DNA of 64,000 nucleotides from Oscillibacter valericigenes. GTDB lineage: Bacteria > Bacillota > Clostridia > Oscillospirales > Oscillospiraceae. The notes under the pieces are model-generated. The model was given only the letters and a program-made list of their open reading frames with translations, was not told the DNA's origin and searched no databases. The stretch covers positions 124,001 through 188,000 of the forward strand of contig NZ_JAFBIQ010000001.1 of the NCBI RefSeq assembly GCF_021531315.1, given 5' to 3'. The translations under genes were made by a program, and so were the position numbers. How positions within the stretch are numbered: the first letter of the stretch is position 1; each line of letters begins with the position of its first letter. Below are positions 1 through 64,000 of this stretch, piece by piece.

Positions 1-2554
1 GCGTAAAGCGGAGAAAATCCTCGGGTACGCCGTCGAGCGCGCAGAATGCCGCATAATCCAGCGGCTCCGCCTGACCGGCAAGACTGCGGCGGTCGATACC
101 GCGCAGCGTATCGGAAACAAAGAGGTTATCGCGGAAGGTGCCGAGGTCGCGCCCGGAAACAGCGCCGGCAAACTGGTCGCAGTCCTCGATGAGGACAAGG
201 CTGCGGCAGAGTGTCACCGTGCAGCCGGAGCCGCTCAAAGAGGCATCGTCCTCGCGTCCCGAGCCGACGATGCCGCCGACGCTGCTCTTGCCGGAGAGCG
301 TGAGCTTTGCCCAGCACGAGCGGATATTGGAGGAGGAAAGCCCCGCGATGCCGCCGATATAGCTGCCGGTCTCGCTCTTCGCGCTGCCGTAGGCCTCGCA
401 GGAGAGCACGATGCCGAGGTCCATCTCTCCGACGATGCCGCCGATGCAGTTCTTTTTTCCTGTGATGCTGCCGCGGTTGACACAGTGCTGCACAATGGCC
501 TTTGTCTCATAGACGCGGTTGAGCACGGAGGTAGACTGCTTCTGGTCGTCCTCGGGGTCCAGCTCGTACTCGATGGACATGGCACCGGCGATGCCGCCGA
601 CATTCAGATCGGCCTCCACGGCGCCGTAGTTCGTGCTGCTGCGGACCTTGCCGAGCGTTGCGGCGTCGATGTTCTCATCGGAGGTGTCCTTGAAAAGGTC
701 GGATGCGTCGGCATCGGTAAAGTCCGTAAAGATATCGAGGCAAAGGTTGAGCACCACAGTCATCTGCGTGTTTACCGCGCGCAGATCGGCGGTGAGCGAC
801 TTTCCGTCGTCAGAGAGGTCGTCGCCGAGCGCGTCCAGCTCGTCCACCGTGCTGCGCAGATTGGTGAAAAGGCGGTCCAGCGTGTCCTGATAGCCATCGC
901 CGAGCGGATAGAAGGTAAGCTCACCGCGCCCGTTGAGGTCCTCGACGACGCGGCGCGCTTTGCGCATCGCGGCGCTGAGGCTGTCGGAGGCGCTGCCGAG
1001 CGCGCGCAGGGCGCGTTCGAGGTCGTCGTGCGCCTTGGGCACGGCGTTCTCGAGATAGTCCGTTAATATCTTCATGATGCCGGAGACATCGGATGCCATG
1101 GTGGACAGCACATCGGCTGCCTCGGTCAGGCAGGCGAGGGCTTTGGCCGTATCGCCGCTCTCGATCGCTCCGCGCAGCTCGTCGGTCAGGCCGCTGAGAG
1201 TATCGCTCTGCCGCCGAAGATCGTCGCTGTACCGCGTGAGCTGCGCGCGGTCGGCGGCGCTCAATTGAAGGTCGCGGTTGCACTTCTCTAAGGCGGTGCC
1301 GACAGCAGAGCTGTCGTCGGCAGCGTCCTCAAGAGAGCGAAGAATGTCGGGCAGCGCCTCCATCACATCGTCCACGCGACCGGTCAGGTCGTTGAGTGTT
1401 CCGACATTCTTGTCGATGAAGTCGGTCGTTTGGCTGGCGAGCGAGTCCGCCTCGTCCACCGCGGCATTTGTATAGGCCGATACCGAGTCAAGATGCGCGG
1501 AGACCGTTTCGTTCATGCCGTCCACATCATCCAGCGCGGAGGATACAAGCGCGTTGAGCTTACTCAGCTCACGGCGCAGCCGGGCGATCAGGTCATCGCG
1601 CGGAGAAAGGCGGAGATACGGCTCCGCCTGGCCGACGATGCCGCCCACATCCTTGCGCCCGTAGATCATGCCATAGTTCAGGCAGGCGTCCGCATAGCCG
1701 CTGCTGCGGCCGGCGACACCACCGACATTGTAGCCGAAGTGCGGATAGCCGACAGCACCGCGGTTCGTACAGGAGAGCAGACTGCCGGAGGAATAGCCTG
1801 TAACGCCGCCGGTGTCCGAGGTAGATCGGCGGCTCTCCACAGCACCGACGGAAACGAGGTCGGTGATGGAGGCGGCGGGATCGATGCTCAGCTCGTCAAG
1901 ACTGAGCGCGGGATCGACGCTTGCGGTGTTCACACCGGCGGAGTTGACGCACGCGCGCAGCGTACCAAGGTTATAGCCAACGATGCCGCCGGTGTAGCGG
2001 CTGGCAGAAACGCTGCCGCTCGCCCTGCAGCCGGCGACAAGACCGCTCTCTTCATTGCGGCCGACGATGCCGCCGACAGCGCTGTCGCCCTTCACCACGC
2101 CGAAGAACGAGCAATCCTCGATCGTGCCGTAGCTGCGGCCGGCAATACCGCCGACGAATTCCTTTGTGCCGCCGGGCGTGATCTGCCCCTCGACCTTGAG
2201 CGAATGGATGCGCGCGCCGCGCTCGACCGTGAGGAAAAGCCCCGCGGGCGAGAGAGAGCCGGTCAGCGTCAGTCCGCTGATGGTGTGGCCGCCTCCGTCA
2301 AAGGTGCCGCCGAAGCTGGCGATGGGCTCAAAGTCCACGCCGGTGAGCGAAAGGTCGGCGGTCAGAACGACCGTCTTGCCGCGCGACCACGCATCGTAGG
2401 CGCATTGCTCGGACAGCGCGCACAGATCCTCCGCCGTGCGGATGTAAACGACCTCATCCTCGCCGGCGGCAAGGACAGGCAGGCACAGGGAGAACCCCAT
2501 TACGAGCGACAACAGGAGCGCGATCAGGCGCGAGAAACGCTTATTCGACCTCAT
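1..2554 (-). CDS. Secreted GLUG-repeat protein (partial, C-terminus outside window)
   Basis: The frame is open from an ATG at 2554 to the window edge (about 851 codons, no stop). The N-terminus is a signal peptide: basic MRSNKRFSR, a hydrophobic stretch, then LAAG. Residues about 35-335 and from about 640 onward carry repeated GGIVG / GGIAG motifs, the GLUG type that folds as a beta-helix in surface proteins. Between them lies a roughly 300-residue Asp/Leu/Ser-rich helical region that looks like coiled coil. AGGAGG sits 7-8 bases before the ATG, and the start overlaps the end of the upstream MMPL permease by 14 bases, so the two are co-transcribed and probably translationally coupled. I infer an extracytoplasmic partner of the permease. 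The precise role is unknown. Confidence 0.8.
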   Translation of the reverse strand, partial: MRSNKRFSRLIALLLSLVMGFSLCLPVLAAGEDEVVYIRTAEDLCALSEQCAYDAWSRGKTVVLTADLSLTGVDFEPIASFGGTFDGGGHTISGLTLTGSLSPAGLFLTVERGARIHSLKVEGQITPGGTKEFVGGIAGRSYGTIEDCSFFGVVKGDSAVGGIVGRNEESGLVAGCRASGSVSASRYTGGIVGYNLGTLRACVNSAGVNTASVDPALSLDELSIDPAASITDLVSVGAVESRRSTSDTGGVTGYSSGSLLSCTNRGAVGYPHFGYNVGGVAGRSSGYADACLNYGMIYGRKDVGGIVGQAEPYLRLSPRDDLIARLRRELSKLNALVSSALDDVDGMNETVSAHLDSVSAYTNAAVDEADSLASQTTDFIDKNVGTLNDLTGRVDDVMEALPDILRSLEDAADDSSAVGTALEKCNRDLQLSAADRAQLTRYSDDLRRQSDTLSGLTDELRGAIESGDTAKALACLTEAADVLSTMASDVSGIMKILTDYLENAVPKAHDDLERALRALGSASDSLSAAMRKARRVVEDLNGRGELTFYPLGDGYQDTLDRLFTNLRSTVDELDALGDDLSDDGKSLTADLRAVNTQMTVVLNLCLDIFTDFTDADASDLFKDTSDENIDAATLGKVRSSTNYGAVEADLNVGGIAGAMSIEYELDPEDDQKQSTSVLNRVYETKAIVQHCVNRGSITGKKNCIGGIVGEMDLGIVLSCEAYGSAKSETGSYIGGIAGLSSSNIRSCWAKLTLSGKSSVGGIVGSGREDDASLSGSGCTVTLCRSLVLIEDCDQFAGAVSGRDLGTFRDNLFVSDTLRGIDRRSLAGQAEPLDYAAFCALDGVPEDFLRFT

Positions 2555-4991
2555 CGGCTTCGCCTCCTTCCTCGACCATGCTGCCGGAAATGACGGTCAC
2601 ATTCACATCGCCGTCCACGACCGCGTGGACCACACCGCTGACGGTGCCGCGAATCTCACCGTGGACCACACCGTCGAGCCGGATACGGCCGTCCGCCGCG
2701 TGACGGTGGATGACGCTCGGCACGGCGAATGAGGTCTTATCGATGACCTTTGAGCCAATGAGCAGGATCTGCGGCAAGGCAAACATGACCATGAGAATGG
2801 AGATGACCGTGCCGCGGCCGAGGCTTTCGCCGATGCAGGCGATGACGGCCTCGGAGGTCATGCGGCCGATCAAAAAACCGCTGATGGACATGATCGCACC
2901 CGAGGTGATGATGGTCGGGAACGCGAAGTTGAGCGTTTCAACAATGGCGTCGCGGTGGTCCATCTTGACCTTGAGCTCCTGAAAGCGGCTGGCGATGACG
3001 ATGGCATAGTCAATGTTCGCGCCCATCTGAATAGAGCTGACGATCAGGTAGCCTAAGAAGAAGAGATACTTGCCCGTGAGCGTGGGGAACGAAAAGTTGA
3101 TCCAAATGCAGCCCTGAATGACCAAAATCAGCAGCACCGGCATACCTGCGGAGTTGAAGGTGAAAAGCAGCACCGCCATAACGATCAGGATCGAAACGAT
3201 GCTCACGACCTGATTATCGCGGGCAAAGGATTTTTCAAAATCGTACTCGTTCGTGGAGTCGCCGGCAAGGTAGACCCGCTCGCCGGGGTAATACTTCTGC
3301 GCGATGGCGGCGATCTTTTCGGTAAAGGCGTAGGTCTCGTCGCCGCTGACAGGCAGCGTGGAATAGACGAGCATACGGCTGTACTTGTCACCCTGCAGCT
3401 GCAGCTTGGCGTTTGTCATCTGCGTATAGGCATCGTCCAAATCGCTTTGCAGGTCGTCGTCCAGCGTGACATAGCCCTGCTGCACCTCATCATAGAGGAA
3501 GAGAAACATATCAATGAGCGGAACAGAGTAGGTCGAAAGCCCGCCGATGATCTTGCCGTAATTCTCGTCGTTGGCGGCATAGGCTGCGTAAAGGAACTCG
3601 GCAACCTCGTAGTCCAGATCGGTCAGCTCAGCGAAGCGGCGCGGCGTGAGCTTGTCGGTGAGCATATAACCGCCCATGGCCTCGACATTGGAAAGCCCCA
3701 GCGTGGAGTCGATCTCATCATAGCTCTCCAGCTCATCGAGAATGGCGCGCTCCTTTTCGTAGTCGCCGGCGGGAACGATGAGCGCCATGAGGTTTTTCGA
3801 GGTGAAGTTATCGTCGATCATATTCTCGGCGATCTGCGTTTCGTTGAGTTTTGGCGTGGTGAGCAGGCTGTAACCGTAGGCATACGGGCAGTCGGACGAG
3901 AGACGGAAGCCGACGACGGCAAGCACAACGAAGACAACGGGCACAAAATGGCGCGTGGCGTAGTCAAGCTTGCCGACGAAGGGGATCTTCGGAACAAAGC
4001 TGCGGTGGCCGGTCTTATCAATGAGCGGGCCAAAGAGCATCAGCAGCCCCGGCATGACAACAAAGGCCGAGAGCAGCGCGAAGAAGATGGACTTGATGAG
4101 GCACAGCGCCATATCGGGGCCGAGCTTGAACTGCATGAAGAGCATGGCGACCAAACCGCCGATGGTGGTCAGCGAGCTGGCCCCGATCTCGGGAATGGAC
4201 TTGCTCAGCGAAACGATGACGGCCTCGCGCAGCGGCAGGGAGCGATGCTCCTCCTTAAAGCGGTTGCAGAAGATGATGGCGTAGTCGATGGACAGCGCGA
4301 GCTGGAGGATGCTCGTCACGGAGTTGGAGATGAACGAAATTTTGCCCATCATGAAGTTCGTACCCTGATTGAGCACAAGAGCGACCACGAAAGTCAAGAT
4401 CAGCACCGGCACCTCACCGTAGGTCTCCGAGGTAAAGAGCAGCACCAGCAGGATCACGATGGCGACATAGACCATGATGATGCTGATCTCATGGTCTATG
4501 GTCTCCTCCTGCGTGTTGCCGAGACCGGTGGATATGTAGAGGTCGCAGCCGGCGAGTGCCTCCTTGACACGCTCAAGTGCCTCGAGGCAGCGTTCGTCGT
4601 CCTCATCATAGTCAAAGGTGACGGAGAAAAGCGCGCTGACATTTGCGTAGTGCGCGTCGGACTCATCAAACTCCACGCCCTGCACGCCCTCGAGCCCCTC
4701 CAGCATTTCCTGCACATCGAAGGCGTCGGAGAGCGGGAGGTTGGCGACCATCACGCTGGCCGTGCCAAAGGTGACAAACTGACCGTCCATGATGTCGAGT
4801 GCCTGTCGGGTCTCGGAGCTTTCGGGCAGATAGGCGGTCAGGTCGCTCTCCACCTGCACCCAGTTGCGGGAAAAGACGGAGAAGATCAGCCCGATGATGA
4901 CGACAAGAAAGACAAGATTTCGTTTATCGACGATGAAACGGGAAAGCTTAAGCATAAAGCTCTCGCCGCTCGGTTCCGTTGGCTTTGCCAT
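2541..4991 (-). CDS. MMPL/RND-family permease
   Basis: An 816-residue membrane protein with the duplicated MMPL architecture: one N-terminal TM (about 15-35), an extracytoplasmic domain, a block of five TMs (about 165-340) with the family-like GANIDYAIV/SIDYAII motif in each half, a second external domain (about 370-610), and a second five-TM block (about 615-745). MMPL proteins export lipids, peptides or drugs, or move surface molecules; the substrate is not predictable here. The ATG at 4991 has AGGAGGG eight bases upstream. The last 55 residues are not membrane sequence but a Gly/Val-rich series (GVVHGEIRGTVSG and similar) resembling a short beta-helix. It is first in a two-gene unit with the GLUG protein and is preceded by palindromes. 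Confidence 0.85.
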   Translation of the reverse strand: MAKPTEPSGESFMLKLSRFIVDKRNLVFLVVIIGLIFSVFSRNWVQVESDLTAYLPESSETRQALDIMDGQFVTFGTASVMVANLPLSDAFDVQEMLEGLEGVQGVEFDESDAHYANVSALFSVTFDYDEDDERCLEALERVKEALAGCDLYISTGLGNTQEETIDHEISIIMVYVAIVILLVLLFTSETYGEVPVLILTFVVALVLNQGTNFMMGKISFISNSVTSILQLALSIDYAIIFCNRFKEEHRSLPLREAVIVSLSKSIPEIGASSLTTIGGLVAMLFMQFKLGPDMALCLIKSIFFALLSAFVVMPGLLMLFGPLIDKTGHRSFVPKIPFVGKLDYATRHFVPVVFVVLAVVGFRLSSDCPYAYGYSLLTTPKLNETQIAENMIDDNFTSKNLMALIVPAGDYEKERAILDELESYDEIDSTLGLSNVEAMGGYMLTDKLTPRRFAELTDLDYEVAEFLYAAYAANDENYGKIIGGLSTYSVPLIDMFLFLYDEVQQGYVTLDDDLQSDLDDAYTQMTNAKLQLQGDKYSRMLVYSTLPVSGDETYAFTEKIAAIAQKYYPGERVYLAGDSTNEYDFEKSFARDNQVVSIVSILIVMAVLLFTFNSAGMPVLLILVIQGCIWINFSFPTLTGKYLFFLGYLIVSSIQMGANIDYAIVIASRFQELKVKMDHRDAIVETLNFAFPTIITSGAIMSISGFLIGRMTSEAVIACIGESLGRGTVISILMVMFALPQILLIGSKVIDKTSFAVPSVIHRHAADGRIRLDGVVHGEIRGTVSGVVHAVVDGDVNVTVISGSMVEEGGEADEVE

Positions 4992-5008
4992 AAGGACGCC
5001 CTCCTAAT

Positions 5009-5026
5009 ATTGCAATATATTGCAAT
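5009..5026. promoter_or_regulatory. Perfect 18-bp palindrome, candidate operator of the MMPL unit
   Basis: The sequence ATTGCAATATATTGCAAT is its own reverse complement and contains the 8-mer ATTGCAAT twice. It lies 18 bases ahead of the MMPL start codon, immediately before its ribosome-binding site. Its size and symmetry fit a dimeric MarR- or TetR-type repressor site, which is common before drug or lipid exporters. No regulator gene is adjacent in the window, so the binding protein is unknown. Confidence 0.45.
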
Positions 5027-5028
5027 GC

Positions 5029-5051
5029 TTGCCGACGCAATGCGTCGGCAA
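5029..5051. repeat. Perfect inverted repeat, 11-bp arms, 1-base centre
   Basis: TTGCCGACGCA and its exact complement flank a single A. It sits two bases from the 18-bp palindrome at 5009-5026, in the leader of the MMPL unit. As RNA it would form a strong hairpin with almost no loop, so cruciform DNA or a protein site is as likely as an RNA element. There is no U tract, so it is not a terminator. Confidence 0.6.
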
Positions 5052-5210
5052 CGAAAATCAACATAGGCCGCGCAGCACTCCCCTGCTGCACAGCGATGCG
5101 GGCCTTCTTCCCCGCTGACACTACCATACCATAAAAGGGAGAGAAATGAAAGAGGATTTTCCGAAAAGCTGCACATCAAAATGGAGCCTGTCAATGCCGG
5201 CGGCACATAC

Positions 5211-5238
5211 AAAAAGCGGCGGGAACTCCCGCCGCTTT
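5211..5238 (-). terminator. Rho-independent terminator after rsgA
   Basis: On the minus strand a GC-rich stem (GCGGCGGGA / TCCCGCCGC) is followed by TTTTT. It lies just beyond the rsgA stop codon and closes the 16.5 kb gene run that begins at cdaA. Confidence 0.88.
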
Positions 5239-5244
5239 GACGAT

Positions 5245-6113
5245 TCACTTGTTCCACTCGCGCAAGTCCTTGAGCTCATTGTAGAGCCGCAGATAGCTCG
5301 TGTGCCGCGAGGGCGATATTTCTCCTGCCTTGACTGCCGCAAGCACGGCACAGCCCTTCTCCTTCGTGTGGCTGCACCCGACAAAGCGGCAGCCGCCGAG
5401 ATAGGGTGCAAAGTCCGCAAAGGTCTCCGGCAGCTTCTCCTTCAGTTCCAAGCCAAGCTCAGCGGTATCGAAGGAGGAAAAACCGGGCGTATCGATGAGC
5501 TCCGCCCCGCCGGAGAGCTTATAGAGCTCCACATGGCGCGTGGTGTGGCGGCCGCGGCCGAGCGCTTGGCTGACCTCGCCGACCTGCGCGGAAAAGTGTG
5601 GGTCGAGCGCATTGAGCAGGCTGGATTTTCCAACGCCGGAGTTGCCTGTAAAGGCAGACAGCTTTCCAGCCATACGCTCTCTCAGTTCCTCAACGCCCTC
5701 GCCGGTCTCGGCGCTCACCAGCACGAACGGCAGTCCTGCCTGCGCGTAGACGGCGCACAGCTCATCCGCACGGTCAAGATCGGACTTGTTGATGCAGAGC
5801 AGAACCTCGCAGTTTTTGAGCGCTGCAATGGCGGTCATACGGTCGATGAGGTAGGGATCAGTCCGCGGAATGGCATTCGACGCCACGATCACAAGCTGGT
5901 CGATATTGGCGACCGCAGGCCGCGCAAAGACATTGCGCCGCGGCTCGATGGCATCGACCATGCCCTCCGTGCCGGAGACTGTGATCTCGACCATGTCGCC
6001 GACGAGCGGCGAAACGCCCTCCTTGCGAAAGCGTCCGCGCGCGCGGCAGGTCACGATGCCCTCGCCAGTATCAACATAGTAAAAGCCGCTGAGGGCCTTT
6101 TTGATCCTCCCCC

Positions 6114-6117
<4 letters not shown>
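5245..6117 (-). CDS. rsgA: Ribosome small-subunit biogenesis GTPase RsgA
   Basis: This is a 290-residue circularly permuted GTPase. It has an N-terminal OB-fold (about 1-65), then G4 NKSD, G1 GNSGVGKSS and G3 DTPGF in the permuted order typical of RsgA/YjeQ/CpgA, and a C-terminal zinc knuckle with Cys and His in the GGCRFVGCSHTKEKGC region. RsgA acts in late 30S maturation. In Bacillus the homologue CpgA is phosphorylated by PrkC, whose gene directly precedes it here. The start ATG overlaps the prkC stop by four bases (ATGA). A terminator follows; the rpe and thiN genes that often come next in Bacillus are absent. Confidence 0.96.
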
Positions 6118-7847
<1,730 letters not shown>

Positions 7848-7863
7848 ACTGCACCCTCCCTTC

Positions 7864-8601
7864 TCATTCGTTGTAGAGCAGCACTGCGGTGACATTGTCG
7901 GGTGCACCGCGCTGCTTCGAGAGCGCAAGCAGTCGCTCCAAACTTTCCGCCGGCGTATCGGCGTTTGTGACGGCCTCGCACATCTCATCATCTGTAACCG
8001 TGACGACCAGTCCGTCCGAGCAGAGCAGCAGACTTTCACCCGCACCGAGCGCCACCTCATACACATCGCACTCCAGCTGCTCTTCGGGGCCGAGCGCGCG
8101 GGTGATGAGATTGCGGTTTGGGTGCGTGCGCGCCTGTTCGGCGGTAATGTTTCCGCTTTCGACCAGTCCCTCGACCACCGAGTGGTCGCGCGTGACGCGC
8201 TCGATCTTCCCGCCGCCGATACGATAGGCACGGCTGTCACCGACATTGCAGACCATCACGCCGGAGCCGTCCGTCACGGCGGCAACGAGCGTCGTGCCCA
8301 TGCCGTGACATTCCTCGTGTGCGAGCGCATGGCTGTAAACGGCGGTATTCGCCTTGGAAACACAAAAAGACAGCGCCTCGCGCAGCTGCTCGGCGTTCAT
8401 CTCCGTGCACAAAACCGTGCGCAGCGCCTCAAGAAAGGCATGGACCGCAAGGCTGCTCGCAACCTGTCCGTAGCGCTCGCCGCCCATGCCGTCGCACACG
8501 ACCGCGATGAGCTGACCGTCGGCCACGCCGCGCTCCACGGCAAAGCTATCCTGATTTTCATGACGCTGCAAGCCAACATCTGTGATACCGCAGGCCTTCA
8601 T
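7864..8601 (-). CDS. prpC: PP2C-family Ser/Thr phosphatase PrpC/Stp
   Basis: At 245 residues it matches the usual PrpC length. The PP2C metal-binding motifs are visible: N-terminal ENQDS, VCDGMGG near residue 35, GDSRAYRI near 120 and the late SDGL and GAPDNVT motifs. It dephosphorylates PrkC and its substrates in the cytoplasm. Its start overlaps the rlmN stop by four bases and prkC starts 16 bases after its stop, the standard Firmicute order rlmN-prpC-prkC-rsgA. Confidence 0.95.
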   Translation of the reverse strand: MKACGITDVGLQRHENQDSFAVERGVADGQLIAVVCDGMGGERYGQVASSLAVHAFLEALRTVLCTEMNAEQLREALSFCVSKANTAVYSHALAHEECHGMGTTLVAAVTDGSGVMVCNVGDSRAYRIGGGKIERVTRDHSVVEGLVESGNITAEQARTHPNRNLITRALGPEEQLECDVYEVALGAGESLLLCSDGLVVTVTDDEMCEAVTNADTPAESLERLLALSKQRGAPDNVTAVLLYNE

Positions 8602-9635
8602 TCCGCGTTTCCCCCTCTCGCCTCCATCTCCTTGCGGCGAAGCTGGCCGCAGGAGGCGTCAATGTCCCCGCCGAGACTGCGGCGCACCGTCGCCGTCAGG
8701 CCATGGGACTCCAATCGCTTCTGAAACGCCGCCACGCGGCGGCTGGGCTTGAACTCGCTCTCGACCACATCGTTGAGCGGAATGAGGTTGACATGCCCCG
8801 GCATCCCGTGGATGCGCTCGGCAAGCAGATCGGCCTGCCAGTCGTGGTCGTTCACACCGTCGATCATCGCGTATTCAAACGAGATGCGGCGGCCGGTCTT
8901 TTTAAAGTAGCGATGGCAGGCGGCAAACAGCTCCTCCACATCGTAGGACTTGTTGACCGGCATGATGCGGCTGCGCGTCACGCTGTCCGGTGCGTGGAGC
9001 GAAACGGAGAGCGTAAGCTGCAAATTCTCCTGCGCCAGTGTGTCGATAGCTGGCACAATACCGCAGGTCGAAAGCGAGATGTGGCGCATCCCGATGTTCA
9101 GTCCGTCGGAGTGGTTGACTATCTCCAAAAAACGCAGCACATTCTCGCGGTTGTCCAGCGGCTCGCCAATGCCCATGAGGACGATGTTGGAGATGTCCTT
9201 CCCCGAATCAAGCTGAGTGAAAAGCACTTGATCGAGCATCTCAGATGGTGTCAAGTCTCTTACCTTGCCGGCTATTGTCGAGGCGCAGAATTTACAGCCC
9301 ATGCGGCAGCCGACCTGCGAGGAAATGCAGACGGTATTGCCATGATGATAGCTCATCAGTACCGTTTCGATGCAGTTGCCGTCGCGCAGCTCCCAGAGAT
9401 ATTTGATCGTCCCATCGAGCTTTGAAACCTGCTTGCGCACGACAAGCGGTGCTGTAATGTAATACTCCTTGTCAAGTCTTTCCCGCAGGGACTTAGAGAG
9501 GTTGTTCATCTCCGAAAAGCTTGTCGCACCCCTGTGGAGCCAAGAAAACACCTGCTTGCCGCGAAAGGCGCTCTCGCCCATCGCGCACAGTGCGTCGGTA
9601 ATCTCTTCTTGTGTCATGGATTTGATGTCGGTCAT
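8598..9635 (-). CDS. rlmN: 23S rRNA / tRNA adenine C2-methyltransferase RlmN
   Basis: A radical-SAM enzyme of about 345 residues that methylates A2503 of 23S rRNA and A37 of some tRNAs. The 4Fe-4S cluster motif CRMGCKFC (CX3CX2C) is present, as are the radical-SAM GEPLDN element and the conserved late Cys in the SCGQLR tail that forms the methyl-transfer intermediate. Two in-frame ATGs lie at 9641 and 9635. The AAGAGG motif abuts the first with no spacer but is six bases from the second, so I prefer 9635. It starts a few bases after the rsmB stop codon. Confidence 0.95.
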   Translation of the reverse strand: MTDIKSMTQEEITDALCAMGESAFRGKQVFSWLHRGATSFSEMNNLSKSLRERLDKEYYITAPLVVRKQVSKLDGTIKYLWELRDGNCIETVLMSYHHGNTVCISSQVGCRMGCKFCASTIAGKVRDLTPSEMLDQVLFTQLDSGKDISNIVLMGIGEPLDNRENVLRFLEIVNHSDGLNIGMRHISLSTCGIVPAIDTLAQENLQLTLSVSLHAPDSVTRSRIMPVNKSYDVEELFAACHRYFKKTGRRISFEYAMIDGVNDHDWQADLLAERIHGMPGHVNLIPLNDVVESEFKPSRRVAAFQKRLESHGLTATVRRSLGGDIDASCGQLRRKEMEARGGNAE

Positions 9636-9645
9636 AGTCATCCTC

Positions 9646-10968
9646 TTATGTGCGCGTCATGCGGCAGATGTAAAAGCCGTCTGTTCCGTGCCTTTGCGGC
9701 CAAAGTGTGATATGTCCCGCCACCGCGCCGATCGGGCCGGGCAGTAAAAAGGTGTCGTAAGTAAAATCGGGGTGCGCACACAGAAAAGCGTCCGTCACGC
9801 CCTCGTTTTCCTCTGGTAGCACCGTACAGGTGGAGTAAATAAGCGTTCCGCCGCGTCGGACATAGCGAGAGGCGTTGTCCAAAATGGTGCTTTGGATCGC
9901 GGGCAGACCCACGAGCGAGTCCATATCCTTATAGCGGATGTCCGGCTTCTTGCGGATGATGCCGAGCCCCGAGCAGGGCACATCGCAGACAACGACATCG
10001 GCCTTCTCCGCAAGCGTTTCGTCAAAAACGCTGCCGTTGGCAAGGCGGACCTCCATGCAGGCGATACCGAGACGCTCCGCGCCGGCCTCCATGAGCCGCA
10101 GCTTGTGCGCCTCCACATCGCAGGATAGGATCTTCCCCTGCCCCTCCATGCACATCGCCATGGCAAAGGATTTTCCGCCGGGGGCAGCGCAAGCGTCGAT
10201 CACAAAATCCCCGGCCTTCGGCGCGGCGGCCAGCGCCGCCAGCTTTGCCGCGGCGTCCTGCACCATGAACCGGCCCTCGCGCCACGCGCGCAGGCTCTCA
10301 AGGCTCCCAGTGCCGGAGATCTCAAAGCAGTCCGCAAGCCACGGGTGCGGCGTCACACGCACCCCCTCGCCCTCCAGCGACACGCGGAGCGTCGCAGCGT
10401 CCACCTTCAGCGTGTTGGTCTGGATGACGGTCGGGATCGGCTCGTTGTTCGCGCGGAGAAATCTCTCCGCCTCCTCTTTGCCGAGCAGCGCTGTCATGCG
10501 CTCAACGAGCGCGCGTGGATGGCTCGTTTGCACGGAGAGCCCTTCGAGCGGATCGGAAAAGATCAGCGGTTCTCCCCTTCTGCGGTCTATATTGCGCAGC
10601 ACGGCGTTGACCAGCCCCGCCGCGCGGGCGAGCCTGTGCGCCTTAGCCATCTCCACCGCCTCGTTCACGGCGGCGTTGACGGGGACCTTGTCCATCAGCA
10701 GGAGCTGATAGGCTCCGATGCGCAGAATGTCGAGCAGCAGCGGCTCAAGCTTTTCGATGCGCTGCGTCAGGCAGCGGGAGATATGGCGGTCGAGATAGAT
10801 GCGATTCTGCATCACGCCATAGGCAATGCGGCTGGCAAAGGCTGCGTCGCGCCCGGAAAAGGCGCTCTGCCTGAGTACCTGCTTGAGCGCGCCGTCCACC
10901 CACGCGCCGTTCCGGCGGCAGGCGGCGAGTGCTTCCAGCGCAGCCTCCCGCGCGCGGTCAACTCTCAT
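9646..10968 (-). CDS. rsmB: 16S rRNA cytosine C5-methyltransferase RsmB
   Basis: This 440-residue protein has an N-terminal NusB-like RNA-binding domain (about 1-135) and a C-terminal Rossmann methyltransferase. The SAM-binding motif DACAAPGGKS, the CDVPCSGLG motif with the Cys that releases product, and the catalytic-Cys motif STCTV are all visible. It makes m5C967 in 16S rRNA. The start ATG overlaps the stop of the upstream metallopeptidase by four bases and has GGAGG seven bases away. Confidence 0.95.
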   Translation of the reverse strand: MRVDRAREAALEALAACRRNGAWVDGALKQVLRQSAFSGRDAAFASRIAYGVMQNRIYLDRHISRCLTQRIEKLEPLLLDILRIGAYQLLLMDKVPVNAAVNEAVEMAKAHRLARAAGLVNAVLRNIDRRRGEPLIFSDPLEGLSVQTSHPRALVERMTALLGKEEAERFLRANNEPIPTVIQTNTLKVDAATLRVSLEGEGVRVTPHPWLADCFEISGTGSLESLRAWREGRFMVQDAAAKLAALAAAPKAGDFVIDACAAPGGKSFAMAMCMEGQGKILSCDVEAHKLRLMEAGAERLGIACMEVRLANGSVFDETLAEKADVVVCDVPCSGLGIIRKKPDIRYKDMDSLVGLPAIQSTILDNASRYVRRGGTLIYSTCTVLPEENEGVTDAFLCAHPDFTYDTFLLPGPIGAVAGHITLWPQRHGTDGFYICRMTRT

Positions 10969-11693
10969 CGGCGGCCTCCGCGGCGGTTATTCGAGCGGCT
11001 GAGAAAAATGAGCACATAGCGCAGCAGCTGAAGCAGCGACGAGAGCAGTGCAGCCACATAGGTCAGCGCCGCCGCACGAAGCACCTTGCGCGCGCCGGAA
11101 AGCTCATCGTCCTCTAAGGTATGCGTCCCCTCCAGCGTTTCAAGCGCGCGGCGGGAGGCGTTGAACTCCACCGGCAGCGTGACGAACTGGAAGAACGCGA
11201 CCACACCGAAGAGGACGATGCCGAGCAGCAGCATCGTTTGGCTGTACAAGATCAGGCCAAGCATCAGAATAATGAATGACGCCTGTGAGCTGAACTGCGT
11301 CGTTTTCACGATAGCGCTGCGCAGCTTGACCGGTCCGTAGCCCACAGCATACTGCACAGCGTGGCCCGCCTCATGCGCAGCAACACCGACCGCCGCGACC
11401 GTGGCGGCACCATAGACGGAATCGGAGAGAAAGATGGTATTATTGCGCGGATCATAGTGGTCGGTCAGCCGGCCCGAGCAGCGGGCGACGCCCACGCCGG
11501 TCACGCCATGTGCGCGCAGCACAGCCTCGGCCGCCTGTGCGCCGGTGAGCCCGCGGCGGTTTGTCACCTTGCTGTATTTGGAAAAATTACCGTTAACCTG
11601 CGCCTGCGCGTAGAGCGAGAGCAGGAGAACGGGGATCAGTAAAATGAAATAGATCGTGTTGGCCGATTCGTAACCGTAAGAATAATAAGGCAT
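10965..11693 (-). CDS. Membrane neutral zinc metallopeptidase (YugP family)
   Basis: A 242-residue protein with an N-terminal TM (about 10-30), the zinc-site sequence HEAGH (HEXXH) in AAHEAGHAVQY, and two further hydrophobic spans (about 130-180) plus a C-terminal one, ending in an Arg-rich tail. This matches the zinc metallopeptidase family typified by Bacillus YugP; its substrate is not established. It is inserted between fmt and rsmB, which are usually adjacent, and overlaps rsmB by four bases. Given the neighbours, a role in membrane protein quality control is possible but not shown. Confidence 0.88.
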   Translation of the reverse strand: MPYYSYGYESANTIYFILLIPVLLLSLYAQAQVNGNFSKYSKVTNRRGLTGAQAAEAVLRAHGVTGVGVARCSGRLTDHYDPRNNTIFLSDSVYGAATVAAVGVAAHEAGHAVQYAVGYGPVKLRSAIVKTTQFSSQASFIILMLGLILYSQTMLLLGIVLFGVVAFFQFVTLPVEFNASRRALETLEGTHTLEDDELSGARKVLRAAALTYVAALLSSLLQLLRYVLIFLSRSNNRRGGRR

Positions 11694-11705
11694 ACGCTCT
11701 CTCCT

Positions 11706-12623
11706 TTAGTCCACTGTCTTGAGCGGGTGGCCGCGCAAATAGTCGGCAGCCGCCATGCGCTTGCCGCCCTCCGCTTGAAGCTGTGTGATGATGAGGCTTT
11801 TTCCATCGCCGCAGGCGACGGAGATGCCGCGCTTGACCGCGCGCATCGTGCCGGGGGCGTCGGCGGTCATTTCCCCGGAAATGGTCTCGTAGACCTTGAC
11901 GCTCTTGCCGTCCACGCTCGTCGTGGCACAGGGCCATGGAAGGAGCCCACGCACTTGGCAGCCGATCTCCCGCGCGCTCCGGCTCCAGTCGATGGACGAG
12001 AGAGAACGGTCGAGCATGGGCGCATAGGTGAAGGCGTTCTCGTCCTGCGGCGTACGCGTCGCAGTGCCGTCCGCAAGCGTCGGAATGGTTTCGCTCAGCG
12101 CCTGCGCACCGAGCTCCGCAAGCCGCGCGGTCAGCGCGGCGGCGTCCTCCTGCTCGCCGATCTCGGTCGAAACGGTGCGGATCACATCACCCGCGTCGAG
12201 CGCGGCGACCATATACATAATGGAAACGCCGGTGACCGTCTCGCCATTGAGGATCGCCCAGTTGATCGGCGCCGCACCGCGGTACTTCGGCAGCAGCGAA
12301 GAATGGACATTGATACAGCCGTACTTTGGCAGATCAAGGATCTCCTGCGGCAGAATTCTGCCGTAAGCCGCGACGACGATCAGCTCGGGCGCAAGAGAGT
12401 GCAACATGCTGAGCGCCTCGCCGTCTCGCATTTTGAGCGGCTGGTAGACTGGTAGGTTTTGTGTTAAGGCATACTCCTTTACAGGAGAAAAAGCCAGCTT
12501 CATGCCGCGGTTTTTCGGCTTGTCCGGCTGTGTGAATACGCCGACGACCTCGTGTCCGTCCTCCACCAGTCGGCGGAGCGACGCGACCGCAAAATCAGGC
12601 GTTCCCATGAATACGATCCTCAT
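11706..12623 (-). CDS. fmt: Methionyl-tRNA formyltransferase
   Basis: The 305-residue enzyme formylates initiator Met-tRNA with 10-formyl-tetrahydrofolate. The formyltransferase motif HSSLLPKYRGAAPINWAI is intact, with the catalytic Asn-His-Asp set expected in this region (CINVHSS, and DAGD around residue 145). The C-terminal tRNA-binding domain is present (about 205-305). It overlaps the upstream def gene by four bases, so the enzymes that add and later remove the formyl group are translationally coupled. Confidence 0.97.
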   Translation of the reverse strand: MRIVFMGTPDFAVASLRRLVEDGHEVVGVFTQPDKPKNRGMKLAFSPVKEYALTQNLPVYQPLKMRDGEALSMLHSLAPELIVVAAYGRILPQEILDLPKYGCINVHSSLLPKYRGAAPINWAILNGETVTGVSIMYMVAALDAGDVIRTVSTEIGEQEDAAALTARLAELGAQALSETIPTLADGTATRTPQDENAFTYAPMLDRSLSSIDWSRSAREIGCQVRGLLPWPCATTSVDGKSVKVYETISGEMTADAPGTMRAVKRGISVACGDGKSLIITQLQAEGGKRMAAADYLRGHPLKTVD

Positions 12624-13138
12624 TCGTCGTCCTCGATCCTTTCGTATTCGTCCTCATGCTCCCTGAGGTACTGCTCCAGCTCCTCGTCGGTGAGAAGTGC
12701 ATCGCAATGCTCGTTAAAAAGATGCCCGTCCAGATGCTCGATCTCATGGCAGAAACAGCGGGCGGTCAGCTCCTCATCCTCGACCTCGAAGGTCGCGCCG
12801 TCGCGGTCCTGCGCGCACACGCGCACGGTGTAGGGTCGGGTGACGACGCCCCATCGGCCGGGCAGGCTCAGACAGCCCTCAAGGCCCGTCTGCTCCCCCT
12901 CGGCCTTGATGATCTCGGGGTTCACCAGCTCGATGATCTCGCCCTCGCTGTCCTCCACGATGCACACGCGGCGCAAAATGCCGATCTGCGGCGCGGCAAG
13001 GCCGACGCCGCCGGACTCCTCCAGCGTTTCACGTAGATCGTCGAGCAGCAGGTGCAGACGCTCGTTGAATTCTGTTACGGGGTGGCAGACCTTTTCCAGG
13101 CACGGATCGCCCTTTTTTCTGATCTCACGAATGGCCAT
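12620..13138 (-). CDS. def: Peptide deformylase
   Basis: A 172-residue iron/zinc deformylase that removes N-formyl groups from nascent proteins. The three diagnostic motifs are present: GVGLAAPQIG, EGCLSLPG with the metal Cys, and HEIEHLDG with the HEXXH metal and catalytic residues. The tail is strongly acidic (EHEDEYERIEDDE). The ATG at 13138 is preceded by AGGAGG. It lies 11 bases after priA and overlaps fmt. Confidence 0.97.
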   Translation of the reverse strand: MAIREIRKKGDPCLEKVCHPVTEFNERLHLLLDDLRETLEESGGVGLAAPQIGILRRVCIVEDSEGEIIELVNPEIIKAEGEQTGLEGCLSLPGRWGVVTRPYTVRVCAQDRDGATFEVEDEELTARCFCHEIEHLDGHLFNEHCDALLTDEELEQYLREHEDEYERIEDDE

Positions 13139-13149
13139 GGTATTTCCTC

Positions 13150-15618
13150 CTATTGTATCGCATTGCAGTCGGCAAAAATGTCGAGACCGCGATTTTCCTT
13201 GTGTTGATAAAAAGCGTAGAGATATTCCGCCACCAGCCGCCGAAGCGCCGCGCAGCCCTTCCCCACGAGAAAGACGCGGTAGCGGTAGCGGTTGTTGACC
13301 TTCACCACGCTCGCTCCCGCAGGGCCGAGCACCTCAATGCCGAGGGCCGAAAGCTCTCCGCGCCGCGTAACGGCATACTCCAGCGCGTCGCGCAGCGCCT
13401 TGGCTGCGCGGATGACGCGCCCCTCGTCCGCGCCTGTGACGGTGAAGGAAAAAAGGTCGGCAAAGGGCGGATAGCGGCGGAGCCGCCGCATTTTGATCTC
13501 GCCTGCGTAGAACGCCCCGTAATCCTGCGCGGCTGCCGCGCAGATGACCTCGTTTTCCGGCGTGAAAGTCTGAATGACAGCTCTCCCCTGCTTGCTGCCG
13601 CGCCCTGCGCGTCCCACGACCTGTGAGAGCAGACTGAAGGTGCGCTCCGGCGCGCGGTAGTTGTCGATATAGAGCGACGAATCGGCGCAGAGTACACCGA
13701 CGAGCGTAACATTTTCAAAATCCAGCCCCTTGGCGACCATCTGCGTGCCAAGGAGAATGGGAATTTTCTCTTCTTCAAACTGCCGCAGGAGCTTTTCGTG
13801 TCCGTGCGAGGCGCCGACCGTGTCGGTGTCCATGCGCAGGACCTTCGCCTTGGGAAACAGAGCGTTCAGCTCCTCCTCGACCTTCTGCGTGCCGATGCCG
13901 ATGCGCTTCATGATGCCGCCGCACTGCGGGCAGCGCTCAATAGTCGGCTCGCTGTGACCGCAATAGTGACACATCAGCCGCCCGTTCGCGCTGTGGTAGG
14001 TCATCGGAACGCTGCAGCGCGGGCACTCGGGCGCCTCGCCGCACTCGCCGCACAGCAGCATCCTGCTGTTGCCGCGGCGGTTGAGAAAGAGGATGCTCTG
14101 CTCGCCGCGCGAGAGGTTTTCCTCAAGCTCGCGGCGCAGCGGCTCACTGATCGCGGTCTCATTCCCCGCGCGCAGCTCCTCGCGCAGATCGGCGATGAGC
14201 ACCTTGGGAAGTGCCCTTTCGTTGTATCGTCTGTGAAGGGAAAATACTTGATAGCGCCCTTCCCTTGCGTAATACATAGTCTCGACCGTCGGCGTTGCCG
14301 AGCCGAGCAGCAGCAGTGCGCCGCTTTGTGCGCAGCGGAACTGCGCCACATCGCGCGTGTGGTAGCGCGGCGGGTTTTCTGACACATAGGTCGGCTCCTG
14401 CTCCTCATCCATGATGACAAGGCCGAGGTTTGAAATCGGCGCGAACACTGCGCTGCGCGTACCGAGCACGACCTTGACCTCGCCGCGGCGGATGCGCTTC
14501 CACTGATCGTAGCGCTCCGTGAGCTGAAGTCCGCTGTGGAGCATAGCAACGCGGTCACCAAAATAGGCGGTGAATTTCGCCATCATCTGCGGTGTGAGCG
14601 CGATCTCCGGCACGAGCAGCATCGCCGTGCGGCCCATAGCAAGGACTTCCTCGATAAGCCGAATATAGACCTGTGTTTTGCCGCTGGCGGTCACGCCGTG
14701 GAGCAGCGCCGCGCCTGCCTCATGGCGGGCAATGAGCGGAAAAATACCGTCGAAAGCCGCCTGCTGTTCCTCATTGAGTACGATGGGCACAGCCAATTCA
14801 GCGGGCGTATACCTGCTGACGCGCAAAACCTCCTGCTTGGCAAAGGAGACGATGCCCGCCTTTTCCAGTCCGCGCAGCGTTTGCAGCGACGCGCCGGTAT
14901 AGTAGCAGATGTCCGACGAGGAAAGCGTACCCTCGGCACAGAGCATCTCCACCGCCGCATAGCGCAGCGGCGCGGAGCGGCGCTTCGGCTCGACCGCGGC
15001 GAGCGCGTCCTCCGCGCTCACGGCTAAGCTCACCATGCGCACAGACTTGTCGCTCACCTGTCGGATGGCTCGCGTTTCGGAATAGAGCACACCCTGCTCG
15101 CAAAGCGCCTTCAGACGTTTTGCCGTCTGCGTGCCGCCGACCCCCTCCAATTCGCTCCGCTCCATCTCTCCGCGGGCGGTGATGGCCTGCAAAAGGAGCG
15201 CGTCGGTTTGGTTCGCGGCAGCAAGTGCTGACAAGTCGCTCTCCTGTACACCATCTGCCAGGCGGTAGGTCTCGCGGTAGCGGAACCAGATCCCCGCGGG
15301 CAGAATGGTGCGCAGAGCGTCGTAGACTGTGCAGAAATAACGCGCCTTCATCCATTTGGCAAGGCGCAGCAGCGACTCGTCCAGCAAGGGACTCTCGTCC
15401 AGCACGGCAAGGATCGGCTTGAGCGGCTTATCCGCCGCCTCGCGCAGCGTTTCCAGCACAAAGCCCTCGGTGCGGCGATTGCCGCGGCCGAAGGGCACAG
15501 TCACGCGCACGCCTGCACGGCAGGCGTCTGCCAGCTCAGGCGGGACGAGATAGGAATAGAGCTTGTCGGCGCTGTAAGGTACGCCGGAGAGGGCAACTCT
15601 TGCGATCTCAAGTTCCAT
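13150..15618 (-). CDS. priA: Primosomal replication-restart helicase PriA
   Basis: At 822 residues this is a full-length PriA: N-terminal 3'-DNA-end binding domain, winged helix, then helicase lobes from about 265. Walker A is GVTASGKT. Two zinc knuckles built from four CXXC-type pairs lie around 525-570, and helicase motifs V and VI are present. Motif II reads DEEQ where many PriA proteins have DEEH. It reloads the replicative helicase at stalled forks. It starts a few tens of bases after rpoZ; the coaBC gene commonly found between rpoZ and priA in Bacillus is missing. Confidence 0.96.
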   Translation of the reverse strand: MELEIARVALSGVPYSADKLYSYLVPPELADACRAGVRVTVPFGRGNRRTEGFVLETLREAADKPLKPILAVLDESPLLDESLLRLAKWMKARYFCTVYDALRTILPAGIWFRYRETYRLADGVQESDLSALAAANQTDALLLQAITARGEMERSELEGVGGTQTAKRLKALCEQGVLYSETRAIRQVSDKSVRMVSLAVSAEDALAAVEPKRRSAPLRYAAVEMLCAEGTLSSSDICYYTGASLQTLRGLEKAGIVSFAKQEVLRVSRYTPAELAVPIVLNEEQQAAFDGIFPLIARHEAGAALLHGVTASGKTQVYIRLIEEVLAMGRTAMLLVPEIALTPQMMAKFTAYFGDRVAMLHSGLQLTERYDQWKRIRRGEVKVVLGTRSAVFAPISNLGLVIMDEEQEPTYVSENPPRYHTRDVAQFRCAQSGALLLLGSATPTVETMYYAREGRYQVFSLHRRYNERALPKVLIADLREELRAGNETAISEPLRRELEENLSRGEQSILFLNRRGNSRMLLCGECGEAPECPRCSVPMTYHSANGRLMCHYCGHSEPTIERCPQCGGIMKRIGIGTQKVEEELNALFPKAKVLRMDTDTVGASHGHEKLLRQFEEEKIPILLGTQMVAKGLDFENVTLVGVLCADSSLYIDNYRAPERTFSLLSQVVGRAGRGSKQGRAVIQTFTPENEVICAAAAQDYGAFYAGEIKMRRLRRYPPFADLFSFTVTGADEGRVIRAAKALRDALEYAVTRRGELSALGIEVLGPAGASVVKVNNRYRYRVFLVGKGCAALRRLVAEYLYAFYQHKENRGLDIFADCNAIQ

Positions 15619-15654
15619 GCTGCGTCCCCCCTTCTCCGGCGGCTCGTTTTCTTC

Positions 15655-15867
15655 TTACTTGTTCACACGCGTGTCGATGTCCGCCGCGCTGATGCGGCCG
15701 TCGGCGACCTCATTGATAGCCTCGGTGACAGGCTTTTCGGTCAGATGGATCTCCTCCATCTCGGCGTCCTCAGCGATCTGACGGGCGCGGCGCGCGACCA
15801 CATTGACCAGCAGATAGCGGTTGGGGACATTCTTGATAAGGGTGTTCATGGCGGGATAGAGCATCAT
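15655..15867 (-). CDS. rpoZ: RNA polymerase omega subunit
   Basis: A 70-residue protein with the omega signature: NRYLLVNVVARRARQI near residues 17-32 followed by the KPVTEAINEVADGRI segment. Omega helps fold the beta-prime subunit and assemble RNA polymerase. The first of two close ATG choices (15867) has AAGGAAG at a good distance; MNTLIK, six codons on, is the alternative. It sits between gmk and priA in the conserved order. Confidence 0.93.
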   Translation of the reverse strand: MMLYPAMNTLIKNVPNRYLLVNVVARRARQIAEDAEMEEIHLTEKPVTEAINEVADGRISAADIDTRVNK

Positions 15868-15921
15868 AACGGTATACTTCCTTTCGCCGCGGTGCGGCCT
15901 GATTTGATAAGATGAGTGGTT

Positions 15922-16512
15922 TTACTGTAAAATTTCCATGCGCTCGCGCGGGCGGCAGTGCTCGGCGAGCATGATAGCGTTGATCTCGCGCACGGCGTTC
16001 TCCACCGTGTCGTTGATGACAAAGTAATCGTAGGTGTCGGCGGTCTGCAGCTCGACCTTCGCGCGGACAAGGCGTTTTTGGATCTTCTCGGGGCTGTCGG
16101 TCCCGCGTCCGGTCAAGCGCTGCTCGAGCGCCTCCCACGAGGGCGGCGCGATGAAGATGCGCACAGTCTCCGGCCGCTTGCCGATCACCTGCAAGGCGCC
16201 CTGCACCTCGATGTCGAGGATGACATCCTTGCCCTGCGCCATGGCTTCATCCACATAGCGCTTTGGCGTGCCGTAGAAATTGCCGACATATTCGGCGTAT
16301 TCCAGAAAATCGTCCTGCTGGATCATCTCGCGGAAACGGTCGACATCAATAAAATGATAGTGGACGCCGTCGATCTCGCCCTCACGCGGCGCGCGTGTCG
16401 TCGCGGAAATCGAAAAATAGAGGTCGTCACGATCCCGCAGCAGCTCGCGGAGCACAGTGCTCTTGCCGACGCCGGAGGGTCCTGAGATGATAAAGGTCTT
16501 TCCTGTTTTCAT
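15922..16512 (-). CDS. gmk: Guanylate kinase
   Basis: This 196-residue enzyme phosphorylates GMP to GDP. The P-loop [10 protein letters not shown] begins at about residue 9; the GMP-binding segment ([15 protein letters not shown]) and the lid segment with RLTGRGTD are present. The start overlaps the remA stop by four bases. In Firmicutes gmk also balances (p)ppGpp metabolism; the operon context here is the conserved yicC-remA-gmk-rpoZ block. Confidence 0.97.
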
Positions 16513-16772
16513 AGCGTTTCTTCCGTTTCTCCCAAAATTTCAAGGCCGAGGCGCTGCGCGAGCTTCTCTGCCGCGATGGCGCTGAGCACCACATGGTCGC
16601 TATCCATCACAAAGACGGACGCGGTCTTTCGCCCGTAGGTCGCGTCGATGAGCATTCCGCGCTCGCGCGATTCCTGAATGAGGCGCTTGATCGGCGCAGA
16701 GTCGGGGCTGACGACCGCCAGCACACGCTCGGCGGAGACCAGATTGCCGAAGCCGATGTTGATGAGCTTCAT
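16509..16772 (-). CDS. remA: RemA-like DNA-binding regulator (DUF370)
   Basis: An 87-residue protein with the DUF370 N-terminus [10 protein letters not shown] and the conserved segments [13 protein letters not shown] and [11 protein letters not shown]. In Bacillus subtilis RemA is a multimeric DNA-binding protein that activates biofilm matrix genes; its role in Clostridia is less known. I choose the ATG at 16772 with GAGGAGGGG before it; the longer frame upstream is antisense to yicC. It overlaps gmk by four bases, the usual arrangement. Confidence 0.93.
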
Positions 16773-16782
16773 CGTCCCCTCC

Positions 16783-17661
16783 TCACTCGATGTTCTGCAC
16801 CTGCTCGCGGATCTTCTCAACCTCCGCCTTCAGGGCGACCACATCGCGGGCGATCGTGATGTCGTTGCACTTCGAGCCGATGGTGTTGCTCTCGCGGTTG
16901 ACCTCCTGAATGAGGAAGTCCATCTTGCGGCCCATCGGCTCGTCGGAGGCAAGCATGGTGCGAAGCTGCGCGACATGGGAGCGCAGGCGCACGGTCTCCT
17001 CGTCGACGGCGACCTTGTCGGCAAAGATGGCTGCCTCGGTCAGAATGCGGCTCTCGTCGATGGTGGTCGATTGCAGGATCTCCTCCATCTTGGCGGTCAG
17101 GCGCGCGCGGTACTCCGCGACCGTCTGCGGCGAGCGCTCCTCCACCATGCCGGTGATGCGCTCGATGGTGTCGAGCCGGCCGCCGATGTCGGCAGCAAGG
17201 CGCTCGCCCTCGGTCGCACGCATCTGATTGTACGCGGCAAGTGCATCGTCGAGTACCGCACAAAGGTCGGCAGCGACGCTCTCAAGATCCTCCTCCGCCT
17301 TGGTGACAGTCAGAACATCGGGAAAACGGGCGATGGCGGCCGCGGTGATCTCGCTTTCGAGACCGCAGGTCTCGTTGATCTCGCACAGCGCCTTGTAGTA
17401 GCCCTCCGCAAGCGGGCGGTTGAGCTTGACGACCGCCTCGTCCACCGCCGAAGTATCGATGGTGACGAATACATCCACCTTACCGCGCGAGATCGCCTTC
17501 TGCACGCTCGCCTTCACGGCGTCCTCGGCGAAGATGTAGGCGCGCGGCATCTTGACCGTGCAGTCGAGATAACGGTTGTTGACGCTGCGGACCTCTACGG
17601 TGATGTCGCGGCCGCCGAAGGTTTCGCGGGCTCTTCCATAGCCCGTCATGCTTTTGACCAA
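16783..17661 (-). CDS. YicC/YloC-family endoribonuclease
   Basis: A 292-residue protein opening with the family signature [10 protein letters not shown] and a conserved N-terminal domain (about 1-155). The C-terminal DUF1732 domain ends with the [12 protein letters not shown] and [12 protein letters not shown] segments. YicC-type proteins have been shown to act as endoribonucleases that help RNA decay. It starts the yicC-remA-gmk-rpoZ block, with 10 bases before remA. Length and ends match the family well. Confidence 0.93.
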
Positions 17662-17682
17662 TGTGATCTCCTCCTCATTTTA

Positions 17683-18303
17683 TCAGAACATACACGGCAG
17701 GCAGAAATAACCTCCGCCGCCGAGCAGATTACAGCACAGCGCTGCCATGCACCAGTTCGTGCAGGCGTCGCTGCCGCAGCTCGTGGAAACCGTTTGATAG
17801 CCCTGCGGACGGTAGCCGCGGTTGTTGAAGGCCGCGAGCGCCTGTCGGTATTCGGGATTTTCCGGGTCCATGCGGCAGGCCGTTTCAAAGTAGCGCCTTG
17901 CCTCGTCCAGCCAGCCGCGGCGGTAGCAGACATTGCCCATGAGGAAATTCCACTCCGCGTTATGGTCGGCCACCGCGTTGAGCAGGCGCTCGGCCAGCGA
18001 GATGTCGCCGCGGGCGATGGCAAGGCGGATCTGCTGCATGCTCGGGTCGGCACTGGTATAGCCGCTGCTCGTCGTGCCGTAGTAGCTCTGCCCCGGCGCG
18101 CCGTAGCCGCCGGCCTTCCGCTGCTTTTGTATCTGCTCGTAGGCCTCGTTGATCTCCTTCATCTTCTCCTGCGCGAGGTCGGCAAGCGGGTTATCGTGAT
18201 AATTGTCGGGGTGGTATTTCCGCGCGAGATCACGATAGGCCTTCTTGACCTCCTCATCCGAGGCGGAGGGGGAGACATTCAATACTTTGTAGGGGTCGTT
18301 CAT
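17683..18303 (-). CDS. J-domain protein with TPR-like region and Cys-rich C-terminus
   Basis: The 206-residue protein starts with a J domain (about 3-70) that contains the HPD motif ([10 protein letters not shown]), so it should stimulate a DnaK-type chaperone. A helical region resembling one TPR pair follows (about 105-160, with [18 protein letters not shown]). The last 30 residues hold six Cys in C-X3-C-X4-CC and C-X2-C spacing, next to hydrophobic Gly/Phe sequence. I set the start at MNDPYKV (18303), overlapping the DUF5685 stop by four bases. The tail could bind metal, carry a lipid or touch the membrane; none of these is established. Confidence 0.88.
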
Positions 18304-19208
18304 AGTGTTTCCTCGTTGCTTTTTTTCTTGCGTGCCTGCTTCCGCAGCCGCCTGCGGCGGCGGTAGGTGCCGTCCAGCACAGCCTTGCCGATGCCGTAAA
18401 GACTCTCGTAAAAGATACTGTCCAAAATCGGCGTCCATACGCCGTAATCTATCAGCGCGTAAGCGCCCGCCATGCGGGCGATGGAGGCGTCCAGCGTATC
18501 GGCAAGCGCGAGCTTGTCCGTCTCGCTGAGAGCGCCGTTTTCGGGGTGATAGCGGTAAAGCAAGGGGTTGTAGTTGCCGCTTTGCGTGTCTTTTTTCAAA
18601 TCGTCCGCCGCGTCGATGAGGTAGATCCAGCGGCCGAGCTGGTAGAGGAGCTCGGTCAGGATGCGCCGGCGCTTCCCGTCCGTGAGGTCGGCGGCTGCGT
18701 CAGCCATCAGTGCCGCAAAGGGCTCCGCCGCCATGTCGATGGACGCGCAGCGCGCGTCCTCCAGCGCGGCGAGTGCCTTGAGGTGTGTGCACACCGCCGC
18801 GTCAAAGCACGGCAGTCGCTCCTCTGCCTTTCGGTAGGCACAGCGCAGTGCCAGCGCCGCCGCGCGGTACTTGAGTCCGCGCCAGAAGCCGTGGTCGGCG
18901 ATGTGGTCCTGTATCTGCCACCACGAGAGGATCACAGTGCGGTCCGCGGCGGCCTCGAGCGCCGGTGTGCGCTCCTGCGCAAGGCAGCCGCGGCAGGGAT
19001 GCACGGCACAGCGTCTGGTCTCGCAGCGCTCCTCCCCGCCCTCGGAGAGAAGAATGGCGAGAAAAGTAAAGTCGTAATTGAGCAAAAGGCTTGCGGCAAA
19101 GCCATAGCGTTCTCTGAGCGTGTGGCACAGCCCGCAGTAAACGGCGCGGAAGCGTTCGCGCTCGCGTTCATCAAGCCGAGACTGCGACGGCAGAACATAT
19201 CCGAACAT
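18300..19208 (-). CDS. DUF5685-family protein
   Basis: A 302-residue protein that begins [12 protein letters not shown] and has the diagnostic segments [14 protein letters not shown] and [14 protein letters not shown] near residues 27-60. A second Cys cluster ([15 protein letters not shown]) follows around 70-85. The remainder is helical with a basic end. Function is unknown; the Cys pairs suggest metal binding. It overlaps the J-domain gene, which fits a chaperone-assisted client or partner, but that is inference. Confidence 0.82.
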
Positions 19209-19215
19209 CGCCGCC

Positions 19216-19623
19216 CTACAAGATCTGCTTGATGGTAAACACCATGCCGCCCATGCGCTTCACCCTGCGGTCATAGAGGATCGCAGGGACGATGCCGAGG
19301 CAGAACGCCGCGATGGCGATGGCATAGCGCGCCCCCTCAGAGGGCAGATTGCCGGAGGCAAAATAGCCAAGCAGGAAGAACACGATGGGCACCGCATAAA
19401 CCAGCAGCATCACGCCGTAGAGACGCTTGTTGCTGCTCTCGACCACGACCTTCTGCCCCACCTGCGCGCCGATGGCGTTGACCGCCTCCGCGCGCGTGGA
19501 CGAGCCCGTCATGCCGCAGCCGGCGCAGCTCTCGCAGTCGTGCCCGCAGGCGGACTTACGGGGGACGGAGATCTCCGCCATGCCCCTGCGCAATATTTTT
19601 TCAACCGTTGCTATCTGTGTCAT
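19216..19623 (-). CDS. rseC: RseC/MucC-family membrane protein
   Basis: At 135 residues this matches the SoxR-reducing system protein RseC family. The N-terminal domain carries a CX3CX2CX2C cluster (CGHDCESCAGC) near residues 22-32, followed by a beta domain and two TM segments (about 70-90 and 95-120). In enterobacteria RseC modulates sigma-E and the Rsx/Rnf complex; in Clostridia it is often linked with Rnf-type electron transport or found alone, as here. It lies 10 bases after cdaR. Confidence 0.88.
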   Translation of the reverse strand: MTQIATVEKILRRGMAEISVPRKSACGHDCESCAGCGMTGSSTRAEAVNAIGAQVGQKVVVESSNKRLYGVMLLVYAVPIVFFLLGYFASGNLPSEGARYAIAIAAFCLGIVPAILYDRRVKRMGGMVFTIKQIL

Positions 19624-19633
19624 ATTCTCTTCC

Positions 19634-20899
19634 TCAGCCTTGCTGTGTGCTGCTTCCCGCGCCCTCGCTCAAGCGGACCGTGAGCTGGTAGCTGCCGCTG
19701 GCACCGACATCCAGATCGTCCACATATACCCTCGCCGGAACGGTGTAGGTCCCGTCCGCGTCGGAAACATCGCTCAGATCCGCCACCACATGAAGGTTTT
19801 CGTCGGTCACCTGCGCGAGCGCCGCGCTCGTGCCGCGCAGCGTCACACTCAGCGTTGAGGTCACGACCGTCACCTCGCGCTTTGTCGACAGGTTCTCATA
19901 GCCGAACTGCGTGGCGTCCATCGTCAGGGAATCGATGTCATCAAAAAGAATGGTCAGCGTCACGCTCGTCACGCCGCTGAGATTTTCCACATTCTTTGGA
20001 ATGGGGATCTCATAGGTGAAGGTCTCCGCCGCCTTGAGGTCGGCAAGCGCAAGCGTATCGAGCTTGATCTCCTTGATCGACGCCATCGTCGAGGCGTCGC
20101 CGGAGAGTGTGATGGTGTCGACCGGTGTCAGCTTCCACTTGACATTCTCAAGCCGCGAGCCGGGCGTTTCGACAAATTCGACCGTGAGCGGGACCTCCTT
20201 GACCGTCATCACCGGCATCGTCACCTGAATGCTTTCGCTCGCAGGGTGGATGCGGGCGGAGCGGATCGGCTGGTCGCTGAAATCGTAGAGTTCAAAATTC
20301 AAAAGCTCCACAACGGTCGAGGTCGCGTTTTCGATGTTGAGCGTTACCTGCGCATAGCTCACCTGCATGATGTCGACCTGCTGGCCGCGGACCTCAAGCG
20401 TTTCGGGCAGCATATGCACCGAGCCGGCAATGTATCCCTCGGCCACGTTGCCGACCACCTTACAGCGAATGTCCACATTCTTGCGAAACAGCTCGCCGAT
20501 CTCAATGACGATCGAGCGGACGGCCGGCTCCTTCTGCGTGATGCTGCTCGAAAGCAGCTCGTCGCGCGGGCCGCGCGGATAAATGACACTGTATGTGATA
20601 GACTGCTTGCCGGTCGAAGTGACCGAGCTGAGGTCAGCCACAATGCGGATCTTATCCGGATCAAGCTTAAAATAGGTGCTGCGAGGCATCCGCAGCGTAA
20701 GGTCGACCGTTTCCTCTTCACTGGAGAGGAGCATCAATCCCTTGTCCGCAAGTGCGGTGTCCTCATTGGTGAACTCGATGGGCACATCGCTCACGGAGAT
20801 ATCGACCTCTTTGTCGCCGTTGGCGTAGAACCAGACGAGCAGCGCGATCAATGCGGAAATGACGATATAAAAGGCCTTGCGGCCCTTAGTTTGCTCCAT
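19634..20899 (-). CDS. cdaR: CdaA regulatory protein CdaR (YbbR-domain)
   Basis: The 421-residue protein has a single N-terminal TM (about 10-27, ending in WFYANGDK, the usual YbbR start) and extracytoplasmic YbbR beta domains repeated to the C-terminus (four by my reading). CdaR binds CdaA in the membrane and adjusts c-di-AMP synthesis, probably in response to envelope state. Its start overlaps the cdaA reading frame by 14 bases. glmM, the usual third gene, does not follow; rseC does. Confidence 0.94.
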   Translation of the reverse strand: MEQTKGRKAFYIVISALIALLVWFYANGDKEVDISVSDVPIEFTNEDTALADKGLMLLSSEEETVDLTLRMPRSTYFKLDPDKIRIVADLSSVTSTGKQSITYSVIYPRGPRDELLSSSITQKEPAVRSIVIEIGELFRKNVDIRCKVVGNVAEGYIAGSVHMLPETLEVRGQQVDIMQVSYAQVTLNIENATSTVVELLNFELYDFSDQPIRSARIHPASESIQVTMPVMTVKEVPLTVEFVETPGSRLENVKWKLTPVDTITLSGDASTMASIKEIKLDTLALADLKAAETFTYEIPIPKNVENLSGVTSVTLTILFDDIDSLTMDATQFGYENLSTKREVTVVTSTLSVTLRGTSAALAQVTDENLHVVADLSDVSDADGTYTVPARVYVDDLDVGASGSYQLTVRLSEGAGSSTQQG

Positions 20900-21776
20900 C
20901 TTCGTCCTCCCCCTTCCGCTTTTTCAGGATGTGCGGCAAATGCAGCTGCGGCTTGTCCTCGCCGTCGCCATCCGGCTGCGGCATCAACTCATTGATGAGC
21001 AGCTTTTCGAGCGTTTCCGGCTTGAGATGGCGCTTGAGCATCCCGCCGATGGCAACGGAGATGGTGCCTGTCTCCTCGGAGACAATGACGACCACGGCAT
21101 CGGAGTTTTCGCTCATGCCGATGCCCGCGCGGTGGCGCATACCAAGGTCGCGGCTGAGGTTCACATTTTTCGACAGCGGCAGCATACAGCCGCCGGCAAG
21201 AATACGCCCGTCGCGGATGATGACCGCGCCATCGTGCATGGCGGCCTTGACGAAGAAGATGTTCTTCAAAAGCTCGCTGCTCACCTGCGCGTCTACAATG
21301 GTGCCGCTGCGCGCCATCTCGTCGAGATTGATCTCGCGCTCAAAGACGATCAGCACACCCGTTCGCGTTTTGGACATCTCGGTGCAGGCGAGCACCGTCT
21401 GCGAAATGGCGTTTTCGATGGCGCTCGACTGCTGCTTTGCCGCAAAGGGAAGAAACGATCGGAGCTTGCTCGAGCCGACCTGCTCCAAGATGCGGCGGAT
21501 CTCCGGCTGAAAGAGGACGATGAGCGCGAGAATACCAACATCGAGCATATGGCTGAGGATAAAGTAGATGCCATTGAGCTTGAAGACATGGGAGATCCAC
21601 AGCGCCAGCATGAAAATAACGATCCCCTTGACCAGATTTTCCGCCCGGGTGCTGCGCACGAGGCGCAGCAGCAAGTAGCAGCAGTAGGTCATCAGCGCAA
21701 TATCCAAATAGTCCGCGATGCGGATCGTCGACAAGTAGCGCCATGCGCCTTCGAGTATGGTCATCACAAACTCCAT
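20886..21776 (-). CDS. cdaA: Membrane diadenylate cyclase CdaA
   Basis: A 296-residue enzyme that makes c-di-AMP from two ATP. Three TMs fill residues about 20-95, followed by the DAC domain with the catalytic motifs DGA (HDGAVIIRDGRI) and RHR (GMRHRAGIGMSE). The tail is Pro/Lys-rich. c-di-AMP is essential in many Firmicutes for potassium and cell-wall balance. A clear promoter lies upstream and no terminator appears until after rsgA, so cdaA may lead an 18-gene unit. Confidence 0.97.
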   Translation of the reverse strand: MEFVMTILEGAWRYLSTIRIADYLDIALMTYCCYLLLRLVRSTRAENLVKGIVIFMLALWISHVFKLNGIYFILSHMLDVGILALIVLFQPEIRRILEQVGSSKLRSFLPFAAKQQSSAIENAISQTVLACTEMSKTRTGVLIVFEREINLDEMARSGTIVDAQVSSELLKNIFFVKAAMHDGAVIIRDGRILAGGCMLPLSKNVNLSRDLGMRHRAGIGMSENSDAVVVIVSEETGTISVAIGGMLKRHLKPETLEKLLINELMPQPDGDGEDKPQLHLPHILKKRKGEDEDGAN

Positions 21777-21807
21777 GTCATACCCCTCTTAAGCAATAGT
21801 TATTCAT

Positions 21808-21836
21808 ATTCTAATATAAGCGGGCAGAAAAAGCAA
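21808..21836 (-). promoter_or_regulatory. SigA-type promoter of the cdaA unit
   Basis: On the minus strand TTGCTT (21831-21836) and TAGAAT (21808-21813) are 17 bases apart, about 30 bases before cdaA. A preceding T-rich element is visible. Confidence 0.6.
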
Positions 21837-21879
21837 CCGAAAGAGCGTGAATTTTCCATGAATTCCTTTCAAGCGCCGC

Positions 21880-22998
21880 TCAAGTGCGTGCTATGCTCCG
21901 CAAAGCGCGCACAAAGGCATCGATCTCCGCCGGTGAGGTGAAGGCGGACACGCTCAGACGCACCGTTCCGTTCGGCAGCGTCCCCGCCGTGCGGTGAGCA
22001 TAGGGCGCGCAGTGCAGTCCGCCGCGCAGGGCAAAGCCGTGCAGTGCCAGCGCAGCCGCAGTCTCCTCCGGCTCGCGGCCGTCTACATTGAACGAGAGCA
22101 CGCCGATCTGCGCAGAGGGTTCCCGTGCAGCATAGACCGTAACGCCGTCCATCGCGCGCAGCCATTCGGAAACATGAGCGATGAGCGCGCGTTCGTGGCG
22201 CTCGATGCGCTCGCGCCTTTGGCGCACAAAGCGCAGTCCTGCCTCCAGCCCTGCGATGCCGGGCATATTGTGCGTGCCCGCCTCGAGCCGATCGGGAAGA
22301 AACTCCGGCATGGTCTGCTCGAGCGAGGCGCTGCCTGTGCCGCCCTCGATGAGCGGCTTCGCGTCGTGCGCACACAGCAGCAGCCCCGTCCCCTGCGGGC
22401 CGTAAAGTCCCTTGTGGCCGGGCATGGCGATGAACGCCGCGCCGAGCGCGGCGAGGTCGATCGGCAGAATGCCTGCCGACTGCGCAGCGTCTATAATCAG
22501 CGGCACGCCCTCTGCGCGGCAGAGCGCGGCGATTTCCTCAACGGGCAGGATAAAGCCGAACGCATTGGAGACCTGCGTGCAGATGACGGCGTCCAGCTCC
22601 GGCGAAAGCGCGTTTTCAAAGGCGCGGAGCGCTGCGGTGCGGTCAAAGAGCGGCGAGGCCGCGACCCTGACCCTCGCGCCCAGCGCGTGCAGAGGCCGCG
22701 TGACGGCGTTGTGCTCATAGCCGGACACGAGCACGCGCCCACCCTTTGGCACGAGCGATTTGATGGCAATATTCAGTCCATGCGTCGCGTTGAAGGTGAA
22801 GACGACCTGCTCCGGCGACGGCACGCCGAACAGCTCCGCGGCAAGGCTGCGGCAGCGGAAGGCCGTTTCCTCCGCACGCTGCGCGAGCGCATAGCCGCCG
22901 CGTCCGGGCGAGGACATGGTGCGCATTGCGTTCTGAACGGCGCGCGAAACGGAGGGCGGCTTTTGGAAGGTCGTTGCAGCGGAATCGAGATAGATCAT
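21880..22998 (-). CDS. Cysteine desulfurase-like PLP enzyme (class V aminotransferase fold)
   Basis: The 372-residue enzyme opens with YLDSAATTF, typical of the family. The PLP lysine is in MPGHKG near residue 200, the PLP-binding DAAQSAG near 168, and the active-site Cys in RGGLHCAPYAHR near 330, so all catalytic elements are present. It resembles the CsdB/EF2568-type group often found with selenium genes rather than with iscU or sufU. It overlaps the DUF3343 gene by four bases, and that pairing suggests sulfur or selenium transfer. No selD or sufU is in the window. Confidence 0.87.
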   Translation of the reverse strand: MIYLDSAATTFQKPPSVSRAVQNAMRTMSSPGRGGYALAQRAEETAFRCRSLAAELFGVPSPEQVVFTFNATHGLNIAIKSLVPKGGRVLVSGYEHNAVTRPLHALGARVRVAASPLFDRTAALRAFENALSPELDAVICTQVSNAFGFILPVEEIAALCRAEGVPLIIDAAQSAGILPIDLAALGAAFIAMPGHKGLYGPQGTGLLLCAHDAKPLIEGGTGSASLEQTMPEFLPDRLEAGTHNMPGIAGLEAGLRFVRQRRERIERHERALIAHVSEWLRAMDGVTVYAAREPSAQIGVLSFNVDGREPEETAAALALHGFALRGGLHCAPYAHRTAGTLPNGTVRLSVSAFTSPAEIDAFVRALRSIART

Positions 22999-23225
22999 GT
23001 CTCCTGCCTCCGAACGATCTTGACCGGCCCGACCTGCGCATCCTGCAGACGGCGGACGGCGGCGGCGTAGTTCCGCTCCGAGACCTCCAGCGTGTAGCCG
23101 CAGCCGCGGCCCGTTACCTCAGCACTCGCGCGCAGCACGCGCGTGCGGATCCCCGCGCGGTCGAGCACCTTCATCATCTGCTGGGCGTGCGTGATGGAGC
23201 GTGCGACCAGTAAATAGTGATCCAT
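22995..23225 (-). CDS. DUF3343 protein, putative S/Se carrier
   Basis: A 76-residue cytoplasmic protein starting MDHYLLVARS with the family pattern THAQQMMKVL and a late CGYTLEV segment holding its only Cys. DUF3343 proteins are commonly beside cysteine desulfurase-like enzymes and are proposed sulfur/selenium carriers. The ATG at 23225 has GAGGAGGGG before it; the longer upstream frame has no support. It is translationally coupled (ATGA) to the desulfurase-like gene. Confidence 0.85.
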   Translation of the reverse strand: MDHYLLVARSITHAQQMMKVLDRAGIRTRVLRASAEVTGRGCGYTLEVSERNYAAAVRRLQDAQVGPVKIVRRQET

Positions 23226-23290
23226 ACTCTCCCCTCCTCGCAGCATACTATGCGCCCGCGCGCGGCACGGTGCATCGGCCCCGGCGCGCA

Positions 23291-23322
23291 AAAAAGAAGG
23301 GCGCCGTGGCGTCCTTCTTCTC
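23291..23322 (-). terminator. Rho-independent terminator after xerD
   Basis: On the minus strand GAAGGACGCC pairs with GGCGCCCTTC around a short loop and is followed by TTTTTT. It lies just past the xerD stop. Confidence 0.75.
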
Positions 23323-23334
23323 TTCCTTTTTGAT

Positions 23335-24222
23335 TTACGCGCGCGGGTGCGCCTTCTGATAAATGTCCCGCAGGTGGTTTTTCACCACATGGGTATAGAT
23401 CTGCGTGGAGGAAATATCCGCGTGGCCCAGCATCTCCTGAATGGCGTGCAGATCCGCGCCATTTTCCAGCAGATGCACCGCAAACGAGTGGCGCAGCGTG
23501 TGGGGCGTGATGTCCTTGTCGATCTGTGCCATCTCCTGATAGTGCTTGACGATCTTCCAAAAGCCCTGACGGCTCATGCGCTCGCCGTTCATGTTGACGA
23601 ACAGCGCCGACTCCCCGGGTTCGGCAAGCAGCTGGGGGCGAACCTCCCGTATGTAGTCCGAGAGCGCCTTGACAGCGGCGGGATAGAGCGGGATGATGCG
23701 CTCCTTGCCCTTGCTCTCACAGCGGATGAAGCCGGCGGAGAGGTTGCAGTCGCTCTCATTGAGCGAGATCAGCTCGCTCACACGGATGCCGGTGGCATAG
23801 AGCAGCTCAAGCATCGCATGGTCGCGGCAGCCCTTAGCATCCACACACCGCGGCTGCTCAAGAAACAGCTCAACCTCCTTGCCGGTGAGGATCTCAGGAA
23901 AGCGGCGCTCGACCTTGACGGCGGCGACGCCCTTGGCCGGATTGGTCTTGACCTCGCCGCGCTCGAGCAAAAAGGCATAGAAAGATTTGATGGAGGCAAG
24001 CGCGCGCGTGATGGTCGCGGCGGACTTCCCCTTGCCGCCCATCCACGCGACATAGTCGCTGATGGCGGCAGTTTTGACCTTGCGCAGGTCCGTCACACGC
24101 TGGGAGGCAAGCTGCTCGGAAAACTGGCGCAGGTCGCGCAGGTAAGAGCAGAGCGTATTTTCGGAGGCGTGCTTTTCCTCGCGCAGATAGGTCTCGTATT
24201 GCATGAGATAGTCGGCTGCCAT
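23335..24222 (-). CDS. xerD: Tyrosine recombinase XerD
   Basis: A 295-residue tyrosine recombinase with an N-terminal SAM-like core-binding domain (about 1-90) and a catalytic domain containing the Arg of ATGIRVSEL, HTLRHSFA, the LGHADISSTQ segment and the nucleophile in IYTHV. With XerC it resolves chromosome dimers at dif. The start at 24222 has GGGAGGTG six bases before it; frame extension upstream is antisense-like and unsupported. Its place after spoIIM copies the Bacillus spoIIM-ripX order, which argues for XerD rather than a phage integrase. Confidence 0.93.
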   Translation of the reverse strand: MAADYLMQYETYLREEKHASENTLCSYLRDLRQFSEQLASQRVTDLRKVKTAAISDYVAWMGGKGKSAATITRALASIKSFYAFLLERGEVKTNPAKGVAAVKVERRFPEILTGKEVELFLEQPRCVDAKGCRDHAMLELLYATGIRVSELISLNESDCNLSAGFIRCESKGKERIIPLYPAAVKALSDYIREVRPQLLAEPGESALFVNMNGERMSRQGFWKIVKHYQEMAQIDKDITPHTLRHSFAVHLLENGADLHAIQEMLGHADISSTQIYTHVVKNHLRDIYQKAHPRA

Positions 24223-24247
24223 CGAGCACACCTCCCTTCCGTAAAGC

Positions 24248-24877
24248 TCAGCGCAGCAAAAGCGAGAGGACATGTGGAATGAACCACAGCTCCAATGCCG
24301 CGCCGAAAAATAAACACACACAAGCGATCCCGAAGCGGGACCAGTATCGCTTTCCGTAGGTCACCGGCCTGACGCGCTTTCCGCCGCCAAGCGAAAAAGC
24401 CGCAAGCGCGCGCGAGGTCTCCCACGCGGCGCGGCCGAGCAGCAGCGTGCAGGGCAGCACGAGCAGCAGCCGCAGCGCAAAGAGCACAGGCAGCAGGAGG
24501 AAGCCCTCCTGTCCCAGTCCAGAAGCAAAGCAAAAGAGCGAATAGGCATAGAGAAAGCCCTGCGCCGCGCACACGGCGGGAATGAGCACCACGCCGACGG
24601 AGGCAAAGCCAAGCAAGAATACCGCCGCGCTCGCGCGCAGAAAGCAGAGCAGCGTCTGGCACGCCGCCGTGAAAGACGGCGCTGCCCTCGTGCGCAAAGC
24701 AAGGTATCCCTCTAAATATCGGCGCAGCTCATCGCCCATCGCCTCCGCCCCGCGGGCGGAGACCATGCCGCCGAGCAGGGCGCCGAGAAGAAAAAAGGCT
24801 GCCAGCGCCAGCATGGAGAGCGGTATTTTCTGTAAGCTGACGCAGCACAGGCGCGTCGCCGTTCGTCTTTGCTTCAA
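24248..24877 (-). CDS. spoIIM: Stage II sporulation protein M
   Basis: An integral membrane protein with five hydrophobic spans and the family-like central segment LLGFASVGVVLIPAVCAAQG. SpoIIM is part of the DMP complex (with SpoIID and SpoIIP) that drives engulfment. The ATG at 24946 would add 23 poorly supported residues. A TTG at 24877 has GAGGG seven bases upstream and gives 209 residues, close to the 214 of B. subtilis SpoIIM, so I choose it. xerD follows 25 bases later. Confidence 0.85.
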   Translation of the reverse strand: MKQRRTATRLCCVSLQKIPLSMLALAAFFLLGALLGGMVSARGAEAMGDELRRYLEGYLALRTRAAPSFTAACQTLLCFLRASAAVFLLGFASVGVVLIPAVCAAQGFLYAYSLFCFASGLGQEGFLLLPVLFALRLLLVLPCTLLLGRAAWETSRALAAFSLGGGKRVRPVTYGKRYWSRFGIACVCLFFGAALELWFIPHVLSLLLR

Positions 24878-25202
24878 TGTAAAACCCTCACTGTTTTCCG
24901 CCGAGAAAATTCGCAGGGCGCAAAAAGCGAGGGCGCGATAGCACATATAAATATAGGCTATTTATCCCCGTTTCGCAAGCGGATTTCCTCATTTTCCCGA
25001 ATTTTGTCAATTATGTCAAAATGTTATGTAAATATCATTATGTCAACTTCGTATACCGCGCCTTTGTGGGACAAGATATGGTGCCGCAGAAAATCTCCGC
25101 TCACCAAATGTGGAAAGCACAACTTTTCTGCATATTCTCCCCCACTTAAGCCCTATTTGTGCAATCCGTTAATTCAAGGCAGGAAGCGCCTTTTTTCGTT
25201 CT
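24878..25202. other. AT-rich intergenic region with direct repeats
   Basis: This is the most AT-rich stretch nearby. I see no convincing gene in it. The 10-mer ATTATGTCAA occurs twice (25010-25019 and 25037-25046), 27 bases apart, with a further TTATGT between. On the minus strand these read TTGACATAAT, so they could be promoter or regulator sites for spoIIM. No clear -10 partner was found. Confidence 0.5.
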
Positions 25203-25622
25203 TTATGTCGACCGCCGGGAATGGGGCGTTTTATGTCGCTTTGTCCGTTTCCCTCCCACGCGCCGCAGAAGACCGAGTGCAAGCAGCGCACCGAGCGCGG
25301 AGACTGTAAGCAGTTCGAGTGCGCCGCAGAGGTCAAAGGTCTCCGACCCAAGCAGTCCGCTCAGTGCCACACAGGCCCAGAACGACAAGGCTCCCAACAG
25401 CGGCAAAAGAGTCGTTCCTTTCCTCCCCCGCGCCACTGTCATCGCGCCGCAGAAGGCCGCAAATCCGGCACACAGCCACACCACACGCTTCGAGAGCACC
25501 TCGCTCAGAGTTCCGTTCACCGTCATATAGGCCGCGAGCGCCAGCGTGAGCAGATACACACCCAGCGCGATCACAGTGCCCAGTCCGACCGCCTTCGCAG
25601 GCAGTTTTTTCCCTTTTTCCAT
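25203..25622 (-). CDS. TIGR04086-family membrane protein
   Basis: A 139-residue protein with four predicted TMs (about 12-32, 42-62, 70-90, 98-118) and a very basic C-terminal tail (GGKRTKRHKTPHSRRS). This matches the small membrane protein family TIGR04086, which in Clostridia is typically encoded next to yajC. Function unknown. The ATG at 25622 has AGGAGGGG before it. The yajC terminator lies between the two genes, so expression may depend on read-through or a weak promoter. Confidence 0.78.
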   Translation of the reverse strand: MEKGKKLPAKAVGLGTVIALGVYLLTLALAAYMTVNGTLSEVLSKRVVWLCAGFAAFCGAMTVARGRKGTTLLPLLGALSFWACVALSGLLGSETFDLCGALELLTVSALGALLALGLLRRVGGKRTKRHKTPHSRRST

Positions 25623-25706
25623 ACGATGTCCCCTCCTGTCCCGGTCGTTCGCGCTATCCTATGCCGGTAAGCCTTGTTTTATATCCGCAGACCGAAAAAA
25701 GCGTGC

Positions 25707-25734
25707 AAAAAAGCGCCGACCAGCGGTCGGCGCT
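25707..25734 (-). terminator. Terminator after yajC
   Basis: On the minus strand AGCGCCGACC pairs with GGTCGGCGCT around a 3-base loop, followed by TTTTTT. Confidence 0.85.
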
Positions 25735-25752
25735 TTCGTGTCAGAACTTGAT

Positions 25753-26154
25753 TTACTTGATCTCCGGGTCGTAGGAGGGCTTCTCCTCAGCAGCGGGTGC
25801 CTCGACAGCCGCAGGTTCTTCGACAGTCTCAGCCTTTTCCTCGGCAGCAGGGGCCTCCTCAGTCTTTTCCGCCTTCTTGCCCTTTTGCACCGCAGCCTGC
25901 TCCATGGCACCGGTGGACTGAATTGCCCACTTGGTCACCTCGATGCGGACGCGATCCTCGCTCGTCTCAAAGACGATGGTAGCGTCGTTGACCTGCACGA
26001 TCTTGCCGACCATGCCGCCGATGGTGGTCACGCGATCACCCTTCTTGAGGCTGCTGCGCATGGCCTCCGCCTGCTTTTTGCGCTTGTTTTCAGGGCGAAT
26101 GACGAGGAAATAGAAGACCGCGACCATCGCGACCATGAGAAGCATAGATTCCAT
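25753..26154 (-). CDS. yajC: Preprotein translocase accessory subunit YajC
   Basis: A 133-residue protein with one N-terminal TM (about 2-20, ending VIRPENKRKKQ, the YajC signature) and the conserved cytoplasmic segment KKGDRVTTIGGMVGKIVQV. It assists the SecDF-YajC complex. The last 45 residues are a low-complexity Glu/Ala/Pro tail. It has its own strong promoter and terminator, so it is probably a single-gene unit although it follows tgt in the order usual for Firmicutes. Confidence 0.93.
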   Translation of the reverse strand: MESMLLMVAMVAVFYFLVIRPENKRKKQAEAMRSSLKKGDRVTTIGGMVGKIVQVNDATIVFETSEDRVRIEVTKWAIQSTGAMEQAAVQKGKKAEKTEEAPAAEEKAETVEEPAAVEAPAAEEKPSYDPEIK

Positions 26155-26207
26155 AATTAACTAAGTTCCTTTCGTTTTTAAGGTTCCGCTTTAACAGCAT
26201 TGTTGCC

Positions 26208-26236
26208 ATTATAGCGGAAGCGGCAATAATGTGCAA
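26208..26236 (-). promoter_or_regulatory. SigA-type promoter of yajC
   Basis: TTGCAC (26231-26236) and a perfect TATAAT (26208-26213) are 17 bases apart on the minus strand, about 55 bases before the yajC start. Confidence 0.75.
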
Positions 26237-26253
26237 GAGTTTTCTGCACTAAA

Positions 26254-27387
26254 TTACGCTCTTTCTCCGAGCTTTTCGCTGTACTCCGCGCGGAAGGCCG
26301 CAAAGTCACCGGCATCAAGCGCACCGCGGATGCGCTCGGCGAGTTTGTTGTAAAAGTAGAGATTGTGCATCACCGCAAGACGCAGCGCCAACATCTCGTC
26401 CGCCTTGAAGAGGTGGCGCAGATAGGCGCGGGAGAAATTGCGGCAGGTCGGGCAGTCGCAGCCTTCGTCGATCGGCCGCTCGTCGAGCTTATACTTTTCG
26501 TTTTTCAGGTTGATCGAGCCGCTCCATGTGAAAAGTTTGCCGTGGCGCGCGTTGCGCGCAGGCATCACGCAGTCGAAAAAGTCCACGCCGCGCGCCACGC
26601 CCTCGATGATGTTCGACGGTGTGCCGACCCCCATCAGGTAGCGCGGCTTATCCTGTGGCATATAGGGCTCCACCGCGTCGATGATGTCATACATCACCTG
26701 CGTCGGCTCGCCGACCGCAAGGCCGCCGATGGCGTAACCATCACAGTCGATCTTCGCGATCTCCTTCATGTGCCAAATGCGAAGATCCGCGAAGGTCGCA
26801 CCCTGATTGATGCCGAAAAGCATCTGCTTCGGGTTGACGGTATCCGACAAGGAGTTTAACTTGTCATGCTCTATCTTGCATCGCTCCAGCCAGCGCAGCG
26901 TACGCTCACAGGATGCCTTGGCGTACTTGTAGGTCGCGGGATTCTCCACGCACTCGTCAAAGGCCATGGCAATGTCGCTGCCGAGGTTCGACTGGATGCG
27001 CATGCTCTCCTCCGGCCCCATGAAGATGCGATGACCGTCAAGGTGAGAGGCGAAGGTGACGCCCTCCTCCTTGATCTTGCGCAGCCCCGCAAGGGAAAAG
27101 ACCTGAAAGCCGCCCGAGTCCGTGAGGATCGGGCCATCCCAGTGCATAAACCTGTGCAGCCCGCCCAGCGCGCGCACCACCTCGTCGCCCGGACGGAGGT
27201 GGAGATGATAGGTATTGCTCAGCTCGATCTGGCAGCCAAGCTCTTTGAGGTCGAGCGCACTCACGCCGCCCTTGATGGCCGCCTGTGTGCCGACATTCAT
27301 GAAAACAGGCGTCTGCACCTCGCCGCCGTGGGCGCATTGGAATTTGCCGCGCCGTGCCTTGCCCTCGTATTTGATGACCTTGAACAT
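26254..27387 (-). CDS. tgt: tRNA-guanine transglycosylase
   Basis: The 377-residue enzyme exchanges guanine 34 of GUN-anticodon tRNAs for the queuosine precursor. Visible are DSGGFQVFSL (substrate pocket), MGVGTPSNI, the nucleophile region FFDCVMPARNARHG and the zinc site CDCPTCRNF with a downstream His in LRHLF. I start at MFKVIKYEGK (27387) with GAGGAAG before it; the longer reading adds a signal-less extension that crosses an inverted repeat. queA lies directly upstream. Confidence 0.96.
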   Translation of the reverse strand: MFKVIKYEGKARRGKFQCAHGGEVQTPVFMNVGTQAAIKGGVSALDLKELGCQIELSNTYHLHLRPGDEVVRALGGLHRFMHWDGPILTDSGGFQVFSLAGLRKIKEEGVTFASHLDGHRIFMGPEESMRIQSNLGSDIAMAFDECVENPATYKYAKASCERTLRWLERCKIEHDKLNSLSDTVNPKQMLFGINQGATFADLRIWHMKEIAKIDCDGYAIGGLAVGEPTQVMYDIIDAVEPYMPQDKPRYLMGVGTPSNIIEGVARGVDFFDCVMPARNARHGKLFTWSGSINLKNEKYKLDERPIDEGCDCPTCRNFSRAYLRHLFKADEMLALRLAVMHNLYFYNKLAERIRGALDAGDFAAFRAEYSEKLGERA

Positions 27388-27423
27388 AGCTTCTTCCTCA
27401 CATTTTTGTATATACGGTATATC

Positions 27424-27452
27424 GCGGTGAATATGCATTGCATATTCACCGC
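27424..27452. repeat. Perfect inverted repeat between queA and tgt
   Basis: Arms of 13 bases (GCGGTGAATATGC and its complement) flank a 3-base centre ATT. It lacks a U tract on the minus strand where the genes lie, so it is unlikely to be a terminator there; a TTTT follows on the plus strand. It could be an RNA-processing site or a small repeat element. Confidence 0.6.
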
Positions 27453-27474
27453 TTTTCATCATTTTGGTTCTGAT

Positions 27475-28500
27475 TTACGAAATAAACATCGCATCGCCGA
27501 AGCTGAAGAAGCGATAGCGCTCAAGCACCGCCTCCTTATAGGCTGCAAGCGTATGCTCGCGCCCCGCGAGCGCGCTCACCAGCATGATGAGCGTCGATTC
27601 CGGCAGGTGGAAATTCGTGACGAGCGCATCCATCACCTTGAAGCGGTAGCCGGGATAGATGTAGATATTCGTCCAGCCGCCCGCCGCAGTCATGCTGCCG
27701 TCCTCCCCCGCCCAGCTTTCGACAGTGCGGCAGGAGGTCGTTCCAATACAGATCACGCGCCCGCCACTCGCCTTCGTGCGGTTGATGAGGTCTGCCGTCT
27801 CCTGCGGGATTGTGCAGTATTCGCTGTGCATATCGTGCTGCTCGATCTCGTCCTCCTTGACCGGTCGAAAGGTGCCGAGACCAACATGGAGCGTCACATA
27901 GCCAATGCCGATGCCCTTGGCGGCGATCTTCTCCAGCAGTTCTGGCGTGAAGTGCAGGCCCGCCGTGGGCGCCGCCGCCGAACCGTTGATTTTGGAGTAG
28001 ACCGTCTGATACCGCTCCTGATCCTGAAGCTCCTCCTTGATGTAGGGAGGCAGCGGCATCTTGCCGAGCCGCTCAAGCACCTCGAGGAAGATGCCCTCAT
28101 AGTCAAAGCGCACAAGGCGGTTGCCGTCCGGCAGGACCTCCGCGATCTCCGCGGTCAGCTCGCCGTTGCCGAAGCTCACGCGCGCGCCCTGCCGCAGATG
28201 CTTACCCGGCCGCACAAGACACTCCCACACCTTGTCGCCCTTGTCCTGCAGCAGCAGGAGCTCGCAGGCTCCGCCGCCGGGCAGGCGCTGCCCCAGCAGG
28301 CGCGCCGGCAGAACGCGGGAGTTGTTGAGGATCAAACAGTCACCGGGGCGCAGGAGATTCGGCAGCTCGTAAAAATGGCGGTGCGACCACTCCCCCGTTG
28401 CCTTGTCAAGGCACAGCAACCGAGACTCGTCGCGCTGTTCCAGCGGCGTCTGCGCGATCAGTTCCGGCGGGAGGTCGTAGTAAAAATCACTGGTTTTCAT
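27475..28500 (-). CDS. queA: S-adenosylmethionine:tRNA ribosyltransferase-isomerase QueA
   Basis: A 341-residue enzyme that adds the epoxycyclopentane ring in queuosine synthesis. It opens with [25 protein letters not shown] and has [19 protein letters not shown] and the [14 protein letters not shown] segment, all typical of QueA. It follows spoIID closely and precedes tgt, the reverse of the order in which the two enzymes act. The product is used only if the cell makes or salvages preQ1; no other queuosine genes are in the window. Confidence 0.97.
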
Positions 28501-28516
28501 CGTTCTTCTTTCCGCA

Positions 28517-30193
28517 TCAGCTCAGCGTGATGCCCGTGTAGTAGAAATTCAGAATGTCTCGGTAAGTATAGCCCTGCTCAGCCATAGCAAAGGCGCCCCA
28601 CTGGCTCATGCCGACATTGTGGCCCCATCCGGAGCCGGAGAATGTGAATGTATTGTCCGTATTCACGCTCTCGCGCTCGAGAGACTGCACACCGCCGGAG
28701 GTGATGACATAGGTATCCTTCGCCAATCCCTTGTTCGCGCCCACCGTGCCGTCGCCGGAGATGACATACAGTCCCCCCGTGCCGGTCACGGAGCTTTGCG
28801 CGCCGTTGACATAGTAGGTCCCCGCGTCGCCGCCGGTGACGGTGTAGTGCAGACTCCGCACGCTCACATGGTCGTAAACGCCGTTGAGCAGTGTGCGGCA
28901 CTTCTCGCGCTGTGCCGTGTAGCTGCCCCTCGTCCCCTCAAAGGTTAGGGCAACGACGTTTCCTGTGTCGCTGTACTTGGAGACATAGACATTCTTCACA
29001 GTGCCGATGTCCGTTTTTGCCTCGGAGCGCAGGATCTCCCGCAGCTCGTCGCCGTTCGTGGTGAACGACCAGTAATAACGGGAGAAGCGCCACGCGATGC
29101 TCTCCTCATAAGGGTCTATCTTACCCTGCAAATAGGGGACCTCGCTGCCCCAAACATTCTTGCAGCTCTCGCTCGCGCCGCCGTTACAGGAGTAGTAGAC
29201 CGCGTTCGTGACCAACGCGCCGTTGTAGTAGAGATAGACGCCGCGCGTCTCCTCCGCCGCCGCGTCGGAGCGCTCGTTGGAGAGAGCCGCCCCCTTGTAC
29301 GCCTGACAGTCCACCGTCGAGCAGACATCAAAGCCCGCGCTGCGGTGGCGCGTCTGCGCAGCGGCGTAGGTGCGCGCACAGACCGTCTGCGCCTTGAGCG
29401 CCTCAAGCGGCCAGTCGTTCGACATCTCCGCCGCGATGACGCACTTGACATAGTCCTCAATGTCCACCACATTGATCACACTGATGTAGCCGCCGGTCGT
29501 GCGCTGATACTCAAAGCCGCCGTAGTAGCGGTAGCCGGAGAACCAGGTCACCGTCTTCTCTCCGCGCACAGAGCGCGGCCGGACACCGAGGCTGCGAAGA
29601 CCCGAGCAGTCGAACTCAAAGAGTACGGTGTCCGTGCCCGTGATCGACACGACCACGCCGGTGCTGCTCGGCGTCACGACCTGCGCGCCGTAATTCAACA
29701 CATCCGTCTGCGACAGGACACTCGCAGACTCGTCATAGCTCGCGTGATTGCCGATGCGCACACGATATTCCCCGTTGATGTAGGCGACAAAGCCCTTCGG
29801 ATAGCTCTGTGCAACGGCGAGCGCTGCGTCATAGCTCTCAAAGCTCGTCAGCAGCTCGATGTGGTACGCACCGAGAATGGTGGAATAGTTCGTCGGCCTC
29901 GTCTCGTAGCATACGCCGCCGGAAACATAGGCATTGCTGTCCACCGTGACGGTGATCTTCTCCTCGTCCGTCGCGGCGAGCGGAACAAAGCTGCGGTCGG
30001 CATCGTAGTAGCCGAATTCATAGCCCGAACCGCCGAGCGTATCGTTATAATTTTGCAGCCGCGCCGTAAAAAGGGCGTCGCCGCCGTATTTTAGGCCGAC
30101 CTTGAGCATAGTATTCTCTGCGGCCTGCGCACCGATACATAGCGTAAGCGCAAGCAGCATACTCAAAACGGCGGTCTTCCAAAATCGTTTCAT
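28517..30193 (-). CDS. spoIID: SpoIID/LytB-domain protein (engulfment amidase-like)
   Basis: A 558-residue exported protein: a signal peptide ([16 protein letters not shown] to about residue 24), a central SPOR-like segment (about 110-150, [20 protein letters not shown]) and a SpoIID domain (about 215-558) with [29 protein letters not shown] and the final [15 protein letters not shown] motif. SpoIID is a lytic transglycosylase for engulfment; paralogues (LytB) act on vegetative walls. At 558 residues it is longer than the roughly 340-residue B. subtilis SpoIID, so it may be a LytB-like relative. A vegetative-type promoter precedes it, which favours that reading. Confidence 0.85.
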
Positions 30194-30231
30194 TGAGGTC
30201 CTCCATTGGCCGCATTTCCCTATTTTTTTAC

Positions 30232-30260
30232 ATTATAGGATAAAATGCGCAATGTTTCAA
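30232..30260 (-). promoter_or_regulatory. SigA-type promoter of the spoIID-like/queA/tgt unit
   Basis: TTGAAA (30255-30260) and a perfect TATAAT (30232-30237) are separated by 17 bases on the minus strand, about 40 bases before the start codon. This is a housekeeping, not a SigE, promoter pattern. Confidence 0.7.
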
Positions 30261-30330
30261 GGAAAACCGTTCTTTTTCCCCTGACAATATTTCCCACGCT
30301 GAAACCTGAAAAATGAGAGGAGTTTTCATC

Positions 30331-31218
30331 ATGTCCCAGCCTTTGTTCCGCGGCTCCGGCGTCGCGCTCGTGACACCTATGACACCGAGCGGCATCGACT
30401 TTCCCGCCCTCGAGCGATTGATCGAGTGGCACATCGCCTCCGGCACCGACGCGCTCGTCGTCTGTGCGACATCCGGCGAGGGCGCGACGCTGACTTACGC
30501 CGAGCGCGTCGAGATCATCGACCGGACGGTACGGCAGGTAAACGGGCGCATCCCCGTCATCGTCGGCACCGGCTCGAACAATACCGCCTCCGCCGTCATT
30601 CTCTCGCGCGAGGCCTGTGACGCCGGCGCAGATGGTGTGCTGGTCGTCACCCCCTACTACAACAAGGCGACGCAGCGCGGCCTTGTACGGCACTTCACCG
30701 CTGTGGCCGACGCCATCGACCGCCCGCTCATCGTCTACAATGTTCCCTCCCGCACCGGCGTGAGCTGCACGGCGGAGACCTACGCCGCACTTGCGCGCCA
30801 CCCGAACATCGTCGGTGTCAAGGAGGCGTCGGGCGATTTTGCGCTGCTGCAAGACACCCGCAACCTCTGCGGCGACGACTTTGTCATCTGGTCAGGCAAT
30901 GACGAGGACACGGCAGCCATCTGTATGCTTGGCGGTGCGGGCGTTATCTCTGTCGCGGCGAACATCATCCCGCGCGAACTGCATGAGCTGACCGCGCTTT
31001 GCTTTGCCGACCGCCTTCTTGAGGCGGGGCGCGCGCAGCTGCGCCTTTCGCCGCTCATCCGCGCGCTCTTTTGCGAGGTCAACCCCATTCCGGTCAAGAC
31101 CGCGATGGCGCGCATGGGGCTATGTGGCGACCTTCTCCGACTGCCGCTGTGCGAGATGGGCAAAAAAAACCGCGAGCGGCTCTTTGCCGCAATGGACACC
31201 TATGGCGTCACTGCATGA
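30331..31218 (+). CDS. dapA: 4-hydroxy-tetrahydrodipicolinate synthase
   Basis: A 295-residue class I aldolase that condenses pyruvate with aspartate semialdehyde, feeding lysine, meso-diaminopimelate and the spore compound dipicolinate. The Schiff-base lysine is in IVGVKEASGD (near 160), with YNVPSRTG and the early GEGATL motif. I start at MSQPLFRG (30331), which has AGAGGAG eight bases upstream; an ATG at 30313 lies within that RBS. It is divergent from the spoIID-like gene and convergent with ispF; no other dap gene is nearby. Confidence 0.95.
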   Translation: MSQPLFRGSGVALVTPMTPSGIDFPALERLIEWHIASGTDALVVCATSGEGATLTYAERVEIIDRTVRQVNGRIPVIVGTGSNNTASAVILSREACDAGADGVLVVTPYYNKATQRGLVRHFTAVADAIDRPLIVYNVPSRTGVSCTAETYAALARHPNIVGVKEASGDFALLQDTRNLCGDDFVIWSGNDEDTAAICMLGGAGVISVAANIIPRELHELTALCFADRLLEAGRAQLRLSPLIRALFCEVNPIPVKTAMARMGLCGDLLRLPLCEMGKKNRERLFAAMDTYGVTA

Positions 31219-31246
31219 AAAAAGGACGGCGTGAGCCGTCCTTTTT
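31219..31246. terminator. Bidirectional terminator between dapA and ispF
   Basis: AAAAAAGGACGGC pairs with GCCGTCCTTTTT around a small loop, so it ends transcription from both sides. The two stop codons flank it directly. Confidence 0.9.
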
Positions 31247-31732
31247 CTATCCGATCTTTTCCAGCAGTGCGACCGCGTGTGCCGCAATGCCAAGGCCCTC
31301 GCCGGTGAAGCCGAGACCCTCCTCCGTCGTCGCCTTGACGCTCACGCGGCTGATCTCCACACCCAGCGCATGAGCGAGGTTTTCCCGCATCCTTTCGCGG
31401 TAGGGCGCAAGCTTTGGGGCCTGCGCCAAAACGGTCACATCGATGTTTACGACCGACCAGCCCACCTCCGTCAGCCTTTCCCGCACCCGCTCAAGCAGCA
31501 GGATACTGGAAATGCCCGCGTAGGCTGCGTCCGTATCGGGAAAGAGCTTGCCGATGTCCCCCAGCGCCGCCGCGCCGAGCAGCGCGTCCATGACCGCATG
31601 GGTCAGCACATCGGCGTCGCTGTGGCCGAGCAAGCCCTTTTCATAGGAGATCTCCACGCCGCCGAGGATCAGCTTCCGCCCCTCGGTCAGGCGGTGAACA
31701 TCATAACCGTGTCCGATGCGCAGGTTTGTCAT
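31247..31732 (-). CDS. ispF: 2-C-methyl-D-erythritol 2,4-cyclodiphosphate synthase
   Basis: The 161-residue enzyme of the MEP isoprenoid pathway. Metal-binding residues are in GHGYDVHRL near the N-terminus and in [20 protein letters not shown]; the C-terminal segment [23 protein letters not shown] is typical. It overlaps ispD by four bases, so consecutive pathway enzymes are coupled; ispH, the last enzyme, is 3 kb away as a fusion. Confidence 0.97.
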
Positions 31733-32475
31733 TCTGCCGCTCCCTCCTCGCGCCGACGCAGGATCGCCTCGGCCAAAAGCAGATCAAACGGCGTGGTGAT
31801 CTTGATGTTTTCCTCGTCGCCTTCTGTTAAGTAAACCGCCTTGCCAAGCCGCTCCACTGCGGCACAATCATCCGTCAGTGCCACACCATCGGCCAGCGCG
31901 GACTGGAGCGCTGCCTTCAAAAGTCCCGCGTCGAACACCTGAGGTGTCTGCACCGCGAAAAGTGTCGATCGCTCCGGCGTTCCGGTCACTCTGCCGCTCT
32001 GCGCGGTCTTGATAGTATCATGCACCGGAACGGCGGGCGCCGCCGCGTCGCACGCGGCCGCGCGCAGCACCACAGCGTCAAACAGCGCCGGCGTCACGAA
32101 GGGGCGCGCCCCGTCCTGCACCGCCAGCAGCCTTGCGTCCTGTCTTGTCTCCAGCGCGGCGCGCAGCACGGATTCCGTCCTTGTTGCGCCGCCCACGATC
32201 ACCTTGACCGGCTTGCGAAGCCCGTATGCCTTGCACAGCTCCGCATAGGTCAGCAATTCCTCCTCACGCGCCGCGATCACGATCTCATCCACGCCCTCGG
32301 CGCGCTCGACCGCGAGCAGCGTGTGCACCAGCACAGGCATACCGCCCAGCGGCATGAGGAGCTTATTTTCCCCGCCCATGCGGCTCGAGCTGCCAGCCGC
32401 GGCGATAATCGCCGAGCAGGTCGGGCGAGCGGCGAAGGCTCCTTTTTTCAGCAGTCGGCCCAGCAGTCCCTTCAT
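31729..32475 (-). CDS. ispD: 2-C-methyl-D-erythritol 4-phosphate cytidylyltransferase
   Basis: A 248-residue nucleotidyltransferase. After a short basic extension (about 20 residues, [12 protein letters not shown]) the CTP-binding motif [14 protein letters not shown] appears, then VQDGARPF and the late TDDCAAVE and [11 protein letters not shown] motifs. It converts MEP and CTP to CDP-ME. The start at 32475 has GGAGG before it and overlaps the carD stop by four bases; the small N-terminal extension is unusual but in frame. Confidence 0.94.
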
Positions 32476-32963
32476 ACGCCTGCCTCCGCCAGCATCGCGG
32501 CATTGACGCACGCCTCCGCGTCCGCATACTCTACGCCCTTTGAAAGCACGACCTCGGAGAGCAGGATCTGCTTGGCGTTGTGCAGCATCTTGCGCTCACC
32601 CGTGGAGAGTCCGCGCTCACCGTCGCGGTGCATCAACGCCTTGATGACGCCTGCGACCTCCAGCAGGTCTCCGCTTTTGATGCGCTCCATATTCTCGCGG
32701 TAGCGGTGGTTCCAGTTGGTCGTCATGTCCATGCTCAGCGCGGGAATCTGGGCGAGCACGCGCTCGATCTCTCCCGCCGGCAGCACCGCGCGAATACCGA
32801 TCATGTCGCTGTTTTCCGTCGGGATCTTCAGCGTCAGGCCGGAGACAGGCATACGAAATACATAAAAGCGCACAAGATTTTTGCCGATCTTCTCATCCAC
32901 GATGCTCTCGATCACACCGGCCCCGTGCATCGGATGCACGATCTTATCCCCTACGCTGAACAT
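32472..32963 (-). CDS. carD: CarD-family RNA polymerase-binding regulator
   Basis: A 163-residue protein with an N-terminal CarD/TRCF RNA polymerase-interaction domain (MFSVGDKIVHPMHGAGVIESI, about 1-60) and a helical C-terminal DNA-binding domain with NWNHRYRENMERI and the SGDLLEVAGVIKAL helix. CarD proteins stabilise open promoter complexes. Start at 32963 with GGAGGCGG before it; the longer frame has no RBS. carD-ispD-ispF is a recurrent Firmicute arrangement. Confidence 0.93.
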   Translation of the reverse strand: MFSVGDKIVHPMHGAGVIESIVDEKIGKNLVRFYVFRMPVSGLTLKIPTENSDMIGIRAVLPAGEIERVLAQIPALSMDMTTNWNHRYRENMERIKSGDLLEVAGVIKALMHRDGERGLSTGERKMLHNAKQILLSEVVLSKGVEYADAEACVNAAMLAEAGV

Positions 32964-33040
32964 GATGCCGCCTCCACTAATCAGATTTTGTTCACACAAC
33001 GAGGCAAAATGCCCCAAAGGGTCATTTTCCCTCTGTATAT

Positions 33041-33069
33041 AGTATAGCTCAAGCCTGAATTTTTTTCAA
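33041..33069 (-). promoter_or_regulatory. SigA-type promoter of carD-ispD-ispF
   Basis: TTGAAA (33064-33069) and TATACT (33041-33046) are 17 bases apart on the minus strand, about 75 bases before carD. Confidence 0.7.
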
Positions 33070-33120
33070 GTTTTTTTCTTCTCATCCTTCAAAATCGCTT
33101 TAAATCGCGCATATAGCACG

Positions 33121-33151
33121 CAAAAGGCGGTCCGCAGGGACCGCCTTTTTG
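33121..33151 (-). terminator. Terminator after the CoA-transferase gene
   Basis: GGCGGTCC pairs with GGACCGCC; T runs lie on both sides, so it can also block plus-strand transcription. It follows the stop codon at 33166 on the minus strand. Confidence 0.82.
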
Positions 33152-33165
33152 CAGAAAGCTCTGAT

Positions 33166-34506
33166 TTACTTGTTGCTCCTGCGCCAAATGTGCATTTTCT
33201 CCGCGTCGGCGATGAGCTGCTCGCGGAAATCGGGGTGCGCAATGCCGATCAGCGCCTCAGCGCGCTCCCAAGTGGACAGGCCCTTGAGGTTGGCCATGCC
33301 ATACTCGGTGACGATGTAGTGTGTGCAGGAGCGCGGGTCGGTGCAGATGGAGCCGGGCGTCAGCGTGGGGACGATGCGGCTCTTGACCGTGCCATCCTTG
33401 CCGGTGACGGTGGAGGACATACAGATGAAGCTCTTGCCGCCCTTGGAAAGGTATGCGCCCATGGCGAAGTCAAGCTGGCCGCCCGTTCCGGAGATGTGCT
33501 TGATGCCGGCGCTCTCGGCGTTGACCTGACCGAAGAGGTCGCAGTCGATGGCGTTATTGATGGAGATGAAGTTATCGATCTGCGAGATCACATGAACGTC
33601 GTTCGTATAATCGACCGGCGCGCCCATGACCTCGGGGTTGCGGTCCATGTAGTCGTAGAGCTTTTGCGTACCGGCGGCGAAGGCAAAAACCTGACGGCCC
33701 TTGCCGAGCTGCTTGTGTTTGCCGGTGATCTTGCCCGCAAGCGCCATATCCACAAAGCCGTCCACATACATCTCGGTGTGGACAGAGAGGTCCTTGAGGT
33801 CGGACTGCGCGATCATCGAGCCGATGGTGTTCGGCATACCGCCGATGCCGAGCTGCAGGCAGGCGCCGTTCGGGATCTGCGGCACGACGAGGTTTGCGAC
33901 TGCGGTGTCCACCTCGGTCGGCGCGCCGCCCGCGCCGAGCTGCGCGACAGGGGGATTCTCGCCCTCGACGACCATATCGACGTCGGCAATGTTGATCTCG
34001 CAGCCGGTCAGGCCGTAGACCCACGGGAGGTTCTCGTTGACCTCAACGATGACCGTCTTGGCGCGCTCGAGCATATCCGCAAGGTGAGAACTTGCCAGCG
34101 CGTAGCTGAAGTTGCCGTGCTTGTCCATCGGCGTGACCTGGATCATAGCAACATCCACCATGGCGTTGCCGTCACGGTAGAAGCGCGGCAGCTCGCTGTA
34201 ACGCATGGGAGAGAAATATCCCATGCCCTTGGCGATGATCTTGCGGTCGATGCCGCTGCAATGCCAGGAATGCCAGGTGAAGTGCTCGCCGGCATCCTCC
34301 GCTTTGCAGATCTCAGGCATCCACATCGTCACGCCGCCGCGCACCTTGACATCGCACAGCTCACTCTGACGGGCGGCAAGCGCCTTGTCGAGCGTGTAGG
34401 GGTGGTTCGTGCACCAGCCGTAGTCCACCCAATCGCCGCTCTTGACGGCCTTGACTGCCTCGGCGGCGCTGGTCAGCTTCTTCTGATAGAGTTCCTGAAC
34501 ACTCAT
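33166..34506 (-). CDS. but: Butyryl-CoA:acetate CoA-transferase (candidate)
   Basis: A 446-residue member of the acetyl-CoA hydrolase/transferase family. The N-terminal DWVDYGWC segment, the catalytic-Glu region [10 protein letters not shown] and the [11 protein letters not shown] motif fit gut butyryl-CoA:acetate CoA-transferases better than 4-hydroxybutyrate CoA-transferases, whose N-terminus differs. It would make butyrate and acetyl-CoA in the last fermentation step. It stands alone between its own promoter and terminator, as but genes often do, with a Rex-like site in the leader. The substrate remains to be tested; a related acyl acceptor is possible. Confidence 0.8.
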
Positions 34507-34543
34507 CGTTGGTTTCCTCCTGAATAAATATGGTAAAGGGGTT

Positions 34544-34561
34544 TTGTTAAAACTTTGTCAA
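34544..34561. promoter_or_regulatory. Candidate Rex (NADH/NAD sensor) operator
   Basis: The 18-mer TTGTTAA-AACT-TTGTCAA differs from the clostridial Rex consensus TTGTTAA-N4-TTAACAA at two positions in one half-site. It lies between the predicted promoter and the RBS of the CoA-transferase gene, where a repressor would block transcription. No rex gene is in the window. Confidence 0.5.
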
Positions 34562-34568
34562 CAGGCGT

Positions 34569-34597
34569 ATTCTATCACACATCTTCCCGCTTGAAAA
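34569..34597 (-). promoter_or_regulatory. Candidate promoter of the CoA-transferase gene
   Basis: TTTTCA (34592-34597) and TAGAAT (34569-34574) are 17 bases apart on the minus strand. Transcription would begin at the edge of the Rex-like site. Confidence 0.45.
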
Positions 34598-34620
34598 GCC
34601 CCAATTCCGAAACAGCGCAG

Positions 34621-34650
34621 AAAAAAGGACAGGCAATGCCTGTCCTTTTT
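34621..34650 (-). terminator. Terminator after ispH-S1
   Basis: AAAAAGGACAGGC pairs with GCCTGTCCTTTTTT. It closes the long unit that starts at the M50 protease gene and may also stop plus-strand reads. Confidence 0.88.
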
Positions 34651-34663
34651 CATTTCAGGGGAA

Positions 34664-36613
34664 TTACTCCTCGACAGGAGCAGCCTCTTCCTCAGCGGCG
34701 GGTTCGAGCAGCGCACGGATGCTCAGGGATATCTTCTTGTTCTCCTCGTCGATGGCGATGATCTTCGTGTCGACCTTATCGCCCTCGGCGAGGACATCGG
34801 AGGGCTTGTCGATGCGGCGATCGGCGATCTGAGAGATGTGGATCAGCCCGTCCACGCCGGGAACGACCTCGGCGAACGCGCCGAAGGTCATCAGCTTGAC
34901 GACGCGAACATTGGCAACATCGCCGACCTTATAGGTGTTCATGAACACATCCCAAGGATTTTGGGTGCGATCCTTCACGCCGAGGGAGATCTTGCGCTTC
35001 TCGGGGTCGAAGGAGAGGACATAGACATCAAGATGATCGCCAACAGAAACGATCTCGGCGGGATTCTTGATGCGGCTCCAGCTCAGCTCGGAGATGTGGA
35101 CCATGCCGTCCACGCCGCCAATGTCGACGAACACACCGTAGCTGGTCATGGACTTGACCACGCCGTCATAGTGCTTGCCGACCTCAATGTTGGCCCAAAC
35201 CTCAGCCTGCGCGGCCGCACGGGCCTCATTCTGCACGGCCTTGATCGAGCCGACGACGCGGCGGCGGGCACGGTTGACCTCGGTGATGCGCAGCTGCACA
35301 CGCTGCTTGATGAGCTGGCCCAGGTCGCTGTCCTTGGGCAGACCGCTCTGAGAGGCGGGAACGAACACGCGCACGCCCTTGACGGACACGACGATGCCGC
35401 CCTTGTTTTCCTCGGTGACGATGCCCTCGAGCACGGTCTTGTTCTCAACGGCGGTCTCGATATCCTCCCACACCTTCACGGCGTCAAGGCGCTTCTTGGA
35501 AAGCGTGGCATAGCCCTCCACATCGTTGACGCGGACGATGTAAGTCTCGATCTCGTCGCCGACATGGACGATGTCCTCGACCTTGGCGTCGGGGTCGTTG
35601 GAAAGCTCGCTGACAGGGATATAGCCTGCCTGCTTGCAGCCCAGGTCGACCTGGATCTCGGTCGTGCCGATGGCCGTGACGATACCGGTCACCTTATCTC
35701 CTGTATTTAAAGTCTTAAAAGATTTGTCGAGCATTTCTTCGAAGGTCTCGTTACCTTCAATGGTCTTGATTTCTTCCGTCATGGTTGCATATACCTCCTT
35801 AATGATGCCCGCAGGAGTGGAGGCACCAGCCGTCAGGCCCGCAACAGTACAGCCATGAAACATGTCCGGCGAGAGCTCGCTTGCATTCTCGATCTGATAA
35901 ACACATGCACAGTTCTCTTTGCAGATCTCCGTCAAATGTCTGGTGTTAGCGCTTTTCCGGTCTCCGACCACCACCATCGCGCCGACCCTTGCGGCGATCT
36001 CCGCCGCCTCCGATTGACGCTTTTGCGTAGCATTGCATATTGTATCATCAATTTTCAGATTTGTACACTCTTTTTTTAGAATTTTCACGCAACTTTCCCA
36101 AAGCGCACGAATACAGGTCGTCTGTGCGACCATCGTTATGGGCAAATTGGCAATATTCCCCTTTTTTCCCATCCATTTTGCAACTTCTTCGGCGTTTCCG
36201 AACACCCTTGCGCCCTCGCACCAGCTGGCGATGCCGCGCACCTCGGGGTGTTCTTGCTCGCCGATGATGACGACCTGCCGCCCCGCCTGCTCCGCCTCGG
36301 TGACAAGGCTCTGGATGTGCCGAACATTTGGGCAGGTCGCGTTGACGATCTCGGCGCCGCGAGCGGCAAGGGTCTCAAGCGTTTTCCGACTCTCGCCATG
36401 GGAGCGGACGAGCACTGTCTCCCCCGCCTTCGCCTCCTCCGGCGACGTGATCAGGCGCATACCCTCGCGTTCGAGCTCCGCAACCACATTGGCGTTGTGG
36501 ATGATGCTGCCGAGCATCGCGCCGCCGTGTGTCCGCGCCGTCTCGTGCGCAAGCGCGACCGCGCGCTCCACGCCGTAGCAAAATCCCGCGGTCTTAGCCA
36601 ATATCACTTTCAC
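34664..36613 (-). CDS. ispH: IspH (HMBPP reductase) fused to S1-domain protein
   Basis: A 649-residue fusion. Residues about 1-283 are IspH, the last MEP-pathway enzyme, with the three cluster Cys in GFCYGV (residue 12), NATCPN and DDTICNATQKRQ. After an acidic linker, four S1 RNA-binding repeats run from about 305 to 635, then an acidic tail. The S1 part resembles ribosomal protein S1/RpsA-like proteins of Firmicutes. This fusion is known in Clostridia. The frame is continuous with no internal start that clearly outcompetes the ATG at 36613, which overlaps plsC by four bases. Confidence 0.95.
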   Translation of the reverse strand: MKVILAKTAGFCYGVERAVALAHETARTHGGAMLGSIIHNANVVAELEREGMRLITSPEEAKAGETVLVRSHGESRKTLETLAARGAEIVNATCPNVRHIQSLVTEAEQAGRQVVIIGEQEHPEVRGIASWCEGARVFGNAEEVAKWMGKKGNIANLPITMVAQTTCIRALWESCVKILKKECTNLKIDDTICNATQKRQSEAAEIAARVGAMVVVGDRKSANTRHLTEICKENCACVYQIENASELSPDMFHGCTVAGLTAGASTPAGIIKEVYATMTEEIKTIEGNETFEEMLDKSFKTLNTGDKVTGIVTAIGTTEIQVDLGCKQAGYIPVSELSNDPDAKVEDIVHVGDEIETYIVRVNDVEGYATLSKKRLDAVKVWEDIETAVENKTVLEGIVTEENKGGIVVSVKGVRVFVPASQSGLPKDSDLGQLIKQRVQLRITEVNRARRRVVGSIKAVQNEARAAAQAEVWANIEVGKHYDGVVKSMTSYGVFVDIGGVDGMVHISELSWSRIKNPAEIVSVGDHLDVYVLSFDPEKRKISLGVKDRTQNPWDVFMNTYKVGDVANVRVVKLMTFGAFAEVVPGVDGLIHISQIADRRIDKPSDVLAEGDKVDTKIIAIDEENKKISLSIRALLEPAAEEEAAPVEE

Positions 36614-37236
36614 AGCGGTGTTCCTCCCACGGCCTGTCCGCCGAGGGCATAGGCCTCACGCAGCACATCGTCCGCAACCTTTTGCAGCTCCTCGGAAGTC
36701 CCGCGGCGGCCGGCGATGTTCGGCACATAGGGCTCACCGAAGATGATGGTCGTCTTGCGGAACAGCTTTTTCTCCCCACCGACAAACACCGGAATGAGTG
36801 TCGCGCCCGAGCGCACGCCGATCATCGCGATGCCGGAATGGGCGTGCGCCGGCAGACCATCGTGGTAGCCCACGCCATCGTGAATGGTCGTTCCCTCCGG
36901 GAAAATGAGCAGATTTTCGCCCTCGTGGATGACCTTCATCGCGGTCTTGACCGCTTGGATGTCCGCTCCCTCGCGGTTGACCGGAAACGCCCCCAGCGCG
37001 CGGAGGATGCGGCCGAACAAGCGGTTCTGGAACAGCTCCTCCTTCGCCATGAAATGCAGGCGGTAGTTGATCGGCAGGCAGATGCCGATGAGCACAGGGT
37101 CAAGATCGCTTGCGTGGTTCGGACAGAGCAGTGCGCCGCTTTTCGGCAGGTTCTCTATCCCTTTGACCTCGATGCGGTAAAGTAGGCGCAGCACCTGCGC
37201 AAGCACCCAAACGATACCGAAAAAAATATAGTTCAT
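36610..37236 (-). CDS. plsC: 1-acyl-sn-glycerol-3-phosphate acyltransferase
   Basis: A 208-residue membrane-associated acyltransferase that makes phosphatidic acid. An N-terminal hydrophobic segment (about 2-20) is followed by the catalytic HX4D motif in NHASDLDP and the substrate motif FPEGTTI. It overlaps both neighbours by four bases (cmk upstream, ispH-S1 downstream), the familiar clostridial cmk-plsC-ispH order. Confidence 0.94.
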   Translation of the reverse strand: MNYIFFGIVWVLAQVLRLLYRIEVKGIENLPKSGALLCPNHASDLDPVLIGICLPINYRLHFMAKEELFQNRLFGRILRALGAFPVNREGADIQAVKTAMKVIHEGENLLIFPEGTTIHDGVGYHDGLPAHAHSGIAMIGVRSGATLIPVFVGGEKKLFRKTTIIFGEPYVPNIAGRRGTSEELQKVADDVLREAYALGGQAVGGTPL

Positions 37237-37916
37237 TGCACCCTCTCACGGATCAGCGCAAGCAGCGCCTCCCGGCTTTCATCAAAATTCAGCGCGGAGG
37301 TGTCCACGATCACCGCGTCGGGCGCCGCCTTGAGCGGCGCCGCCGCACGGTGCGAATCGTTGTAGTCACGCTCGTTGAGCTCACGCAGCACCTCTTCATA
37401 GGGCTTGGGCGTGCCGCGCCGTTCCAGCTCGAGACAGCGGCGCTGCGCGCGCACCTCAGCGGAGGCCGTCAGGAAAATTTTCACCTCGGCGTCCGGCAGC
37501 ACGACCGTGCCGATGTCGCGCCCGTCCATGATGACGCTGTGCCTGCGCGCCAGTTCGCGCTGCATCTCCAAAAGATAGGCCCGCACCGCCGGCAGCGCCG
37601 ACACGGCGCTCGCATACATTGAGATCTCCGGCAGGCGGATCTCGCGCGTTACATCGCGGCCGTTGAGCAGCATGTGCTGCTCTCCGTCCGATTCGTACCG
37701 CATGGCAATGTCCAGCTCCGGCAGGAGCGCGCGCACTGCGTCCTCGTCACGCGGCTTGATGCCGCGCTGCTGCACGGCACAGCCGATGGTGCGGTAGATC
37801 GCGCCCGTATCGACATACAAAATGCCAAGCTGTTCCGCGATCGCCTTGGCGAGTGTGCTCTTCCCCGCGCCGGAGGGGCCGTCCACCGCGACGGCGTAGT
37901 GTTTTTCGGGTGTCAT
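37233..37916 (-). CDS. cmk: Cytidylate kinase
   Basis: A 227-residue CMP/dCMP kinase. The P-loop DGPSGAGKST begins near residue 10, followed by YVDTGAIYR, the MDGRDIGTVVLPDAEVK block and the late RDYNDSHRAAAPL segment. I use the ATG at 37916, which has GGGAG nine bases before it; the longer frame is unsupported. It follows the BaiN-like flavoprotein gene by about 40 bases. Confidence 0.96.
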   Translation of the reverse strand: MTPEKHYAVAVDGPSGAGKSTLAKAIAEQLGILYVDTGAIYRTIGCAVQQRGIKPRDEDAVRALLPELDIAMRYESDGEQHMLLNGRDVTREIRLPEISMYASAVSALPAVRAYLLEMQRELARRHSVIMDGRDIGTVVLPDAEVKIFLTASAEVRAQRRCLELERRGTPKPYEEVLRELNERDYNDSHRAAAPLKAAPDAVIVDTSALNFDESREALLALIRERVQ

Positions 37917-37957
37917 CGTCTGTTCTCCCTTTGTTCTGTATGTAAAGTAGTTTCCTT

Positions 37958-39196
37958 TTATATCTCTTGCAAATACTCCGCCGCCGCTTCTCCGGCAGCT
38001 TTTCCGGTCGCCCATGCGATCTGCAAATTAAAGCCGCCTGTGTAGGCGTCCACATCGATTAGTTCGCCGGCAAAATACAACCCCATGATCTTCTTCGACG
38101 CCATGGTCCTTGGGTCGATCTCCCCGACCTTGACGCCGCCGGAGGTAATGATGGCATTCTCCACCGGCATAGGCTCCAAAATGTCGATGCTCCAGTGCTT
38201 GAGCAGTGTGCGCAGCGCGGCGCGCTGCTCGCGCGTGAGGTCATGCACTTTCTCGTGCGGCGGGATGCCGGAGCGCTCCACCGCCGCGGGAATGAGCTTT
38301 TGCGGCAGCAGCTCTCCGAGCGCGTTGCGAAAATCGCTGTTCGCGTGCTTCTGAAAATCCGACAGCAGGCGCTTATCAAGCTGCTGCTCGTCCAGCGCCG
38401 GCTTGAGGTCAAGCTCCAGGCGGTAGTGTTTTTTGTCAAAATGCCGCATGTGCGCCGAGGACGAGAGCACCAGCGGGCCGGACACACCGAAGTGGGTGAA
38501 GAGCATCTCGCCGAAATCGGTGTAGATCTTCTTCCCGTTTTCAAATACGCTCAGTCCCACATTCCGCAGGCTCAGCCCTTGCAGCGCCGCGCAGCCGTCC
38601 GCGCGCAGCGGAACGAGCGAACCGCTCAGCGGCGTGACCGTGTGGCCGAGCATCGCTGCCATGCGGTGTCCGTCGCCGGTCGAGCCTGTGCCGCGGTAGC
38701 TCACGCCGCCTGTCGAGAGCACGACCGCGCCCGCGCCGTAGGTCTGCTTTTCTCCCTTGACGCCGCAGACCGCGCCGTCCTCTTCCGTCAGCACACACAG
38801 CGCGCGGTCGCGCACAAGCGTGACGCGCAGCCTCTTCAGCTCCCGCTCCAGCGCGGCGGACACATCGAAGGCACGGTCCGACACAGGGAACACCCGCCGA
38901 CCGCGCTCGACCTTGAGCTGCATACCGAGCCCCTCAAAGAAGGCCATGGTGTCCCGCCCGTCGAAACGGGAAAAGGCCGAGTAGAGAAAGCGCCCGTTCT
39001 GCGGCACATTCGCCAGCAGCTCCTCGCAGCTTGCGTCGTTCGTCACATTGCAGCGGCCCTTGCCGGTGATGTTGAGCTTTTTTCCCAGCCGCTCATTCGG
39101 CTCGAGCAGCGTAACGGCGGCTCCGGCGCGCGCAGCGCAGATCGCCGCCATCATACCGGCGGCTCCGCCGCCGATCACCACAAGCTGTTTATTCAT
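37958..39196 (-). CDS. BaiN/HI0933-family NAD(P)/FAD-dependent oxidoreductase
   Basis: A 412-residue flavoprotein with the dinucleotide fold VVIGGGAAGMMAAI at the N-terminus, the family signature LGKKLNITGKGRCNVTN, STGGVSYRGTGSTGDGH near 185 and the C-terminal VKVGEIDPRTMASKKIMGLYFAGELIDVDAYTG region. The family includes BaiN of bile-acid metabolism, but most members, found in conserved operons next to cmk, have no proven substrate. The start at 39196 overlaps the RpiR-type regulator by eight bases. Confidence 0.92.
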   Translation of the reverse strand: MNKQLVVIGGGAAGMMAAICAARAGAAVTLLEPNERLGKKLNITGKGRCNVTNDASCEELLANVPQNGRFLYSAFSRFDGRDTMAFFEGLGMQLKVERGRRVFPVSDRAFDVSAALERELKRLRVTLVRDRALCVLTEEDGAVCGVKGEKQTYGAGAVVLSTGGVSYRGTGSTGDGHRMAAMLGHTVTPLSGSLVPLRADGCAALQGLSLRNVGLSVFENGKKIYTDFGEMLFTHFGVSGPLVLSSSAHMRHFDKKHYRLELDLKPALDEQQLDKRLLSDFQKHANSDFRNALGELLPQKLIPAAVERSGIPPHEKVHDLTREQRAALRTLLKHWSIDILEPMPVENAIITSGGVKVGEIDPRTMASKKIMGLYFAGELIDVDAYTGGFNLQIAWATGKAAGEAAAEYLQEI

Positions 39197-40052
39197 CTTC
39201 GACCTTGCCGAAAATGCCGAAGCGATCCCAGACATGCTCCAGCTCGCTGAAGGTCGCGGAGATGTCGGTCTCCTGCTTCTGTGCGGAGGCAAGGATCAGC
39301 GCGTTGAGCATACTCATCGGCGCGGCGAGCGAGTCGACGAACGAGATCATCTCGTTGCGCACCAGCAGCGAGCCGGAGGACATCTGATACACCGGCGACA
39401 TCTCACTGTCGGTCACGCCGATGATGGTCGCGCCGCGGTCCTTGGCGTACTGCACGGTCTTGAGCGCCAGCTCGGAATAACGCGGGAAGCAGATGGCAAT
39501 GACCACATCGCCCGGCCCCACGCGGAAGAGCTGATCAAAGGTGCCGGCCGCGCCGCCCTGCACCTGTGTTACATTGTCATAGATCAGACGGAAATAGAAA
39601 TTGAGGTAGCCCGCCAAAAACGATGAGGAGCGGAAGCCCACAATGTAGATGTGCTTCGCCTGCGCGATGATGTCTACCACCTGGCCGAACTCCGCACCGT
39701 CGGTCTGATCCATTGCCATGCGGATCTTCTCCATATCGCGCTGGAGCACATTGGTCACGAGGTCGCTGCCGCTCAGCTCGCCCTCCGACGCCTTGATGCG
39801 CTGGATGCTCGTGAGCTTGCCGCGGATCATCTCCTGCAGGGCGCGCTGCATACTCGGATAACCGTCGTAGCCGAGCTGCGTGGCAAAGCGCACCACAGTC
39901 GACTCGCTCACCTGCACAGTCTTGCCGAGGCGGCTCGCGGTCATGAAAGCAGCCTTGTCGTAATCCTCCAAAATAAAGCGGGCAATGAGCTTTTGCCCCT
40001 TGGAAAAGCTGCTCATATTTTTCTCGATGGTATGTAAGATATTTTTCGCCAT
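39189..40052 (-). CDS. MurR/RpiR-family transcriptional regulator
   Basis: A 287-residue regulator with an N-terminal RpiR helix-turn-helix (about 1-78; VSESTVVRFATQLGYDGYPSM) and a C-terminal SIS domain (about 115-260; VGFRSSSFLAGYLNF, GDVVIAICFPRYS) that binds a sugar phosphate. The start at 40052 has GTGAGGAAG before it. No sugar catabolic genes adjoin it; it sits between rluB and the flavoprotein, so its target is unclear. Confidence 0.9.
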   Translation of the reverse strand: MAKNILHTIEKNMSSFSKGQKLIARFILEDYDKAAFMTASRLGKTVQVSESTVVRFATQLGYDGYPSMQRALQEMIRGKLTSIQRIKASEGELSGSDLVTNVLQRDMEKIRMAMDQTDGAEFGQVVDIIAQAKHIYIVGFRSSSFLAGYLNFYFRLIYDNVTQVQGGAAGTFDQLFRVGPGDVVIAICFPRYSELALKTVQYAKDRGATIIGVTDSEMSPVYQMSSGSLLVRNEMISFVDSLAAPMSMLNALILASAQKQETDISATFSELEHVWDRFGIFGKVEDE

Positions 40053-40062
40053 GATCTCTTCC

Positions 40063-40773
40063 TCACTTCTCTTCCTCAAATGCGCGGACCTCGTCCGCGG
40101 TCAGCTCGCGCCAACTGCCCTCCGGCAGAGCGCCGAGCGATAAAGTATGCTCCCGCACACGCCGCAGGCGCTTGACATGAAGCCCAACGGCAGCACACAT
40201 CCGCCGAATCTGGCGGTTTTTTCCCTCGTGGATGGTGATGGACAGCTCTGCGGTCTCCTTCCCCTTACGCAGCATCCGCACCCTTGCGGGATCGATCGGC
40301 TCTCCATCGAGCGAGCGCAGCGCGGCGAGCCGCGCCGCCGCATTCTCGACCTCGCCCGCCACCGTGACCTCATAGGTCTTTTCGACCTCATGGCTCGGAT
40401 GCAGGATCCGCTGCGCCCAGGCCCCGTCGTTGGTGAAAAGCAGCAAGCCCTCGCTTTCAAGGTCCAGCCGCCCGACCGGATAGACGCGCGCGCCGCAGTC
40501 TGCGACCAGCTCCGCCGCCGTCAGGCGTCCCCGCTCGTCGCTGAGCGTGGTGACATAGCCGCGCGGCTTATTGAGCATCAGGTAGAGTCTGCGCTCCGAC
40601 GGCACGATGGGTACGCCGTCCACGCAGATCTCGTCCTTTTTCATGTCGGCGCTCTGCCCGACCGTCGCCGTCACACCGTTGACGCGCACACGCCCCGCGG
40701 CGATCCATTCCTCCGCCGTCCGGCGGGAGCACAGTCCCGCCGCGGCGATCAGCTTTTGTAAACGCTCCGCCAG
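40063..40773 (-). CDS. rluB: Pseudouridine synthase RluB/RsuA family
   Basis: A protein of about 236 residues with an N-terminal S4 RNA-binding domain (LQKLIAAAGLCSRR) and the pseudouridine synthase domain with catalytic Asp in VGRLDLESEGLLLFTNDG, plus HEGKNRQIRRM near the end. It modifies 23S (or 16S) rRNA. No ATG, GTG or TTG fits: the only in-frame ATG (40875) lies inside dacF. A CTG at 40773 has AGAGGTG seven bases upstream and gives the normal N-terminus AERLQKLI, so I place the start there. Confidence 0.88.
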   Translation of the reverse strand: MAERLQKLIAAAGLCSRRTAEEWIAAGRVRVNGVTATVGQSADMKKDEICVDGVPIVPSERRLYLMLNKPRGYVTTLSDERGRLTAAELVADCGARVYPVGRLDLESEGLLLFTNDGAWAQRILHPSHEVEKTYEVTVAGEVENAAARLAALRSLDGEPIDPARVRMLRKGKETAELSITIHEGKNRQIRRMCAAVGLHVKRLRRVREHTLSLGALPEGSWRELTADEVRAFEEEK

Positions 40774-40792
40774 TGCAAAGCACCTCTTTTCC

Positions 40793-41896
40793 TCAGCCTG
40801 TCCGGCCGAACAGCCGCTCAAACAGGCTCGGTTTTCTCTCCACCGCGACCGCCGCCGCGCAGACGAGCGGCACACGCCCCAGCTCGATCCCGTTCAGGGA
40901 GACCGTCAGCTCGCCGACTGTCTGCCCCGCCGCAAGCGGTGCGGTCAGATCCTCCGGCAGTCTGGCCGAGACTGCCAGCTCCTCCCCCGCCGTCAACGGA
41001 TAGAAGAAGCTCTCCCCTGCCGCCAGCGGCACACTTTCTTTCTCGCCGCCGTGCACCGGCGCGAGAACATATTCCTCGCCGCGCAAAACGGCACAGCGGC
41101 GCTCATAGGCGGCAAAGCCGTAGTCATACAGCGCCGCGTGATCCGCCCAATCCTCGCGGTCGCGGAGCGTCACAGCGATGAGCCGCAGCCCGCCGCGCTC
41201 GCAGCAGGTCACAAGCGTGCGGCCGGCCTTATCCGTATAGCCGGTCTTGAGACCGATGCAGCCCTCGAGCGAGGCGAGCAGCTTGTTGTGATTTCCCAGC
41301 ATCCGCTCGCCCACCGCCGCCGTTTTGGTCGAGGCGATGCGCGCAAAGGTCGGCTCGCGCATGGCGCAGGCCGCAAGGCGCGCCATGTCCAGCGCGCAGG
41401 AATAATGTCCCTGCGCGTCCAAGCCGCTCGGATTTTGAAACGCTGTGTGCGTCATGCCGAGTGCGGCGGCTTTTTCATTCATTTTCGCAACAAAGCGTTC
41501 TGTCCCGCCGCCGCAGTGGTCGGCGATGCACTCCGCCGCGTCGTTTCCCGACGGCAGCAGCAATCCGTAGAGCAAATCCTCCAGCGTCAGCACCTCGTCC
41601 GCGCGCAGATACATAGACGAGCCTTCCTTCAAGTGGTTTTGCTTTACAGTCACTTTGTCCGAAAGGCTCCCGCTCTCCAGCGCTACGAGCGCAGTCATGA
41701 TCTTCGTCGTGCTGGCGATGGCCAGCTCCCGCTCGATGTTCTCCCCTGCCAGCACCCGTCCGCTTTCGGCGTCGATTAATATGAACGCCTCCGCGCCGGT
41801 GCGCGGCGCGCTCTGCGCCGCGGCGCAGTCCACACAGCCGAGCAGGCTGCACACAGCCAGCAGAAAAGCTGTCCTCTGCCGCACGAAATGCTTCAA
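40793..41896 (-). CDS. dacF: D-alanyl-D-alanine carboxypeptidase (DacF type)
   Basis: A 367-residue penicillin-binding protein. The signal sequence (about 1-27) contains LLGC, which could be a lipobox, or be cut later at CAAAQSA. The serine-protease set is complete: ASTTK (nucleophile Ser), SGN in LLPSGND, and KTG in GLKTGYTDKAG. A C-terminal beta domain follows and the protein ends with a basic amphipathic helix. It trims pentapeptides in the cell wall or spore cortex. It lies in a run with the sporulation genes DUF2953 and ytfJ, in keeping with DacF. Confidence 0.92.
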   Translation of the reverse strand: MKHFVRQRTAFLLAVCSLLGCVDCAAAQSAPRTGAEAFILIDAESGRVLAGENIERELAIASTTKIMTALVALESGSLSDKVTVKQNHLKEGSSMYLRADEVLTLEDLLYGLLLPSGNDAAECIADHCGGGTERFVAKMNEKAAALGMTHTAFQNPSGLDAQGHYSCALDMARLAACAMREPTFARIASTKTAAVGERMLGNHNKLLASLEGCIGLKTGYTDKAGRTLVTCCERGGLRLIAVTLRDREDWADHAALYDYGFAAYERRCAVLRGEEYVLAPVHGGEKESVPLAAGESFFYPLTAGEELAVSARLPEDLTAPLAAGQTVGELTVSLNGIELGRVPLVCAAAVAVERKPSLFERLFGRTG

Positions 41897-41940
41897 CCTT
41901 CGTCACCCTTTTTCTCAGAATGACATCAGTATGCCCGCAT

Positions 41941-42342
41941 TTACACGAATTCTTTCTCTTCCTTTTTCCGGCTGAAAAAGCCCTCCATGCGGTCGATGAG
42001 CTGCGGCGCCATCTCCAGCACGCGGTCGACCGTCGCCGTCGCAGGGACGGCCACCGGCATGATGCGCGTCTGTCCGTCCTTGATGACGAGGAAGGCCACG
42101 GGATCGATTTTCACGCCGGCACCCGCGCCGCCGCCGAAACGCTCGCCGGGCTGACCGTAGGTGCCGCCGCCGCTGCCGAAACCGAAGCTCATGCGGGAGA
42201 TCGGGATGAGCGTCACGCCGTCCGGCGTGGTGATCGGCTCGCCGATGATCTCGTTGGAGTCCACCATCTCGCGGATCTTCTCCATCGTGCTGCCCATCAT
42301 CTCGGTCAAGGGATTTTTCTCCTTGTTTTCCATGTTTTCCAT
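41941..42342 (-). CDS. ytfJ: GerW/YtfJ-family sporulation protein
   Basis: A 133-residue protein with the YtfJ signature: IIGEPITTPDGVTLIPISRMSFGFGSGGG and a Gly-rich GGGAGAGVKIDPVAFLV block. In Bacillus, GerW (YtfJ) is needed for spore germination with L-alanine. I start at MENMENKEK (42342) with AAGGAAG before it; an internal ATG three codons later is possible. It is 14 bases after the DUF2953 gene, the same pairing as ytfI-ytfJ in Bacillus. Confidence 0.93.
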   Translation of the reverse strand: MENMENKEKNPLTEMMGSTMEKIREMVDSNEIIGEPITTPDGVTLIPISRMSFGFGSGGGTYGQPGERFGGGAGAGVKIDPVAFLVIKDGQTRIMPVAVPATATVDRVLEMAPQLIDRMEGFFSRKKEEKEFV

Positions 42343-42356
42343 GATGATCTTCCTTT

Positions 42357-43031
42357 CTATGCTGTCCGTTTTTCGGTTTTTTCCGTTTCCTTCACCGCAG
42401 ATGTCGCTGTCGGCTGAGGGTCGTTTTGGTGCGCCCTGCGATAACGCAGGAACCATCTTCTCACCGGCATCGCCAGCGTGAGAAGGATCGCAAGCAGGTC
42501 GCACACACGCAGCGACACGCCGACCGTCCCCTTCGCGCTCGTTTCACTTTTCTCAAAGTCCGTGCCGAGATAGATGGAGGGCTTTGGGATATCAAACAGC
42601 TCCTCTAAATTCGGCATCAGCGTCCACAGCGCCGCATTCGCGTAGCCGTAGGTCTGTGCCACCTCGGCGGGATCGCCGCCCGCAAAGACGACGCTGAGCT
42701 CCAGCGGGTCGATGCGCGTGCGCTTGCAGGTGCGGCGGAGCGTCCGCTTCAAGGCGTTCAGCATCGTCCTCGCAAGGTCGCGCCACTCGGCAAAGCTGAG
42801 CTTCGGCAGCTTACGCTGCCTTGCCGCCTTCGGTTTTTCCTCCGTTTGCGGCATTTTTTCGGCTTCGTTTGTTTTTTCTGTTTTCTTTTTCGGCAGGATC
42901 GTCCGCTTGACCGGACCGACGCGCAGCCGCACGCACAGCGTCTCGCCGAAATCGACGACCACGCCCACACGCAGGAGCAGGAGGAGCAGCAAAATGAGCA
43001 AAACGATGCCGATGCTCTTCAGCGCCGTCAT
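42357..43031 (-). CDS. DUF2953 membrane protein (YtfI-like)
   Basis: A 224-residue protein with one N-terminal TM (about 5-22, Leu-rich), a Lys/Glu-rich linker (about 45-75), and the DUF2953 core, which includes VVFAGGDPAEVAQTYGYANA and a second hydrophobic segment near 185-200. DUF2953 proteins such as YtfI occur in spore formers beside ytfJ. Start at 43031 with GGAGGGGG ahead. Role unknown. Confidence 0.88.
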   Translation of the reverse strand: MTALKSIGIVLLILLLLLLLRVGVVVDFGETLCVRLRVGPVKRTILPKKKTEKTNEAEKMPQTEEKPKAARQRKLPKLSFAEWRDLARTMLNALKRTLRRTCKRTRIDPLELSVVFAGGDPAEVAQTYGYANAALWTLMPNLEELFDIPKPSIYLGTDFEKSETSAKGTVGVSLRVCDLLAILLTLAMPVRRWFLRYRRAHQNDPQPTATSAVKETEKTEKRTA

Positions 43032-43067
43032 GGTCAAGCCCCCTCCCATTTGCGTTTCTCCGCGCTT

Positions 43068-43694
43068 TTATTCCTTCTCTACGTCCGTTTCGCCCTCCGC
43101 GGCGGCGGTGAGCTGCGCGGGATCAAGGATCGCGCCGTCCGCGTCCAGCCGAAGCTGTCCGTCCGCCTCAAGCCCCGGCATCTCCGGCAACTCCTCGAGC
43201 GAGCTCAAATGAAAGACGCGCAGAAATTCCTTCGTCGTGCGGTAGAGTCGGGGCCGCCCCGGCACCTGAAGCCTGCCGCATTCCTCAATGAGCCCGCGCT
43301 CCTGCAAAAGCCCCATCGTGTACGAGCTGTCCACCCCGCGCACTTGGTCGACATAGGCGCGGGTGGTCGGCTGATAGTATGCGATGATGGTCAGCACCTC
43401 CAGCGCGGGCTGGGAGAGCTTGGCGGGCTTTCGGATCTCAAACGCCTTGCGGATAATGTCCGCGTAATCCGGCGCGGAGCAGAGCTGCCAGCAATCCTCC
43501 ATGCGCACAAGGCGGATGCCGCGGCGTTCATAGGCGTAATAGTCGCCCAACTCCTGCAGGACCTGCTCGGCGGTCGGCTTGTCCAGTCCGAGCGCAAGGC
43601 AGATGCGGTCGATATTCACCGGCTCGCCGGCGGCAAAGAGGATGCCCTCCATCGCCGAGCGAACCTCGTGTAAATCCATTGTTTCCAAAGCCAT
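43068..43694 (-). CDS. scpB: Segregation and condensation protein B
   Basis: A 208-residue winged-helix protein with MEGILFAAGEPV near the N-terminus and the ALEVLTIIAYYQPTTRAYVDQVRGVDS block near 115-140. ScpB dimers bind ScpA and SMC in the condensin complex that organises the chromosome. The start at 43694 has TGAGGAT before it and follows the scpA stop by seven bases. An acidic tail ends the protein. Confidence 0.95.
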   Translation of the reverse strand: MALETMDLHEVRSAMEGILFAAGEPVNIDRICLALGLDKPTAEQVLQELGDYYAYERRGIRLVRMEDCWQLCSAPDYADIIRKAFEIRKPAKLSQPALEVLTIIAYYQPTTRAYVDQVRGVDSSYTMGLLQERGLIEECGRLQVPGRPRLYRTTKEFLRVFHLSSLEELPEMPGLEADGQLRLDADGAILDPAQLTAAAEGETDVEKE

Positions 43695-43701
43695 ACGATC
43701 C

Positions 43702-44487
43702 TCACAATGTAAAAGTTTCCGGCGCGTTCTTCTCGCAGTCCACCGTGCAGTCCGTTTCGCCGCCCGCAAGACGGATCACGCTTGCACGGCACAGCTCCAG
43801 CACCGCCATAAAGGTCGCCACGATCTCGCTGCGGCTCTTCGCCCCGCGGAAGAGCAGCAAAAAGCGCGTGATGCCGTAGTGCTTGAGCCGCTGCACGATC
43901 TCGCCCGCCTTGTCGGAGACCGAGTACGGCTCGCGCTGAACGATCTGCTCGAAGGCCGCGCGCGGCGGCAGGGCCAGCTTCTCCGCGCGGTCGAAGATCG
44001 ACTGCATGGCAAGCACAAGGTCAGCCTTCTCGTGGTCGTATTCATAAATTTTCCCGCGCTCCATCGGCTCGGGATTCTTCGTCATCGTATTGCGCCCAAA
44101 CTCGCTCATCGGCCCCAGCGTTTCCGTCAGCGTGCGGATGCGCAGATAGGTGTCCTTTTGCTGTCGCTCCTTCAAGGATGCGATGAGCTGCTCCATCTCG
44201 CTCTGCGCCTCTTCATCCTCAATAGACAGCAGCATCCGCGTTTTGATGTACATCAAATGCGCCGCCATCGTGATGAATTCGCTCGCCACCTCAAGGTCAA
44301 GCTGCTTGCGCTGCTCGAGATAGGCAAGGTACTGCTCTAAAATGAGCGCGATGGGGATGTCCTGTATTTCGATCTTATTTTTTGAGAGCAGGAACAAAAT
44401 GAGGTCGAGCGGGCCTTCAAAGTCTTGCAGCTCCTCCGCCGAGCGCTCATGCACCACGCCCTCGAGCTTGAAAATAGGGTTGTCCAT
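43702..44487 (-). CDS. scpA: Segregation and condensation protein A (kleisin)
   Basis: A 261-residue kleisin bridging the SMC heads. The family start is clear: FEGPLDLILFLLSKNKIEIQDIPIALI, followed by the long helical region with MAAHLMYIKTRMLL and a C-terminal winged helix (about 190-261). It is followed by scpB seven bases away and preceded by the M50 protease gene, a standard Firmicute order. Confidence 0.95.
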   Translation of the reverse strand: MDNPIFKLEGVVHERSAEELQDFEGPLDLILFLLSKNKIEIQDIPIALILEQYLAYLEQRKQLDLEVASEFITMAAHLMYIKTRMLLSIEDEEAQSEMEQLIASLKERQQKDTYLRIRTLTETLGPMSEFGRNTMTKNPEPMERGKIYEYDHEKADLVLAMQSIFDRAEKLALPPRAAFEQIVQREPYSVSDKAGEIVQRLKHYGITRFLLLFRGAKSRSEIVATFMAVLELCRASVIRLAGGETDCTVDCEKNAPETFTL

Positions 44488-44508
44488 GAAAGAAACTCTC
44501 CGTTTTCC

Positions 44509-45192
44509 TTACGATAGAATCCAGTTCACCAAAAATGCGAACACGCCGTCAATGGCTGTGCTGAGCACGCTATCGCCCACGCCGAGCCAAACCAGCACAA
44601 GCAGCACGACCATGCCGTATTTTTCGTAGCGCATGAGCGTCTCATACGCCCGATCCGGCAGAAAGGCAAAGAGCACCTTCGAGCCGTCGAGCGGCGAGAT
44701 GGGGATAAGATTGAAAAGCCCCAAGCCAACGCTCAAATACGCCGTCGTAATCAGAAAGTTGAACAGCAGCTCACTCCGGTACGCACCGCCAGTAAGCGTG
44801 AAAAACGGTTTTGCGCAGAAAAGCGCTAGAACCGCCAATACGAAATTCGATACCGGCCCAGCCAGCGCCGTGAGCGCCATGCCCTGCTTGGGCTTTTTGA
44901 AATAGCGCATATCCACCGGCACCGGCTTTGCCCAGCCGAAGCCGAGCAAAAGCATACACGCAAGGCCCACCCAGTCGATGTGGTGCAGCGGGCTAAGGCT
45001 CAGCCGATGCTCCCGTTTCGCGGTCGGATCTCCGAGCGCGTAGGCCGCGAGGCCGTGACAGGTCTCGTGGACCGTCAGGCATAAAAAGACGGCGATCAAA
45101 CGCATCAGCGCTGACAGCATTGCCGAAAGATCAAGTGAATTCCAAAGATCAGTAAGCGTCCCCAACGCAATCTCTCCTGCGAAAAAATTCAT
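44509..45192 (-). CDS. M50 site-2-protease-like membrane metallopeptidase
   Basis: A 227-residue rhomboid-free S2P homologue with about six TMs. The zinc motif HETCH (HEXXH) is in CLTVHETCHGLAAYALGD and the third ligand Asp in NLIPISPLDGSKVL. Such short forms resemble YwhC/SpoIVFB-type proteases next to scpA. I start at MNFFAGE (45192) because the predicted promoter's -10 lies between this ATG and the upstream ATG at 45240, which would therefore not be in the transcript. It leads the long unit ending at ispH-S1. Confidence 0.9.
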   Translation of the reverse strand: MNFFAGEIALGTLTDLWNSLDLSAMLSALMRLIAVFLCLTVHETCHGLAAYALGDPTAKREHRLSLSPLHHIDWVGLACMLLLGFGWAKPVPVDMRYFKKPKQGMALTALAGPVSNFVLAVLALFCAKPFFTLTGGAYRSELLFNFLITTAYLSVGLGLFNLIPISPLDGSKVLFAFLPDRAYETLMRYEKYGMVVLLVLVWLGVGDSVLSTAIDGVFAFLVNWILS

Positions 45193-45223
45193 CTTTGGGC
45201 GCTCTCGCCCGATAAGTTTATTT

Positions 45224-45252
45224 ATTATAGCATTTTTCATGCACCTTTACAA
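45224..45252 (-). promoter_or_regulatory. SigA-type promoter of the M50-scpAB-...-ispH unit
   Basis: TTGTAA (45247-45252) and a perfect TATAAT (45224-45229) are 17 bases apart on the minus strand. This decides the start of the M50 gene. Confidence 0.72.
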
Positions 45253-45320
45253 GGATTTTTGCAATTTTTATTGCATCTTCCCTGCAAAAATAAAGCTCCG
45301 CTTTTTCGTCGTTCTGCACA

Positions 45321-45354
45321 AAGAAAAGAGACCGGACAGTTGTCCGATCTCTTT
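45321..45354 (-). terminator. Terminator after tsf
   Basis: AAAGAGATCGGACA pairs with TGTCCGGTCTCTTT, followed by TCTTT on the minus strand. Confidence 0.82.
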
Positions 45355-45374
45355 GTCATTTTTTCTGTGGAGCC

Positions 45375-46292
45375 TTAGCCCTTGATCATGGAAGCGATCT
45401 CAGCCGCGAAGTCTTCCTGCTTCTTCTCGATACCCTCGCCCTTCTCAAAGCGGACGGCGTCGACAAATTCGAGCTTACCGCCGAGCTTCTTGGCGGCGTC
45501 AGCGATATACTGCTCGACCGTGCCGGTGAACACATCGCCGCGGACGAACTCCTGCTGGAGCAGGCAGTTCTCGGAATAGAACTTGTTGAGCTTGCCCATG
45601 ACGATCTTCTCACGGACCTGCTCGGGCTTGCTGGCCATCTTGGGATCGTTGGCCATTTGGGCCATCATGATCTTCTTCTCCTCGTCGAGAATGTCCTGAG
45701 AGACCTGGCTCTTGTCCCAGAAGCGGGGGTTGAGCGCCGCGATCTGCATGGCGACATCCTTAGCGATCTCGCTGGCGTCGATGCCGCCGTCGACCTTGAA
45801 GTTGACGAGCACACCGATCTTGCCGCCGGCATGGATATAGGGCGTGGAAGCATTCTCAGAGAAGCGCGCAAAGCGGCGGACCTGAATGTTCTCGCCGATG
45901 ACGAGAACCATCTCCTGACGCTCCTGCTCAACGGTACGGCCGTTGCCGTAGGGCGCGGCCATGAGAGCCTCGAGATCCTTGGGGTTTTCCTTGGCGACGA
46001 CATCGGCGACGCCCTTGACAAAGGCCTGGAACTTCTCGTTCTTGCCGACGAAGTCGGTCTCGGCATTGACCTCGACCACGACGCCCACGCCGTCAACGAC
46101 GGTGGCGTAGGCCATGCCCTCGGCGGCAACGCGGCCTGCCTTCTTCGCGGAGGCGGCAAGGCCCTTCTCGCGCAGGTACTCGATCGCCTTGTCGATGTTG
46201 CCGTCGCACTCGGCGAGCGCCTTCTTGCAGTCCATCATGCCCACGCCGGTCAGTTCACGCAGGTTCTTTACATCAGCAGCACTAATAGCCAT
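45375..46292 (-). CDS. tsf: Elongation factor Ts
   Basis: A 305-residue nucleotide-exchange factor for EF-Tu. The N-terminal UBA-like domain has LRELTGVGMMDCKKAL, then EGMAYA and the EVNAETDFVGKNEKF core, which are hallmark motifs. The second subdomain is full length. It follows rpsB by 22 bases and is ended by a terminator, so rpsB-tsf is a two-gene unit. Confidence 0.98.
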   Translation of the reverse strand: MAISAADVKNLRELTGVGMMDCKKALAECDGNIDKAIEYLREKGLAASAKKAGRVAAEGMAYATVVDGVGVVVEVNAETDFVGKNEKFQAFVKGVADVVAKENPKDLEALMAAPYGNGRTVEQERQEMVLVIGENIQVRRFARFSENASTPYIHAGGKIGVLVNFKVDGGIDASEIAKDVAMQIAALNPRFWDKSQVSQDILDEEKKIMMAQMANDPKMASKPEQVREKIVMGKLNKFYSENCLLQQEFVRGDVFTGTVEQYIADAAKKLGGKLEFVDAVRFEKGEGIEKKQEDFAAEIASMIKG

Positions 46293-46314
46293 ATTCTTGT
46301 CCTCCTTGTAAAAA

Positions 46315-47058
46315 TCAGGCTTCCGCCTCAGCCTCGCCCTCGGCCTTTTCCGCCGCGGCTTCCTCGGTGACCTCGCCCTGCTTGCCCTCGATCATGGCGT
46401 TGGCCATCACGGAGGCGATGAGCTTGATGGCGCGGATGGCGTCATCATTGCCGGGGATGGGATAGTCGATCTCGTCGGGATCGCAGTTGGTATCGGCGAT
46501 GGCGACAACGGGAATACCGAGCTTGTGGGCCTCAGCGATGGCGTTGCGCTCCTTGCGGGTATCGACGATGAACAGCGCGCCGGGCAGCTTCTTCATGTCC
46601 TTCACGCCGCCGAGGTACTTCTCGAGCTTCTCGATCTCGCCGAGGTGCTTCATAACTTCCTTCTTGGGCAGCATATCGAAAGTGCCGTCCGCCTGCATGG
46701 TCTTGAGCTGGTTGAGGCGGTCCACGCGGGTGCGCATGGTCTTGAAGTTGGTCATCATGCCGCCGAGCCAGCGGGCATTGACATAATACATATTGCAGCG
46801 CAGAGCCTCGTCGCGGATAGCCTCCTGCGCCTGCTTCTTGGTGCCCACAAACAGCAGGGACTGGCCGTTCTCGGAGATGCTACGAACGAAGTTATAGGCC
46901 TCCTCGAGCTTCTTGACGGTCTTTTGCAGGTCGATGATATAGATGCCGTTGCGCTCCGTGTAGATGTAGGGAGCCATTTTGGGGTTCCAGCGGCGGGTCT
47001 GATGACCGAAGTGGACGCCTGCCTCGAGCAGGGCTTTCATGGATACGACATTTGCCAT
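46315..47058 (-). CDS. rpsB: 30S ribosomal protein S2
   Basis: A 247-residue ribosomal protein. The start [25 protein letters not shown] (given here in part: [16 protein letters not shown]), [13 protein letters not shown] and [19 protein letters not shown] are diagnostic. The Glu/Ala-rich tail is common in Clostridia. The AGGAG motif is about 13 bases from the ATG, longer than usual, which may matter for leader-based control. Confidence 0.98.
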
Positions 47059-47165
47059 TGTTCTGTTGTTTCTCCTTCAAAATTTAGTTTTACCTCCGAA
47101 GCCTTCATCCCCCCTGCCAACCTTTGGCACAGACAGGAAGTCGGGTCTCCGTGCGGAATACCCGA
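47059..47165 (-). promoter_or_regulatory. Structured 5' leader of rpsB-tsf with two hairpins and a 23-codon uORF
   Basis: The transcript from the predicted promoter has about 105 untranslated bases. It includes a hairpin at 47141-47165 (TCGGGT/ACCCGA ends) and a tight one at 47115-47129 (TGCCAA-AGG-TTGGCA in RNA sense). An upstream ORF (ATG at 47108, stop 47037-47039) overlaps the rpsB start out of frame. Autoregulation by S2 through the leader is plausible by analogy with other ribosomal operons. Confidence 0.4.
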
Positions 47166-47167
47166 GC

Positions 47168-47196
47168 AGTTTACCATATTTATTCCCGAATTGCAA
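47168..47196 (-). promoter_or_regulatory. SigA-type promoter of rpsB-tsf
   Basis: TTGCAA (47191-47196) and TAAACT (47168-47173) are separated by 17 bases on the minus strand, with an AT-rich upstream element. Confidence 0.62.
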
Positions 47197-47244
47197 GGCT
47201 TTTTTCCAAGGAAACCATAAAAAATCACCGTTTTTTCGTCTTTT

Positions 47245-47535
47245 TCACAGTCTTCTCCGTCTTCCCCGCCGGTCACGGCGCGGCATCTCACGCTGCGGGA
47301 AGGGTTTATCGACCAAAATGATGTCGTCCCCCACCTGTCGGATGCACTCCCACGGGATATAATATTCCTCGCCGCGCCCGAAGAGGCCGAAAAAGCGAAA
47401 CGGCCCCGGCACGATCAGCGCGAGCATCTGCCCTTCGGGCAGTCGGCACTCCACATCGCCCACATAGCCCAGACGGCAGCCGTCGCAGATGTTGATGACC
47501 TCCTTGCAGCGAAGGTCGGTAAATCGGCAGTCCAT
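47245..47535 (-). CDS. YlmC/YmxH-family PRC-barrel sporulation protein
   Basis: A 96-residue protein opening MDCRFTDLRCKEVINICDGCRLGYVGDVEC, which is the YlmC/YmxH pattern (motif split: FTDLRCKEVIN, GCRLGYVGD), then IPWECIRQVGDDIILVD. It belongs to the PRC-barrel superfamily; members in spore formers are annotated as sporulation proteins without a settled function. The C-terminal tail is Arg-rich. Start at 47535 with GGGAGGG ahead; it is divergent from sigG, consistent with a sporulation link. Confidence 0.88.
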   Translation of the reverse strand: MDCRFTDLRCKEVINICDGCRLGYVGDVECRLPEGQMLALIVPGPFRFFGLFGRGEEYYIPWECIRQVGDDIILVDKPFPQREMPRRDRRGRRRRL

Positions 47536-47643
47536 ACGCTCCCTCCTGTTCCCTGTCATTCTATTCACGCACAGGGAAGTCCTATCCCGCGAAAAAATCC
47601 ATCGAAGTGCGGCGAACGATAAAAAATATCCCCGCCGCCGCGC

Positions 47644-47674
47644 GGTATGTTTCGCCCCGCCGCGGAAATAATGA
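47644..47674 (+). promoter_or_regulatory. Candidate SigF/SigG-type promoter of sigG
   Basis: GGTATG (47644-47649) and an ATAATGA-like -10 about 18 bases later resemble forespore promoters (GTATA-type -35), as expected for sigG autoregulation. The match is partial. Confidence 0.35.
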
Positions 47675-47702
47675 GAGCATCAAGCACGGGGAGGGCGGTA
47701 CG

Positions 47703-48473
47703 ATGCTCGGCAAGGTGGAGATCTGCGGCGTGAACACGGCAAAGCTGCCGACGCTCAGGGCGGATGAGATGACCGAACTGCTGCGGCGCAGCCGCGCGGG
47801 CGATACGAACGCGCGGGAAATGCTCATTCAAGGAAATCTTCGGCTGGTGCTTTCGGTCATCCAGCGATTCGCGGGGCGCGGCGAGAACGCCGACGACCTC
47901 TTTCAGGTCGGCTGCATCGGGCTCATCAAAGCCATCGACAATTTTGACATTTCGCAGAATGTCCGCTTCTCGACCTACGGCGTTCCCATGATCATCGGCG
48001 AGATCCGACGGTATCTGCGCGACAACAGCGCCATCCGCGTCAGCCGCTCGATGCGCGACACCGCCTACCGCGTTTTGCAGGCGCGCGAAAAGCTCCAGCG
48101 CGAGAACCAGCGCGAGCCGACCGTTGAGCAGATCGCCAAGGAGCTGGACATCCCGCGCGAGGAGGTCGTCTTTGCGATGGACGCGGTGGTCGATCCGGTC
48201 TCCCTCTTCGAGCCCATCTACTCCGACAGCGGCGACAGCGCCTGCGTGATGGATCAGGTGCGCGACACGCGCAATACCGATGAAAATTGGCTCGACCAGA
48301 TCGCCCTGCGCGAGGCCGTGGACAAGCTCACGCCGCGCGAGCAGCGCATTTTGGCCATGCGCTTTTGCGACGGCAAAACACAGATGGAGGTCTCTAGCGA
48401 GATCGGCATTTCGCAGGCGCAGGTCTCGCGGCTGGAGAAGAACGCCATCAGCGCCATTCGCAAAAGTCTTTGA
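47703..48473 (+). CDS. sigG: Sporulation sigma factor SigG
   Basis: A 256-residue late forespore sigma factor. The N-terminus LGKVEICGVNTAKLPTL is diagnostic of SigG; regions 2 (DLFQVGCIGLIKAIDNFDI and the RFSTYGVPMIIGEIRR promoter-melting block), 3 and 4 (MRFCDGKTQMEVSSEIGISQAQVSRLEK) are complete. I choose the ATG at 47703 with GGAGGGCGG before it; an upstream in-frame ATG (47607) has no RBS. Spo IIGA/sigE genes, which often adjoin sigG, are not here. A terminator follows. Confidence 0.96.
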   Translation: MLGKVEICGVNTAKLPTLRADEMTELLRRSRAGDTNAREMLIQGNLRLVLSVIQRFAGRGENADDLFQVGCIGLIKAIDNFDISQNVRFSTYGVPMIIGEIRRYLRDNSAIRVSRSMRDTAYRVLQAREKLQRENQREPTVEQIAKELDIPREEVVFAMDAVVDPVSLFEPIYSDSGDSACVMDQVRDTRNTDENWLDQIALREAVDKLTPREQRILAMRFCDGKTQMEVSSEIGISQAQVSRLEKNAISAIRKSL

Positions 48474-48479
48474 GCGGAT

Positions 48480-48510
48480 AGCACAGCTTATACCGGGCTG
48501 TGCTATTTTT
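48480..48510 (+). terminator. Terminator after sigG
   Basis: AGCACAGC pairs with GCTGTGCT around a 9-base loop, followed by ATTTTT. Confidence 0.8.
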
Positions 48511-48533
48511 CATGCCATCCCGTCCGATTTTGC

Positions 48534-48561
48534 TTGACTTTTTCACTCTTCCCTCTATAAA
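48534..48561 (+). promoter_or_regulatory. SigA-type promoter of the FAD oxidoreductase gene
   Basis: TTGACT (48534-48539) and TATAAA (48556-48561) are 16 bases apart, followed by about 60 bases to the start codon. Confidence 0.62.
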
Positions 48562-48627
48562 ATACTCATAGCAGACAGTTTTTACTGCACCGCTTATCCC
48601 AAAATTCACAGAACGGAAGTGTTCCTC

Positions 48628-50001
48628 ATGCAATACGATATTGCCATCATCGGCGCAGGTCCCGGCGGCATCTTCTCCGCCTATGAGCTTACCAAACGCG
48701 CCCCCTCGCTCAAGGTCGCCGTGTTTGAGGCGGGTCACAGCCTCGAAAAGCGCCGCTGCCCCATCGACGGCAAGAAGGTCAAAAGCTGCATCGGCTGCAA
48801 AAGCTGCTCGATCATGAGCGGCTTTGGCGGCGCTGGCGCGTTTTCCGACGGCAAGTACAACATCACCAACGATTTCGGCGGCACGCTCTACGAGTACATC
48901 GGCAGGCAGCAGGCGCTCGACCTCATGCACTATGTCGATGAGATCAATATGCTCTACGGCGGCGAGGGCACAAAGCTCTACTCCACCGCCGGCTCACAGT
49001 TTAAAAAGCTCTGCATCCAGCACAAGCTCAAGCTGCTCGACGCCTCCGTGCGCCACCTCGGCACGGACATCAACTATGTGGTTCTCCAAAATCTCTACAA
49101 CGAGCTCAAGGATAAGGTCGATTTCTACTTCGATACCCCTGTGCAGGCGATCGAGGCGAAGAACGGCGTCTTCACAGTCGTCTGCGGCGGCGCGCATTAC
49201 GAGTGCGAACAGTGCATCGTTTCCGTCGGGCGCAGCGGCAGCAAATGGATGGAGGGCGTGTGCCATGCGCTCGACATCCCCACCAAGTCCAACCGCGTGG
49301 ACCTCGGTGTGCGCGTGGAGCTGCCGGCGGTCGTGTTCTCCCACCTCACGGATGAGCTTTACGAGAGCAAGATCGTCTACCGCACGGAAAAGTTCGAGGA
49401 CAATGTGCGCACCTTCTGCATGAACCCGCACGGCATCGTCGTCAACGAGAACACCAACGGCATCGTGACGGTCAACGGCCACAGCTACGAGGACGAGGCG
49501 ATGCAGACCGAGAACACCAACTTCGCGCTCCTTGTCGCCAAGCATTTCTCCGAGCCGTTCCACGACTCCAACGGCTACGGTGAGAGCGTCGCCCGCCTTT
49601 CCAATATGCTCGGCGGCGGCGTGATCGTCCAGCGCTTCGGCGACCTCGTGCGCGGACGGCGCAGCACGGTCAAGCGCATCGAGGAGGGCCTTGTCACGCC
49701 GACGCTCGCCGCCACACCGGGCGATTTGAGCCTTGTGCTGCCCAAGCGCATCCTCGACGGCATCATCGAGATGATCTATGCCCTCGACAAGATCGCTCCC
49801 GGCACGGCGAATGACGATACGCTGCTCTACGGCGTGGAGGTCAAGTTCTACAACATGGAGGTCGCGCTTGACGAGCACCTTGAAACCGCACACCGCGGGC
49901 TCTATGTCATCGGCGACGGCAGCGGCATCACCCACTCCCTCTCCCACGCCTCGGCCAGCGGCGTCTTTGTCGCGCGGGACATTCTCGCAAAGCGGGCGTA
50001 A
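48628..50001 (+). CDS. FAD-dependent dehydrogenase (COG2509-like)
   Basis: A 457-residue flavoprotein with the dinucleotide fold IAIIGAGPGGIFSAYEL at the start, a Cys-rich segment CIGCKSCSIMSGFGGAGAFSDGK near 50-75, and a C-terminal YVIGDGSGITHSLSHASASG FAD-binding motif (split: YVIGDGSGITHSL, SHASASG). This matches the uncharacterised FAD-dependent dehydrogenases of COG2509. Substrate unknown. The ATG at 48628 has GGAAG eight bases before it; a GTG at 48619 is the alternative. It is a single-gene unit. Confidence 0.87.
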   Translation: MQYDIAIIGAGPGGIFSAYELTKRAPSLKVAVFEAGHSLEKRRCPIDGKKVKSCIGCKSCSIMSGFGGAGAFSDGKYNITNDFGGTLYEYIGRQQALDLMHYVDEINMLYGGEGTKLYSTAGSQFKKLCIQHKLKLLDASVRHLGTDINYVVLQNLYNELKDKVDFYFDTPVQAIEAKNGVFTVVCGGAHYECEQCIVSVGRSGSKWMEGVCHALDIPTKSNRVDLGVRVELPAVVFSHLTDELYESKIVYRTEKFEDNVRTFCMNPHGIVVNENTNGIVTVNGHSYEDEAMQTENTNFALLVAKHFSEPFHDSNGYGESVARLSNMLGGGVIVQRFGDLVRGRRSTVKRIEEGLVTPTLAATPGDLSLVLPKRILDGIIEMIYALDKIAPGTANDDTLLYGVEVKFYNMEVALDEHLETAHRGLYVIGDGSGITHSLSHASASGVFVARDILAKRA

Positions 50002-50024
50002 GCGGCAGGTCCATCATAAGCAGT

Positions 50025-50066
50025 CAAAAAATCTCCCGACCGAAAAAAGGTCGGGAGATTTTTGTA
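50025..50066. terminator. Bidirectional terminator between the FAD oxidoreductase and glnS
   Basis: AAATCTCCCGACC pairs with GGTCGGGAGATTT; A/T tracts on both sides allow function for both converging genes. Confidence 0.9.
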
Positions 50067-50081
50067 TCATCGCTGTACCGC

Positions 50082-51809
50082 TCAGACCTTGAAGCTGTCC
50101 TTGAGTGTGACGGAGCGGTTGAACACCAGATGCTCGGCGGAGCAATCCTTATTGTCAAGGCAGAAATAGCCCAGACGCATGAACTGGAAGCTCGGCGCGG
50201 TCTTGCCCTGTTTCTCGGTTTTGTCGTACTCCGCTGCCACATCGCGCATACGGGCCTCGACCTTGCAGCCGGTGAGCGTTTCGAGGGAATCGGGATTCAT
50301 GCAGGCGAGGAAATCCTTGTCCGCACCATCGGGCGCGGGATCGCTGAAGAGTTCGCTATAAACACGCACCTCGGCGTCGATGGCGGTGGCGGCATCCACC
50401 CAGTGGAGCGTCGCGCCCTTGACCTTGCGGCCGTCGGCGGGGTCGCCGCCGCGGGAGTCGGGGGCATACTCAGCGGCGATCTCGGTCACATTGCCGTTTT
50501 CGTCCGTTTCATAGCCAACGCACTTGATCAGATATGCACCCTTCAAGCGGCACTCAGGGCCGCCGGGGAACAGACGCTTATACTTGGGGATCGGCTCGGC
50601 CATAAAGTCGTCCGCCTCGATCCAGCACTCGCGGGAGAAGGTGATCTCATGCGTGCCGGAAGCGGGGTCGGTCGGATTGTTCTCGACCTCGAAGGTCTCG
50701 CTCTTGCCCTCGGGGTAGTTCGTGATGACAAGCTTTACGGGATGCAGCACACCCATCGTGCGCTCGGCGGAGGCGTTGAGATCCTCGCGTAGGCAGTGCT
50801 CAAGGAAGGCGTACTCCACCACACTCGCGCTCTTGGCAACGCCGATGCGGTCGCAGAAGTTACGGATGGACTTGGGCGTAAAGCCGCGGCGGCGCAGGCC
50901 GCAGAGCGTCGGCATCCGCGGGTCGTCCCAGCCGGAGACGATACCCTCCTCGACGAGCTTGCGGAGCTTGCGCTTGCTCATCACCGTGTGGTCGATGCCA
51001 AGGCGGGCAAACTCGATCTGACGCGGCTTGCAGGGTACGGAAACATGATCCACCACCCAATCATAGAGCGGGCGGTGCGCCTCAAACTCCAGCGAGCAGA
51101 GGGAGTGCGTAATGCCCTCGATCGCGTCCTGAATGGGATGGGCGAAGTCGTACATCGGGTAGATGCACCACTTGTCGCCCTGACGGTGATGGTGCATATA
51201 GCGGATGCGGTAGATGACAGGGTCGCGCATATTGAAGTTACCGCTGGCAAGGTCGATCTTCGCGCGCAGGGTGCGGCTTCCCTCGGGAAATTCACCGTTC
51301 TTCATGCGCTCGAAGAGGTCAAGGTTCTCCTCCACATCGCGGTCGCGGTAGGGGGAAACGGCTGGCTTGCCGATGTCGCCGCGATACTCCCTCGCCTCCT
51401 CGGGCGTGAGGTCGCAGACATAGGCGAGGCCCTTTTTGATCAGCTCGACGGCGTACTCATAGTCCTTTTCAAAATAGTCGCTGCCGTAGAAGAAGCGGTC
51501 GCCCCAGTCAAAGCCGAGCCAATGAATGTCCTCTTTGATGGCGTCGACGAACTCGACATCCTCCTTGGTGGGGTTGGTATCGTCCATACGCAGGTTGCAC
51601 AGGCCGCCGAAGCGCTCGGCGGTGCCGAAGTCGATGGTCAGCGCCTTACAGTGGCCGATGTGCAGATAGCCGTTCGGCTCGGGCGGAAAACGGGTGTGGA
51701 CCTGCTGACCCTGGAAGCGACCACCCTCCGCAATATCCTCTTCGATAAAGGCGTCAATAAAATTTTTGCCTTCGCTCTCGGCGACGGCGGTCTTGACTTC
51801 CTCAGCCAT
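50082..51809 (-). CDS. glnS: Glutaminyl-tRNA synthetase
   Basis: A 575-residue class I synthetase with the RFPPEPNGYLHIGHCKAL signature (HIGH) and the KMSKS-like VMSKRKLRKL. The C-terminal anticodon-binding beta-barrels (about 345-575) are complete. Many Firmicutes lack GlnRS and use the GatCAB route, so its presence implies direct Gln-tRNA charging, as in several Clostridia. Start at 51809 with GGAAGGG in front; a good promoter and a short leader hairpin lie upstream. Confidence 0.96.
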   Translation of the reverse strand: MAEEVKTAVAESEGKNFIDAFIEEDIAEGGRFQGQQVHTRFPPEPNGYLHIGHCKALTIDFGTAERFGGLCNLRMDDTNPTKEDVEFVDAIKEDIHWLGFDWGDRFFYGSDYFEKDYEYAVELIKKGLAYVCDLTPEEAREYRGDIGKPAVSPYRDRDVEENLDLFERMKNGEFPEGSRTLRAKIDLASGNFNMRDPVIYRIRYMHHHRQGDKWCIYPMYDFAHPIQDAIEGITHSLCSLEFEAHRPLYDWVVDHVSVPCKPRQIEFARLGIDHTVMSKRKLRKLVEEGIVSGWDDPRMPTLCGLRRRGFTPKSIRNFCDRIGVAKSASVVEYAFLEHCLREDLNASAERTMGVLHPVKLVITNYPEGKSETFEVENNPTDPASGTHEITFSRECWIEADDFMAEPIPKYKRLFPGGPECRLKGAYLIKCVGYETDENGNVTEIAAEYAPDSRGGDPADGRKVKGATLHWVDAATAIDAEVRVYSELFSDPAPDGADKDFLACMNPDSLETLTGCKVEARMRDVAAEYDKTEKQGKTAPSFQFMRLGYFCLDNKDCSAEHLVFNRSVTLKDSFKV

Positions 51810-51831
51810 ACTGGACCCTTCCTTTCTTCGC

Positions 51832-51848
51832 GCCTGCCTGCGGCAGGC
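51832..51848 (-). repeat. Short inverted repeat in the glnS leader
   Basis: GCCTGCC-GCA-GGCAGGC (RNA sense) forms a 7-bp hairpin between the promoter and the RBS of glnS. A T run lies before it in the transcript, not after, so it is not a terminator. Confidence 0.5.
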
Positions 51849-51863
51849 AAAAAATAATATTTA

Positions 51864-51892
51864 ATTATAACTTCTTTCCGCTTCGTTTGCAA
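51864..51892 (-). promoter_or_regulatory. SigA-type promoter of glnS
   Basis: TTGCAA (51887-51892) and a perfect TATAAT (51864-51869) are 17 bases apart on the minus strand, about 55 bases from the start codon. Confidence 0.75.
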
Positions 51893-51915
51893 GCATTTTA
51901 TCGCGGGATTCCGCG

Positions 51916-51950
51916 AAAAGGGAGCCATTCCTTCGCAGGGAACGGCCCCC
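51916..51950 (-). terminator. Terminator after the HIT gene
   Basis: GGGGGCCGTTCCC pairs with GGAATGGCTCCC around a 6-base loop, followed by TTTT on the minus strand. It ends the T-box-alaS-DUF4250-HIT unit. Confidence 0.8.
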
Positions 51951-51966
51951 TCGGTTCGCAGCTCTT

Positions 51967-52308
51967 TCAGCCCGGTGGCCAGGTCATATCGCGGCCCGCG
52001 AGCACATGGAAGTGCAGGTGCGCTACGCTCTGCCCCGCCTGCTCGCCGATGTTGGAGACGACGCGGTAGCTCTCGATGCCCTGCTCCTTCGTCACCTTGG
52101 CGATGACTTCAAAGATATGAGCGACGAGGGCGCTGTTTTCGGCGTTGATGCCGGAAACCGACGCGATGTGCGTCTTGGGAATGACAAGGAAGTGCGTGGG
52201 GGCCTGCGGCGCGATGTCGTTGAAGGCGTAGCACAGCTCGTCCTCATAGACCTTGCTCGAGGGAATTTCCCCCGCTGCGATGGCGCAGAACAGACAATCG
52301 TTCTTCAT
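51967..52308 (-). CDS. Histidine-triad (HIT/HINT) nucleotide hydrolase
   Basis: A 113-residue protein with CLFCAIAAGEIPSSKVYED at the start (zinc Cys pair CXXC) and the triad HLHFHVLAG near the end. HINT-type enzymes hydrolyse AMP-amine adducts, including lysyl- and other aminoacyl-AMP, so a place behind alaS is sensible. Start at 52308 with AAAGGAG before it. It lies 14 bases after the small DUF4250 gene. Confidence 0.94.
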   Translation of the reverse strand: MKNDCLFCAIAAGEIPSSKVYEDELCYAFNDIAPQAPTHFLVIPKTHIASVSGINAENSALVAHIFEVIAKVTKEQGIESYRVVSNIGEQAGQSVAHLHFHVLAGRDMTWPPG

Positions 52309-52322
52309 AGGGCTTGCTCCTT

Positions 52323-52499
52323 TCAAAGAAATTGATTTCGTTCGTGATCGTAGTGATAATCAGCCTCGGCGAGACGCGCACAGAGCGCTTCCCTGTCCGC
52401 GTCCAGCGAAGCGCACAGCTCATCGAGGCTCTCATACTCGTCGCGCAGGCGGGCGTTGCATAAGCTCATGAGCATGATGGGATCGTTCGGCAGCTGCAT
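52323..52499 (-). CDS. DUF4250 small protein
   Basis: A 58-residue ORF beginning MQLPNDPIMLMSLCNARLRD, then EYESLDELCASLDAD and ending HERNQFL. This is the DUF4250 pattern (LPNDPxMLxSxxNxxLRD). It is predicted to be a short helical cytoplasmic protein of unknown function. Its ATG shares one base with the alaS stop codon (TGATG), so it is translationally coupled to alaS and followed by HIT. Confidence 0.88.
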   Translation of the reverse strand: MQLPNDPIMLMSLCNARLRDEYESLDELCASLDADREALCARLAEADYHYDHERNQFL

Positions 52500-55165
52500 C
52501 AGCCAACCACCTCGCCGACGAGATCGTCCACCGCCGCGAGCGCGTCGTCGACCTTGCTCACCTCGGTGCCGCCGCCCATGGCGCTGTCGGGCTTGCCGCC
52601 GCCCTTGCCGCCGCAGATGGGCGCGATGGCCTTGATGATGTCGCCCGCCTTGACGCCCTTGGCGACCGCGTCCTTGCCGCAGACCGCCAGCAGCGTGACC
52701 TTGCCGTCGTGCACGGAGGCCAGCACACCGACGACGCCCGGCTCCTTATCGCGCAGGAAGTCGCCGAGCTTGCGCATGGCGTTGGGGTCCATGCCGTCGC
52801 GCTGCGCGGTGATGACCTTCAGTCCGCCGACCGTCTTGGCGGCGGTGAGGAAGCTGCGCGCCTCGCCGAGGGACGCCTCCTCCTTGAACTTTTCGAGCTT
52901 TGCCTTGATGTCCTTCAGCTCGCCGATCTGCGCCTCAAGCTTGCTCTCGAGCTCAGACTGCGTGGTCTTGAGCATCTGCGCCACGCGGAAGATTTTTTCC
53001 TGATTGCGGCGAATCTCCGCGAGCGTCTGCTTGCCGGTGATGGCCTCGATGCGGCGCACGCCGGAGGCGACGCTGCCCTCGCTCTTGATGCGGAAGAGGC
53101 CCACCTTGGCGGTGTTGTCAAGGTGCGTGCCGCCGCAGAACTCCATGGACACATCGCCCATCTCGACCACGCGGACCACGTCGCCGTACTTCTCGCCGAA
53201 CATGGCGACAGCGCCCTTCTGCTTGGCCTCCTCGATGGGCAGCACCTCGGTCACGACGGGGATGCCGTCGAGCACGGCGTTGTTCACAAAGGCGTCGATC
53301 TCCGCGAGCTGCTCGGGCGTGATGCCCTCGAAGTGCGTGAAGTCGAAGCGCAGGTGGTCGGGCTCGACGAGGGAGCCCGCCTGATGCACATGGTCGCCCA
53401 GAACATGCTTGAGCGCGGCGTCGAGCAGGTGCGTGGCGGTGTGCGCGCGGCGGACCGCCTTGCGGCGCTCGCCGTCGATGCAGGCGGTCACGGTGTCGCC
53501 GAGCTTGAGGCTGCCGGAGAGCACCTTGCCGGTGTGCATATACTTGCCGCCCTTGTTCTTCTGCACGTCGGTCACTTCAAATTTCGCGTCGCCGCAGGTG
53601 ATGACGCCATGGTCGGCGACCTGACCGCCCATCTCGGCGTAGAAGGGCGTCCTGTCGAGCACGATGATGCCCTCGACGCCGCTCATCAGCTCCTCGGCCT
53701 GCTCACCCTCGACCACCAGCGCGACGAGCTTTGCGTCGTCGATGCTGTCATGCTCGTAGCCGACGAACTCGGTCGCGGGAATGTCCTTGCCGAACTCGAC
53801 GCCCGCCCAGCCGAGGTCGCCGAGCGCGCGGCGCGCCTCGCGGGCGCGGGCCTTCTGCTCGGACATTGCCTGTGCGAAGGCCTCCTCGTCCACACTCAGG
53901 CCCTCGTCCGCCGCCATCTCGCGCGTGAGGTCGATGGGGAAGCCATAGGTGTCGTAGAGCTTGAAGGCGTCCTCGCCGGAGAACTTCGTTTCGCCCTTGG
54001 CCTTGTGCTCGGCGAGCATATCGGAGAAGATCCTCATGCCGCCGTCGATGGTCTTGGCAAAATTCTCCTCCTCAGTGCGGATGACCTTGGTGATGTAGCT
54101 CTGCTTTTCGTGCATATCCTTATATTCGCACTCGTTGACCGCCACCACGGTGTCGACGATCTCATAGAGGAACGGGCGATTTACGCCAAGGAGCTTGCCG
54201 TGGCGCGCAGCGCGGCGCAGCAGGCGGCGCAGCACATAGCCGCGGCCCTCGTTGCTCGGCAGTACGCCGTCGCAGATCATAAAGCTCGCCGAGCGGATAT
54301 GGTCGGTGATGATGCGCAGGGAAACATCGCGGGCGCTGCTCTCGCCGTAGTGCGCGCCGGTCAGCTCACTGACCTTGTTGGTGATGTTCATGACGGTGTC
54401 GACATCAAAGAGCGAGTTGACGTTCTGGCTGACCATCGCCAAACGCTCAAGGCCCATGCCGGTATCGATGTTCTTCTGCTTGAGCTCGGTGTAGTTGCCG
54501 TGGCCGTCGTTGTCGAACTGGGAGAAGACGTTGTTCCACACCTCAACATAGCGGTCGCAGTCGCAGCCGACCGTGCAGCCGGGCTTGCCGCAGCCGTACT
54601 CCGCGCCGCGGTCGTAGTAAATTTCCGAGCAGGGACCGCAGGGGCCGGAGCCGTGCTCCCAGAAGTTATCCTCCTTGCCGAAGCGGAAGATGCGCTCCTC
54701 TGGAATGCCCACCTCGTCGCGCCAGATGGCAAAGGCCTCGTCGTCCGCAGGCGTGGTCTCATTGCCAGCGAACACGGAGGGGTACAGACGGTCAGGTTCC
54801 AAGCCGACCCACTCGGGACTTGTGAGAAACTCCCAAGACCAGGCGATCGCCTCGTGCTTGAAGTAGTCGCCGAAGGAGAAGTTGCCGAGCATCTCAAAGT
54901 AGGTGCCGTGGCGCGCGGTGTGGCCGACATTGTCGATGTCGCCTGTGCGGATACACTTCTGGCAGGTGCAGACGCGGCGGCGCGGCGGCTCCTCCTCGCC
55001 CTTGAACCAGGGCTTCATCGGCGTCATGCCGGCGTTGATGAGCAGAATGGATTTGTCGTTTTGCGGAATGAGGGAAAAGCTGGGCAGGCGCAGATGGCCC
55101 TTGCTCTCAAAGAACCTGAGGAACATTTCCCTTAGCTCGTTGAGACCGTAAACAGGATGGGACAT
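52499..55165 (-). CDS. alaS: Alanyl-tRNA synthetase
   Basis: A full 888-residue class II synthetase: N-terminal catalytic domain (starting with LREMFLRFFESKGH and the motif 2 segment around RHGTYFEMLGNFSFGDY), then the editing domain with zinc ligands HTATH and CGGTH (EFCGGTHLDNT), a coiled coil (about 710-755) and the C-Ala domain ending in GGGKPDSAMGGG. It charges tRNA-Ala and clears Ser/Gly mischarging. It follows a lipoprotein gene and is expected to be T-box controlled. A tRNA-Ala gene lies in the same window. Confidence 0.98.
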   Translation of the reverse strand: MSHPVYGLNELREMFLRFFESKGHLRLPSFSLIPQNDKSILLINAGMTPMKPWFKGEEEPPRRRVCTCQKCIRTGDIDNVGHTARHGTYFEMLGNFSFGDYFKHEAIAWSWEFLTSPEWVGLEPDRLYPSVFAGNETTPADDEAFAIWRDEVGIPEERIFRFGKEDNFWEHGSGPCGPCSEIYYDRGAEYGCGKPGCTVGCDCDRYVEVWNNVFSQFDNDGHGNYTELKQKNIDTGMGLERLAMVSQNVNSLFDVDTVMNITNKVSELTGAHYGESSARDVSLRIITDHIRSASFMICDGVLPSNEGRGYVLRRLLRRAARHGKLLGVNRPFLYEIVDTVVAVNECEYKDMHEKQSYITKVIRTEEENFAKTIDGGMRIFSDMLAEHKAKGETKFSGEDAFKLYDTYGFPIDLTREMAADEGLSVDEEAFAQAMSEQKARAREARRALGDLGWAGVEFGKDIPATEFVGYEHDSIDDAKLVALVVEGEQAEELMSGVEGIIVLDRTPFYAEMGGQVADHGVITCGDAKFEVTDVQKNKGGKYMHTGKVLSGSLKLGDTVTACIDGERRKAVRRAHTATHLLDAALKHVLGDHVHQAGSLVEPDHLRFDFTHFEGITPEQLAEIDAFVNNAVLDGIPVVTEVLPIEEAKQKGAVAMFGEKYGDVVRVVEMGDVSMEFCGGTHLDNTAKVGLFRIKSEGSVASGVRRIEAITGKQTLAEIRRNQEKIFRVAQMLKTTQSELESKLEAQIGELKDIKAKLEKFKEEASLGEARSFLTAAKTVGGLKVITAQRDGMDPNAMRKLGDFLRDKEPGVVGVLASVHDGKVTLLAVCGKDAVAKGVKAGDIIKAIAPICGGKGGGKPDSAMGGGTEVSKVDDALAAVDDLVGEVVG

Positions 55166-55198
55166 GGTGATTTCTCCTTTGTATGTTAGATTTTTTGT

Positions 55199-55627
55199 TT
55201 ATTTCTTCTTGATGTCCAGTCCGATCAGCTCCATATCGGGATCGAAGGCGATGCGGAAATAGACGCTCTTTTTTTCGTACTTGCGGCGGATGACCGCGAT
55301 GGCGTGCGGCTCGTCCGTGTCCGTCACGCCGGTAACCATCGTGTCTGTTACCTCCTTCGGCCCTCCGAGGCCGTCGGTCGCCGTGTTCATCAGCGCTTGC
55401 AGCGCGGCGGCGGAGGTCGCCTCGCGCACATCGCTGCGCAGCGCCTCATAAACCTTGTCATATTCGCCGCTGACGAGCTGGTCCATCACGCCGAGGCCCG
55501 CGCTGAGGACGGCTTCTTCCTCCATACCTTTTGGCAGGTCTTTTCCCTTTACAGCACAAGCTGTGCAAAGGGCAAGCAGCATTAGCGCCGCAATCGGCAC
55601 AAGCAGTTTTTTTCTGATGATTCTCAC
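55199..55627 (-). CDS. DUF3887-like lipoprotein
   Basis: A 142-residue exported lipoprotein. The signal sequence (basic MRIIRKKLL, hydrophobic core) ends in the lipobox CTAC (LCTAC), with Cys near residue 24 as lipid site. The mature part has a helix (VMDQLVSGEYDKVYEAL) and a beta-rich end (YEKKSVYFRIAFDPDMELIGLDI), typical of DUF3887/NTF2-like extracellular domains. Function unknown. It lies between the T-box leader and alaS, with 33 bases to the alaS start, so it should share alanine-starvation control. Confidence 0.85.
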   Translation of the reverse strand: MRIIRKKLLVPIAALMLLALCTACAVKGKDLPKGMEEEAVLSAGLGVMDQLVSGEYDKVYEALRSDVREATSAAALQALMNTATDGLGGPKEVTDTMVTGVTDTDEPHAIAVIRRKYEKKSVYFRIAFDPDMELIGLDIKKK

Positions 55628-55642
55628 CTCGCTTCAGAATGC

Positions 55643-55866
55643 AAAAAAGGCTCCGCCCCGAAATAGGGGCGAAGCCTTGCTTCACGGTACCACCCTAATT
55701 ATCTCCCCGCAGGGAGCATCTTAGCCGTCCTGTAACGGGGACGAAGCGTTCCGCTCGTCGCGGACTGCTCAAAAGCGGCTGCGCTGCACCGTTGGCCGAG
55801 GGCTTGCACCATTCCCCTCTCGCTGCGGACTCGTTTGCAACACTGACTTTTTCATCGCGTTTTACG
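55643..55866 (-). ncRNA. T-box riboswitch (alanine, inferred)
   Basis: The antiterminator T-box core GGGTGGTACCGTG lies at 55683-55695 (minus), followed by a strong terminator stem (AAGGCTTCGCCCC / GGGGCGGAGCCTT, 55647-55678) and TTTTTT. Upstream is a Stem I-sized region with AGAGG-type purine-rich sequence near its apex. I could not place the specifier codon with certainty, so alanine specificity is inferred from alaS downstream. Uncharged tRNA-Ala would favour antitermination. Confidence 0.93.
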
Positions 55867-55871
55867 CAGTT

Positions 55872-55899
55872 ATTATACCCGAATTTTTCTTTTTGTCAA
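55872..55899 (-). promoter_or_regulatory. SigA consensus promoter of the T-box/alaS unit
   Basis: Perfect TTGACA (55894-55899) and perfect TATAAT (55872-55877) are 16 bases apart on the minus strand; an unusually strong promoter for this window. Confidence 0.85.
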
Positions 55900-55907
55900 G
55901 CGTCCGC

Positions 55908-55936
55908 TTGCATTTTAGCGCCGTTCGGCGTATACT
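55908..55936 (+). promoter_or_regulatory. SigA-type promoter of the EamA gene
   Basis: TTGCAT (55908-55913) and TATACT (55931-55936) are 17 bases apart. Its -35 box is only eight bases from the -35 of the divergent alaS promoter. Confidence 0.7.
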
Positions 55937-55978
55937 TTTCGTACTTGTGGTAATGTGTCTGAAAAGGGAGAGAATGAA

Positions 55979-56932
55979 ATGAAGCGTTCCTGTTCCGGCT
56001 ACATCTACATCGTGCTCTGCGCTGTCATCTTCAGCACGATGGAGGTCATGCTCAAAACCGTACACGGCGTGTTCGCGCCCATGCAGATCACCTGCCTGCG
56101 CTTTCTCATCGGCGGCATCCTGCTCATTCCTTTCGCCCTGCGCTCGATGAAGAAAAAGGGCGCGTCGATTACGCGCGCCGACCTCGGCTTTTTCGCGCTC
56201 ACAGGCTTTTTGTGCGTGGCGTTCTCGATGGTGCTCTATCAGATGGCGGTAACGCACACCAAGGCGTCGGTCGTCGCCGTCATCTTTTCCTGCAACCCCA
56301 TTTTTGTGACCGTGCTGGCCTATCTTCTGCTGCACGAGCAGATCCGCCGCAACCATATCGTCGCCCTCGCGCTGGAGCTGCTGGCGGTTTTCATCATCAT
56401 TGACCCGCTGCACGCCGCGCTCGATCCGACCGGCGCGCTGCTGGCCATCGCTGCGGCGCTGGTGTTCTCCTTTTATAGCGTAGTCGGCAAGAAGCGCACT
56501 GCGCGCTTCGGCGGCATCGCCGTCACCTGCTTCAGCTTTCTCTTCGGCTCTACCGAGCTGCTGCTGCTTTTGCTGCTCGGGCGCACAGCGGCGGTCGGTG
56601 GATTTTTCTCCTCCGTCGGACTGAACATCTTTGTCGATGTCCCCCTGTTTGCGGGCATCCCGCTCTCCGCGCTGCCTGCGCTCGCCTACATCTGCGCAGT
56701 CAACTCCGCAGGCGGCTATGTCTGCCACATGATGGCGCTTGAAAAAACCAGCGCGCAGGAGGCGTCTCTCATTTTCTTCCTCAAGCCGATGATCGCGCCG
56801 CTTTTCGCCCGCGTCTTTCTGCGAGAGGAGATCACGCCGAATATGCTCCTTGGCATCGTATGCTTCCTCATCGGCTCCGGCATCGCCATCCTGCCGGGCC
56901 TCCTCGCGCAGAAAAAGTCGCAGAAGATTTGA
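55979..56932 (+). CDS. EamA/DMT-family transporter
   Basis: A 317-residue permease with ten predicted TMs in two EamA halves (about 7-145 and 155-310). Each half ends with the typical segment, for example AVIFSCNPIFVTVLAYLLLHE and LIFFLKPMIAPLFARVFLREE (motifs PIFVTVLAYLLLHE and KPMIAPLFARVFLREE). DMT exporters move amino acids, nucleosides or other small metabolites; the substrate is unknown. The ATG at 55979 has AGGGAG eight bases upstream. Divergent from alaS; convergent with the U32 gene. Confidence 0.92.
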   Translation: MKRSCSGYIYIVLCAVIFSTMEVMLKTVHGVFAPMQITCLRFLIGGILLIPFALRSMKKKGASITRADLGFFALTGFLCVAFSMVLYQMAVTHTKASVVAVIFSCNPIFVTVLAYLLLHEQIRRNHIVALALELLAVFIIIDPLHAALDPTGALLAIAAALVFSFYSVVGKKRTARFGGIAVTCFSFLFGSTELLLLLLLGRTAAVGGFFSSVGLNIFVDVPLFAGIPLSALPALAYICAVNSAGGYVCHMMALEKTSAQEASLIFFLKPMIAPLFARVFLREEITPNMLLGIVCFLIGSGIAILPGLLAQKKSQKI

Positions 56933-56942
56933 CTTCTCCCAT

Positions 56943-56979
56943 AAAAAATGCCGCTATCCTGCGATAGCGGCATTTTTTT
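56943..56979. terminator. Bidirectional terminator between EamA and U32 genes
   Basis: AAAAAATGCCGCTATC pairs with GATAGCGGCATTTTTT around a 4-base loop. Confidence 0.9.
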
Positions 56980-56986
56980 GCATTTT

Positions 56987-58210
56987 TCAGTCCTTTGCAC
57001 TCAGGTCGACCGCATGGCGCACAAAGCTCAGCGCCGGCACGGGCCGCGGGAGCTGCATGGTGAATACCATGCGCGGATTTTTCGGCTCGAGCAGCGTGAA
57101 GCCCTCGGCATCGCGCATCTCGGGAACAAGCATCGAAAAGGGCTTGCTGTCAGGCCCCACGACCTCCACCGTGTCGCCCGCACGGAACTTATTGCGCAGG
57201 CTCAGCGTGGCAAGGCCGTTCTCATCGCAGTGCTCGACCACGGCGACCACCTGCCAGTCGCGGATATAGCGGGAATTGTCGTAATACTGCCCCGGCTGAC
57301 CGTAGTAAAAGCCGGTGGAATAATGCCGGTGGCTGACATGCTCCACCTCGTTGCGCCACACGGGATCGGGCACCTCCCCCGCCGCAACCGCGTCGAGCAC
57401 ATGGCGGTACGCGCCCGTGACGATGGCGGCGTAGTATTCGCTCTTCGCGCGGCCTTCGATTTTGATGCAGTCGATGCCCGCATCCATGATGTCATCGAGA
57501 TGGTCGATCATGCACATATCGCGCGAGTTCATGATGTAGGTCCCCTTCTCGTCCTCAAAGACCGGAAAGTATTCCCCCGGGCGCTTTTCCTCCATCAGCG
57601 CGTACTGATAGCGACAGGGCTGGGCGCACGCGCCGCGGTTGCTGTCGCGCCCCGTCATGTAGTTTGAGAGCAGGCAGCGGCCCGAATAGCTCACGCACAT
57701 CGCGCCGTGGCAGAAGGTCTCAAGCTCCAGCTCAGCGGGAATTTTCTGCCGCAGCTCCTGTATTTCCTGTAAAGAGACTTCCCTTGCCAGCACCACGCGC
57801 TTCGCGCCTAAATCGTACCACGCCCTCGCACACTCGTAGTTGGCGATGCTCTGCTGCGTGGAGATGTGGCGCTCGCAGCGCGGCGCGTATTTTCCCGCCA
57901 GCGTGAACGCGCCGAGGTCAGCCAATATGAGCGCGTCCACGCCCAGCTCGTTCAGACGCTCGAGGTGCTCTGGCAGGCGCGCGACCTCGTCGTTTCGCGG
58001 CATGGTGTTCACCGTGACATGGACGCGTACGCCGCGGTCGTGTGCAAAGCGCACGGCCTCCGGCAGCTCGTCGGCGGTGAAATTGCCCGCGAACGAGCGC
58101 ATCCCGAAGCTCGTGCCGGCAAGATATACCGCATCCGCGCCGTAGAGTACGGCCATTTTCAGCTTTTCCATATCGCCCGCGGGGGCAAGCAGTTCCGGTT
58201 TTTTTCGCAT
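56987..58210 (-). CDS. U32-family peptidase / tRNA uridine hydroxylase (TrhP-like)
   Basis: A 407-residue protein with ELLAPAGDMEKLKMAV at the start, the U32 signature region ETFCHGAMCVSYSGRCLLSNYMTGRDSNRGACAQPCRY (seen as ETFCHGAMC, SGRCLLSNY, NRGACAQPCR) near 160-200 with clustered Cys for an Fe-S cluster, and KIEGRAKSEYY. In Gram-positive bacteria such proteins (TrhP1/P2, YrrN/YrrO-like) hydroxylate tRNA U34. Start at 58210 with AGAGAGGAA ahead. A terminator lies between it and mltG. Confidence 0.9.
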   Translation of the reverse strand: MRKKPELLAPAGDMEKLKMAVLYGADAVYLAGTSFGMRSFAGNFTADELPEAVRFAHDRGVRVHVTVNTMPRNDEVARLPEHLERLNELGVDALILADLGAFTLAGKYAPRCERHISTQQSIANYECARAWYDLGAKRVVLAREVSLQEIQELRQKIPAELELETFCHGAMCVSYSGRCLLSNYMTGRDSNRGACAQPCRYQYALMEEKRPGEYFPVFEDEKGTYIMNSRDMCMIDHLDDIMDAGIDCIKIEGRAKSEYYAAIVTGAYRHVLDAVAAGEVPDPVWRNEVEHVSHRHYSTGFYYGQPGQYYDNSRYIRDWQVVAVVEHCDENGLATLSLRNKFRAGDTVEVVGPDSKPFSMLVPEMRDAEGFTLLEPKNPRMVFTMQLPRPVPALSFVRHAVDLSAKD

Positions 58211-58224
58211 GATCGTTCCTCTCT

Positions 58225-58260
58225 TAAAAGCAGCATGGCCGTTGGCCATGCTGCTTTTTG
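58225..58260 (-). terminator. Terminator/attenuator between mltG and the U32 gene
   Basis: AGCAGCATGGCC pairs with GGCCATGCTGCT around a 3-base loop, followed by TTTT, and only a few bases from the RBS of the U32 gene. There is no room for a promoter after it. Confidence 0.75.
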
Positions 58261-58269
58261 CTGCTGTTC

Positions 58270-59454
58270 TCAGCCGCCGTACTGGCTGGAGTTGACGAAG
58301 TTGACATGCTCGCGGTAGGTCTTGAAGAAGTGATGCACGCCATCCTTACCGAGCGCATAGAAATAGTAATTCGTGTCCGCCGGCTCGATCGCCGCGCGAA
58401 TAGACGCAAGGCCCGGGTTGCAGATGGGCGTGGGCGGCAGGCCCTCGCGCAGACGCAGGTTGTAGGGCGTGTCCTTATCAAGATCCGCCTGCGTGAGCGG
58501 TCCGGTATAATTCTTGCCGACGGCGTAGCCGAGACCGTAGATGACCGCAGCGTCGATCTCAAGCTTATGGTAGGTCTCGCCGACATTGTTCAAGCGGTTA
58601 TAGATGACGGAGGCGATGTTCGTGCGGTCTGTGCCGTCCGTTTCCTTCTCGATGAGCGAGGCGATGATAAGAATCTGGTCGAGCGAGCGGCCGGACTCCT
58701 CCACCTGCGCCATCAGGTCCTCGTTCATACGCTGCGAGAAGTTGTCAAGCAGACGGCAGACGGCGTGTACGGGTTCCTCATTGACGAAGAAATCATAGGT
58801 ATCCGGGAAAAGATAGCCCTCAAGCTTTGCGATACCGGACTTGCCCGCGTCGAGGAAGCTGTAATCATAGCTGCCGTGCTCCACAGCGTCGAGCAGCGCG
58901 TCCTCGCTGTTCACGCCGTACTTTGCCAGCAGGGCAACGATCTGCCGCACGCTGTATCCCTCCGGGATCGAGACACGCACGGTATCTGCGTTGAGCGTCG
59001 CGTTGCGGTTGCTCATGCCCTGAATGAGAGCGTTATAGTCCATGTCGGTGTTGAGCTCATAGGTGCCGATGCCGATCTTGTCGCCCGCGTGGCGCACCGC
59101 GCCGAAGAGCTTGAAGAACCACTTGTATTCGATCAGGCCCTCGTTCTTGAGCTTGGTGGCAATGGTGTTGATGTTGTCGTCCTTCGTGACCTCGACCGTC
59201 GCGGTGATCGGTTCCTTATTGAACGCGCACAGGTCATTCGCCAGCAGCCAGCCGACGCCTGCCAAGATCGCCGACACGGCAAGCACAAAGATCAGCCATA
59301 GCAGAAAACGGCGCTCGCGTCCCTTGCGGTGGCTGCGCCGGCGGCGCTCCGCGCTCGCGGCGCTCTCGGCGGAGCGGGACGGACGCTCGCCGCTCTCGCG
59401 GCGGACCTGTGCAGCGTCCCATCGCGCGGTGTTGAATTCTTCCTTGTGATCCAT
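58270..59454 (-). CDS. mltG: Endolytic murein transglycosylase MltG (YceG-like)
   Basis: A 394-residue protein: a charged cytoplasmic N-terminus (about 1-48, Arg/Ser-rich), one TM (about 49-70), a LysM-like domain and the YceG catalytic domain with LEGYLFPDTYDF and the catalytic Glu in ASLIEKET, then YNTYxxxGLPPTPICNPG-like sequence (YNLRLREGLPPTPICNPG). It cuts nascent glycan strands and sets their length. In clostridial genomes mltG often precedes a U32 gene, as here. The start at 59454 has AAAGGAG before it. Confidence 0.95.
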   Translation of the reverse strand: MDHKEEFNTARWDAAQVRRESGERPSRSAESAASAERRRRSHRKGRERRFLLWLIFVLAVSAILAGVGWLLANDLCAFNKEPITATVEVTKDDNINTIATKLKNEGLIEYKWFFKLFGAVRHAGDKIGIGTYELNTDMDYNALIQGMSNRNATLNADTVRVSIPEGYSVRQIVALLAKYGVNSEDALLDAVEHGSYDYSFLDAGKSGIAKLEGYLFPDTYDFFVNEEPVHAVCRLLDNFSQRMNEDLMAQVEESGRSLDQILIIASLIEKETDGTDRTNIASVIYNRLNNVGETYHKLEIDAAVIYGLGYAVGKNYTGPLTQADLDKDTPYNLRLREGLPPTPICNPGLASIRAAIEPADTNYYFYALGKDGVHHFFKTYREHVNFVNSSQYGG

Positions 59455-59524
59455 AAAAACGGTGCTCCTTTTTTGAACTTTCCGAAGTTTTTTCAGTGGT
59501 CAGGCCCCTATTTGCATTTTTCCG

Positions 59525-59533
59525 CATAGGATA
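59525..59533 (+). promoter_or_regulatory. SigK-like -10 element before the Cys-rich peptide gene
   Basis: CATAGGATA matches the SigK -10 consensus CATANNNTA exactly and sits about 32 bases before the start codon. I could not see a good -35 (AC) at the proper distance, so this is suggestive only. Confidence 0.35.
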
Positions 59534-59565
59534 TGGCAGAGCATGACAAGTGAGGTGAAATGGAA

Positions 59566-59712
59566 ATGTGCAACAACAATGACTGCTCCTGCGTGTGGCT
59601 GATCCTGATCATCATTCTGATCCTGTTTGGCTGCGGCGGATGCGGCAGCAACAACAACTGCGGATGCGGATGCGGCTGCGGCAGCAGCAACAGCAGCTGC
59701 GGCTGCTGCTGA
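59566..59712 (+). CDS. 48-residue Cys-rich membrane microprotein
   Basis: The ORF has an excellent frame: GAGGTG is eight bases before the ATG, and a terminator follows the stop within 26 bases. The protein has a short Asn/Cys N-terminus (MCNNNDCSCVW), one hydrophobic helix (LILIIILILF, residues about 10-21) and a Gly/Cys/Asn/Ser tail with repeated GC dipeptides. Twelve of 48 residues are Cys. It resembles small Cys-rich coat-type peptides of spore formers by composition only; no family can be named with certainty. Another ATG two codons upstream (59560) is too near the RBS. A spore-coat or metal-binding role is possible. Confidence 0.7.
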   Translation: MCNNNDCSCVWLILIIILILFGCGGCGSNNNCGCGCGCGSSNSSCGCC

Positions 59713-59737
59713 GTCCGCTCGGCCCTCCTGTGAAGAT

Positions 59738-59758
59738 GGGACGCTCCGCGTCCCTTTT
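59738..59758 (+). terminator. Terminator after the Cys-rich peptide gene
   Basis: GGGACGC-TCC-GCGTCCC followed by TTTT on the plus strand. The opposite-strand tmk stop codon overlaps its end. Confidence 0.7.
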
Positions 59759-60453
59759 CACACGCCGGCGCGCGGGACAGGCCCCCACGCCAGCGCCCTG
59801 ACGCGCAGATAGACCTCCTCATGGATATCCTCGATGCTGCGCATCCTGCCGTCGCGTGTGCAGTCGACGCGCTGCCAGCCGCAGCGCTCGGCGACCCTGC
59901 GCGCGTTCTCGCGGCACGAGCGCAGATAGGTGTCATCCGCCTCGTGGATGTCCGCAGCGGTGTGCATCGCCTTTTCACGCTCGCGCATGAGCTGTTCGGT
60001 CAGCTCGGTCGGCACATCAAGATAGAAGACCAGAGACGGCTCAGGCAGGCCCAATAGGCCGTATTCAAAGCCGAAGAGCCAGTCGAGGAACCTCTCCCGC
60101 TCGCCGTCCGGCAGTTTCGACGCCTGATGCACGGCGTTGGAGGTCGTGTAGCGGTCGGCGATGAGCAGCCCGCCCGCCTCGTAATAGCCGCCCCAGTCCT
60201 GCTTGTAGGAGGCGTAGCGGTCGACCGAAAAAAAGGTCGAGGCTGCGTAGGCGTTCACATCGTCGGGGTGCGAACCGAACGCGCCGCTGAGATACAGCTC
60301 GACGAGCGCGGCGGACTTTTCGCCGTAGCGCGGAAAGTTGAGCTTACGGCAGTCCATACCCTCGCGCTGTAATCTTTCAAATAGAAGGCGGGACTGCGTG
60401 GCTTTGCCGGAGCCGTCTGTCCCTTCAAACACAATGAGCTTTCCCTGGTTCAT
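59758..60453 (-). CDS. tmk: Thymidylate kinase
   Basis: A 231-residue dTMP kinase with the P-loop FEGTDGSGKATQ near residue 9, the nucleotide-binding DRYTTSNAVHQASK block near 105 and a lid-region helix. It supplies dTDP for DNA. The start at 60453 has GGGAGAAG before it and overlaps the tagA stop by four bases; the longer frame is antisense-like. The family is often near holB; here it is next to a glycosyltransferase and 2 kb from holA. Confidence 0.94.
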   Translation of the reverse strand: MNQGKLIVFEGTDGSGKATQSRLLFERLQREGMDCRKLNFPRYGEKSAALVELYLSGAFGSHPDDVNAYAASTFFSVDRYASYKQDWGGYYEAGGLLIADRYTTSNAVHQASKLPDGERERFLDWLFGFEYGLLGLPEPSLVFYLDVPTELTEQLMREREKAMHTAADIHEADDTYLRSCRENARRVAERCGWQRVDCTRDGRMRSIEDIHEEVYLRVRALAWGPVPRAGV

Positions 60454-61172
60454 TTCCGCTTCTCCCCCGCCACATGGACCAAAAAGAGCGGCAGCTTCAT
60501 CATGCGGCCCGCGCGGGAGGGGTTTTTGATGAGGCGGTAGAACCACTCTAAATTGTGCTTGCAGTAAAATTCCGGCGCACGCTGCGCCACCCCCGCAAAC
60601 ACATCCAGCGAGCCGCCGAGGCCGAGCAGCAGCCTTGCACCCGCAGCCTCGCCGTAGCGCGCCATCCACTTCTCCTGCTTCGGCGCGCCGAGGCAGACGA
60701 GTGCCAGCTCTGCGCCGCTTGCGCGGATCTCCGCAGCGATGGCGTCGGACTCCGCGTCGGCAAAATAGCCGTTGCGCGTGCCGACGACCTGTAAGCCCGC
60801 AAACTGCTTTTTCAGGTTCCGCGCCGCCTGCTCCGCCACGCCCGGCTTCGCGCCGAAGAGAAATACCTTCTTCCCCGTCTCCGCGCAGTGCGCGAGCATC
60901 GCCGTACCGAACTCGATGCCCGGCACGCGGGACCTGAGCGGCGTGCCGAGCAGCTTCGCGCCGTAGATGACGCCGATGCCGTCGGGCAGCACAAGGTCCG
61001 CGCCATTCACGGCGGCCATCGCCTCCGCGTCCGCGCGGCAGGTCTCCACAATCTCGGGGTTCGGCGTCGCCACATAATGCGCGCCCCCCTGCTCGAGCAG
61101 CTCGCAGCCGCGCGCAACCGCCTCGTCCATCGTCACATTGTCAAAGCCAACACCTAAAATATCAACACGCAT
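60450..61172 (-). CDS. tagA: WecG/TagA/CpsF-family glycosyltransferase
   Basis: A 240-residue enzyme with the family segments ATPNPEIVETC (near 35), NGADLVLPDGIGVIYGAKLLG and the FLFGAKPGVAEQAA and CLGAPKQEKWM motifs. TagA-type enzymes transfer N-acetylmannosamine to the lipid-linked wall teichoic acid primer; the substrate here may be another cell-surface polymer because no tag operon is present. The last 40 residues (FYRLIKNPSRAGRMMKLP) are typical of the membrane-targeting tail. It overlaps tmk by four bases. Confidence 0.9.
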   Translation of the reverse strand: MRVDILGVGFDNVTMDEAVARGCELLEQGGAHYVATPNPEIVETCRADAEAMAAVNGADLVLPDGIGVIYGAKLLGTPLRSRVPGIEFGTAMLAHCAETGKKVFLFGAKPGVAEQAARNLKKQFAGLQVVGTRNGYFADAESDAIAAEIRASGAELALVCLGAPKQEKWMARYGEAAGARLLLGLGGSLDVFAGVAQRAPEFYCKHNLEWFYRLIKNPSRAGRMMKLPLFLVHVAGEKRK

Positions 61173-61208
61173 CGTATCGCCTCAAATTTTCACAGCAAGT
61201 TTTCACTC

Positions 61209-61238
61209 AGTATACCACGCTTCTTCCCCCCTGTGCAA
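61209..61238 (-). promoter_or_regulatory. SigA-type promoter of tagA-tmk
   Basis: TTGCAC (61233-61238) and TATACT (61209-61214) are separated by 18 bases on the minus strand, about 40 bases before tagA. Confidence 0.55.
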
Positions 61239-61276
61239 CAGGAAACGGAAAAAGTTCAAAAATCTTAAAAAAAAGG

Positions 61277-61305
61277 TTGACAGAGCATTTCCCCTATGCT
61301 ATACT
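61277..61305 (+). promoter_or_regulatory. Promoter of tRNA-Ala
   Basis: Perfect TTGACA (61277-61282) and TATACT (61300-61305) are 17 bases apart, about 36 bases before the tRNA. Confidence 0.85.
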
Positions 61306-61340
61306 TTCCATTGTTCCGAGCGCGAGAGCGCTGAACCGAT

Positions 61341-61416
61341 GGGGGTTTAGCTCAGCTGGGAGAGCGCTTGACTGGCAGTCAAGAGGTCAGCGGTTCGATC
61401 CCGCTAATCTCCACCA
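61341..61416 (+). tRNA. tRNA-Ala (anticodon GGC)
   Basis: A 76-base cloverleaf with an encoded CCA end. Acceptor stem GGGGGTT/AATCTCC, anticodon stem CTTGA/TCAAG with loop CTGGCAG (anticodon GGC, reading GCC/GCT), and T-loop TTCGATC. It has its own promoter and terminator and may interact with the T-box upstream of alaS in this window. Confidence 0.97.
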
Positions 61417-61421
61417 CGAAA

Positions 61422-61454
61422 AACCTTGAAGCCGCAATGGCTTCAAGGTTTTTT
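61422..61454 (+). terminator. Terminator after tRNA-Ala
   Basis: AACCTTGAAGCC pairs with GGCTTCAAGGTT around a 5-base loop, followed by TTTT. Confidence 0.88.
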
Positions 61455-61631
61455 CCTGTTTATGGCAAATTGCACAAAGCTGTTTTTGTGTTGAATTTCA
61501 TGTTGAATTGCAAATTCTTTGCAATTTCTTTTATCAGGGGTAGGAACCTTGTCACGCCCTCGCCGATGTCGACCGCCTTGGTGCCTTCCTGAAAAAACCT
61601 ATCTGCATAGTCTGATAGGAAAGGCGGGCCG
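61455..61631. other. Degenerate segment downstream of tRNA-Ala
   Basis: On the minus strand a 60-codon open stretch without a start (about 61645-61460) reads LWDNGPPFLSDYADRFF, then EGTKAVDIGEGVTRF and LPLIKEIAKN. I do not recognise it. Base use is more AT-rich at its end, unlike the neighbours. With the broken toxin next to it, it looks like residue of an element that was inserted beside the tRNA. Confidence 0.4.
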
Positions 61632-61679
61632 TTATCCCATAGAGAACATCATAATATACCTCATATATTCCTCAGCCAT
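61632..61679 (-). pseudogene. Possible remnant of a RelE/ParE-type toxin (start only)
   Basis: A 15-codon ORF overlaps the antitoxin's end by 19 bases, as toxin genes often do, and begins MAEEY. Removing one base after the fifth codon would continue as EVYYDVLYG, similar in shape to RelE-like N-termini, so a frameshift or truncation is possible. The match is too short for certainty. Confidence 0.3.
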
Positions 61680-61942
61680 ACTAATTCTTCATTCGCTCTT
61701 GTGCGGAAGTGCGCCCTCATATCGTCCGGTGTCAGCCAGTCTTCTGTTTCAACGGAGTGACGGCCTTTTGCAAGCTCGTTCATCAGGCGGGTGGTGGCCT
61801 GTGTTTTCTCATAGTTCTGCATATCCGCGATAGCGTACCGCCCGCGCCCATTCTTCGTCGGAAAGACAGGAGCGCCCACAGCCGCATCATGCAGTACCTC
61901 GCTGTAATTTCGCAGGTCGGAAATGGGTTTAATGTTCGGCAT
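61661..61942 (-). CDS. Phd/YefM-family antitoxin (apparently orphan)
   Basis: A 93-residue protein beginning MPNIKPISDLRNYSEVL, then PVFPTKNGRGRYAIADMQNYE: the Phd/YefM DNA-binding fold. The C-terminal half (about 55-93) would neutralise the toxin; it ends LVWLRNI. The start has AAGGA very close to the ATG, a weak spacing, and lies only 10 bases after the rnmV stop, so it may be expressed by read-through. No complete toxin follows. Confidence 0.85.
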   Translation of the reverse strand: MPNIKPISDLRNYSEVLHDAAVGAPVFPTKNGRGRYAIADMQNYEKTQATTRLMNELAKGRHSVETEDWLTPDDMRAHFRTRANEELVWLRNI

Positions 61943-61952
61943 ATCCTTCTGC

Positions 61953-62543
61953 TCAAAGGCCAGTGCAGAGCGCGGTGAGTTCCTCGCGCGTGGTCAGCGC
62001 GCCGAGCACATCCAGCAGCGCGGCTGTTGAGAGATGCTCCGGCAGCGCCAGCGCGCGCAGCAGAGCGGCGCGCTTCGTGCGGCTCCCCGGCCCGATCAGT
62101 CCGAGGTCAAACAGGTCTGCGTGTGTGACGGATTTCCCCTTTACAGTCTTTTCTTCCCCTTCAAAAGTGGCGCCCGCCGTGCAGAGCGCATCAAGCAAAA
62201 CTTCGGGGCGCATCCCCTCCACGCCGAGCTTGCCCTCCTTCCCCGCCGTGCGCTTGCGCCGCTCCTTGCCGTACACATCGGGGATATAGGCGTGGAGCAC
62301 ACGCCCACTTTGAATCGCACCCTTGAGATGGTTGCGGATCACAAAGCCCGCGCCGTCCGAGTCGGTAAAGAGAATGATGCCGCGCGTTTCGGCGAGACGG
62401 CGCAGCAGCGCCGTCCTCTCGCGGTCGTTGAAGATACCGAAGCCGCCCAGCTCGATGATGGAGGCATCCACGATCTGAGAGAGCGTGTTTTTGTCGTAGC
62501 GGCCCTCGACCACGATGACCTCACGGATTTTTGGCTTTTCCAT
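61953..62543 (-). CDS. rnmV: Ribonuclease M5
   Basis: A 196-residue TOPRIM nuclease that matures 5S rRNA. The TOPRIM motifs are clear: VIVVEGRYDKNTL with catalytic Glu, and ILFTDSDGAGFVIRNHL with the DXD metal site. The C-terminal half (VTHADLFDLGLIGPGS) is typical of RNase M5. I start at MEKPKIRE (62543) with GAGGG before it, two bases after the holA stop. In Bacillus rnmV adjoins ksgA; here it follows holA. Confidence 0.93.
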   Translation of the reverse strand: MEKPKIREVIVVEGRYDKNTLSQIVDASIIELGGFGIFNDRERTALLRRLAETRGIILFTDSDGAGFVIRNHLKGAIQSGRVLHAYIPDVYGKERRKRTAGKEGKLGVEGMRPEVLLDALCTAGATFEGEEKTVKGKSVTHADLFDLGLIGPGSRTKRAALLRALALPEHLSTAALLDVLGALTTREELTALCTGL

Positions 62544-62545
62544 CG

Positions 62546-63589
62546 TCACACCCTCTGCGCAAGCTGCATGAGCAGCAGCTTCAGCTCGCCCTCGCGGTCG
62601 ATGCCCTTCTCGCTTTTCATGCGGCGGTCGAGCCTCTGGCAGAGCAAAAGACTCTCCGCGCACCATTCATGCGTCGTTTTCTTCGCCGCGTCGAGCAGCA
62701 GCCGCGCGGGATAGTCTGAGCGCATATTCCACAGGTCCATCAGCCAGAGCTTATCCTTGCCCGAATCGAGCGCAAGCCGCGCGGTGTAGAGCCGCCGCAG
62801 TTCCTTGGAAATGACGCCGAGGATCATGATGGGCTCCTCCTGCTTTTTGAGAAGCTGACCCAAAAGCTCGCTCGCGCGGTCATAGTTGCCCTTGGTGACC
62901 GCGCTCGTCATGTCGAACACCACCGCGTCGAGCACAGGATCGGCGACCGCGTTGATGTCCTCGACCGTTACGGTCCTTCCCTTGGCGTAGGCGCTGATCT
63001 TCTCGATCTCCGGCACAAGGCCGGTCATAAGGCTGCCGCAGGTGAACATCAAATGCTCCGCCGTGCGCGCGTCGATGTCGTGCCCCGCCGCGCGGAAGCG
63101 GCGGGCGATCCAGTTGATGAGGTCGCCCCGCTCCTGCGGCTCGAATTTGACCTCCTGCGCCCGCTCCGAGAGCGCGGCATAGAGCTTCTTGTAGGTCTTG
63201 TTCGGCTTGTATTCCAGAAGGTCGTAAACGAAGATCAGACAGCAGTATTCAGGGAAATCGTCCAGCAGAGCAATGAGTCTTGTCCGCTGCTCCTCGCCGA
63301 GCTTGTAGAGGTCGCAGTCCGTGACGACGATGAGCGTGCGCTCGGCCATCATCGGCATCGCCTCGGTCATCTCGCCAAGCTCCTCCATCGTCAGGCCCTT
63401 GCCCGCGACGCGGTGGAGATTGAACTCCTCAAAGCCCGCGGGGACAAGCTTTTTCTGCACCTCCTTGAGATAATACTCGCGCAGGTAGCTCTCCTCGCCG
63501 TAGAAAATATAGACCCGCCCGACCTCGCCCGCAGCAAGGTCGGCCTTCAGTTTCTGATAGCCCTTGGTTATTGTTTTCTTCTCCGCCAT
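62546..63589 (-). CDS. holA: DNA polymerase III delta subunit
   Basis: A 347-residue clamp-loader subunit. The N-terminal segment VYIFYGEESYLREYYLKEV, the central RDLINWIARRF-like GDLINWIARRFRAAG and the late EEPIMILGVISKELRRLYTAR region fit HolA. It opens the sliding clamp with delta-prime and tau. The start at 63589 has TGAGGCGG before it and lies 8 bases after the comEC stop, the usual comEC-holA order. Confidence 0.94.
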   Translation of the reverse strand: MAEKKTITKGYQKLKADLAAGEVGRVYIFYGEESYLREYYLKEVQKKLVPAGFEEFNLHRVAGKGLTMEELGEMTEAMPMMAERTLIVVTDCDLYKLGEEQRTRLIALLDDFPEYCCLIFVYDLLEYKPNKTYKKLYAALSERAQEVKFEPQERGDLINWIARRFRAAGHDIDARTAEHLMFTCGSLMTGLVPEIEKISAYAKGRTVTVEDINAVADPVLDAVVFDMTSAVTKGNYDRASELLGQLLKKQEEPIMILGVISKELRRLYTARLALDSGKDKLWLMDLWNMRSDYPARLLLDAAKKTTHEWCAESLLLCQRLDRRMKSEKGIDREGELKLLLMQLAQRV

Positions 63590-63597
63590 AGTCCGCC

Positions 63598-64000
63598 TCA
63601 ATTCACTGTGATATGGATATTTCCCTGCAAATCCGTCCGGTAGACCGAAACGCCCGCGTCGGTCAGGCGCAGCAGCGCGTCCCGCGTCGGATGTCCGTAG
63701 CTGTTGCTGCCCACGCTTACCACACCGACCTCCGGCATCACGGCGCTCAGCAGTTCTCCGCTCGTGGAGTAGCGCGAGCCGTGGTGGCCGACGAGCAGCA
63801 CCTCAATGTCCGGCAGCGGATAGCTGCTCACGAGCACGCGCTCGGTCCTGCTGTCCATGTCGCCGGTGATGAGCGTATCAAAGTCGCCCGCCGAGCAGAG
63901 GATCGTCAGCCCCAGCTCGTTTTCTCCGCCCTCGCCCACCGGCGGATAGAGCGTCAGTGCCGCCTTGCCGACAACGACCTGTGTTTCCGCAGTCACATAG
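63598..64000 (-). CDS. comEC: ComEC/Rec2 competence protein, C-terminal beta-lactamase-like domain (partial)
   Basis: At least 134 residues of a frame running off the window at its 5' side. The visible part is the metallo-beta-lactamase-like domain: ELGLTILCSAGDFDTLITGD, then LVGHHGSRYSTS and VSVGSNSYGHPT. This is the ComEC C-terminal domain, a proposed nuclease that degrades the non-transported DNA strand. The membrane channel part lies outside. Stand-alone hydrolases with this domain exist, but the holA neighbour supports ComEC. Confidence 0.88.
   Translation of the reverse strand, partial: YVTAETQVVVGKAALTLYPPVGEGGENELGLTILCSAGDFDTLITGDMDSRTERVLVSSYPLPDIEVLLVGHHGSRYSTSGELLSAVMPEVGVVSVGSNSYGHPTRDALLRLTDAGVSVYRTDLQGNIHITVN

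Follow-up and report, generated by a model that had tools for sequence, protein, structure and literature searches.

A conserved gene pair of MMPL transporter and GLUG beta-solenoid protein in Bacillota as a probable envelope export system

Introduction

The export of lipids and amphiphiles by MMPL transporters is understood mainly in mycobacteria. At one end of a 64,000-nucleotide stretch of Oscillibacter valericigenes DNA (the window; bases 124001-188000 of contig C34), the gene for an MMPL transporter runs into the gene for a secreted GLUG protein. This raises the question of whether the two genes form one system and, if so, which part the GLUG protein plays in it. An original prediction, made from the DNA alone, had proposed a system dedicated to surface export or envelope bridging, in which the GLUG protein could be cargo or adaptor. 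By computation, the two genes overlap, they are paired across Bacillota, the paired transporters form a single lineage, and the GLUG protein carries a signal peptide, a solenoid, a helical insert and a transmembrane (TM) segment. We consider it probable, with appreciable room for doubt, that the MMPL and GLUG genes encode one envelope export system.

Results

The genes of the locus lie on the minus strand in the order RsgA-like, MMPL, GLUG. The open reading frame that precedes the MMPL gene (5245..6117) is one that we take, by its sequence, to encode an RsgA-like GTPase. The exporter gene itself, of the RND superfamily, spans 2541..4991 and encodes 816 amino acids. The GLUG reading frame starts at 2554 and occupies 2..2554 of the window, which covers residues 1-851; the gene ends 809 nt beyond window base 1, giving a full protein of 1120 residues. 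The end of the MMPL frame and the start of the GLUG frame share 14 nt (2541..2554, minus strand), exactly the overlap that had been claimed.

The GLUG protein consists of a signal peptide, a beta-solenoid, a helical insert of about 300 residues, a further solenoid, a C-terminal part and one TM anchor. Pfam Glug (PF07581) matches residues 1-851 with 27.8 bits and the full-length protein with 25.7 bits, against a cut-off of 20.5. All of the following parts are encoded on the minus strand. Hydropathy and sequence mark residues 1-31 (2462..2554) as a signal peptide, in keeping with the prediction of a secreted protein. In the AlphaFold2 model, the first half of the beta-solenoid comprises residues 35-317 (1604..2452), the helical insert residues 320-613 (716..1597), with seven helices of which one has 80 residues, and the second solenoid half residues 621-831 (62..694). 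The proposed arrangement of two GLUG blocks around a helical region is thus borne out by both sequence and model. The TM segment begins near residue 1062, and the protein ends shortly behind it with a basic tail.

The AlphaFold2 model of residues 1-851, built from an alignment of 66 sequences, has a mean pLDDT of 84.3 and a pTM of 0.66. Both solenoid halves lie mostly above a pLDDT of 95, and most of the helical insert lies at 65-93. A Foldseek search of this model against the PDB returned nothing at E 0.001 or better, and the solenoid matches found in both halves were obtained by VIA-align from the same candidates. The two best VIA-align rows pair the solenoid with those of IgA1 proteases (Z 24-25 over 257 residues) and could fall mostly in the first half. 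Rows for the fucoidan lyase FdlA (Z about 15) align 335-344 residues over the model range 34 to about 813; the first half by itself is too short for alignments of this length, so a single unbroken solenoid of known structure spans parts of the two halves. For the helical insert, the whole-model Foldseek search gave no clear PDB relative, the rows covering it being generic helix bundles. Among 74 homologues, the solenoid halves have median identities to the window protein of 0.50 and 0.47, and the insert has one of 0.24. Including its linkers, the insert is 225-466 residues long in 75 sequences, with a median of 368. XXXLXXG heptad repeats (TIGR03057) are linked to YhgE, and residues 1-851 of the GLUG protein gave no NCBIfam match to this repeat model at E up to 0.1. 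A second GLUG protein in the same genome (G000:C45:215892-216626; L002, L003), with an open frame of 1543 amino acids, is similar only in the solenoid parts.

The window MMPL matches Pfam MMPL (PF03176) in two stretches with 125.9 bits against a cut-off of 20.5; its score of 114.8 bits for HAE3 transporters (NCBIfam TIGR00921) lies below that model's cut-off of 351.9. Each half of the protein contains one Asp-Tyr pair (D236-Y237 and D661-Y662), and both pairs are identical in all 66 aligned paired MMPLs. Such pairs are the proton relay of MmpL3. Its C-terminus is a bactofilin-like tail of short glycine-spaced repeats (2583..2690, minus strand). This tail, tabulated for the named loci described below with the family-sample loci left out, occurs in 73 of 75 paired MMPLs with a readable end; it is absent from L115 and L146 and from the fusion L130 too. 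Judged by eye, all 23 MMPLs that lack a GLUG neighbour are without it. Searched against PDB sequences, the tail profile had bactofilin 6ria as its top match (E 0.0024). Pfam bactofilin (PF04519) matched three of seven tails weakly (E 0.003-0.045, at most 18.2 bits against a cut-off of 27.9), and the window's own tail gave no match to it. Bactofilin is the best match of the tail, and a weak one.

The pairing was followed through three sets of genomes. In the first, the best 80 of at least 569 relatives (the named loci, in which distant members are under-sampled), an MMPL gene lies directly upstream of the GLUG gene in all 78 testable cases. These comprise 76 recognised by script, L112, in which the MMPL gene is adjacent and its usual stop is missing, and the fused L130; L087 and L132, with less than 80 nt upstream, stand outside the count. 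By their titles, the 80 loci come from Oscillospiraceae, Lachnospiraceae, Erysipelotrichales, Tissierellales and others; several are near-duplicates, and L089 and L093 derive from one metagenome-assembled genome (MAG). Under a rule that favours overlaps, the GLUG start codon being taken as that nearest to the MMPL stop, 67 of the 76 loci overlap by 4-34 nt and eight have gaps of 1-28 nt, L108 being unclear. The MMPL gene of L083 is shortened and frame-broken. At L130 (L130:2909-9460, a Candidatus Darwinimomas equi MAG), MMPL and GLUG form a single open reading frame of 2183 codons, joined via a hydrophobic segment; this is one contig of one MAG, and an assembly error could explain it.

In the family sample of 150 genomes, 30 genomes contain GLUG loci that match at E 1e-30 or better, 33 loci altogether. 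In 31 of the 32 testable loci an MMPL gene adjoins, two of these MMPLs being cut by a contig end and two broken; G023 is cut and so not testable. The exception, a full-length GLUG protein on a 150-kb contig without an MMPL neighbour (L069, from G003), counts against a one-system reading. Approached from the MMPL side, the same sample gave 29 loci at E 1e-150 or better, with a GLUG gene next in 27. Of the remaining two, G149 is split between contigs, and at L072 (G102) the MMPL gene is accompanied by a different secreted helical protein, which also weighs against one system. The L072 MMPL is 47% identical to the window's, lacks the tail and is followed by a secreted coiled-coil gene that is cut by the contig end.

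Across a phylum sample of 299 genomes, GLUG (E 1e-30) and MMPL (E 1e-100) were found in the same five genomes, the window's included, and by match coordinates they are adjacent in all five. The probability of identical genome sets arising by chance (5 of 299) is 5e-11. In a tree of 48 paired MMPLs, a chosen subset, and 22 unpaired ones, from which L157 was excluded because of its long additional region, the paired proteins form one branch with an SH-aLRT of 100. The pairing label changes once on this tree, where shuffled labels need 19 changes on average. The unpaired L070 and L071 sit on very long branches that join each other. The MMPL-GLUG pairing is general and conserved across Bacillota, and the family, named-locus and phylum surveys together rule out chance pairing. 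Tabulating how often an MMPL gene accompanies GLUG relatives had been suggested as a check; homologous GLUG proteins proved to be nearly always paired, so an incidental association is not supported. The wider claim of a dedicated export pair, with the GLUG protein as extracytoplasmic partner, is supported by the testable loci (78/78, 31/32 and 5/5, in samples that partly overlap, at least six contigs being of equal length in the named and family sets) and by one fusion.

A few records from these surveys deserve separate mention. The paired locus L111 belongs to a MAG that is labelled Bacteroides; it nests among Bacillota in the MMPL tree and is probably a mis-binned contig. At L042, L058, L083 and L112, the MMPL or GLUG gene is interrupted by a stop in frame, shifts frame or lacks its stop, through decay or assembly error. 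An MMPL-like stretch in another genome (G096:C108:3219-4140) is broken into several short frames, with three TGA codons in one match, for which decay, assembly error or another genetic code are the alternatives.

The 23 MMPLs without a GLUG neighbour, hand-picked from the better matches of the family-sample MMPL search, show what else can occupy this position. A different secreted protein follows 19 of them (L158-L176), whose MMPLs have about 700 amino acids. Ten of these loci have an overlap of exactly 4 nt, and the others have longer overlaps or gaps of up to 57 nt. Ten partners were scanned, and all ten are helical: seven fit the XXXLXXG repeat model and three fit coiled-coil models. The other nine were read in their N-terminal part only. 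The motifs KEEVVY, DYGDY and LPW recur in the N-terminal domain of the partners, and the best stretch of any Pfam match at E 0.001 lay outside this domain. Such a secreted neighbour was absent from the stretch read for L157, L070, L071 and L006/L007, the last being the window genome's own ordinary MMPL. L157 (1158 amino acids) is an MMPL with extra sequence inside the protein, and L177 and L178, with MMPL frames of more than 1000 amino acids, may have such a region too, judging from frame length; the large extra region of these three is perhaps an in-cis counterpart of the helical partner. Because other secreted proteins fill the slot beside other MMPLs, the GLUG protein appears to fill an adaptor-like slot. 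Of the two roles originally offered for it, adaptor accordingly fits better and cargo less well.

Some GLUG relatives are longer, namely 12 of 74 named ones (1321-1661 amino acids), the fusion L130 and five of the family sample. These proteins, the fusion included, carry a further TM segment and additional C-terminal sequence. Modelled from 39 sequences with a mean pLDDT of 89.9, the C-terminus of L077 contains two domains of similar strand-helix order. For the first, the best VIA rows are LprF, LprG and LppX (Z 10.2-10.8; 156-171 residues, rmsd 3.9-4.5); matches to the second are weaker and include LolB (Z 6.3-6.7). Foldseek placed unrelated enzymes and a DUF3598 protein in the four top rows for the L077 model, at low TM-scores, followed by LolA and LprG at E 8.4e-4 and 9.3e-4. 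A domain after the solenoid (model residues 22-86) resembles the InlB B-repeat (Z 6.7). The modelling thus predicts an LprG/LppX fold in a subset of GLUG relatives, and the same fold does not prove lipid binding. The LppX/LprAFG-type half-barrel domain is absent from the window's GLUG protein, and a search of the rest of the window genome with the lipid-carrier profile A5, run without a positive control, found nothing.

Upstream of the MMPL gene lie a perfect 18-bp palindrome (5009..5026), which ends 17 nt before the MMPL start codon, a perfect inverted repeat with 11-bp arms and a 1-nt loop (5029..5051), and a terminator-like hairpin with a T-run (5213..5238, minus strand). All three elements ascribed to the pair are present; the original interpretation is weaker on them than on the pairing. 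The hairpin sits just after the RsgA-like frame and is most simply that gene's terminator and not one of the MMPL-GLUG pair; 0.5 such sites are expected by chance in the stretch scanned. One perfect palindrome of at least 18 bp was observed in the 64 kb, and a first-order Markov model expects about 0.5, so its existence is unremarkable and its place is what is remarkable. Inverted repeats with arms of at least 11 and loops of at most 4 occur at nine distinct sites in the window, two of them upstream of the MMPL gene. A sigma-70-like scan of 4900-5300 found no promoter.

The same perfect repeats, approximate copies being outside the comparison, are listed in none of 29 homologous upstream regions (several with uncertain start codons, such as L046 and L051; four loci had no start, and L042 was left out), and a conserved operator was rejected on this ground. 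Other inverted repeats do occur upstream of homologues, for example at L053 and L064. The 18-bp palindrome could serve as an operator for an unlinked regulator; this is only a suggestion, because the repeats are not in the 29 homologous regions and a genome search allowing up to two mismatches found no second copy of the palindrome. No TetR-type gene adjoins the window pair.

Discussion

The best-supported account of these observations is a proton-driven exporter of lipids or amphiphiles with a dedicated, anchored solenoid-and-helix partner. The MMPL protein would draw on the proton gradient through its conserved Asp-Tyr pairs to carry a lipid or another amphiphile across to the membrane's outer face. 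Next to this pump, the anchored GLUG protein would act as an extracytoplasmic adaptor: the helices of its insert would touch the porter domains or form part of a conduit, and its solenoid would serve within the cell wall as a rigid scaffold. Where relatives carry the C-terminal LprG/LppX-like domains, these would receive the substrate, and the MMPL tail may cluster the pump. The pairing, the fusion, the lineage specificity and the folds were computed; the physical complex, the substrate and its hand-over are what we infer. The lack of lipid-carrier-like domains in the window's own protein weighs against a lipid exporter, and GLUG solenoids are also known in surface proteins without a pump, which counts against a one-system reading. 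A bolder version, in which the helical insert takes in trans the role of the MmpL5 tube, the solenoid is fixed in the wall, LprG-like domains take up lipid in part of the family and a mini-bactofilin tail clusters the pumps, is put forward only tentatively, as we doubt that it holds in full.

The gene neighbourhood counts in favour of this account and bears also on a different reading, that of a TetR-induced pump for the efflux of drugs or detergents, to which the GLUG protein would be an accessory; it would serve defence against amphiphiles such as bile acids and not envelope building. Of the 62 named loci whose contigs leave 800 nt or more upstream, 21 have a TetR-like frame there, found with a home-made profile and divergent in 20; eight family loci (L055-L057, L059-L063) have one directly upstream. 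TetR_N scored above its Pfam cut-off in all nine TetR-like frames scanned, a MarR-type gene stands beside the pair at L048, and several records come from rumen, rectum or colon samples. However, TetR regulators also control lipid export, and the lipid-carrier-like domains in part of the family suit transfer within the envelope better than release. We regard an efflux pump as unlikely, while taking it more seriously than the readings that follow.

The fold of the GLUG protein invites the thought that it is itself the cargo, a surface adhesin or scaffold placed by the MMPL protein or a surrounding machine, with a role in adhesion or wall architecture. Its solenoid resembles those of IgA1 proteases and the L077 domain resembles the InlB B-repeat, both found in surface proteins. 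Nevertheless, with a signal peptide and a TM segment, the Sec route would be enough; the L130 fusion holds pump and GLUG protein in one chain; the same slot beside other MMPLs has other secreted partners; and the substrates known for MMPLs are lipids and small hydrophobic compounds. Cargo is thus quite improbable. An inherited operon that is merely co-regulated, without physical interaction, would account for the solitary L069, but it is hard to square with gene overlap across families, a single-frame fusion and a tail specific to the paired lineage, and we give it very little credence.

The envelope exporter with a GLUG partner that we prefer appears to be undescribed, and the gene pair is present in many Firmicutes, rumen and gut species included. 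Searches of the literature, mostly outside subscription papers, returned nothing on the GLUG motif with MMPL or with an RND transporter in Firmicutes, on a Gram-positive MMPL transporter with TetR and a coiled coil, or on a bactofilin-like C-terminal tail of an RND transporter; the titles retrieved for MMPL with YhgE concern other subjects. The GLUG protein offers a named partner class for MMPLs for which we found no earlier literature, and the conserved pair, its natural fusion and the lipid-carrier-like sister domains offer a system for studying hydrophobic passage through the Firmicutes wall.

Comparison with known proteins places the parts of this system. The GLUG protein has a common beta-solenoid fold with the IgA1 proteases (PDB 7uvk, 6xjb), but Pfam scans find no protease domain in it and its solenoid is broken by the helical insert. 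The MMPL tail is like bactofilin (PDB 6ria, PF04519) in its short glycine-spaced repeats, yet it has only about 36 residues, and its matches stay below the Pfam cut-off, with none for the window's own tail. Nearer at hand, the L158-L176 pumps share with the pair the arrangement in which the gene of a secreted protein overlaps the end of the MMPL gene or lies close behind it, and the ten partners scanned are helical; they differ in that the partner has no GLUG match and another N-terminal domain and the MMPL lacks the bactofilin-like tail.

Among characterised systems, lipid export by the mycobacterial MmpL7 depends as well on a lipoprotein of the LppX/LprG family: LppX, to which LprG is related, is required like MmpL7 for PDIM translocation (PMC8427324). 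There the carrier is a separate lipoprotein, whereas here two domains are fused to the GLUG protein in a subset only. MmpS5-MmpL5 of Mycobacterium tuberculosis likewise joins an exporter to the gene of an accessory envelope protein and has a long periplasmic coiled coil; this coiled-coil insertion in periplasmic domain 2 of MmpL5 is needed for efflux and has been modelled as a periplasmic tube (PMC12501195). In the GLUG system the helices reside in a separate protein, inside a solenoid, and any tube would be conjectural. MmpL5 offers the closest working model for the MMPL-GLUG pair.
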